The notes beneath the pieces are model-generated. The model made no database searches and was not told the origin of the DNA. It was given only the letters and a program-made list of their open reading frames with translations. From positions 1-29,768 of IMG/VR virus record IMGVR_UViG_3300044613_002764: a stretch of 29,768 nt of DNA. One strand, given 5' to 3'. Origin of the DNA: a virus. Position numbers and translations under genes: made by a program. This document shows positions 1 to 29,768 of the stretch, in pieces. How positions within the stretch are numbered: position 1 is the first letter of the stretch; every line of letters begins with the position of its first letter.

Positions 1-127
1 GTCGTCGACAGTGTGCCGTTGACGTACACTTGCAGCGAAGTCCAGGTCGTTCGATAGAGACTGCCTGTCAACTTTGTATAAATCTTGAGACCGAGAATGC
101 GGACCTTAATCGAGACAGTCGACAAAA
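1..127. repeat. Terminal direct repeat, left copy (circular join)
   Basis: These 127 bases are identical to the last 127 bases of the window (29642-29768). The minus-strand tail gene reads through the join without a break in frame when the ends are merged. An exact overlap of 127 is the length expected from a de Bruijn assembly of a circular or circularly permuted genome with k=127. It is therefore probably an assembly overlap, not a biological repeat. Confidence 0.95.
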
Positions 128-398
128 ATGCCGCAGCTCCGACGACGTAGCCACCGAATGGCGCGCCAGGACCGTCGTACATCACCTGCCATGCTGTCGT
201 CCCAGCGCCATCGTCGCTCGAGGAAACCTCAAGGTATATACCAGTATTTACATTTATTGCATTCGGCACATACTGCGTCTGAGCATTCGCAGTGTGCGAT
301 TTCGCCAGTGTCCCGCTGCCGCTGCCAGTCGCTGAAACCGTCGACTCAAGTTTGTACTCGATCGCATCGGTCGCAAAAATGAGCCCGTTATTTGGCAT
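1..398 (-). CDS. Tail fibre/tip protein, N-terminal part (1162 aa gene split by the circular join)
   Basis: The reading frame starts at ATG 398 (MPNNGLIFATDAIEYK), overlaps the stop of the preceding small gene (388-390), and runs open to base 1. The bases 1-127 recur at the right end, where the same frame continues to the stop at 26551. Joined, the gene is 3489 nt and encodes 1162 residues. The first 91 residues are found only here (398-126). They look like a beta-rich Gly/Ser/Thr domain typical of phage tail appendages. A start placed at the right end of the window (TTG 29766) is an artefact of the cut. The gene follows the tail hub gene, which fits a tip or receptor-binding role. That role is inferred from position. 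Confidence 0.85.
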   Translation of the reverse strand, partial: MPNNGLIFATDAIEYKLESTVSATGSGSGTLAKSHTANAQTQYVPNAINVNTGIYLEVSSSDDGAGTTAWQVMYDGPGAPFGGYVVGAAAFLSTVSIKVRILGLKIYTKLTGSLYRTTWTSLQVYVNGTLST

Positions 399-588
399 CC
401 TGACACCCGCATGGTTTGACTGTTTTTGTCGATGTCGGCGCAGCTGCGTCGGCAATGGCTTTCCACTGATTCGCGAATTTCACCAGCGCAAAAACGAAAT
501 CCTCGCGCCTGCAATCACAGCCGACGACATTCAGGTCCAGCTCGACCTGCTCGCCTTCGCCGCCGATGTTGATGGTGATATTTGTCAT
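388..588 (-). CDS. Small tail-region protein, 66 aa, Cys-containing
   Basis: A 66-residue protein starting MTNITINIGG. Its ATG overlaps the TGA of the 778-residue hub gene (ATGA) and its stop overlaps the start of the 1162-residue tail protein, so it sits inside a coupled tail operon. It contains a CDC pair near residue 25 and a CGC pair near the C-terminus, which could bind a metal or form disulphides. I do not recognise the family. By position it may be a small tail-tip or assembly protein between the hub and the large tail protein. Confidence 0.75.
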   Translation of the reverse strand: MTNITINIGGEGEQVELDLNVVGCDCRREDFVFALVKFANQWKAIADAAAPTSTKTVKPCGCQDAK

Positions 589-2921
589 AACACATTCCGC
601 GTGTAAATGGGCATTCGCGTGATGCTGCCTTCAATGAATCCTCGACGCGCGAGTGCTGTCCTGACCCCGTTCATGGTTCCGAATGCGACGATTTCGTCGA
701 ACGATGCCGAGTTGCTGTAGCCGACGATGTTGGATAAAACGTATGTGCAAGGACGCCACATAAAATCGTCGCTGGCTGCTGAATTTGGATCCTTCTCGAC
801 GCCGCCCTGAATGCTGGTGACAATGAAATCGATACCATTGAGTGTGACCTTATCACTCACCCACACTGGAAAACCTGTGACATCGGAGACGACTGGCAGC
901 TCGACCTCGATTTCGTTCACCTGCCGCGCAGGACTGCATCTGTCGTACAGCAGCGCCGCAGCCGAATCCGCCAGGTCCTGAGTCGCGAGTCCCTTATTTA
1001 TCAGACCCAGTCTCGAGAGTCCACCGATCCAGTTCGTCGGTCTGGCTGATGGTGCGAGCGTTGGATCGATGCTCGACGTGTCACGCTTTACTGCCTGAAC
1101 TGGCTGCTGCTGACGCGGATCGAAACCTGTGACGATGATTTCGTTCGCCTCTGGGTTGATATAATGGTACCGCTGCTGTCTGTAGACGTACCGCCATGCC
1201 TCGGCTGCTGCTTTCCCGCCTGCGATGGCATTCGCGATGGTGTCATAGAATGTAAATTTCGATGCTGCAGCATTGATGGTCGCTGGCGACTTCGTCGTGA
1301 ACTTCGGTGTGGTCGCATGTGGGTACTCGCCATACCACCAGCCGCCGAGATAGTCCTGCATAACTCTCGACAGGTATGACCAAGCGTTCTCGCCGATGTC
1401 TGCAATCTCACTGAAATCTCCACACAGTGCTGGTGCGATGTCGCCAGCTCTGACTGTGGCTGTTTCCAGTGCCAGGTCCGCGCTGCTGCCGCCGACCAGC
1501 TCGACCAGACGTTTTATGACGCAGTCGCTGCTGGCATGTGAAATCAGCATGCCATCGAAAACCATGCGCTCCCTGAACATGTAAGTTTTCAGCAGCTGCG
1601 TGATGTGAGAATTCGATGTCAGTGTGGCTCGACCGAGTGCTGGTGTGGTTCCCTCAATCCACTCAATCGGTTCTGTGATTCCATTATGGAAAACCGTGGT
1701 CCCCAGCGTGGTCTTGGTCGGCTTGTTCGCATGCGACTGCAGACCAGTAATACCAATTCCCAGCGGATCAAACAGATCCCACCTGAGTGTCGCGCCGCCA
1801 GTCTCTGGGACGCTAAATGACATGTTCTGCCAGTAGGTCGACAGGTTCGCCGACTGCGTCGCATTCGTATTCGCGGACAGTGCTTTGTATCCGCCAGAAA
1901 TCCCATAGACGACTGGACTCGACAGACCGTTTCCTGTCATGGCTGCTCTGACTCTGATTTGGGTTTTGACCCCGTCTGGCACAAATGTCGTCGTGCCGTC
2001 TGTCTCGGTAATGCTCGCGACGACTGCATCGCTGTTGCCTGTCCGATAGCTCTGGTCGCCGTATATCATCGCTGTCCCTGAACCCCAGCTGGCATTCGTA
2101 TAGGTTTCCAGTACAGCTGCTACTGCTGGCGCTTCCGCCAAATCATACAGCTGGCTGCTGGCATATCCTGACGTCGCGAATTTTAATGGCGCCGCCTGAA
2201 ACTTGACAGTGCCGTACATTTTGACCCAAAACTTTGTCGATGGTGTGATGGTTGGATCTGTGTCGGAATCCAGAATGTCGTCGAACACTGCGCGCACACC
2301 GTTTCCAGCAGTCGACAGCACCAGCAGCTCGCGATGTCGGCAGGGAATCAGGACCAGCTCGATGAGTGTGTTTTGAATGGTCGCGCTACCCTTCGCACCA
2401 GACACCTGACCCTCGACGACTTTGATGCCGCCGCGCCAGACCTCGACCACACCATCTGAGTACAGCCTGCATGCTGTGTTTGATGTGACACTGCCACCAG
2501 CGTCCCAGCCGAATTCAGCCAGTGTGTATCGACTGCCTTCCGAGTAGCCGAAAAACCCGACGTAGAATCCTGTGTTTTTCGCGTACGTCGCAGTTGTGAT
2601 GACCGACGTACCTTTCGCAGACGTCGGACCTTCCAGGTATTTAGATCCACCGACTCCAGTGATGTCTGTGACTGACCAGGTCGCGCCGAGTCCGAAATCC
2701 GCCAGACCGAGTTTGTCGTACGGCGCAGTATTGCTGGTGTACCATGCTGCATAAAATGGTCGTGGTCGCAGCATTAAAGTCGATGTCAGCGGATCGATGA
2801 ACGTGTCCGCGAAATATTGACCAGTATTAAAGTCGTCACCAGCAGCCGAAAACCCAATTCGGTCCTTGCTCTGTCGCCACTGCGCCACATCGACATCGAA
2901 ACTGAATTCAGGTCGTGGCAT
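585..2921 (-). CDS. Tail hub / baseplate-like protein, 778 aa
   Basis: This large protein follows the tape measure gene with a one-base TAATG overlap, the place where siphophages encode distal tail, hub or tail-associated proteins. The first 250 residues or so are beta-rich with a lectin-like look. The last 200 or so resemble hub proteins of the gp27/gpD/Tal kind: a helical ATQDLADSAAALL segment, then a beta segment with PVWVSDKVTLNG and FIVTSIQGGVEKD, where hub domains bind and position the tail tip. No lysozyme or peptidase motif was seen. Its role would be to close the tail tube and carry the fibres. Confidence is high that it is a tail protein and moderate for hub. Confidence 0.7.
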   Translation of the reverse strand: MPRPEFSFDVDVAQWRQSKDRIGFSAAGDDFNTGQYFADTFIDPLTSTLMLRPRPFYAAWYTSNTAPYDKLGLADFGLGATWSVTDITGVGGSKYLEGPTSAKGTSVITTATYAKNTGFYVGFFGYSEGSRYTLAEFGWDAGGSVTSNTACRLYSDGVVEVWRGGIKVVEGQVSGAKGSATIQNTLIELVLIPCRHRELLVLSTAGNGVRAVFDDILDSDTDPTITPSTKFWVKMYGTVKFQAAPLKFATSGYASSQLYDLAEAPAVAAVLETYTNASWGSGTAMIYGDQSYRTGNSDAVVASITETDGTTTFVPDGVKTQIRVRAAMTGNGLSSPVVYGISGGYKALSANTNATQSANLSTYWQNMSFSVPETGGATLRWDLFDPLGIGITGLQSHANKPTKTTLGTTVFHNGITEPIEWIEGTTPALGRATLTSNSHITQLLKTYMFRERMVFDGMLISHASSDCVIKRLVELVGGSSADLALETATVRAGDIAPALCGDFSEIADIGENAWSYLSRVMQDYLGGWWYGEYPHATTPKFTTKSPATINAAASKFTFYDTIANAIAGGKAAAEAWRYVYRQQRYHYINPEANEIIVTGFDPRQQQPVQAVKRDTSSIDPTLAPSARPTNWIGGLSRLGLINKGLATQDLADSAAALLYDRCSPARQVNEIEVELPVVSDVTGFPVWVSDKVTLNGIDFIVTSIQGGVEKDPNSAASDDFMWRPCTYVLSNIVGYSNSASFDEIVAFGTMNGVRTALARRGFIEGSITRMPIYTRNVL

Positions 2922-4468
2922 TACACTTCCCGCCTGCTGACGTTATAGCCGATGTTCTTTGCTGAGACATTCACCATGTTTCTCTCGATGGCATAACCCA
3001 GCTCGACCAGCAGCGACTTGATTTCCTGAGTGCCAGACCGCCGCCTGCCTGCCAGACCTTGCATTTCTTCGCGACTTAAACCTCTTGATGCCAGACCGCC
3101 GCCGCCCAAAACTCGGTCGTTTATGTCCGCCATTTTCTTGGTGTTGTCATTCGTTCCTGCGCTGCTGTCTGCGATGTTTTTCAGCAGGTCCTTGACCGAC
3201 TCGCCTGGAGTCGCAACCCCTGTCGGTGCTTCGGCAGTTTTCCCTAAGTTTTCCCCAGCTGCAGCCTGCTCTGCCAGTTTCTTTCTGCGCTGCTCTAAAT
3301 CGAATCGCTTTACACCGATGAATCGCTCTGCTTCGCCGCCGCCGTATGCCTCGGCAAGATTTTGACTTAAACCTATAGCATTTGCAACATTTCCTAACTG
3401 CCGTCGAAACAGATAGATTCCTGGAAACATATCTGCTATAGAAATCAATGTCTCGCCAAAAGCTACCATGCCTTCGGAAAACCCTTTAATAAATACACCG
3501 AATGCGACGAAACTGCCAGTGAGATTCAAAATTGATTCCTCGGCATCAATGCTGACTATTCCAATTCCCTTGATTGAACCCATGAACGACTTCACCGCCT
3601 CGCCAAAAACATTTACTGCATTCAGGTTTTCAAACGCCCCAGCCAGAGTTGTACTGATAGCGACAACTGGCTCGACCAGTGCCAAACCGATGCTGCGCAT
3701 GACCCTGTTAAACGAATCGCCTAGCGACGCCAGCTTTGCCATCGGACCGCTCGCCATTTCCTCCGCCAGCTTCCCGAATTTCGCATTCACGACGACCTCA
3801 ATCGCAGTGAGTGCCTGGTCGACCGTTCCTTGGAATGAACCGCCCTTGTCGAACTTTAGACCCTGCGCAGCCAGTGCCTCTCTGGAAATGCCACCTCTTG
3901 CCAGCGACTCGAAACCCTCACCGAATCGACCCGACTTGATGTAGCCGAGCGCCGCGACGAATGAATTCAATGACTCGGCATTTCCACCGAAAACCGTTCC
4001 CAATTTCTCTGCAATCGGCAGGAATCGCTCGGTGCTAAGTCCGAATGCCTCGAGCAGCTTCGCCGACTCACCGAGTGTGGCTGTGTCGAATACAGATGGA
4101 ATCGCCAGCTTATCAATGAATGAAAGAATCTGACCTGTCCGCTCGCCGCTTCCTGTGATGGCTGTCAATGATCGCTGCAATGTGTCGAACTGCGTCGCTG
4201 TCTCGAGTGCCGCTTTTCCGCCGAGAACCAATGGCACAGCGATTGCTGCCACAGCTCCGACCGCTGCTCCGATGGTCCCTGCCACCAGCTGCGCACCTGC
4301 TCCAAGTTTCGACAGCATGCCGCCGCTCGATGCTGCGCTGGCGCCTGATTTCTTAACGGCTTTGTCAGCGTCAGCCGATGCCGCTGCGACCTTTTTCGCG
4401 CCTGCCTCGAATCCCTTTGAGTTCAGCTCATAGACCGACTCGACTATTTCGACCGTAACTTTTGACAT
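2921..4468 (-). CDS. Tail tape measure protein, 515 aa
   Basis: Tape measure proteins set tail length and are extruded with the DNA. This one begins MSKVTVEIVES, has an Ala/Ser/Lys-rich helical start, a hydrophobic stretch near residues 58-85 (GAGAQLVAGTIGAAVGAVAA), and then the typical segment with TQFDTLQRSLTAITG and SGERTGQILSFID found in tape measure N-termini. Further hydrophobic helices lie near residues 255-275 and 310-350. It directly follows the frameshifted chaperone pair, the universal position. At 515 residues it is short; at the usual 1.5 angstrom per residue a tail near 75-80 nm is expected. Confidence 0.92.
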   Translation of the reverse strand: MSKVTVEIVESVYELNSKGFEAGAKKVAAASADADKAVKKSGASAASSGGMLSKLGAGAQLVAGTIGAAVGAVAAIAVPLVLGGKAALETATQFDTLQRSLTAITGSGERTGQILSFIDKLAIPSVFDTATLGESAKLLEAFGLSTERFLPIAEKLGTVFGGNAESLNSFVAALGYIKSGRFGEGFESLARGGISREALAAQGLKFDKGGSFQGTVDQALTAIEVVVNAKFGKLAEEMASGPMAKLASLGDSFNRVMRSIGLALVEPVVAISTTLAGAFENLNAVNVFGEAVKSFMGSIKGIGIVSIDAEESILNLTGSFVAFGVFIKGFSEGMVAFGETLISIADMFPGIYLFRRQLGNVANAIGLSQNLAEAYGGGEAERFIGVKRFDLEQRRKKLAEQAAAGENLGKTAEAPTGVATPGESVKDLLKNIADSSAGTNDNTKKMADINDRVLGGGGLASRGLSREEMQGLAGRRRSGTQEIKSLLVELGYAIERNMVNVSAKNIGYNVSRREV

Positions 4469-4469
4469 C

Positions 4470-5047
4470 CTAACCTACGATTATAACTTGTTGTGGCGAT
4501 GGCGGCTGAACCTCGTTCAGTGCCAGAATTTGCAGGACTCTGAACTGGTGATGTGAGTCCAGGTCGTCGAACCATTGACCGTAGACATCAACTGCTACCC
4601 TGCATTTTGCGGCGTAGTCGCGATTCAGCTCGAGTCTTTTTTTTCGTCTACGAATACCGCGAACTCGCTGGTCTTGTTGGCAGCTGCAGCATCGAGCGCC
4701 GCGATGGTTCCTGCGAACACTGGCGCCGCTCTTTTTGCCAGCGTCAGCCATGCCAGCTCGTTCTGGAATTCCTCATCAAGCGACAGCATCGCAAGCATTT
4801 TCGCCTGTGCCAAAATGCCAGCATTTGATGTCGCGACCTCTTTCCAGTTGGGCAGAACAGCGCCTTCAGAAATCTGTTTCGACATTTGTTTTGCCCAGCG
4901 CGTGACCTCATTTTCGATGCGAATTCGTTCCTCCATGTCGATCAGGATTTTGAATCGCAGCTTGACGCCCTCGACGACTGTCACCTCAACAGTGTCACTG
5001 ACTGGCGCTGATGTCTCGAGGATTTTATTTAGCAGCTCGCCGACCAT
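4470..5047 (-). CDS. Tail assembly chaperone long form by -1 frameshift (gpGT-like), 192 aa
   Basis: This is the predicted frameshift product: complement of 4637-5047 joined to 4470-4637. Residues 1-137 are shared with the short form; after GAA AAA AAA the ribosome slips back one base on the run of eight A and continues with AGA CTC GAG CTG (RLEL) for 55 residues, ending just before the tape measure start. The slippery heptamer A AAA AAA lies in the correct frame 9 nt before the zero-frame stop. This is the conserved G/GT arrangement between the tube and tape measure genes of long-tailed phages. The long form is expected to hold the tape measure and recruit tube subunits. Confidence 0.88.
4625..5047 (-). 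CDS. Tail assembly chaperone short form (gpG-like), 140 aa
   Basis: The zero-frame product starts at ATG 5047 (MVGELLNKILE) and ends VDEKKDSS at 4625. It is mainly alpha-helical after a short beta segment (VEVTVVEGVKLRFKI), as in other tail chaperones. The ATG overlaps the stop of the small gene upstream by one base (TAATG). In related phages this form is made in excess and binds the tape measure during tail assembly but is absent from the virion. Assignment rests on position between tube and tape measure and on the frameshift signal, not on a sequence match. Confidence 0.85.
   Translation of the reverse strand: MVGELLNKILETSAPVSDTVEVTVVEGVKLRFKILIDMEERIRIENEVTRWAKQMSKQISEGAVLPNWKEVATSNAGILAQAKMLAMLSLDEEFQNELAWLTLAKRAAPVFAGTIAALDAAAANKTSEFAVFVDEKKDSS
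4637..4643 (-). promoter_or_regulatory. Slippery heptamer A AAA AAA for -1 frameshift
   Basis: Eight A residues on the minus strand (T4637-T4644 on plus) are read as GAA AAA AAA GAC in the zero frame, so the heptamer X XXY YYZ is A AAA AAA. The -1 frame has no stop for 55 codons and ends at 4470, one base before the tape measure ATG. Lys-Lys slippage of this type is among the most efficient in bacteria. Confidence 0.88.
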
Positions 5048-5175
5048 TACTTGTCGCCAGCCTCGGCTTTCGCCTCAGATTTTTCTGGCTGTTTTGCCTC
5101 AGGTTTTTCGTCAGCAGTTCCGCATTGATGGTCGCGAAATCCGCCTGCTGGTTTAGTGTCTTTTTCTTTTGCCAT
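5047..5175 (-). CDS. Small charged protein, 42 aa
   Basis: A short ORF starting MAKEKDTKPAGG at ATG 5175 and ending EAKAEAGDK. A purine-rich site (GGAAAC) precedes the ATG by about 8 bases, and the stop overlaps the chaperone start (TAATG), so it is probably translated and coupled. The composition is extreme: mostly Lys, Glu and Ala, with an imperfect EKPEAKQPEKSEAKAEA repeat, and is likely disordered. I do not recognise a family. It lies between the tube gene and the chaperone pair. Confidence 0.65.
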   Translation of the reverse strand: MAKEKDTKPAGGFRDHQCGTADEKPEAKQPEKSEAKAEAGDK

Positions 5176-5193
5176 TTGTTAGGTTTCCTTACA

Positions 5194-5955
5194 TTAACTC
5201 TTAACCAGAGTTCCCATGCCCTTGAACGTGTACGACTCGGTCACGATGCCAGTCTCTGGCATGGTCAGCGATGCCGACTCGACCAGTGTGGTTCCAGTGT
5301 AGGTCCCGATGGTCGTGATGGTCGCGACGAATGTGACTAGAGTGTCGCCAGTCAAAGCAGTTGTCCAGAGTGTATTGCCTGTCGATGTGGTCGGAGTGCC
5401 GCGCTGCTCGAAATCGATGTTCAACAAAAACAGACCGTCCCGCTCGGTTCGCAGCTCAGCTGTGGTCAGTGTCACAGGTAGCACCAAAACCATCCCGCCG
5501 ATGCTGACTGACAGAGTTGTTTCAACAGATGACAGTGTCGCGTTGTTCAGCGTTTCCATCAGTGTGGTCGTGTCTGCATCGAGAATCTGAAGTGTCGCCG
5601 ATCCTGTGAATTTGGTCCCAGTTGACTGGTAGGTCATGAACCCATCAGCTCGACCTGAACACTCCTGCGATGCTGTTGAAATGTTGATGTTCAGTGTCCG
5701 AATCTTTGCCAGCACGTCTGCGACGATGTTCGCGACCGTCAGTGTGAGTGTTGTCTGGCGTGTGCCTGTGACGTCTCGCATCAGCTCGGTCGATGCCTCG
5801 AAACTTCGTTTCACAGGTACAGCTTTTGAATGTCTGGCTGCTCCGCCCTTGCCCTCCTCGACTTGCGCTGAAACCTTGAAACTGACGTTCGTAAAAACGT
5901 CGAGAACACTGGTCGCGTCGAGTGTATATGCTGTCAAATCGCCTGCGTATTTCAT
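5194..5955 (-). CDS. Major tail tube protein, 253 aa
   Basis: Starts MKYAGDLTAYTL at ATG 5955 with AAGG 8 bases upstream. The protein is rich in Thr, Ser and Val, predicted mostly beta, and contains alternating strands such as RQTTLTLTVANIV and TLSVSIGGMVLVLPVTL. Its size and its place just before the chaperone frameshift pair and tape measure fit the tube protein that polymerises into the tail. No carboxy-terminal Ig-like domain is obvious, though the last 60 residues (TTIGTYTGTTLVESASL onward) could be a small separate beta domain. Confidence 0.8.
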   Translation of the reverse strand: MKYAGDLTAYTLDATSVLDVFTNVSFKVSAQVEEGKGGAARHSKAVPVKRSFEASTELMRDVTGTRQTTLTLTVANIVADVLAKIRTLNINISTASQECSGRADGFMTYQSTGTKFTGSATLQILDADTTTLMETLNNATLSSVETTLSVSIGGMVLVLPVTLTTAELRTERDGLFLLNIDFEQRGTPTTSTGNTLWTTALTGDTLVTFVATITTIGTYTGTTLVESASLTMPETGIVTESYTFKGMGTLVKS

Positions 5956-5996
5956 AACTGGTTACCTTGTGATAAATTCATTTTGACACTTTGATT

Positions 5997-6560
5997 TCAT
6001 GGTTTCCGATTGCCATCGAGATACATCTGCCGAAACACTTTTCTATAGCTTTTGATTTTCTCGCCGATGTATCCTTTCTCCCCTTTGCCCCAGACGCCTC
6101 GACCTACCATTTTTCGAGTGCCAGCTGGCAGGACCACATAAATGCTGCCACCAGCCGACCGACCGAAACCAGCTGTGATGACGTGCGCGCCACCTGCTCG
6201 ACGTTTTGTGACGTACGCAGAACGTGTTAAATTGCCACTGATTCGACCGATGGGCAGATTCGGTGCAGAACCTTTGCGCTTGCCGATTTTTGGTCCTCGC
6301 CTGTACTGCGCCGCACCTCTTTTCCGTCCGTTCGGCGTAGACTTTGCTGCCGAGACTCCTCGACCGTATGGATGTCCTAAACGCGCCAGCCAGTTGATTC
6401 GCGCTTCGCCGCTGGGCTTTGCACCGTTCGTCACATCCTGCATGTCTAGCCGTATCTGCGCTCTGATTTCCTCGACCGCCTTGTCCATTGACATGTTTAG
6501 CCGTTTCATTTTCTCAGCCATGGCAAGTGCCGCCTGAGTCGTCGTGCGCTTCACTGCCAT
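5997..6560 (-). CDS. HK97 gp10-like head-tail / minor tail protein, 187 aa
   Basis: A basic protein, starting MAVKRTTTQAAL, with a helical N-terminal half containing KMKRLNMSMDKAVEEI and a basic middle with RGPKIGKRKGSA, followed by GRISGNLTRSAYV and a Gly-rich beta part ending EKIKSYRKVFRQMYLDG. The GRISGNLTRS element and C-terminal helix resemble HK97 gp10-type proteins, which sit at the head-tail junction. The start overlaps the end of the upstream gene by 10 bases. In many phages the gp10-type gene comes before the tail terminator; here it comes after it. Confidence 0.65.
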   Translation of the reverse strand: MAVKRTTTQAALAMAEKMKRLNMSMDKAVEEIRAQIRLDMQDVTNGAKPSGEARINWLARLGHPYGRGVSAAKSTPNGRKRGAAQYRRGPKIGKRKGSAPNLPIGRISGNLTRSAYVTKRRAGGAHVITAGFGRSAGGSIYVVLPAGTRKMVGRGVWGKGEKGYIGEKIKSYRKVFRQMYLDGNRKP

Positions 6561-6988
6561 ACTGTCGTGTTCACCGTGAATGTCATGCTGACGCCGCAGG
6601 AATTGTCGACATCATCCAATGGAATCGGTGTCCAGCTCGTCACCATCGGCATGTAGCCAACACCACCGAATGCGGCTGGCGATGTTGGAATACTTCCTGA
6701 ACTTTCAGAAAATGGTGTCAGTAGGTCGATGAGCGCCTCGGCTTTTTCCGCCATGAGTTTCTGCGCATCTGTGCTGCCCACTGGCAGTGCAAACTCGCCT
6801 GCGATGGTCCATGTCCACTGCTGTTCAACCGACCGACCAGCTGCAGCTCGGTCGCAGCTCTCGAGTGTTATCACAGCTCGCGGCAGTTGTGGCAGCGGCT
6901 TAGCAGCTCGACCTGGCGATGTGGTCTCGACGTCCCATGCCGTTTTGATGTGCGCTGCTATCTGATTGAAAATGTCTGTGTAGTGCAT
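6551..6988 (-). CDS. Tail terminator / completion protein, 145 aa
   Basis: Starts MHYTDIFNQIAAHIKTAW at ATG 6988, one base after the upstream stop (TGACATG). The layout is N-terminal helix, a strand with PLPQLPRAVITLESC, a beta strand pair, a helix (AQKLMAEKAEALIDLLTPF) and a terminal strand ending GVSMTFTVNTTVWQ. This alpha/beta order and size match tail terminator proteins of the gpU/HK97 gp11 fold that cap the tail tube. Identification is by layout and position. Confidence 0.6.
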   Translation of the reverse strand: MHYTDIFNQIAAHIKTAWDVETTSPGRAAKPLPQLPRAVITLESCDRAAAGRSVEQQWTWTIAGEFALPVGSTDAQKLMAEKAEALIDLLTPFSESSGSIPTSPAAFGGVGYMPMVTSWTPIPLDDVDNSCGVSMTFTVNTTVWQ

Positions 6989-6989
6989 G

Positions 6990-7334
6990 TCAGTGTTTAT
7001 TCAGGACTGCATAAACTGCGATGTGGTCTGTCGCCAGTCCCTGCTCGTTAATCTGTACCTTCTCGATGGCATATAAGTCGCCGACCCATTCAATGGTTGC
7101 GCCGACCTCGAATGTCGAACGATTCAAGTCTGTCACGTCGACGTAAAATGCGAACCCGTTGGTCACATCTCGAGCAAAAATGTCGTATGCCGCGTTCGGC
7201 GACATCTGCTGTGCGCATCCAGAAATGTAGATACCTGGCGCATCTGGCGCGAATCCCTCCACCACATTGTTCGCCCCCAACCTCGCGGAAACTGCGAAAA
7301 CTCGAAACTGGTGCGGCTTAAATGGGACACTCAC
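6990..7334 (-). CDS. Head closure (stopper)-like protein, 114 aa, GTG start
   Basis: The frame is open far upstream, but the extra N-terminus is composed of shadow sequence from the neighbouring gene. The likely start is GTG 7334, which overlaps the upstream TGA (GTGA), giving VSVPFKPHQFRVF. The protein is beta-rich, with strands such as GFAFYVDVTDLNR and EWVGDLYAIEKV, like small barrel stoppers that close the connector. Position after the connector gene supports this. The family call is inferred. Confidence 0.6.
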   Translation of the reverse strand: MSVPFKPHQFRVFAVSARLGANNVVEGFAPDAPGIYISGCAQQMSPNAAYDIFARDVTNGFAFYVDVTDLNRSTFEVGATIEWVGDLYAIEKVQINEQGLATDHIAVYAVLNKH

Positions 7335-7933
7335 GACAACCAATACCCTCGAGCGATTTCGGCAGCTCGTTTCCGTAGCGTCTGTACTGCGCTTTCGCTG
7401 TTTTGGATTTCGATTAAACCTGTTTTGATGCGAGTCGCTGCGCCTTGTCGTCCTGCGCCTTCCTCGATGGCTCTGGCAGACGCCAGACAGTAGATTGCAT
7501 CGTTCACCTGGTCGTCGATGCCGTTCGCGTCTGTATATCCCCATGCCGCTGTGATTTCCAGCCGTATGTATGGTTTGGTCCTGAAAATCAGCTGCGTATA
7601 TGGCGCCGTGTAATCTGGCAGCTGCCAGTCGTCCCACTGCACCAATGTCGTGCCTGCGACGTTCGTGCTGACGCCAGATTTCACCAGCGTCGGTGCGGCG
7701 GAAATAGGTACGGCTAAGTCCAGGACCCAGCCGCGCCTATCTGCCTGAATGTCTCGCGGATCAAAAACTTTCGTCGATGAAACCGCGAGAAATGGTCGAC
7801 ATCCGACCAGACCTTCCCACTCGCCGATTGCGGAATTCAGCAGCCGTGTTTCGTCAGCTGCTGATAGTTCCTCAGAAACGAACCCCTTGTCATAGAGATA
7901 GGTTCCCAGCTCGGTCGATGTGATGTAGGCCAT
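7331..7933 (-). CDS. Head-tail connector (gp6-like), 200 aa
   Basis: Starts MAYITSTELGTYLYDKG at ATG 7933; the longer frame upstream is shadow sequence. The protein has N-terminal helices (AADETRLLNSAIGEWEG), a middle beta part with DVRDIQ-like strands, a LEITAAWGYTD motif, and C-terminal helices (QVNDAIYCLASARAIEE). The order helices, inserted strands, then a W-G-Y motif followed by helices is typical of gp6/Gp15-type connectors, which build the ring below the portal. It lies 8 bases after the upstream gene. Confidence 0.72.
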   Translation of the reverse strand: MAYITSTELGTYLYDKGFVSEELSAADETRLLNSAIGEWEGLVGCRPFLAVSSTKVFDPRDIQADRRGWVLDLAVPISAAPTLVKSGVSTNVAGTTLVQWDDWQLPDYTAPYTQLIFRTKPYIRLEITAAWGYTDANGIDDQVNDAIYCLASARAIEEGAGRQGAATRIKTGLIEIQNSESAVQTLRKRAAEIARGYWLS

Positions 7934-7941
7934 TGTCAGTG

Positions 7942-8400
7942 TTAGATGGATGTTCGCGACACGACCACTGGTTGTGCTGCGTTTTGGTTTGCTGTTGTGA
8001 TTTGAGTCACAGGCACAGCTCGTGGTGCGCAGTAGGCTTTGATGCCGCTGATAACCGTGTTTGCTGTGTTTCGGTCGATGGCAACGCGGACGTATCGGTT
8101 CACTACCTGGCTGACACACAATGTGACAGTTTTGTTGGTATCGGCATCGGTCCATGCATAGCTCGCACCAGTGATGGCTGTCCATCCAGTGCTGCCATCA
8201 TCGCTGCGCTGCAGCTGGAATGTGCCTGTGCCAGTCGAAGTCACTGCGCCCAAATCGATAACGATGTTCACATCGAAATCGCCTAGCAAATCAAGCACCG
8301 ATGAGTTGACATCGGTAGTGCCTGCAGCCAGGTTCTTGGTCGTCGCAGCTGTCGCGTCTGGGAACATGGTGACGATTTGGTATTCGTTAAAAGTTGCCAT
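7942..8400 (-). CDS. Unknown or head decoration protein, 152 aa
   Basis: Starts MATFNEYQIVTMFP at ATG 8400, which overlaps the capsid stop by one base (TAATG), with AAGGTGA upstream. It is almost all beta, with strands such as FDVNIVIDLGAV and GTFQLQRSDDGSTGW, a jelly-roll or Ig-like look. The place directly after the capsid gene is where head decoration or accessory capsid proteins often lie. No family is recognised. It could instead be a minor structural protein. Confidence 0.6.
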   Translation of the reverse strand: MATFNEYQIVTMFPDATAATTKNLAAGTTDVNSSVLDLLGDFDVNIVIDLGAVTSTGTGTFQLQRSDDGSTGWTAITGASYAWTDADTNKTVTLCVSQVVNRYVRVAIDRNTANTVISGIKAYCAPRAVPVTQITTANQNAAQPVVVSRTSI

Positions 8401-9611
8401 TATGCTTTCACCTTCAATCGGCTGAATGCCTCTTCTAGGACTGGGGCACCGTCGCTGAATTTGTGCATGACGTAGCCATACTCACCAGCGGATGCGTAAG
8501 GATCTTCCACCAGGACTTGGATAGCCAGGTTAAGAAAATCATAGATGTGATAGTATTGGAAATCTCCAAATACTACTGGGTAGTTGCCAGCTGTGAGTGC
8601 CGTCGGTGCGGACTCTGACTCGTACAATGGTCGCCCTTTGAGAGTCATAGGAGTGCCGACTGCCAATACGTTTCCGATTCCAGCGGACTCGCTGAAAATA
8701 TACTGGTTTGCGGAGTCCTTGAGTTTCATCACAGCTGTGACGAACTGTCGGCTTCCGACCCAGCTTGCTCGGTTTCGGATGGTCATTTTGCAGTTCATCA
8801 TCACTGACATGATGTCGTCTGCGGCAATGGTTCCTGACCCTGCAGTTTCAACGTCTCGGCTTGTCGAAATGCCGTCTGCGGATGCAGTGAAAATTCCTAG
8901 CCACTGGCCAGTTCCATTTCCTTGCATTGCTGCGGATTCTTCCTTAAGTCGCACGCTGTAGTCGAGTTCCTCAGCCAGCCACTGCTCGACATCGATGACC
9001 GATTGCTCGATGAGCAGTCTGGAGTTTGATGTTTTGACAGTCACTCGGTGTGGCTTGAAATCTCGCTGGCCAGTTGTGACGCTGGTCGCGATGGCTGTTT
9101 CGGTTTCACCCTGCCAGTAGCTGGTCGCTCGGTTGGTTTGCCGTGGCACAGAAACGTTGCCTCGAATCGTTTGCACGCGACTGATTTGCCGCATGAAAAT
9201 CGGATCGTTGACAGGCTTGATAATCTCGTTAAGGATTACCGTCGGGACCAAAAATCCACCAGCAGTGTTTGGATTCACTTGCTGATTTGCTCGGATGTTT
9301 TGAACCTGGCTGCTGTCGCCTCGCAGGTACTGTCGCCAGCTGCGGACAGCTGCGTCTTCTACCTGTTGGCTGTTGTTGGCGCCCATGACCGCAGGACCAT
9401 TTGCTGGCTGCATCATGAATGACCGTGCGGACTCAAGCTCGGCTCGGACCTCAAGTTCCTTTTTCGCGTCTAGCATGTCTGCGACCGCTTTGTCGAATCT
9501 CGCCTCTATATCAGCTGGCATAGTTGCCTTGCCTTCGTAGGTTGCGCGAGTCTCATCGACGAACGATACAGCAGCAGCTAGTTGTTGATTTAGCTCGTTT
9601 ACTGATTTCAT
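8400..9611 (-). CDS. Major capsid protein, HK97 fold, 403 aa
   Basis: Residues 1-70 or so form the coiled-coil scaffold region removed by the protease (NQQLAAAVSFVDE and DKAVADMLDAKKELEV). The shell domain then shows NTAGGFLVPTVILNEI near residue 115 (a common mature N-arm and P-loop start), PVNDPIFMRQ, strands such as VPRQTNRATSYWQGE, an ATSVTTGQRDFKPHRV turn, and the C-terminal FGDFQYYHIYDF element seen in HK97-type shells. Its start overlaps the protease stop (ATGA). Confidence 0.93.
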   Translation of the reverse strand: MKSVNELNQQLAAAVSFVDETRATYEGKATMPADIEARFDKAVADMLDAKKELEVRAELESARSFMMQPANGPAVMGANNSQQVEDAAVRSWRQYLRGDSSQVQNIRANQQVNPNTAGGFLVPTVILNEIIKPVNDPIFMRQISRVQTIRGNVSVPRQTNRATSYWQGETETAIATSVTTGQRDFKPHRVTVKTSNSRLLIEQSVIDVEQWLAEELDYSVRLKEESAAMQGNGTGQWLGIFTASADGISTSRDVETAGSGTIAADDIMSVMMNCKMTIRNRASWVGSRQFVTAVMKLKDSANQYIFSESAGIGNVLAVGTPMTLKGRPLYESESAPTALTAGNYPVVFGDFQYYHIYDFLNLAIQVLVEDPYASAGEYGYVMHKFSDGAPVLEEAFSRLKVKA

Positions 9612-10750
9612 TTGATGTTCCTCAATCTGGCAAATTTTTCCGCCTGTCGCTCCATGGCTGTCGGTGCAGACGCAGCCTCAATCAGCTGGTCCAGTGCCTC
9701 GCGTAGCGCATACAGCTTCTCGATGGAAACCTTGCCCAATGTTTTGTTGTCGCTCGACCGTAGCTCGAAAACTTCGGTCGCTCGTCGTGTTGCTGCATCG
9801 ACTGCATCACGAGCAGCATCGATTTCATCAGCCATGGATTTGCCAGCATGAGCAGATCCAAAATCTTGTCGGACAGCTGTCGCCTCCGATTCAGGTACGG
9901 CAGGGAAATTCACCTGCGACACCTCAAAAATTTTCGCAATTCGAGTTACCAGATAGCATTCACGCTGGCATTTTCTGATTGACTCGACATCGAACGCATT
10001 TAGGTCCATGTTCATGGTCGCCGCCATTTCCAGCAGCGCGTCGCCGTTCTGCATCTCGACGTAGTCGCCTAGGTTGAACCCGATGGACAGACCGACTCGT
10101 TTTCCAGCAGCCAGTCGTTCCATGGCGACCGTTCTGGCATCCTGCGCATCACCTGTAGTGTGATAGTCGACCTCGACATCGATGCCTGCACCAGTGTCAA
10201 CTGCCGAGCGGATGTAGCCGATAGCCAGGTCCTCTGCATCGTGTGCAGCCAGGAATGAACCGTTCGCGACGAAATCTGGCAGCGCAGCTGTGGCAGACCC
10301 TGGCGCGAACACTGTCATGTAGGAATCCATTTTTCCGTACGCCAATGCCGTCCCCTTAAGTCCTCCTTTTGATTCGACCGCGTCGTCCATGCGTAGATCG
10401 AATTGTCGGTGCTGAATTTTTGTCATGTTCATCTGCCTGTTTTGCTCCTGATCGATAATGTAATTATAGGCAGATGTAAACCATGCCTTCGCCGTCCTGC
10501 CGCCCCACAGCAGCGCAGCCACATATGCTGGCGAGTCCTCAGGTTCATCCAGGAATCGTTCGTTTCTCTGCCACCATCGGTATCCCTTGCGGATTTTGTT
10601 TTCGGTCTGCTGCTCACCCGCTGCCATCGACCTGGCTTCCTTGATGGTCGCAGGTTCCAGCCCGTCGCCGCCTAGCCCCTGCTCGAACATGTACAGTCCT
10701 CGCTTGCATGCATTTTGTACGGCTTTTGGCGGATAGAAAATTTCTGGCAT
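9608..10750 (-). CDS. Prohead protease with extra N-terminal domain, 380 aa
   Basis: Residues 1-110 form a helical domain: PPKAVQNACKRGLYMFEQ, EARSMAAGEQQT and LLWGGRTAKAWF. This block is found in several phage structural genes ahead of the protease. The protease follows: GTALAYGKMDSYMTVFAPGS near 140, FLAAHDAEDLAIGYI near 170 with the expected catalytic His, RVGLSIGFNLGDY with the Ser near 225, and an E-V-S-Q-V-N-F-P-A-V-P block near 280 as in HK97 S78-type proteases. The C-terminal helices (about 300-380) may be a scaffold. It sits just upstream of the capsid gene. Confidence 0.85.
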   Translation of the reverse strand: MPEIFYPPKAVQNACKRGLYMFEQGLGGDGLEPATIKEARSMAAGEQQTENKIRKGYRWWQRNERFLDEPEDSPAYVAALLWGGRTAKAWFTSAYNYIIDQEQNRQMNMTKIQHRQFDLRMDDAVESKGGLKGTALAYGKMDSYMTVFAPGSATAALPDFVANGSFLAAHDAEDLAIGYIRSAVDTGAGIDVEVDYHTTGDAQDARTVAMERLAAGKRVGLSIGFNLGDYVEMQNGDALLEMAATMNMDLNAFDVESIRKCQRECYLVTRIAKIFEVSQVNFPAVPESEATAVRQDFGSAHAGKSMADEIDAARDAVDAATRRATEVFELRSSDNKTLGKVSIEKLYALREALDQLIEAASAPTAMERQAEKFARLRNIK

Positions 10751-10751
10751 G

Positions 10752-11501
10752 TTAGACCTCGAGCGTTACTGGCTTGATAGATGATACCGTCTCGCCATTG
10801 ACCTCAAATTCCAAATGGCATTTGCAGTTTCCGAGACATGGTGTCGAGCATGCGCCTGGCGTCGTGAACAGGTCATCTGGGAAAAATGGCGACATGCCAG
10901 CAAGTGCTGGACAATCCTGACAGTGAATTTCGACAGCTCCCAGAACCCATGTGATTTCAGTTTCTATCGGCAGATTGTCGACCGCAGCCTGACCCGCAAT
11001 CCCTCTGGCTTTACCCATGTATAGACGCTGGCGCTGCAGGATCAGGTCCTCGCGCAGCTCGCCGAATTCGTCGTCGTATCTGCCGTCGAGAATGTCGTCA
11101 ATGAATCCCTGAAGGTAGTCGGCATCGACGTCGGCAATGGATTGACCAGCCAGAATGTCCTCGGTTCCAAATTCTGTAAACAGTGCTGTCGACACCTGAT
11201 CTCGACCTATCCAGTGCGCGTTGGCGTTCGCCTGCAGGATCGCGTCGAAAAATGCGTCCGCCCACTGCGTCTCATCGATGGCACCATTGACCAGTCTGCT
11301 CGTCGCCCTTTTTGATGCGTTCCAGTTGAAATTCAGCATGTCGGTAAACCATGCCTGATGGCTTCGGTTTCCTGGCTGATTAAATGCCGACGGCAGCGCC
11401 CTGATTTCGACTGGCTTCGGAGTATAGACCAGCACACGAGTTGCCAGCTGGTCGTAATGTGACCCCAAATGGCTGACACAATGGCGGCTGGTTTTACACA
11501 T
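10752..11501 (-). CDS. MuF-like head morphogenesis protein, 249 aa
   Basis: It starts at ATG 11501, 8 bases before the end of the portal gene, giving MCKTSRHCVSHLGSHY. The middle is helical. The C-terminus carries the cysteine cluster typical of MuF/SPP1 gp7-type proteins: HCQDCPALAGMSPF, then PGACSTPCLGNCKCHLEFEV. These minor head proteins travel with the portal, helping capsid assembly and DNA delivery. No toxin fusion is seen at the end. The next gene starts one base beyond its stop. Confidence 0.85.
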   Translation of the reverse strand: MCKTSRHCVSHLGSHYDQLATRVLVYTPKPVEIRALPSAFNQPGNRSHQAWFTDMLNFNWNASKRATSRLVNGAIDETQWADAFFDAILQANANAHWIGRDQVSTALFTEFGTEDILAGQSIADVDADYLQGFIDDILDGRYDDEFGELREDLILQRQRLYMGKARGIAGQAAVDNLPIETEITWVLGAVEIHCQDCPALAGMSPFFPDDLFTTPGACSTPCLGNCKCHLEFEVNGETVSSIKPVTLEV

Positions 11502-12852
11502 CGGATTTCAGTTGAACGTTCTCGAGTGCGCGCAGCTGCGCAGCTGTGTACCGTGCGGACCTTGTCGCAGGAATCGGCGCCATGAGCGCAGACATGTCGA
11601 ACCATGTGCGACCGTCCTCCAGGTCAGTGATGAATCCGAGCGCTTTTCTAAATTCGCCTCGAGTCGATGCGCCAGCCTTGAACGCTTTCTCTGCTCGGTC
11701 GTATTTTGCTGTGACATCCTCATCCAATTCCCGATAGCAGGAATAGTTAAACGCCAGCATCTGGTTGTCGCTGAATGCGACCCCTTCCTCGAAAAACGCC
11801 TTGTCGAGTGTGCTGGCGATGATTGAAAGTAGCGGCAGCACAGTGTCCTCGATAAACGCCTCACGCGCCTCCGCCATGTTGTTGTACGTTTTGCTATCAG
11901 ACGGCAGCCCGAGAATCATCGGATCCACACCGAGTGCCGCCAAAATTTCTGTCATGCCATGGACCTTTTGCTCGATGGCCTTGATGTCTGTCGGCGACAT
12001 TGCGACTCTGGTGATTTCAAACGCGCCAGGTAGATCCATTGCCTGACCTCGCCTGTCTCTGGTGAATGATTGCCACCTGTCGCGCATCGACTTTCGCTGC
12101 TCTGTTGATGGCTCGAGCGCGTTGGAATCCTTCGGCGAGAATATGACGCCAGGGATACCCATATTGGTCATGAGCGTGGCTGCATAGTTTGCCGCCTCGT
12201 TGTCGCTGACGACCTGTCGCAGACATGCCATAAGTGCTGACATGCCCAGCGCTGGATTGTTAGTGTCGACCATGCCATCGCGGAAATGGATGATTTCGGA
12301 TGGCGCGACGCTGAACTGCTGACCGCCGCCGTATGGGAAAATTTGGTATCGCGTTATCAGCTCGTTTCCATTATTCGGCGAACCATCGACATGCGTGTCC
12401 GATTTCGGTTGCACCTGAAACGGCATCAATGGCGCGAGCCCGATCATCAGCCCTGTCTTATTTCGGCGCTTCAATAAGTATGCGTTTCCGTACACCTTCA
12501 GGCTGCAGGAAATCGCTTTCATCAGCGTATGCTGGTCGAGTCCTGGCATGGGATTCGTCCATGCGAAAATTCGATAATCTGGCGAGTAGACGACCGCGCC
12601 GTCTGGCTGAACTGTTTTCAGCTCCAGTTTCGGCTGCGCGACTTTCTGTGCAATCTTGCTGATGGCGATGGCGACAGTGCTGTTCGACTCGATCGTCCCT
12701 GCCTCGCTGCGCCAGTCCCTGTCTGTGGCTCCATAGCGCAGATACCCGCCGAGCATAGACGATGGACCGACGTATTTGTCGCCGACAAACTCAAAGTTTT
12801 TATTCTGTGCCTTCGGTCGAGCAGCTCGAATTTCTATGCCAAAAATTTTCAT
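11494..12852 (-). CDS. Portal protein, HK97-like, 452 aa
   Basis: The protein begins MKIFGIEIRAA and shows portal hallmarks: STVAIAISKIAQKVAQ, MKAISCSLKVYGNAYLL, GPS-like strands with EIIHFRD (E-I-I-H), the NEAANYAATLMTNMGIPG helix-loop, SPKDSNALE, and a C-terminal LAALGVDPMILGL segment with EDTVLPLLSIIASTLD. Portals form the dodecameric gate for DNA entry and the base for tail joining. The ATG is 3 bases after the terminase stop. The order terminase, portal, MuF, protease and capsid is the standard HK97-like set. Confidence 0.93.
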   Translation of the reverse strand: MKIFGIEIRAARPKAQNKNFEFVGDKYVGPSSMLGGYLRYGATDRDWRSEAGTIESNSTVAIAISKIAQKVAQPKLELKTVQPDGAVVYSPDYRIFAWTNPMPGLDQHTLMKAISCSLKVYGNAYLLKRRNKTGLMIGLAPLMPFQVQPKSDTHVDGSPNNGNELITRYQIFPYGGGQQFSVAPSEIIHFRDGMVDTNNPALGMSALMACLRQVVSDNEAANYAATLMTNMGIPGVIFSPKDSNALEPSTEQRKSMRDRWQSFTRDRRGQAMDLPGAFEITRVAMSPTDIKAIEQKVHGMTEILAALGVDPMILGLPSDSKTYNNMAEAREAFIEDTVLPLLSIIASTLDKAFFEEGVAFSDNQMLAFNYSCYRELDEDVTAKYDRAEKAFKAGASTRGEFRKALGFITDLEDGRTWFDMSALMAPIPATRSARYTAAQLRALENVQLKSDV

Positions 12853-12855
12853 CGT

Positions 12856-14253
12856 TTACCAGTCCCAGACATTTTTCGTTTTGAACAGCTCATTATATGC
12901 ACCTGACCCAGCGTCGACCTGGTCGTCGTTTTTGCCAGTCGGAAACTGCCGCAACTCATCGACGAATGCCGTATTCCATGGTTGTCGAACCAGTGCCACA
13001 TTTCCTGCGTTTACCTGGCTCGCCAGACCATCGGCTCGCAACTCTTTCGACCCTGTTTCCCTGACTGCTTTTATATTGTATCCCCCGAATAATCTGATGA
13101 ATTGTAGCGCTGCGTCCTTGCCTGCTGACCCAGGATCCTCAGGAACGACGATGCGGACCTGTTGACCGTCTGCCTGCGCCACCTGCTGCATCACTGCGTT
13201 TCTCTGGTCAGACGCCCATTGCCCCCGAATGACGTCGAGAATGTAGATTCGACCTGCTGCGTCCTTGCCGAGTTTCACACCAGCTGTCCAGTCGCCCTTG
13301 CCACTGCTGGCTGCGACGTCCCATTTCCTGACCAGCTCGAGCATCGGCGGCAGGTCGCTTGAGTCGATGTACGTGAATCGGTCGACCTTAAAAATCGCGC
13401 CTTCTCTGATGCTCGGACGTCCCTGAAACAGTGCCTGAAAATTGTACTCGCCCATCTGCTGGCGGACCTGCTCGAGGAATGACAGCGGCTTAACTTCCTG
13501 CCACAGTGCCTCGCCTGGCTGTCGACCCAGCGCGTCGTTTTCCTCCGCGATTGCTGGCAAGTTTATGAATGTCCAGCTGCTGTCTGCCTGGTCTTGCAGT
13601 CGTCCGATCAGATCGTCGTGATGCCAGCGCGTCGCGATTACGAATGCTTTCGTGCGCGGATAAAATCGCTGAACTATTGATCCCTGCCACCAGTCCCAGA
13701 TGTTTCCTCGCTCGATGGCTGACTCCGCTTGCGCTCGGTCCTTAATCGGATCATCGCACACCAGCAGTGAAATCGGATTGATGCCAGTCGGTGCGCTGCC
13801 GACTCCTCGGGCGACCAGTCTGGCGCCATTCGTCAGCCGCCATTCACTCATCGCATTCGATGACTGATCAAGTATGCCCAGCTCGGCTGCCAATTCCCTC
13901 GCAGGTCGACTCAGGTTTCTGTCGGCAAAATCCTGGCTGTATCCAGTAAAAACGATGGCATCTTTTGAGTGCCGCTGCGCCCAGTACACTGGCAGTCTGG
14001 TCGTGATGGTCTGCGACTTTCCATGTCCTGGCGGCATTGATATGGCTACGTTCTGCAGCTCGCCCTTGATGACCTTGTCTGCAATGTCGCACAGATACCT
14101 GATGTGCGTGGGAAACCCATAGTCCGCAGGTTTTCGCAGCTGATACCACTGGCTGAATGTCAGATTATGCTGCTCGATTGCCAGCCGCAGTTCCAGTTCA
14201 CGTCTGCTTAATTTGCTGTATTCGCTCAAGTTCCGCGACCATGTCCTCGACAC
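12856..14253 (-). CDS. Terminase large subunit, 465 aa
   Basis: The ATPase motor and nuclease that packages DNA. Walker A is MPPGHGKS at residues 73-80; a Walker B-like LLVCDDPI lies near 165; a coupling motif IATRWHHDDLIGRL lies near 210. The nuclease half has KWDVAASSGKGDWTAG near 300, a second acidic site EDPGSAGK near 365, and FPTGKNDDQVDAGS near 445, which supply the metal-binding acids. The start shown is GTG 14253, inside the small terminase gene; a TTG at 14229 is possible. Both starts overlap the small subunit gene. Confidence 0.93.
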   Translation of the reverse strand: MSRTWSRNLSEYSKLSRRELELRLAIEQHNLTFSQWYQLRKPADYGFPTHIRYLCDIADKVIKGELQNVAISMPPGHGKSQTITTRLPVYWAQRHSKDAIVFTGYSQDFADRNLSRPARELAAELGILDQSSNAMSEWRLTNGARLVARGVGSAPTGINPISLLVCDDPIKDRAQAESAIERGNIWDWWQGSIVQRFYPRTKAFVIATRWHHDDLIGRLQDQADSSWTFINLPAIAEENDALGRQPGEALWQEVKPLSFLEQVRQQMGEYNFQALFQGRPSIREGAIFKVDRFTYIDSSDLPPMLELVRKWDVAASSGKGDWTAGVKLGKDAAGRIYILDVIRGQWASDQRNAVMQQVAQADGQQVRIVVPEDPGSAGKDAALQFIRLFGGYNIKAVRETGSKELRADGLASQVNAGNVALVRQPWNTAFVDELRQFPTGKNDDQVDAGSGAYNELFKTKNVWDW

Positions 14254-14668
14254 TCATGCCATTGATGTCCTTGCCGTTCGTCGTGATGTCGACCTTGTCC
14301 TGCTTGCCGAAATCCTCCTTCCGTCTGCGCTCGAGATACCATGCAGCTGCCTGCCATGTCTGAGTCGATGCTGTGTGAATCACGTTGACATAATGCTCGA
14401 CGGCTTGTTCCTCGGCTCTTTTTATGGCTTCGGAAAAATCGGAAAATTCATTCATCCAGTGATGGAATGTATCGATATGAATGCCAGCGCATGTGACAGC
14501 TGTGGTCCGCGTGTTGCCCTGCGACAACGAATAGCAGATGCGCTCGACCACCTCTGGCGTGTACTTGCTCGGTCGTCCTCGCCCAGGTCGTTCCTCAGCT
14601 TTTAAGTTTTTCTTAACAGCTGGTTTTCGCTTCGGTTTAGCCGCTGGTTCTGGTTTTGGTTTCGGCAT
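14198..14668 (-). CDS. Terminase small subunit, 156 aa
   Basis: Starts MPKPKPEPAAKPKRK, with a basic tail for DNA contact, then GRPSKYTPEVVERICYSLS and a helix-turn-helix region (NTRTTAVTCAGIHIDTFHHWMNEF) followed by helical oligomerisation region EQAVEHYVNVIHTAS. The pattern GRPSKYTPE plus HTH plus FSEAIKRAEE is typical of small terminase subunits that bind the packaging site and hand DNA to the large subunit. The large subunit starts within this gene. Its N-terminal 28 residues are rich in Lys and Pro. Confidence 0.9.
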   Translation of the reverse strand: MPKPKPEPAAKPKRKPAVKKNLKAEERPGRGRPSKYTPEVVERICYSLSQGNTRTTAVTCAGIHIDTFHHWMNEFSDFSEAIKRAEEQAVEHYVNVIHTASTQTWQAAAWYLERRRKEDFGKQDKVDITTNGKDINGMSVEDMVAELERIQQIKQT

Positions 14669-14683
14669 TTATAGAGAGTACCA

Positions 14684-14827
14684 TCACTGCCAGCGACCCT
14701 TTGTCATCGACAGATGCAGCGCCGACCCTTCCCTGATCCATTGACCCTGAATCAATTTGTATCCCTTGGCAGCCATTGCCTCGCGTTGTTTTCGCATCTT
14801 GATTCGCCTCGATTCACGTCTGGTCAT
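14684..14827 (-). CDS. Small basic protein, 47 aa
   Basis: A short ORF starting MTRRESRRIKMRKQREAM at ATG 14827. The ATG overlaps the stop of the upstream gene (ATGA), and it ends RWQ 15 bases before the small terminase start. It is very basic, with an N-terminal Arg/Lys-rich helix that could bind nucleic acid. It is conserved in reading frame rather than being a shadow of another gene, and fills the gap between the lysis region and the packaging region. No family is recognised. Confidence 0.6.
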   Translation of the reverse strand: MTRRESRRIKMRKQREAMAAKGYKLIQGQWIREGSALHLSMTKGRWQ

Positions 14828-15027
14828 GGCTTTTCTTTCTCGACGATTTCAGCAGTCACACCGAATCGACCGAGCAGCAACTTTCCGATCAGGATTTCGC
14901 CAGGCTTTACATCAGTCAAGTTTCCCTCGAATGTCAGTGTCTGTCTCAGTTTCCAGCCGAATACTCGGACCACTTTTTCGAGCGGCGTTAGTGCTGGATG
15001 CCACAGCTTCAGATAGTGCGTCGTCAT
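14824..15027 (-). CDS. Unknown small protein, 67 aa
   Basis: Starts MTTHYLKLWHPAL at ATG 15027, overlapping the stop of the membrane protein upstream (ATGA), and ends EIVEKEKP. The second half (DVKPGEILIGKLLLGRFG) resembles a small beta-barrel fold, perhaps of the ASCH or DUF3850 kind, but this is a weak impression. It lies between a holin-like membrane protein and a small basic protein. Function unknown. Confidence 0.6.
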   Translation of the reverse strand: MTTHYLKLWHPALTPLEKVVRVFGWKLRQTLTFEGNLTDVKPGEILIGKLLLGRFGVTAEIVEKEKP

Positions 15028-15215
15028 TGGACAGCAGCACCGAATCCGAGCGCCGCGGCAGCTCCAGACACAGCGCCAGCCAGCCAGCGTTTCGCTGCGA
15101 GTTTGAAATCGAACTGCGCATCAATCGATGTTTTCCACTTGTCCAGGTCGACCATGATGGCTGACAACAGACCAGAAAATGCGCCGACGATGATATTTTT
15201 CACGATGATGTTCAT
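15024..15215 (-). CDS. Small holin-like membrane protein, 63 aa
   Basis: Starts MNIIVKNIIVGAFSGLL at ATG 15215. It has two hydrophobic stretches: residues 3-22 (ending LLSAIM) and about 46-62 (LAGAVSGAAAALGFGAA), separated by a charged loop DLDKWKTSIDAQFDF. The size and two-helix layout fit a holin or a small phage membrane protein. The amidase and spanin-like genes are about 1.3 kb upstream, separated by the phosphoesterase and the AT-rich spacer, so a lysis role is plausible but not proven. Confidence 0.6.
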   Translation of the reverse strand: MNIIVKNIIVGAFSGLLSAIMVDLDKWKTSIDAQFDFKLAAKRWLAGAVSGAAAALGFGAAVQ

Positions 15216-15233
15216 GATGCTTGTATTATGACC

Positions 15234-16097
15234 TCACAGAATCACCCTGCTCTGGCATGTGAGTGTGGTCTTCTTGTTCTCCGTTTTCTCGACTTGTCGC
15301 AGCTCAATCACTGCGCCGCCCATCGGCTGCGGCGACAGATTCCAGCCTGCTGCATAACTCGCCTTCGTTTTGTGATGGATGCCGTAGGTCGACAAATAAC
15401 TGCCAGTCATAACGCAGGTAACAGGTCGCTCGATAACGCGATGGTGCTGGCTGTCATAGTGCATTTTCATGTCCATAATCGCGTATCTGTTATGTTTGTG
15501 ACCTAGCCATAATGCATCGATGTTCGTGTGCCAGGCCATCATACGCTGAAAATCTGTGACACCTTTTGTGACTGGCGCAGCGCCTCCAGCACCGTGGTGT
15601 CGATAGAGTGTCCAGCTCGTTCGCTTGCTCTGTCTAAATATTTGCACGTTCCAGAATCCACACCATCCGCCAGCGACGATGTTGACATTCGGCAGTTGAT
15701 TGAGTCGGTCAATCAGGATGCTGGTCAGACAGATGTGATGCCTTTTCTCGACGTGCGCCTCATGGTTTCCGATGCCGATGCCCTCGATATGCGCTGCGTA
15801 TGGCTTCAGAAACTCGTATGCCATTTCGAGTGCTGCGTCCAATGGTGTCGAACCTAGCTGCAGCAGCTCAGGATCCAATGCCTTCAAATCAAATCGTTTT
15901 ATGTCTGACGGCAGAATGGCGTCCCAGATGTCACCGTTCAGGAATATTTTTGCGTCAAGATTCGACATCATCTCGAAATCGTGCCTCAATGCTGGCTTGT
16001 AAAGACTGCTCGACCCGAAATGCAGGTCGGAAATTAAACCCAGTCGAACGATGTCATGAACCGATCCTGTGTGAACCTGCGTAATGTGGTTTCGCAT
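15234..16097 (-). CDS. Metallophosphoesterase, calcineurin-like, 287 aa
   Basis: All five motifs of the family are present: SDLHFG (D24, H26), NGDIWD (D56), GNHE (N111, H112), a His-rich YRHHG near 166, and GHKH near 200. These bind two metals and cut a phosphodiester or phosphomonoester; the substrate cannot be told. The protein is close to a complete single-domain enzyme with a C-terminal tail (SYAAGWNLSPQPMGG). It starts MRNHITQVHTG with AAGG two bases before the ATG. Its position between the lysis genes and packaging genes is unusual. It may act on nucleotides or RNA during late growth. Confidence 0.88.
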   Translation of the reverse strand: MRNHITQVHTGSVHDIVRLGLISDLHFGSSSLYKPALRHDFEMMSNLDAKIFLNGDIWDAILPSDIKRFDLKALDPELLQLGSTPLDAALEMAYEFLKPYAAHIEGIGIGNHEAHVEKRHHICLTSILIDRLNQLPNVNIVAGGWCGFWNVQIFRQSKRTSWTLYRHHGAGGAAPVTKGVTDFQRMMAWHTNIDALWLGHKHNRYAIMDMKMHYDSQHHRVIERPVTCVMTGSYLSTYGIHHKTKASYAAGWNLSPQPMGGAVIELRQVEKTENKKTTLTCQSRVIL

Positions 16098-16188
16098 GCC
16101 TTATTTTGGCTGTGGAAAACTATGTGTATAAGTTTGGCAATATCCCAAGTGTGAGCCCAAACTACATCACCGATACCATACAAAGGGC
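16098..16188. other. AT-rich gene-free spacer with DnaA-box-like sites
   Basis: This 91-base AT-rich spacer separates two minus-strand genes. It contains TGTGGAAAA at 16111-16119 and TGTGTATAA at 16123-16131, which on the minus strand read TTTTCCACA and TTATACACA. Both match the DnaA-box consensus TTWTNCACA and are 12 bp apart. The spacer has no convincing promoter hexamers. It is a candidate origin or DnaA regulatory site. Confidence 0.4.
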
Positions 16189-16374
16189 TTAGTTCCAATC
16201 AGAATCCTTCCAATCATTGTCCCCAAGTCTCCGAGACATGTCGTCTTGATTGGAGAATCCAATGACATCGGCATCCTTCGGTATTACGACGCTAACTTTT
16301 TTGAGATCAGCCATTAACTGTCCCCACACTTTTCTGTCTTGCCCTAGATCATCGTTTTCAAAATTCACTAACAT
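16189..16374 (-). CDS. Unknown acidic protein, 61 aa, AT-rich
   Basis: The chosen start is ATG 16374 (MLVNFENDDLGQD), preceded by AGATAGGCG; a TTG six codons upstream is also possible. It contains a beta-strand (LKKVSVVIP) and ends in an acidic tail DDMSRRLGDNDWKDSDW. The gene is richer in A and T than the neighbouring structural and lysis genes and is flanked by spacers, like a small accessory gene. No family is recognised. Confidence 0.6.
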   Translation of the reverse strand: MLVNFENDDLGQDRKVWGQLMADLKKVSVVIPKDADVIGFSNQDDMSRRLGDNDWKDSDWN

Positions 16375-16449
16375 GTTGTCGCCTATCTTCAATTGTCGGT
16401 GTAGACATTTGTCGAGTACCTACCGTAAAGGGATAATTACCTATAAGTT

Positions 16450-16698
16450 TTAGCGATGGTTTCTGTCGTTCATCAGTGTCTCGACATGGGCTGACAGTTT
16501 CGCCAGATGCGTCTCAGTTCGATGTACCAGCGCTTTCATATCGACGTGGTCTGTCTCAATTTGATTTAGTTTTTGCTGCAGTTTCCCGATGTGGAAAATT
16601 CCTGCGACCATGGGAATCAGCCATGCCCAGAACGACGACAGTGCGCTGCTGAGTGCCGAAATGGTTTCGACACCTTGCTGCTGCTGGTCTGCTGGCAT
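16450..16698 (-). CDS. Membrane protein with coiled coil (spanin-like or holin-like), 82 aa
   Basis: Starts MPADQQQQGVETI at ATG 16698, one base overlapping the amidase TGA (TGATG). An ideal AGGAGG lies 8 bases upstream inside the amidase codons, which decides the start over an upstream TTG. Residues 20-42 (SFWAWLIPMVAGIFHI) form one membrane segment; the rest (KLQQKLNQIETDHV onward) is a coiled coil ending in HR. This single-pass plus coiled-coil layout is that of an inner-membrane spanin or XhlA-like protein and fits its place after the endolysin. Confidence 0.75.
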   Translation of the reverse strand: MPADQQQQGVETISALSSALSSFWAWLIPMVAGIFHIGKLQQKLNQIETDHVDMKALVHRTETHLAKLSAHVETLMNDRNHR

Positions 16699-17243
16699 CA
16701 GCGCATCCTCCTGCAAAATTCCGCCCAGAATTTCAGACGAACGTTTCGATCGCGAATCACTGACCTGTCGTGTGGATTGTCGAGAAATCCGATTTCAGCG
16801 AGACATGCTGGCGGTCCAAAATCCAATACGGCCAGACGACTGTGCTGGCTGTCCGCCTCACGCTTCACACCTCTGGATTTCAAACCTGTCGCCAGGACCA
16901 ATGCCTCCAGGACCTCGATGGCGAAAATCTTGTCCTGGCTGTCGCGATAGAAAACCTCGACTCCTGTGGCTTTACCGTCGGCTGCGTTACAGTGCAGGGA
17001 CAGGAAATGAGTGCAGCCATTTGCCGTGGCGACATCATCGCGCCTGCCTACTGGCATTTCGTCGTTGTTGTCGTCCCTGGTCAGGAAATGCTTGATGCCA
17101 TACTGTGGCAGCACATACTTGCCAGTCAGCGCCCATTCCAGTGCGACGTCTGCTTCTCTGACACCAGCTGCGATTGCGCCTGGATCAAACACATCATCGC
17201 GTTTATTCGACATGCCATGCCCAGGATCGATAGCCAGTTTCAT
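16698..17243 (-). CDS. N-acetylmuramoyl-L-alanine amidase endolysin, 181 aa
   Basis: An Amidase_3-type zinc enzyme that cuts the bond between muramic acid and the peptide. The zinc ligands are visible: H9 in IDPGHG, E30 in GVREADV, and H84 in SLHCN; the catalytic E150 is in LAEIGFL. There is no cell-wall binding domain and no signal peptide, so it needs a holin to leave the cytoplasm. Its compact single-domain form is typical of phages of Gram-negative hosts. The start has GAGG 6 bases upstream. The spanin-like gene is translationally coupled at its end. Confidence 0.93.
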   Translation of the reverse strand: MKLAIDPGHGMSNKRDDVFDPGAIAAGVREADVALEWALTGKYVLPQYGIKHFLTRDDNNDEMPVGRRDDVATANGCTHFLSLHCNAADGKATGVEVFYRDSQDKIFAIEVLEALVLATGLKSRGVKREADSQHSRLAVLDFGPPACLAEIGFLDNPHDRSVIRDRNVRLKFWAEFCRRMR

Positions 17244-17288
17244 TTGATAACCTCGGTAGTTGTTTACGGATGCTGGTCTGGTCTGACA

Positions 17289-17302
17289 GCTGCTTTCGCA
17301 GC
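17289..17302 (-). other. Short hairpin with GAAA tetraloop in spacer upstream of amidase
   Basis: The 89-base spacer 17244-17332 has, on the transcribed strand, a five-bp stem GCTGC/GCAGC closed by GAAA, the stable GNRA tetraloop. No run of U follows, so it is not an intrinsic terminator. It could protect or process the mRNA between early and lysis genes. The stem is short and may be chance. Confidence 0.3.
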
Positions 17303-17332
17303 ACCAGCTACATGAACTTAACTACACCGAAA

Positions 17333-17509
17333 TTATTCTACATCACCAGATTCATCAGCATCGGCTCGATGCTCGATTTCGTCCTCGATGTTTTCGAGTC
17401 GTGCCAGCGTTTCTGGTGATAGATACCGCTCATCATTTCGCCACCACTTGTCGTGCTGCTCGACGTTGTTAGACCATATCTGTTTTCCGTTGTCTGGTTT
17501 ATATGCCAT
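17333..17509 (-). CDS. Unknown acidic protein, 58 aa
   Basis: Starts MAYKPDNGKQIW at ATG 17509, overlapping the end of the nuclease-like gene by 11 bases; the longer frame upstream has no suitable start. It is hydrophilic and ends in a very acidic helix (LARLENIEDEIEHRADADE). It is the last gene of the accessory cluster before the amidase. No family is recognised. Confidence 0.6.
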   Translation of the reverse strand: MAYKPDNGKQIWSNNVEQHDKWWRNDERYLSPETLARLENIEDEIEHRADADESGDVE

Positions 17510-17996
17510 CGATTTCCTCACTGTGGTCCTGCGCCGCGGCACGTTTTAATGTGGACCAGCTGACCTGTGCGATCGGTTTGGTTGCGTCGAAATAACCATC
17601 GGTTCTGAATCCCATGCCGAATGCGCACATGCGCTCAACGGCAGCATGCCTCATCAGCACCGACTCGTCTGCTGCCTGATTGTAGAAAAACCACAGGACA
17701 GTGTGCAGCCGTTGCCATCGACCCGCAGCTCGCAGTTTCCGATGTTTGAATTTCACTGTCCTGTCTGCGCCGCATCCCTGCACCTCAATCAGGTAGACAT
17801 GTGGACCTAGCTGCGCTACATAATCTGGCATGTGGCTGATAGTGTCGGCCAGCAGCCTGGCATCGACGTTCGGTCTGCAAATGCCGAATCGGTCAAACCT
17901 GATGCTCTTACTGCCAGCCCATTTCTCGAATTCCCGTTCTGCGATGTCACCCAGTGTTTTCTCGCGCTGCTCCCAGTTTTGGTCCTTAAAACTCAT
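17499..17996 (-). CDS. PD-(D/E)XK-like nuclease candidate, 165 aa
   Basis: Starts MSFKDQNWEQREK at ATG 17996, 11 bases before the end of the previous gene. It shows the order expected of the PD-(D/E)XK fold: helix LGDIAEREFEKWA with E20, then PDY (P57, D58), strand LIEVQGCG (E71-V-Q73), and a Lys-rich helix TVKFKHRKL. Q in place of the K is an accepted variant in this superfamily. Such small phage enzymes serve in recombination, packaging or defence. The call rests on the motif pattern only. Confidence 0.6.
   Translation of the reverse strand: MSFKDQNWEQREKTLGDIAEREFEKWAGSKSIRFDRFGICRPNVDARLLADTISHMPDYVAQLGPHVYLIEVQGCGADRTVKFKHRKLRAAGRWQRLHTVLWFFYNQAADESVLMRHAAVERMCAFGMGFRTDGYFDATKPIAQVSWSTLKRAAAQDHSEEIDGI
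17678..17690 (+). other. Second copy of the operator arm GATTGTAGAAAAA
   Basis: This 13-base string is an exact copy of the left arm of the palindrome at 23050. It lies inside the nuclease-like gene. A 13-mer match by chance is unlikely at about one in a thousand for a given site in 30 kb, but many strings were compared. It could be an auxiliary binding site or coincidence. Confidence 0.3.
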
Positions 17997-18297
17997 GTGG
18001 ATGTCCTGGCGCGTAGATGACCTCGCCGCCTCTCTCAATGGTCCAGCCTGGCGGAATCGTGCCAGCGTATGGGATCAGCACCCAGCTGTCGAATCGGATC
18101 CGAATTTGCCCGTCGATGATGTCGACACTTTTAACCGTGAACCGCGTCTCCTTCGATGTCGAAATGACATCACCTGTCCTGATTTCGGCAGCCCTCATTC
18201 CCTGATACCTGTGGACTTTAATTTGCTCGACATCCTCAGTTTTATAGGTATGTTTATCGGACATGCCAACGGCATCGGTGTATTCACTCATGCTCAT
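17986..18297 (-). CDS. Unknown protein, 103 aa
   Basis: Starts MSMSEYTDAVGMSDK; its ATG overlaps the upstream stop (ATGA) and its end overlaps the nuclease-like gene by 11 bases. Beta-rich, with TGDVISTSKETRFTVKSV and QIRIRFDSWVLIPYAG that suggest a small barrel, then GWTIERGGEVIYAPG. No family is recognised. Its coupling makes it part of the same mRNA as the nuclease-like gene. Confidence 0.6.
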   Translation of the reverse strand: MSMSEYTDAVGMSDKHTYKTEDVEQIKVHRYQGMRAAEIRTGDVISTSKETRFTVKSVDIIDGQIRIRFDSWVLIPYAGTIPPGWTIERGGEVIYAPGHPHEF

Positions 18298-18581
18298 TTT
18301 GCAAACCTCCCCGTTTGATTATCCCATTCGTCCCAATGAGCGTTTACCACTTTGCCACCATCCGAGCATTTATAGTCTCCAGTGATGTAATCCAAGTCTG
18401 TGATGTTAGGTGCTTTCCTGCGGCATTCATTTGAGCAGACTTTGAATTGCCTCGCACCAATATCTTGATGACCAATTGACCCCCAAAGATGAGATTCACC
18501 GCCCCATTCAAACGACTTTTTGCATACATCACACTTATAAATCTTGATGGTTTTTGGTATGAACTTGATGATTTCGCTCAT
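18294..18581 (-). CDS. Zinc-finger protein, 95 aa
   Basis: A Cys4 finger is visible: C17-x2-C20 (KCDVCKKSFEWGG) and C49-x3-C53 (VCSNECRRK), a pattern like TRASH/MYM-type fingers, so it probably binds zinc and a nucleic acid or protein partner. The start ATG 18581 overlaps the upstream TGA (ATGA). The gene is more AT-rich than its neighbours, as is the gene before it, which suggests that both were acquired together. The tail (VNAHWDEWDNQTG) is hydrophilic. Confidence 0.65.
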   Translation of the reverse strand: MSEIIKFIPKTIKIYKCDVCKKSFEWGGESHLWGSIGHQDIGARQFKVCSNECRRKAPNITDLDYITGDYKCSDGGKVVNAHWDEWDNQTGRFAK

Positions 18582-18868
18582 AGCCTATTGAACCACCATG
18601 TAAATTCCAAATGAAAACCGCATTTTTCTATTAACAGTTTTCTCGTTTGGTCAATGCTTGTCAAATGTGTAGTGACAAAAACTGCCTGATCGTAATCAAA
18701 TTTCCATTTACACTCAGGTAAATCCTTCGGTGCTATGACATAAAACGGCGGAACAAAATGTCCGACTCCATCATCAAGTTTTAAGTCTTGCCGTTCGACC
18801 ATCATAATTTCGCAGTCAGCAAAAATGACTTTTAATCTAGCCAGCATGTCTGTAAATTGCTCGCTCAT
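18578..18868 (-). CDS. Unknown protein, 96 aa, AT-rich
   Basis: The open frame is longer, but its N-terminus is shadow of the upstream gene; the real start is ATG 18868 (MSEQFTDMLARLKV), overlapping the upstream TGA (ATGA). It has a mixed alpha/beta layout with IFADCEIMMVERQDL, a PPFYVIAPKDLPEC strand and a C-terminal FHLEFTWWFNRL. No family is recognised. The AT-rich base use matches the zinc-finger gene that follows it. Confidence 0.6.
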   Translation of the reverse strand: MSEQFTDMLARLKVIFADCEIMMVERQDLKLDDGVGHFVPPFYVIAPKDLPECKWKFDYDQAVFVTTHLTSIDQTRKLLIEKCGFHLEFTWWFNRL

Positions 18869-19386
18869 TCCAGACCTCCCAGTGTTCGCTCGATGAGCAT
18901 TTTCGCATGCGCCAGCTCGTCTGCTGTCAGCTGCCTGTCCTCGCTGTCTGGTGTCGGCAGACCTAGCTGCTCCCTGGCTCGCTGAATCAGCTGCTCCTTT
19001 TCTTGCTCTGGAATGCTTCGCCTGACCTCGACCGTGTGCATGATTTGGTAGCCGCGCTCGTTTGTGCTGTAGCCGATTGCCAGCATTTGATACATGGCAT
19101 GATGCGTCTGCAGACATGCCTCCCGAAACTCTGGTGCAGACGGGAAATCTAGCGATGCCTGCTGTTGCTCGCATCCCTTCCAGACCCAGACCTCGCGCCG
19201 CATGTAGCGCATGGTCGTCGCCTGGACCACATCGCGTGTAATTTTTGGATCGTCCAGCAGCATGGCATAAAGTCGCGCCTTCGTCTGCAGCAACTCTGCC
19301 GACCAGTCGCCGTATGTCCGATAGCCGCCATCAATGAGAATGGCGAATGATTTCAGTAGTGTTTTGGTGAGTGTAGGTTCATTCAT
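18865..19386 (-). CDS. Helicase loader-like protein (weak), 173 aa
   Basis: Starts MNEPTLTKTLLKSFAIL and overlaps the initiator gene by 8 bases. It is helical: GGYRTYGDWSAELLQT, RLYAMLLDDPKITRDVVQA and a region with FPSAPEFREACL. This order (tyrosine-rich helix, repeated alpha helices, SAPEF-type motif) recalls G39P-type helicase loader/inhibitors, which bring the host DnaB-type helicase to the origin. Together with the YdaU-like initiator and no phage helicase gene, a loader would make sense. Confidence in this role is modest. Confidence 0.5.
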   Translation of the reverse strand: MNEPTLTKTLLKSFAILIDGGYRTYGDWSAELLQTKARLYAMLLDDPKITRDVVQATTMRYMRREVWVWKGCEQQQASLDFPSAPEFREACLQTHHAMYQMLAIGYSTNERGYQIMHTVEVRRSIPEQEKEQLIQRAREQLGLPTPDSEDRQLTADELAHAKMLIERTLGGLE

Positions 19387-20203
19387 TTTCGTAATCTCCC
19401 AGGCCGCCTAGACGTGCCAGTGTGCTTTGTTTTCCGTTATCAAATTGTACTGACCTGGCGCGCCCAGGTCGCTCGACTGTCTCGACCTTTTCTGGAAACA
19501 CTCCCTGCCAGCCGTTGGACAGTGATTCATCCAGTGCGGCTGTCGCGACCTCAACAGTGTACTGCTCTAGTTTTCGCAGCAGTGCCTTGCCACCGACAGC
19601 CGAAATCGGTTTCCGCATCTGCTTCCTGTGCTGCACAAATGCCGACCATGAGTTCATGAATTTCTCGGTCTGCAGACCATCAGGAATAAACCAAACATGC
19701 GTCGTCTCTACACTAGATTTATCTAGTGTTAACATTGTTTCTGTTTCTGTTGTTGTTTCTGTTTCTGTTGGGCTGACACTAGCTATAGGCTCGGTGTTAG
19801 CTACCCTTGACCTAGCCTTAGGCTTGCTGTTAGCTACCCTTGACCTAGCCTTAGGCTTGTTTTTCGCGACCTGTCTTTGACGCTCAATGTAGGTTAGTGA
19901 TGCCTGCCGCTGCTCGTCTATTTTCGGATTGATTCCGTCAGGAAAACACAGGTCATAGAATGGCTGAAATGCGGATTTTTCCTCTGGTGTCAGTCGCAAA
20001 ATCGCAGCTGCATCATCATAAGAGATCAGAAATCCATCCTCCCATTGCAGGTCGAGCAGTGCGCGATAAACACCCTGTGCAGTGAATGACATGCGCCTGA
20101 CTGTACTGCTGGCCAGGAAATCCCTGGGAAACCATTTGTACCAGCCCAGCGGCGTTGCCGATGTTGAATGCCTGGACTCACCAGACTCGTCTATTATTTT
20201 CAT
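19379..20203 (-). CDS. YdaU-like replication initiator (DUF1376), 274 aa
   Basis: The N-terminal 100 residues match the YdaU/DUF1376 pattern: GWYKWFPRDFLASS, MSFTAQGVYRALLDLQWEDG and ISYDDAAAILRLTPEE, seen in phage replication initiators. The middle (about 115-155) holds an 11-residue repeat, KPKARSRVANS twice, and a Thr-Glu run (TETETTTETET). The C-terminal half (FMNSWSAFVQHRKQMRKP) could be the loader-binding domain. A strong AAGGAG precedes the ATG by 4 bases. The internal repeats are candidate iterons, as in lambda O, where the origin lies inside the gene. Confidence 0.75.
   Translation of the reverse strand: MKIIDESGESRHSTSATPLGWYKWFPRDFLASSTVRRMSFTAQGVYRALLDLQWEDGFLISYDDAAAILRLTPEEKSAFQPFYDLCFPDGINPKIDEQRQASLTYIERQRQVAKNKPKARSRVANSKPKARSRVANTEPIASVSPTETETTTETETMLTLDKSSVETTHVWFIPDGLQTEKFMNSWSAFVQHRKQMRKPISAVGGKALLRKLEQYTVEVATAALDESLSNGWQGVFPEKVETVERPGRARSVQFDNGKQSTLARLGGLGDYENE
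19711..19728. repeat. Inverted repeat, 8-bp arms, AT-rich
   Basis: CACTAGAT, two central T, and ATCTAGTG form a perfect 8-bp palindrome inside the initiator gene. It lies beside the tandem 33-bp repeats and a TTCTGT microsatellite and is AT-rich relative to the gene. It could be an origin element or a protein-binding site. Confidence 0.4.
19795..19859 (-). repeat. Tandem 33-bp direct repeat in initiator gene
   Basis: Two identical 32-base copies at 19795-19826 and 19828-19859 (period 33) encode the 11-residue repeat KPKARSRVANS. The DNA match is complete, including wobble positions, so it is recent or selected at the DNA level. Direct repeats in an initiator gene are the hallmark of lambdoid origins. 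Confidence 0.75.
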
Positions 20204-20222
20204 TTTCTCCTTGTGTCCATTT

Positions 20223-20276
20223 CTAACAGGTTTTCAGCATAGGACGTGGAGAAAGGAATGCTTACTCACCTGTTAG
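20223..20276. repeat. Long-spaced 9-bp inverted repeat upstream of initiator
   Basis: CTAACAGGT (20223-20231) and ACCTGTTAG (20268-20276) are perfect inverted arms separated by 36 bases, in the 81-base spacer upstream of the initiator start. On the mRNA this would form a hairpin over the leader 20 bases before the start; as DNA it could be an operator looped by a dimer. No U-tract follows, so it is not a terminator. Confidence 0.55.
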
Positions 20277-20284
20277 ACCCTGAT

Positions 20285-20656
20285 TTATTCTATCACAACT
20301 GGAGTTAAAGTGATAGTCACACTCGACTCCTTGTCCTCGACACGACGATGCTCATACGCAGCCGCGACGACCACACTGAATGTGTCCCCTTTTATTATCT
20401 GTGCCTCGACCAATGCGTCCTCAATCGCCTTAATGCGATTCGACAAATCACCTCGAAACGTGCTGCCTAGATTAAACATGTAGTCAATCCTGACAGGACC
20501 ATCAATCCGCTTCAGCGTGAGTGCCATGTACTGGACCACACCTTGCCGCCAGACCTTGTAATGACCTGTCATGCGCCTGCCCTTGCCTGGTACGTTTGCG
20601 TACAGGTTGTTCACCGTCGGCGACATGGTGATGGTGGTCGTGTAGGTTTTTCTCAT
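20285..20656 (-). CDS. rusA: RusA-like Holliday junction resolvase, 123 aa
   Basis: A RusA family endonuclease that resolves four-way DNA junctions, removing branches before packaging. The protein shows SPTVNNLYANVP, RMTGHYKVW, and the catalytic block FRGDLSNRIKAIEDAL followed by IKGDTFSV. With the numbering of E. coli RusA, D70, N73, K76 and D91 are present, but D72 is replaced by S72 (D-L-S-N instead of D-L-D-N). The start has GGACAGGA upstream. The last gene of the recombination set; the initiator follows after the spacer. Confidence 0.82.
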   Translation of the reverse strand: MRKTYTTTITMSPTVNNLYANVPGKGRRMTGHYKVWRQGVVQYMALTLKRIDGPVRIDYMFNLGSTFRGDLSNRIKAIEDALVEAQIIKGDTFSVVVAAAYEHRRVEDKESSVTITLTPVVIE

Positions 20657-20676
20657 GATGCATCCTGTCCTGATGT

Positions 20677-20841
20677 CTATGCTCCGTCGTCCTCGATTTT
20701 TCTCGCCAGATCAATCAGCTGCTGCTCACCGATGATGTCGATTTCGTCGCCGCACGTCAGCTGCCAGATGCCTGGTCGCACGACATCCAGTGTCACATGG
20801 TCACAGCTGGCGATGATGTCCGCAGCTCGTCCGACAGTCAT
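20677..20841 (-). CDS. Unknown small protein, 54 aa
   Basis: A short ORF starting MTVGRAADIIASC at ATG 20841, overlapping the stop of the membrane ORF upstream (ATGA). It is rich in acidic residues, with a predicted C-terminal helix (EQQLIDLARKIEDDGA). It ends 20 bases before the RusA start. Coupling by ATGA and a clean frame support it being real. No family is recognised. Confidence 0.6.
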   Translation of the reverse strand: MTVGRAADIIASCDHVTLDVVRPGIWQLTCGDEIDIIGEQQLIDLARKIEDDGA

Positions 20842-20972
20842 TTCGGAAACTCCTCCTCGTCTATATCATCAATCTCCAGGTCGCTGACGACTATGGCCGC
20901 ATACGCGACCATAATCCCCAAAATGACGATAACTGCCAGACCGACTTGCCACATGCTTGTATTATTCATCAT
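20838..20972 (-). CDS. Small single-pass membrane protein, 44 aa
   Basis: A short ORF starting MMNNTSMWQVGL at ATG 20972 (or 20969), 4 bases after the SSB stop. Residues 8-29 (WQVGLAVIVILGIMVAYAAI) form one membrane helix, followed by an acidic tail DLEIDDIDEEEF. The GAGGAGGA within the tail codons serves as ribosome site for the next ORF. It sits inside the recombination operon, where a membrane protein is unexpected. Function unknown. Confidence 0.6.
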   Translation of the reverse strand: MMNNTSMWQVGLAVIVILGIMVAYAAIVVSDLEIDDIDEEEFPK

Positions 20973-20976
20973 CGCA

Positions 20977-21378
20977 TCACTCATCAGCAAATGGATCATA
21001 TTCACCCTGCGCAGCTGGCTCAGGCTGTCGGTTCGTCGATGTGTTCGCGCCTGCTTCGTCGCGTGGTCTGTCGAGCGCGTTCACGTTATCTGCGACCACC
21101 TCAATCGATTCACGCTTGTTGCCGTTCTGGTCCTGCCATGTGCGCTGCTCCAGCCGACCATCGACTGCGACCAGACGACCTCGACCGATGTACTCGCTGA
21201 CGTACCGTGCCACCTGACCCCAGGCTCGCACGCGAAAGAAATCCGCGTCTGGTCCCTCTGCTGGTTTGATGCGCTTGTTGACTGCGATGCTGAACTCGAC
21301 GACGTCCTTTCCTGTGGATGTCGTGCGCAGCTCTGGATCTCGCGTGAGTCGTCCGATGAGAATTGTTCTGTTAACCAT
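20977..21378 (-). CDS. ssb: Single-stranded DNA-binding protein, 133 aa
   Basis: The true start is ATG 21378 (MVNRTILIGRLTRDPE), 8 bases before the end of the SWIM gene; the longer frame is shadow. The OB-fold is clear: RTTSTGKDVVEFSIAVN, FFRVRAWGQVARYVSEYI, GRLVAVDGRLEQRTW and RESIEVVADNV. The tail is a Gln/Pro-rich linker and an acidic tip DPFADE like the DDDIPF tip of bacterial SSB that recruits partners. It coats single strands in replication and ERF recombination. Confidence 0.95.
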   Translation of the reverse strand: MVNRTILIGRLTRDPELRTTSTGKDVVEFSIAVNKRIKPAEGPDADFFRVRAWGQVARYVSEYIGRGRLVAVDGRLEQRTWQDQNGNKRESIEVVADNVNALDRPRDEAGANTSTNRQPEPAAQGEYDPFADE

Positions 21379-21640
21379 TGTTTTGTAGTTTCCTGTATTG
21401 CTGTCCAATGCGTTTCATGTGTTTACATGCCAGCGCATTTTTGTCTGTGATGATGTCGAGAAACTGCGGCTGCTTTCGTCTCATTTGTGAGTCCTGGCAG
21501 TCGCAGGTTGTGTGTCCGTGTGCATTCACATGGACCTCGTAAAAGTGATTCCAGCGACTTTCGCTGCCGACGATGAACAGACACTCACCGTCGACCACAT
21601 CCACCAGAAAAACTGGCATCCGCTGGAATTTGCGCGTCAT
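21371..21640 (-). CDS. SWIM zinc-finger protein, 89 aa
   Basis: The SWIM pattern CxC...CxH is present: C46-D-C48 and C72-K-H74, with the usual FYEVHV strand before it. SWIM fingers are found in recombination mediators and MULE-type proteins and bind DNA or protein. The ATG overlaps the ERF stop (ATGA) and its end overlaps the SSB start by 8 bases, which links it tightly to strand annealing. Its small size suggests an accessory factor to the ERF and SSB proteins. Confidence 0.7.
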   Translation of the reverse strand: MTRKFQRMPVFLVDVVDGECLFIVGSESRWNHFYEVHVNAHGHTTCDCQDSQMRRKQPQFLDIITDKNALACKHMKRIGQQYRKLQNNG

Positions 21641-22293
21641 TTCTGCCGCCTGCTGACCTCCTCGACGTACAGTCTAACATCATCAACTGTCGTACATCCC
21701 TCGTCGTTTATGGCTGCGTTGACCAGGTCAAAGATGCTGAGAGACTTTGGCACAATAGATTTCAGTGACGCGAATTCCTCGGCAGTTCCGCCGATTCCCT
21801 GCCAGTCCGCCTGTACCTTTTTCCGCAGTACAGCTCTGGCATCCTCGACAGTGACCTCGGTCGGCTTGGCTGTTGGCTTGGCTGCTGGTTTCGCAGGACC
21901 ATGCGCATCGGTGTCGGTGTCGTCGACTATTGGAATCATAAGATATTTGAGCAACGCGTATTTTGTGCAGCTGGTGATAGCCTTTTGAATCCCTTTGTCA
22001 TCGCTCCCTTTCGATTCGCCGAACCAGCAGAACTGATCCGATTCGCCTGTGTCTGAATCTTTCACAGTGAATGTCATCTGCACCAGCACATGCTGACCAT
22101 CGTGTGTACAGCTGCTGATGCTCGGCGTGATTTGCACACCATGCTCGACACATGCGTTTCTGACGGCTGGCAGCACATCGTCCCATGCCTGATACTTGAA
22201 TTTGAAATGTGCATTCAAACCGTTTTTCTCGACTGCACCGATGGACCTGCTGACTGCGAGTACCTTGGCTGCGAGTGTTAATGGCTTGGTCAT
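21637..22293 (-). CDS. erf: ERF family single-strand annealing protein, 218 aa
   Basis: Start is ATG 22293 (MTKPLTLAAKVLAV), overlapping the upstream TGA (ATGA). It has the ERF core: FKFKYQAWDDVLPAVRNACVEHGVQI, the FTVKDSDTGESDQF strand turn, GESKGSDDKGIQKAITSCTKYALLKYLMIP and then a Pro/Ala/Lys linker and a C-terminal domain. These proteins anneal single strands in phage recombination, with SSB. The G-S-D-D-K-G-I-Q-K-A-x-T block is the strongest signature. Confidence 0.92.
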   Translation of the reverse strand: MTKPLTLAAKVLAVSRSIGAVEKNGLNAHFKFKYQAWDDVLPAVRNACVEHGVQITPSISSCTHDGQHVLVQMTFTVKDSDTGESDQFCWFGESKGSDDKGIQKAITSCTKYALLKYLMIPIVDDTDTDAHGPAKPAAKPTAKPTEVTVEDARAVLRKKVQADWQGIGGTAEEFASLKSIVPKSLSIFDLVNAAINDEGCTTVDDVRLYVEEVSRRQK

Positions 22294-22838
22294 TTGTCCA
22301 CCACCACAATGTCGCATTTCTCGACGTCCGATGTGACCTCGAACCCTTCAGGCTGCTGCTCGATCAGCATGCTGCGCTGCAGCTCTGTCAGACGACTGAC
22401 CTGAAACTCCTCTGTCGTCTTAATAGTCTCGACCCAGCCATGCTGATGCGCCAGCGCCAGTGCCATGTTTTTGTCGACTACCTTGAGGCCGCCTCTGACC
22501 GTTCGGAATTTGACCTTGCCGAATGGAGTTTCGAGTGTCTTGGATTTTTGACCTGTCAGGCGACCGTGTGCGAATGCCTCGATGTGTGCGCCGTACAAAT
22601 CGCGCAGGTAGTCGACGTGCGACTGCAGACGCTTTTCCTGTCGGCGGCAGTTGTCGAGAATAAATGCATGGTGCTGCTGCATAGCTGCCAGCGCATGCTC
22701 GGTGCGACCGATGCGCTCTAGCGCCGCCTCTAGCGCAGTCATGGATGCAATGCCGTCGTGACTGATTGCCTCGCACAGGATCTCGCCTGTGGCTGTCTCG
22801 ACGACCTGGTTGTCGATGATAGTGTATGTTCGTTCCAT
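22290..22838 (-). CDS. Gp157/Gam-like protein, 182 aa
   Basis: The middle is a long coiled coil (AALERIGRTEHALAAMQQHH, DNCRRQEKRLQSHVDYL), followed by a short beta domain with SKTLETPFGKVKFRTVR, the pattern of Siphovirus Gp157 and Mu Gam-like proteins. Gam proteins bind DNA ends and block RecBCD-type nucleases. It sits ahead of ERF and SSB, as in other recombination modules. AAAGGAAC lies upstream of the ATG, which directly abuts the HTH gene stop. The role of nuclease inhibitor is inferred. Confidence 0.65.
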   Translation of the reverse strand: MERTYTIIDNQVVETATGEILCEAISHDGIASMTALEAALERIGRTEHALAAMQQHHAFILDNCRRQEKRLQSHVDYLRDLYGAHIEAFAHGRLTGQKSKTLETPFGKVKFRTVRGGLKVVDKNMALALAHQHGWVETIKTTEEFQVSRLTELQRSMLIEQQPEGFEVTSDVEKCDIVVVDK

Positions 22839-23024
22839 TTATTTCGTTCCTTTCTGTCCTGGCATCTTGCCTGTTCTGATGAAATGTTCTGCTCTGTAGC
22901 GCAGACCCTGGGGACTCAGCCCCGCCTCTTTCGCGATGCGAGAAAATGGTCGCAGGTTACGCTGAATAATCAGCCACTGCGCCGCTTCCTCGACCAGCTC
23001 GTTCATGGTTTTTGTGTTAGCCAT
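22839..23024 (-). CDS. Small HTH DNA-binding protein, 61 aa (leaderless start)
   Basis: Chosen start is ATG 23024 (MANTKTMNELVEEAAQ); the -10 box 23032-23037 is so close that transcription should begin at or near this ATG, so the message would be leaderless. A start at 23042 is ruled out because it would lie upstream of the -10. A helix-turn-helix is seen at FSRIAKEAGLSPQGLRYRAEHF, with G at the turn. It is the first leftward gene and lies beside the operator palindrome, so it may regulate both operons. It has no recognisable dimerisation domain. Confidence 0.72.
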   Translation of the reverse strand: MANTKTMNELVEEAAQWLIIQRNLRPFSRIAKEAGLSPQGLRYRAEHFIRTGKMPGQKGTK

Positions 23025-23031
23025 CCACCAT

Positions 23032-23037
23032 AGTATA
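23032..23037 (-). promoter_or_regulatory. -10 box of the leftward early promoter
   Basis: TATACT on the minus strand, 7 bases before ATG 23024. A -35 hexamer is weak: TCTACA lies 15 bp upstream (4 of 6 matches) and overlaps the left arm of the palindrome. The promoter would drive the whole leftward programme. A weak -35 over an operator suggests control by a DNA-binding protein. Confidence 0.6.
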
Positions 23038-23040
23038 CAC

Positions 23041-23059
23041 ATTTTCTCAGATTGTAGAA
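23041..23059 (+). repeat. Direct repeat with 23141-23159, operator half-site
   Basis: ATTTTCTCAGATTGTAGAA at 23041 matches ATTTTCTAACATTGTATAA at 23141 at 16 of 19 positions, with a period of exactly 100 bp. The second copy overlaps the -10 of the rightward promoter. Each holds ATTGTANAA, which is also the arm of the palindrome. Confidence 0.6.
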
Positions 23060-23076
23060 AAAGTTTTTATACAATC
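23050..23076. promoter_or_regulatory. Operator-like 27-bp near-perfect palindrome
   Basis: Arms GATTGTAgAAAAA and TTTTTaTACAATC are complementary at 12 of 13 positions around one central G. It lies across the -35 area of the leftward promoter, between the divergent operons, and has the size of a dimer operator. A related half-site overlaps the rightward -10. Confidence 0.72.
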
Positions 23077-23129
23077 GTCTGGGACTTTAGACCTAGATTG
23101 AACTATTTTTGATAAATTGTTTCCTCCGA

Positions 23130-23160
23130 TTGACAAAAACATTTTCTAACATTGTATAAT
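23130..23160 (+). promoter_or_regulatory. Rightward promoter
   Basis: Both hexamers are the consensus: TTGACA at 23130-23135 and TATAAT at 23155-23160, spaced 19 bp, a bit longer than the ideal 17. Transcription would begin near 23167, giving a short leader before the ATG at 23200. The -10 overlaps an operator-like half-site (ATTGTATAAT). Confidence 0.75.
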
Positions 23161-23199
23161 GATTTCATCAGCCGCGAACGATGGCTGAACGGAAACAAA

Positions 23200-23349
23200 A
23201 TGAACAACACTTACATGGTAACTTTTACACTTGGATTTCACAAGGGATCAATGGTTGTTAATGCAATCAGCCAACAAGACGCAATCAACCTAGTTCAAAA
23301 GGATTATGAGGGCTTCACTTTGAAATCAATCAAGGCAACCAAAATCTAA
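23200..23349 (+). CDS. Unknown small protein, 49 aa (first rightward gene)
   Basis: Start ATG 23200 (MNNTYMVTFTLGF) is preceded by CGGAAAC at a good distance; frames that begin earlier lie within the promoter. It has strands MVTFTLGF and KGSMVVNA and a helix QQDAINLVQKDY, ending in FTLKSIKATKI, which looks like a compact beta-alpha-beta fold. More AT-rich than the following genes. It is the first gene from the rightward promoter, so it would be made first. No family is recognised. Confidence 0.7.
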   Translation: MNNTYMVTFTLGFHKGSMVVNAISQQDAINLVQKDYEGFTLKSIKATKI

Positions 23350-23357
23350 CAACTATC

Positions 23358-23376
23358 GGGCAGGTAATCCCTGCCC
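23358..23376 (+). other. GC hairpin between rightward genes 1 and 2
   Basis: GGGCAGG and CCTGCCC form a seven-bp GC stem with a five-base loop in the spacer after the first rightward gene. No U-run follows, so it is a processing or stability element or attenuator, not a full terminator. It ends 25 bases before the next start, whose ribosome site AGGAAACAG is strong. Confidence 0.5.
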
Positions 23377-23401
23377 ACATCCACACACAGGAAACAGAAC
23401 A

Positions 23402-23785
23402 ATGAACAAAACACTCTACTGCGAAACCTCTGGCAACCCGACGCCAGAATTCCTCATCGAACTCGCCAAAATGCTCGGCGGACGACCCTGGGCGAATCAC
23501 GGCAAATTCCGCATCTACTTTGACGAAGGACGCAAAACACAGGTCTACTTGAACTTTGACGCTGGCTGGTCGCTGAACATCTGGCTCGAACCATGCGGAC
23601 AGACCGCAAAATGGTACGCGAATCGCAAGCGCGATCTGCAAGAACAGTACACTCGTCACATCCGAGTCGCCATCGGCAGCCATCATTTCGGCGAACCTGT
23701 CACTGCCTACTCGCCAGAGACGAATGCGGATTTCGAGAAAATGGTCGCCGAGTTTACAGCTAAAATGGATCAGGTGTGCGCATGA
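23402..23785 (+). CDS. Unknown protein, 127 aa (second rightward gene)
   Basis: Starts MNKTLYCETSGNPTP with a strong site (CACAGGAAACAG) upstream. It is alpha/beta, with RIYFDEGRKTQVYLNFDAG strands, an EPCGQTAKWYANRKRDL stretch, and a C-terminal helix FEKMVAEFTAKMDQ. The next gene overlaps by ATGA. No family is recognised. As an early gene of a takeover-type operon it may act on a host target. Confidence 0.72.
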   Translation: MNKTLYCETSGNPTPEFLIELAKMLGGRPWANHGKFRIYFDEGRKTQVYLNFDAGWSLNIWLEPCGQTAKWYANRKRDLQEQYTRHIRVAIGSHHFGEPVTAYSPETNADFEKMVAEFTAKMDQVCA

Positions 23786-24132
23786 ACGAAACACTGAAAA
23801 ACACCATCGTCGCCGACCTGCAGAAACTCATCGACGACTCGCGTCTCGATGGCTGCGCATGCACCAGCGGCGACTACCAGAACCCGCCTGAGCAGTGCGA
23901 CGCATGCTGGTCGCAGCTTGAATTGTTAGACCTCAGAGAATGGAAAGACAGTGCCGAGGATCAGCTCGACGAGTGCAATGTCTACCTGAACTGGGGATCA
24001 GCTTCACACTTTGTCATGGAATGGTATCGCGCCTATGTCGCCGACATGGCTGCGCACGAACTCAGTGACGAAAACCTGACCGTCCTTTTCATCTATCACA
24101 CTTTGCCAATACTAGCCGAGGAACTAAAATGA
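23782..24132 (+). CDS. Unknown acidic protein, 116 aa (third rightward gene)
   Basis: Starts at ATG 23782 (MNETLKNTIVADLQK), overlapping the previous TGA (ATGA), which is preferred over an upstream GTG. It is acidic and helical, with four Cys near the N-terminus (GCACTSGDY and QCDACWSQ, pattern CxC and CxxC) that could bind zinc. The C-terminal helices (ASHFVMEWYRAYVADMAA) are amphipathic. No family is recognised. Confidence 0.72.
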   Translation: MNETLKNTIVADLQKLIDDSRLDGCACTSGDYQNPPEQCDACWSQLELLDLREWKDSAEDQLDECNVYLNWGSASHFVMEWYRAYVADMAAHELSDENLTVLFIYHTLPILAEELK

Positions 24133-24479
24133 ACACTAAACTCTACTGCGTTATCACACGCGACGAAAACGAAAACATCAGCAACATCCGCGCCAGCGCG
24201 ACCGACCAGCACCTGGGCGACCAGGTCGTCCCGCTCGCAGGACCTCTCGACATCCTGCTCATGTGCGAGTTTACAGCTCGGTTTCTTGATGCCAAGCATT
24301 TCGGTGGCGACATGCTGTCACAGTTCATTCTGGCGGCTGTGAACCAGTTCGCCAGCTTTGAATTGCTGTGCCAGTGCGTTGAAATTGCTGAGTCTGGAAA
24401 TGCGACTCACGGCGCGCTCAAAGTCGCCGCATTCGCATCTGAATACATGACCAATAACATCGAGAAAATCCTAAAATGA
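24129..24479 (+). CDS. Unknown protein, 116 aa (fourth rightward gene)
   Basis: Starts MNTKLYCVITRDENENI, overlapping the previous TGA (ATGA). A beta start is followed by helices (LDILLMCEFTARFLDAKHF, SQFILAAVNQFASFELL, AFASEYMTNNIEKI) rich in Ala and Phe. Its opening resembles the MNKTLYC start of the second gene, though no relation is evident further in. No family is recognised. Confidence 0.72.
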   Translation: MNTKLYCVITRDENENISNIRASATDQHLGDQVVPLAGPLDILLMCEFTARFLDAKHFGGDMLSQFILAAVNQFASFELLCQCVEIAESGNATHGALKVAAFASEYMTNNIEKILK

Positions 24480-24712
24480 AATCAACCTACTCACAAAAAC
24501 TCAGCGACGTCGTCCTCTCGCAAGACGAAATTGATCGCATCGAAAACCTGACCGAAACCCAGCGACAGCAGATGAACAGTGAAATGCTGCAGCTGCTCGC
24601 TCGCTCGAAATCCCTGTCGACTGTTAAGTCGCACGACATGGACTGGCTTGGCGCCTGCTCGATGGTCCTGCTGGTCGCTGCAGTGATTTTCGTCGGGATT
24701 CTGCTGCGCTGA
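24476..24712 (+). CDS. Small tail-anchored membrane protein, 78 aa (last rightward gene)
   Basis: Starts MKSTYSQKLSDVV, overlapping the previous TGA (ATGA). The first 55 residues are a charged helical region with coiled-coil character (EIDRIENLTETQRQQM). The last 20 (ACSMVLLVAAVIFVGILL) form one membrane helix that ends at the C-terminus, as in tail-anchored proteins. The cytoplasmic part could act on a membrane partner, for example as an exclusion or inhibitor protein. The terminator follows 25 bases later. Confidence 0.72.
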   Translation: MKSTYSQKLSDVVLSQDEIDRIENLTETQRQQMNSEMLQLLARSKSLSTVKSHDMDWLGACSMVLLVAAVIFVGILLR

Positions 24713-24737
24713 AAATTGACCCTTCAGAAATAAAGAT

Positions 24738-24766
24738 AGCCGCCGATAATGGCGGCTTTTCTTTTT
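24738..24766. terminator. Intrinsic terminator between convergent operons
   Basis: AGCCGCC and GGCGGCT form a seven-bp stem with loop GATAAT, followed on the plus strand by TTTCTTTTT. It ends the rightward operon. On the minus strand, after the last leftward gene stops at 24779, the same stem is followed by ATCTTTATTT and may terminate leftward transcription too. Confidence 0.9.
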
Positions 24767-24778
24767 GTGGGATGCTCG

Positions 24779-25186
24779 TTAAACGTCTTTCGCTGGCGGC
24801 AGTTTCGCTGGAACGAAATCGCAGTAGCTGTTCACCAGCTTTTGATTCGTGGCAGTCAGCGCCAGCATGCTGCGATGTGTCGGTGTGATGCCTATCTGCT
24901 CGCTGCCGTCCATGATGTTTTTGTAGGTCAGCGCCGACACTCCGATGTTGTTGTTGTCCTCGGCAAAATTCAATGCGACCAGCACCTCGTGTTTCTCGAG
25001 TTTTACGATTTTAGAAATCAGATCGCGCTCGATGTCCTCGATGCCATGCACGTCGATTTTCTGCCCATCAGCCGATGTGCCGATTTCCTCACCGTCCTGC
25101 AAAATGACGTCCTTAGTCCGCTTGACAACTTGCTCGGTCAGTAGATTGAAAATGATTTCGAGTGTTTTGGTTTTCAGTTCCATCAT
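24779..25186 (-). CDS. Unknown protein, 135 aa (last leftward gene)
   Basis: Starts MMELKTKTLEIIFNLL, with the ATG overlapping the upstream TGA (ATGATGG). Mainly helical with LTEQVVKRTKDVILQ, DIERDLISKIVKLEKHEV and a C-terminal Pro/Lys tail KLPPAKDV. It may be a tail fibre assembly factor or a small virion protein, as it is the last gene of the tail region, but no family is recognised. It ends 12 bases before the shared terminator. Confidence 0.7.
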   Translation of the reverse strand: MMELKTKTLEIIFNLLTEQVVKRTKDVILQDGEEIGTSADGQKIDVHGIEDIERDLISKIVKLEKHEVLVALNFAEDNNNIGVSALTYKNIMDGSEQIGITPTHRSMLALTATNQKLVNSYCDFVPAKLPPAKDV

Positions 25187-25704
25187 GCCACCTTATAGCT
25201 TAGATTGATGCTGATCGTGTAAGTGTTCGTCGCAATCGTGTTCAAAATGGTATCAGTGAACTCGCCGTCAGACGTGGTGTTTGCGATTAACGACACTCGA
25301 AATGCGTTGTTGTAGCCCGTTGTCAATGTCCCCCGAGTGTTGCCAGCGCCGCCTAAAAATCCGCTGCCACTGTAAACCTCGCCGCCCAATGGTGCAAACG
25401 GCAGCCCTGTCACCGTCACTTTCGCACCCGTTGTGGTTGATGTCGCGATGACGATGGTCGCATTCAAAAACACATAGTTTCCGATGCGCTGGTAGCTGCC
25501 TGTCCTCGATGTGTACGTGACCGTAACACCAGTGCCTGTAAACGCGGGAGTCCATGGTCCCTCCTCGAAATAGTTAAGCGTCGATGTGCCGCCGCCGAAT
25601 TTCACGCCTGCAGAAAATGTCTGCAGCGACGGAAATGTATTCGCCTGGTTAATGCCAGCAGGCGGCCATGTGTACTCGACCTGTGTCAAATCTGGTTGAA
25701 ACAT
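25183..25704 (-). CDS. Tail fibre-type protein, 173 aa
   Basis: Starts MFQPDLTQVEYTWPP. After a short N-terminal part (PSLQTFSAGVKFGG) it has GPWTPAFTG then TGSYQRIGNYVFLNATIV, the common phage tail fibre element 'GxWTPxF ... GxYxxIGNxV', and a beta-rich C-terminus. The same element occurs in the protein encoded at 26058-26522, so the two are paralogues or parts of one fibre system. Tail fibre tips of this kind bind cell surface polysaccharides. Confidence 0.8.
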   Translation of the reverse strand: MFQPDLTQVEYTWPPAGINQANTFPSLQTFSAGVKFGGGTSTLNYFEEGPWTPAFTGTGVTVTYTSRTGSYQRIGNYVFLNATIVIATSTTTGAKVTVTGLPFAPLGGEVYSGSGFLGGAGNTRGTLTTGYNNAFRVSLIANTTSDGEFTDTILNTIATNTYTISINLSYKVA

Positions 25705-25705
25705 A

Positions 25706-26029
25706 TCAGCTCAGAATTTCCTCGCCCTTCAGCGTAATTGATGATCCGCTTTCCAGGACCGCGTAGATGTCTAGCGATGCAGCTGCGCCATCGACGACCA
25801 GTGCGCCTGCCTCTGCTCTCGCGCTGCAGCCCAGCAGCATGTTTGCCTTCGTCGGGGCAGTTGCGCCAGCTGTCTGACACTGGAATCGGACACCGACACC
25901 AGCTGTGACAGTCGTCGGAATAATAACCCGCCATCCGATGCGTGTCGCAGTGTTTGAATCAAACAGCTTAACTGGAGTCGTCGAGTCGACTGTGACTGAA
26001 TTTCTGATTGCTACGTTGTTATATGCCAT
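25706..26029 (-). CDS. Unknown structural protein, 107 aa
   Basis: Starts MAYNNVAIRNSVTVD at ATG 26029. Beta-rich with GWRVIIPTTVTAGVGVRFQ and SLDIYAVLESGSSITL, like small jelly-roll or virion attachment domains. It lies between two fibre-type genes and ends one base before the next start. By position it is probably a virion protein in the tail tip. Confidence 0.7.
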   Translation of the reverse strand: MAYNNVAIRNSVTVDSTTPVKLFDSNTATRIGWRVIIPTTVTAGVGVRFQCQTAGATAPTKANMLLGCSARAEAGALVVDGAAASLDIYAVLESGSSITLKGEEILS

Positions 26030-26057
26030 GGCTGTTCTCTGTGTTAATTATGAATCC

Positions 26058-26522
26058 TTATAACTCTGCTGTGAAATACGTCAGGCTGCCGACCAGGTCA
26101 AAATTGCTGCCGTTGCCGACGACACCGACCTGCACAAAATTGTTGTTATGAATTAGCCGCAGTGCGCTGCCTGGCGACCATGCCGCCACCATTTCCACAT
26201 TGTCTGTGGTCGAATGCGCAGCACCGATGGCGCATGGTTTCGTGCCTGAAAAATTTGAGACGACAGGAAACGGCAGATCCCCGATCAGTAGATTTCCGCT
26301 CTCGCCGTTGGTGTTGTGCGTGGTGCCCTTAAAAACAAAATTGATGTGGCAGACATTTCCGATTTTTTGATAATAGCCTGAACGCTGAATGACAGCGAAA
26401 TCCAACACTCCACCATCAGATGTCAATGTGGGTGTCCATGCGCCCTCACTTGGGCTGATGGGTTTTGTGGTCTGAATCAGCTGGCTGAAACCGCCATCAA
26501 TCGTTTTATTCACTGTCGCCAT
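26058..26522 (-). CDS. Tail fibre-type protein, 154 aa
   Basis: Starts MATVNKTIDGGFSQL. It shares with the 173-residue protein the element GAWTPTLTS and SGYYQKIGNVCHINFVF, with the same spacing to beta-rich C-terminal part. The short N-terminus (KTIDGGFSQLIQTTK) could join the virion. It may be the shorter member of a duplicated fibre pair. It follows the 1162-residue tail protein after a 28-base gap. Confidence 0.8.
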   Translation of the reverse strand: MATVNKTIDGGFSQLIQTTKPISPSEGAWTPTLTSDGGVLDFAVIQRSGYYQKIGNVCHINFVFKGTTHNTNGESGNLLIGDLPFPVVSNFSGTKPCAIGAAHSTTDNVEMVAAWSPGSALRLIHNNNFVQVGVVGNGSNFDLVGSLTYFTAEL

Positions 26523-26550
26523 TTGGGTTTAGTTTACACCTGTCATTTCA

Positions 26551-29500
26551 TCAACTGAATGTGATGCCATCGTCAGACGTTCGCTGCGTCAGGCTGCCAC
26601 TCTCGACGTCAATCAGGACCAGCCGCCGATTCCCGCCGTTTGTCACGTCCTCATCGACTGCGATGCATTCGTCGTCGACACCCGATGCGACAGCTGTCAC
26701 CGATGCCTGCAAGATAGTGTCTGCTCGATCAGTTATTTGACCTTTAATCGACGCGCCATCAATCCAATAGATGTAGCGATTTCCGTCGCGACCGATGATG
26801 AATGTCGGCTTGACGCCGTTTGCAATTGTTCTCATGAGCGTAAATGCCTCTCCTAGCTGATTTGATTTGTATAACTTAATCGACTTGTTAATCTCTGCGA
26901 CGATGTAAATTTTCTGATCTGTTGACTGCCTGTCGATTCTGATGGCGCAGCTCGTCGCAGACAGTGCCAGCGTGTTAACAGTGCTGAACACCAGACCATT
27001 GTCAGACTTTCGAATCAGGACGTTTCCAGAGTTATCCACATACGCCGCCGCATGCACATTCGATGCGAAGTCGATGTCCAGTGACAACCTGCATCTGGCG
27101 GATCTGAGCAGACAGAACCAGCCATGCCATGGTCGCGCCTTGGCATAGATGTCGCCGCTCGAGACAATTCGCCAGTCGGTTTCGGTGTTATCCAAAACTG
27201 GGTTAAATTGCCAGATGTACCATCCAGTCGGTGGCACAGAGACCGCTGATCCTGAATCCACAGCTGCTGGTGTCTGCAGTTTGGCTGCGGCGGATGCGTT
27301 GGAAATCAGGTAGCGACCATCCTGAACATGGTCGTACACTACCTGCGCGTAGCTGCCTGTGGCTGACCAGTCGGTCGTCAGTCGTTTCTTATATGGAAAT
27401 GCTGCCAGCGGCGGAATCTCGCTGAATGAGTTAATCAATGCCAGCCTGAAGTCGTCATTCGTCCCCTTCGGCAGGACGTATGAATTCGAGAACTTGTCGG
27501 CGACTGCGATTGATTGACCCTCGTACGAATCGTAAAGACTCGACAGGTCCGTCGTGATGGTCGATGCCAGTGATGCGCCGCCATTTCCCTGCACGATGCG
27601 ATACTTAAATGCGAGTGCGTCGACGATGGTATTCGGTGTCCCCATACCTGTCAACAGCGGCGGATCCTGGAAACCCAGTATCGGACTGTACCATGTCAAA
27701 TTTCCGTAGCGATGGTTCGGACCGTCCGCCCACAGCATGGATGCCGCCCTGCTGTTTTCCCAGTACACCAGCGGATGCGTCGATTCCAGATTGAATGTCG
27801 GAAAATTGATGGTGACAGGATTTGCAGGATTCGTTGGCGTGATCCTGAATCTGAGTTTCGCGAACTGGCGACCTTTACCTAGCTGAAACCCAACAACCGT
27901 CTCTGGATTCGACATGTACGCGCTGCTGACACCAGATGCCAGCTGATCGACACCAGTATCTGTGATGCCGCTGATAATCGAGTACCCGTTATCTATTGCC
28001 CAGGTCCCACTGTATTTCAGCTGAATTCCTGTCGGCAAGTCATACGTCCCTGGCGACGATGCGATGTAGTTTGTCGCATTGTCTTGCCCATAGAAGGAAA
28101 CCTCAATTCTCGAGACGTTCGTCGTGGACCATGCCAGAACGACCTGGCGCGCTTTGGTCAGCAGCATGAACGGATCCGCAGTCCACTGCGCCATGTCCAG
28201 CTCGATGTAAGTGTTCGACCCTGTGAAACCTGTGACGACGATGTTTGCGCCGAGTGTTACTGTGCAGTCATTCGCTGTCCAGACGCCTGGTCTGCTCGTC
28301 GAAAGTGTGATGGCGCTCGGCTGCGTCATGGTCAGGACCTTAAATCTGCTGCTGCCTATCCACCTGAACCCGCCGAAAAACGCATCGAGAAATGGCTGAT
28401 TCCCGTTGTCAATTTCTAGCACCGAGGAAATCTGGCTGTTCCTGGTCCTGGGATTCGACGGCAGCGCGGCATTGTACAGCCATTGTTCTTTTATAGGTCC
28501 CCAATAATCCTCCCACGGTTGACTCGCTCCGTCGACGTCCCAGTCGTCCCTGTGATACGCGATGTTCCAATGTGGATTTACCCAGCTGCCTGTATAGCGC
28601 ATCAGCATGTCGGCATGTCCCTGATAACCAGCCAGCGTGTCGACACTTGATGGAAATGTGATAGCGATGCCCTCCGACTCGTTCAGGTTAGTATCGGTCG
28701 GCGCGATGTTCGTACAGGTCCAGGACAGCACCTCGCCCTCTGGACAGCTCGGAATCGGCACCGATGGCGGCGGACATAGACAGACCGTGTAGCCTTCGTA
28801 TGACCATGTCTTGCTATAGCTTTTGCCTTTGCTCCAGTTCGCCTGAGTGTAGATGGTCGCTGGGAATGCGTCCTCGACATCAGATGTCGCGTTTGTCACG
28901 ACTTCGAGAAAGTCTGGTCCAAGATCCGCATACACCACCTGCGACCCACCAGTGTTCACTGTGACCGCGCCGACTGTGCAGTTTCTCGTCGCCGACCCTC
29001 TAACCTCTGGGAAATCAAAACGTCGCCACAGTGCCTTGTAATCACTGTTAAACCTGACGATGGCGCGCTCGAGATTCGGAATTGCTCTGGCTGCGCCCCC
29101 GTGTGACTCGGACCAGCTCTCGACATAATACGCATCGATGTAGCCGTCGTCGTATTCGTCGGTGCAAGGATCGAGACAATATCCCTGCACAATCTCGTCA
29201 TAAACGATGGTGCTGCCGCCCTCGCCGACACACTCACCGACGACTCGCTGCATCAGTGCGCGGCGACCGTCATACGTTCGCTCGGTTTTCTGATATGACC
29301 TTGTCGAGATGATGATGCTGTCGGTGTCAGCGACCGAGATTTCGCTTCCGAAACTCAGATTGTAGGGACAGCTTCCAGACGTCGGAATACTCGCTGTCCA
29401 GACTGCGCATGGCAGCGTGGTCCATGCGTTCGTCTCGTCCTGGAATCGCCAGCCAGCAGTGATGGTCTGGTTCGCCTCTGCCTCTGTGACATATTCCATT

Positions 29501-29768
29501 GCGCTAGGATCGCAGGGATCGTAAACCGATGGCGTGTAAACTTTTGATGCGCTGCAGCTGCCTGTCGCGTACAATGGCGTGGCGAGATAGTCGATGTAAT
29601 TTGGTCCGACTCCATTCGATGTCACGTCTACGCCGCCCAGCGTCGTCGACAGTGTGCCGTTGACGTACACTTGCAGCGAAGTCCAGGTCGTTCGATAGAG
29701 ACTGCCTGTCAACTTTGTATAAATCTTGAGACCGAGAATGCGGACCTTAATCGAGACAGTCGACAAAA
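26551..29768 (-). CDS. Tail fibre/tip protein, remaining part of 1162 aa gene
   Basis: This is the main part of the gene that begins at ATG 398; the frame runs from the join to the stop at 26551 and gives residues 92-1162. It has Cys-rich segments (LDPCTDEYDDGYIDAYY; VCLCPPPSVPIPSCPEGE), many beta strands, and near the C-terminus repeats typical of Asp-box (BNR) propeller proteins: SDNGLVF and, right at the end, SDDGITF. Asp boxes occur in glycan-active or glycan-binding proteins. It likely forms the tail tip or receptor-binding fibre. Catalytic residues for a glycosidase were not identified. Confidence 0.75.
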   Translation of the reverse strand, partial: LSTVSIKVRILGLKIYTKLTGSLYRTTWTSLQVYVNGTLSTTLGGVDVTSNGVGPNYIDYLATPLYATGSCSASKVYTPSVYDPCDPSAMEYVTEAEANQTITAGWRFQDETNAWTTLPCAVWTASIPTSGSCPYNLSFGSEISVADTDSIIISTRSYQKTERTYDGRRALMQRVVGECVGEGGSTIVYDEIVQGYCLDPCTDEYDDGYIDAYYVESWSESHGGAARAIPNLERAIVRFNSDYKALWRRFDFPEVRGSATRNCTVGAVTVNTGGSQVVYADLGPDFLEVVTNATSDVEDAFPATIYTQANWSKGKSYSKTWSYEGYTVCLCPPPSVPIPSCPEGEVLSWTCTNIAPTDTNLNESEGIAITFPSSVDTLAGYQGHADMLMRYTGSWVNPHWNIAYHRDDWDVDGASQPWEDYWGPIKEQWLYNAALPSNPRTRNSQISSVLEIDNGNQPFLDAFFGGFRWIGSSRFKVLTMTQPSAITLSTSRPGVWTANDCTVTLGANIVVTGFTGSNTYIELDMAQWTADPFMLLTKARQVVLAWSTTNVSRIEVSFYGQDNATNYIASSPGTYDLPTGIQLKYSGTWAIDNGYSIISGITDTGVDQLASGVSSAYMSNPETVVGFQLGKGRQFAKLRFRITPTNPANPVTINFPTFNLESTHPLVYWENSRAASMLWADGPNHRYGNLTWYSPILGFQDPPLLTGMGTPNTIVDALAFKYRIVQGNGGASLASTITTDLSSLYDSYEGQSIAVADKFSNSYVLPKGTNDDFRLALINSFSEIPPLAAFPYKKRLTTDWSATGSYAQVVYDHVQDGRYLISNASAAAKLQTPAAVDSGSAVSVPPTGWYIWQFNPVLDNTETDWRIVSSGDIYAKARPWHGWFCLLRSARCRLSLDIDFASNVHAAAYVDNSGNVLIRKSDNGLVFSTVNTLALSATSCAIRIDRQSTDQKIYIVAEINKSIKLYKSNQLGEAFTLMRTIANGVKPTFIIGRDGNRYIYWIDGASIKGQITDRADTILQASVTAVASGVDDECIAVDEDVTNGGNRRLVLIDVESGSLTQRTSDDGITFS
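29642..29768. repeat. Terminal direct repeat, right copy (circular join)
   Basis: Identical to bases 1-127. Removing one copy gives a circle of 29641 bp in which the large tail gene is intact. Confidence 0.95.

Follow-up and report, generated by a model that had tools for sequence, protein, structure and literature searches.

The genome encodes a rightward operon at positions 23200-24712 of the window, by which we mean the whole 29,768-base stretch that was analyzed. Five ORFs make up this operon, and the last four are coupled by ATGA overlaps at 23782, 24129, and 24476. Together with the elements that flank it, the locus comprises:

22839-23015, minus strand: 58-aa HTH-like protein, whose gene opens the leftward early transcript
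23042-23061, plus strand: operator-like repeat O_L, TTTTCTCAGATTGTAGAAAA, at the promoter from which the 58-aa HTH-like gene is read leftward
23080-23093, strand not given: 14-nt block TGGGACTTTAGACC, conserved in relatives, located between the divergent promoters
23120-23139, plus strand: operator-like repeat O_R1, overlapping the operon -35 box
23130-23160, plus strand: rightward promoter, TTGACA-19 nt-TATAAT (-35 box 23130-23135, -10 box 23155-23160)
23142-23161, plus strand: operator-like repeat O_R2, overlapping the operon -10 box
23168-23188, plus strand: hairpin in the 5' leader of the operon mRNA (folding prediction)
23200-23349, plus strand: ORF1, 49 aa, accessory and doubtful gene
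23402-23785, plus strand: ORF2, 127 aa, orphan protein
23782-24132, plus strand: ORF3, 116 aa, strongly acidic, with CxC...CxxC, mostly helical in its model
24129-24479, plus strand: ORF4, 116 aa, orphan protein
24476-24712, plus strand: ORF5, 78 aa, with one C-terminal hydrophobic segment, a candidate tail anchor
24738-24766, plus strand: terminator (stem 24738-24757 plus T-run), shared with the convergent late genes

The metagenomic record (IMG/VR IMGVR_UViG_3300044613_002764; 29,768 bases) probably represents a complete, circularly assembled phage genome of ~29.64 kb, given a direct terminal overlap of 127 bases (1-127 = 29642-29768). This is a common assembler k-mer size, so the overlap may be something other than a biological terminal repeat. 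Recognized genes include those for both terminase subunits, the portal, the major capsid protein, and an endolysin, along with Erf-, Gam-, SSB-, and RusA-like proteins; all are on the minus strand. IMG/VR scans provided five relatives: L002 (UViG 3300032335_000904), L003 (UViG 3300044805_000260), L004 (UViG 3300046009_010636), L005 (UViG 3300042516_003430), and L015 (UViG 3300044630_005899). With the window, these are the six genomes referred to below. In bacterial genomes, ORF3 had no relative and the one terminase match, a distant one, fell in a Cyanobium MAG; on this basis the phage was not assigned to a host.

Followed around the circular map, the leftward genes begin at 23015, traverse the whole genome, and stop at 24779. 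The operon alone fills the gap from 23015 to 24779; the early genes diverge from it at one end, and the late genes converge on it at the other. The initial annotation had described five genes here, the last four of them coupled, as the only ones on the plus strand. The coordinates and the three overlaps were reproduced, and every other tiled gene lies on the minus strand; as for the count of five, ORF2-ORF5 are well supported and ORF1, which has no relative, is doubtful.

Judged from the related sequences, ORF2-ORF5 are under purifying selection. Where computable among the related genomes, dN/dS is 0.08-0.19 for ORF2, 0.16-0.29 for ORF3, 0.29-0.6 for ORF4, and 0.23-0.47 for ORF5. Small orphan ORFs are frequently wrong calls, and ORF1 lacks any relative, but dN/dS values well below 1, the third-position bias seen for ORF2 and ORF3, the ATGA coupling, and the conserved promoter and terminator make it extremely improbable that the ORFs are spurious. 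The dN/dS values reject this idea for ORF2-ORF5 and leave ORF1 in doubt. An antisense ORF (23330-23794) is nearly open in the relatives as well; the plus strand is favored because the ORF2 plus frame shows the third-position bias.

The first gene of the operon is swapped or missing between relatives, which shows that the operon is modular in content, at least as read from these genomes. ORF1 has no relative in the five related genomes or elsewhere in IMG/VR, hence its doubtful coding status; a different ORF occupies its position in L002, and the position is empty in L003-L005. ORF2 is present in five of the six genomes (83-95% identical). In L015 it is replaced by an unrelated 159-aa ORF (L015:9525-10004) with no detectable similarity to it; this ORF has a weak match to phrog_9792 (E 0.003), and no wider relatives of it were found. 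No paralogy was detectable among ORF2, ORF3, ORF4, and the 159-aa gene of L015. By eye, the starts of ORF2 (23402-23423) and ORF4 (24129-24150) are alike in the window, with 19 of 22 bases identical; ORF2 begins differently in L003-L005, which suggests recombination. A GC-rich hairpin lies between ORF1 and ORF2 (23357-23377), and L002 has it too. Gene-by-gene comparison of the window with its five relatives shows that the early region is mosaic overall, so the operon is one variable module among several. Elsewhere in the window, none of the five related genomes holds a relative of a 67-aa ORF on the minus strand (16189-16392).

ORF3, ORF4, and ORF5 occur in all six genomes. ORF5 is 83-88% identical, and ORF3 and ORF4, at 43-83% and 27-88% identity to the window, are among the most divergent genes. 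Both fall into the same two clades, the window with L002 and L003 versus L004, L005, and L015; identity of the second clade to the window is 43-46% for ORF3 and 27-31% for ORF4. Because the clades switch together, the two proteins may work as a pair, but plain linkage explains the pattern too. The cysteine pairs pointed out earlier in the third protein (C25-x-C27 ... C39-xx-C42) are invariant in all six ORF3 orthologues, which in both clades are strongly acidic (net charge -12 to -17, pI 4.05-4.49). At about -14 charges per 100 residues, ORF3 ranks second in acidity per residue among the 50 genes of the genome. Two further short, strongly acidic ORFs lie at 20677-21005 (54 and 55 aa, about -13 and -14.5 charges per 100 residues). 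Residues 59-77 form the lone hydrophobic segment of ORF5 (mean hydropathy 2.74), in agreement with the description of the last protein as tail-anchored; we regard the segment as a candidate anchor.

The operon promoter is the sole 12/12 match to TTGACA/TATAAT in the genome. No 12/12 match occurred in 20 simulated genomes, in which matches of at least 11/12 numbered about 0.55 per genome. Both hexamers and the unusual 19-nt spacer are identical in all six genomes. Our promoter scan was limited to spacers of 16-18 nt and therefore missed this promoter. The optimal spacer is 17 nt, and since 19 nt exceeds it, promoter strength is uncertain; of the strong consensus promoter originally proposed, it is the hexamers that stand. 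The leader hairpin is predicted at -9 to -10 kcal/mol in five genomes with differing stem sequences, and L002 carries the window's version. At the other end, the terminator that had been said to close the operon is real: it was found by scan and is present in all six genomes, and two of the seven stem pairs have changed on both sides between relatives, with pairing preserved at 100%. Placed between convergent genes, it probably stops both transcripts. An Rfam search over the region gave one sub-threshold RNAI match at the terminator, taken as chance, and a tRNA search found no tRNA in the region.

Three copies of the 20-base motif TTTTCTCnnATTGtanAAA start at 23042, 23120, and 23142, at a spacing constant in the six genomes (O_L to O_R1, 78 nt; O_R1 to O_R2, 22 nt). 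When the window is scored with a matrix trained on its five relatives, the three repeats rank top, the third barely above the best unrelated site (15.6 versus 14.5 bits). The direct-repeat scores were reached by 0 to 5 of 200 simulated controls. Part of the likeness of O_R1 and O_R2 is promoter constraint, because they contain the -35 and the -10 box, respectively. The conserved 14-nt block TGGGACTTTAGACC has a single exact copy in the window. The adjacent 58-aa gene is present in all six genomes (74-100% identical), and weak matches are the whole basis of its HTH assignment. From its position and the adjacent repeats, we infer that the protein may regulate both divergent promoters. The left site is different in L003 and L015, reading TGACAAA-N7-TTTGTCA (L003:9828-9970 and L015:9345-9496 versus window 23016-23165), and the HTH protein of the same two genomes differs past the putative recognition helix (QYMRTGKLP for HFIRTGKMP). 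This fits, but does not prove, a joint change of protein and left operator.

As first reported, the operon proteins carry no known domain: no ORF had a match above chance in Pfam, PHROGs, NCBIfam, or PADLOC. These libraries include no dedicated anti-CRISPR or anti-restriction set, and the lack of any Acr or Aca sequence match in them or in the PDB is to be read accordingly, as none is a full Acr set. ORF2-ORF4 had no match among PDB sequences, and tblastn of ORF2-ORF5 against phage records, including Microcystis phage Mae-JY24, found nothing. AlphaFold models of ORF2 and ORF3 were poor (pLDDT 47 and 60), and fold searches with these low-confidence models gave chance matches only. Structure prediction for ORF2 and ORF3 and the sequence searches placed no operon protein in a known family.

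What the sequences do establish is a host-type promoter, coupled genes, a terminator, coding constraint across ORF2-ORF5, a set of three operator-like repeats, and a modular gene content. We see about an even chance that this is an early accessory operon under HTH control that serves host takeover or counter-defense. On entry, host sigma-70 RNA polymerase would transcribe the operon immediately, and the small proteins would bind host factors, most likely blocking defense or redirecting host functions. The divergent HTH protein would then build up, bind the repeat at its own promoter as well as the two covering the -35 and -10 boxes, and shut down both promoters. The inner membrane would be where ORF5 acts. 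ORF3, being acidic, probably helical, and possibly a metal-site protein, may be the best single candidate for a DNA-mimicking inhibitor of a DNA-binding defense enzyme, although as a lead from composition only it must be considered doubtful. The locus had been said to bear the usual marks of host-takeover or anti-defense genes. An accessory, host-interacting role is supported indirectly, by the modular first gene, the fast divergence of ORF3 and ORF4, and an early-type promoter set among operator-like repeats. Also in favor of the early-operon reading are the neighboring Gam-, Erf-, and SSB-like early genes and the conserved acidity of ORF3. Anti-defense activity itself gains no direct support, no protein having matched a family in the libraries searched and no structural match having reached significance.

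Other roles can be envisaged. The operon and the early genes are transcribed away from each other, and the intervening HTH gene and operator-like repeats resemble a temperate switch; ORF5 is predicted to be a small membrane protein. The operon might then be a superinfection-exclusion or lysogeny arm, expressed in a dormant or carrier state, in which ORF5 and its partners exclude related phages. This is unlikely, as no integrase, partition gene, or CI-like repressor was found among the genes scanned (several matchless small genes could hide one), nor had any operon protein a significant HTH match. The neighboring Gam-, Erf-, and SSB-like early genes might instead point to accessory functions in replication, recombination, or nucleotide metabolism that are not directed at the host. 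Such an assignment is quite improbable given that the operon lies on the opposite strand, that its proteins have no metabolic or DNA-processing match, and that its first gene is replaced or missing in relatives. Finally, the shared clade switch of ORF3 and ORF4 could reflect a co-inherited, interacting pair resembling a toxin-antitoxin system, with ORF5 as a membrane effector. Operon neighbors also move together by linkage, and with no match to a toxin or antitoxin family we consider this very unlikely.

The early accessory operon favored here is of a kind already known, and its protein families are new. The suggestion that the locus is an undescribed system was overstated: what can be seen in the six related genomes is a set of orphan proteins encoded in one operon, and uncultured phages commonly have such operons. 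New are the three operator-like repeats, the swapped first gene, the two ORF3/ORF4 clades, and the conserved acidity of ORF3. A bolder version, which we consider rather unlikely, is that ORF2-ORF5 and the first genes swapped in by relatives represent several new anti-defense families under a three-operator HTH switch that ties their early burst to the onset of replication gene expression. If the counter-defense reading is right, the locus would offer a defined slot, conserved in six phage genomes, for collecting and testing swapped counter-defense candidates; ORF3, with its conserved acidity, and the variable first gene would be concrete places to begin. Otherwise, this is an orphan operon of the ordinary sort, belonging to an uncultured group of phages.

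Comparison with described phages and regulatory systems gives several partial likenesses. Among phage records, Microcystis phage Mae-JY24 has the nearest terminase large subunit (47% identity), but tblastn detected no match to ORF2-ORF5 in it. Lambda-type immunity regions share with this locus a small HTH protein and divergent early promoters with multiple operator-like copies; they differ in that no CI-like repressor or integrase was found here and the rightward genes are orphans. ORF3 resembles T7 gene 0.3 Ocr and other acidic DNA-mimic anti-restriction proteins in its acidity and in being mostly helical in its low-confidence model. Ocr is similar in size to ORF3 and has a higher charge than the approximately -14 per 100 residues of ORF3, and we know of no Cys motif in Ocr, unlike ORF3. 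Acidity alone does not define a mimic, and ORF3 has no PDB sequence match or significant Foldseek match to a known DNA mimic (pLDDT 60 model).

Closest are the Aca-controlled anti-CRISPR operons, in which a consensus early promoter carries repressor sites within the core promoter (PMC9410906). As in acr-aca operons, small, presumably early proteins are encoded here behind a consensus promoter with putative repressor sites in it and a small HTH gene alongside (PMC9410906). O_R1 and O_R2 overlap the -35 and -10 boxes in all six genomes, the boxes themselves constraining the sequence. The repeats here are for the most part direct repeats, the searches turned up no Acr or Aca sequence match, and the HTH-like gene (22839-23015) is divergent, on the opposite strand and outside the operon. 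Although membership fails on the position of the HTH gene, the acr-aca layout is the nearest functional analogy for this operon.
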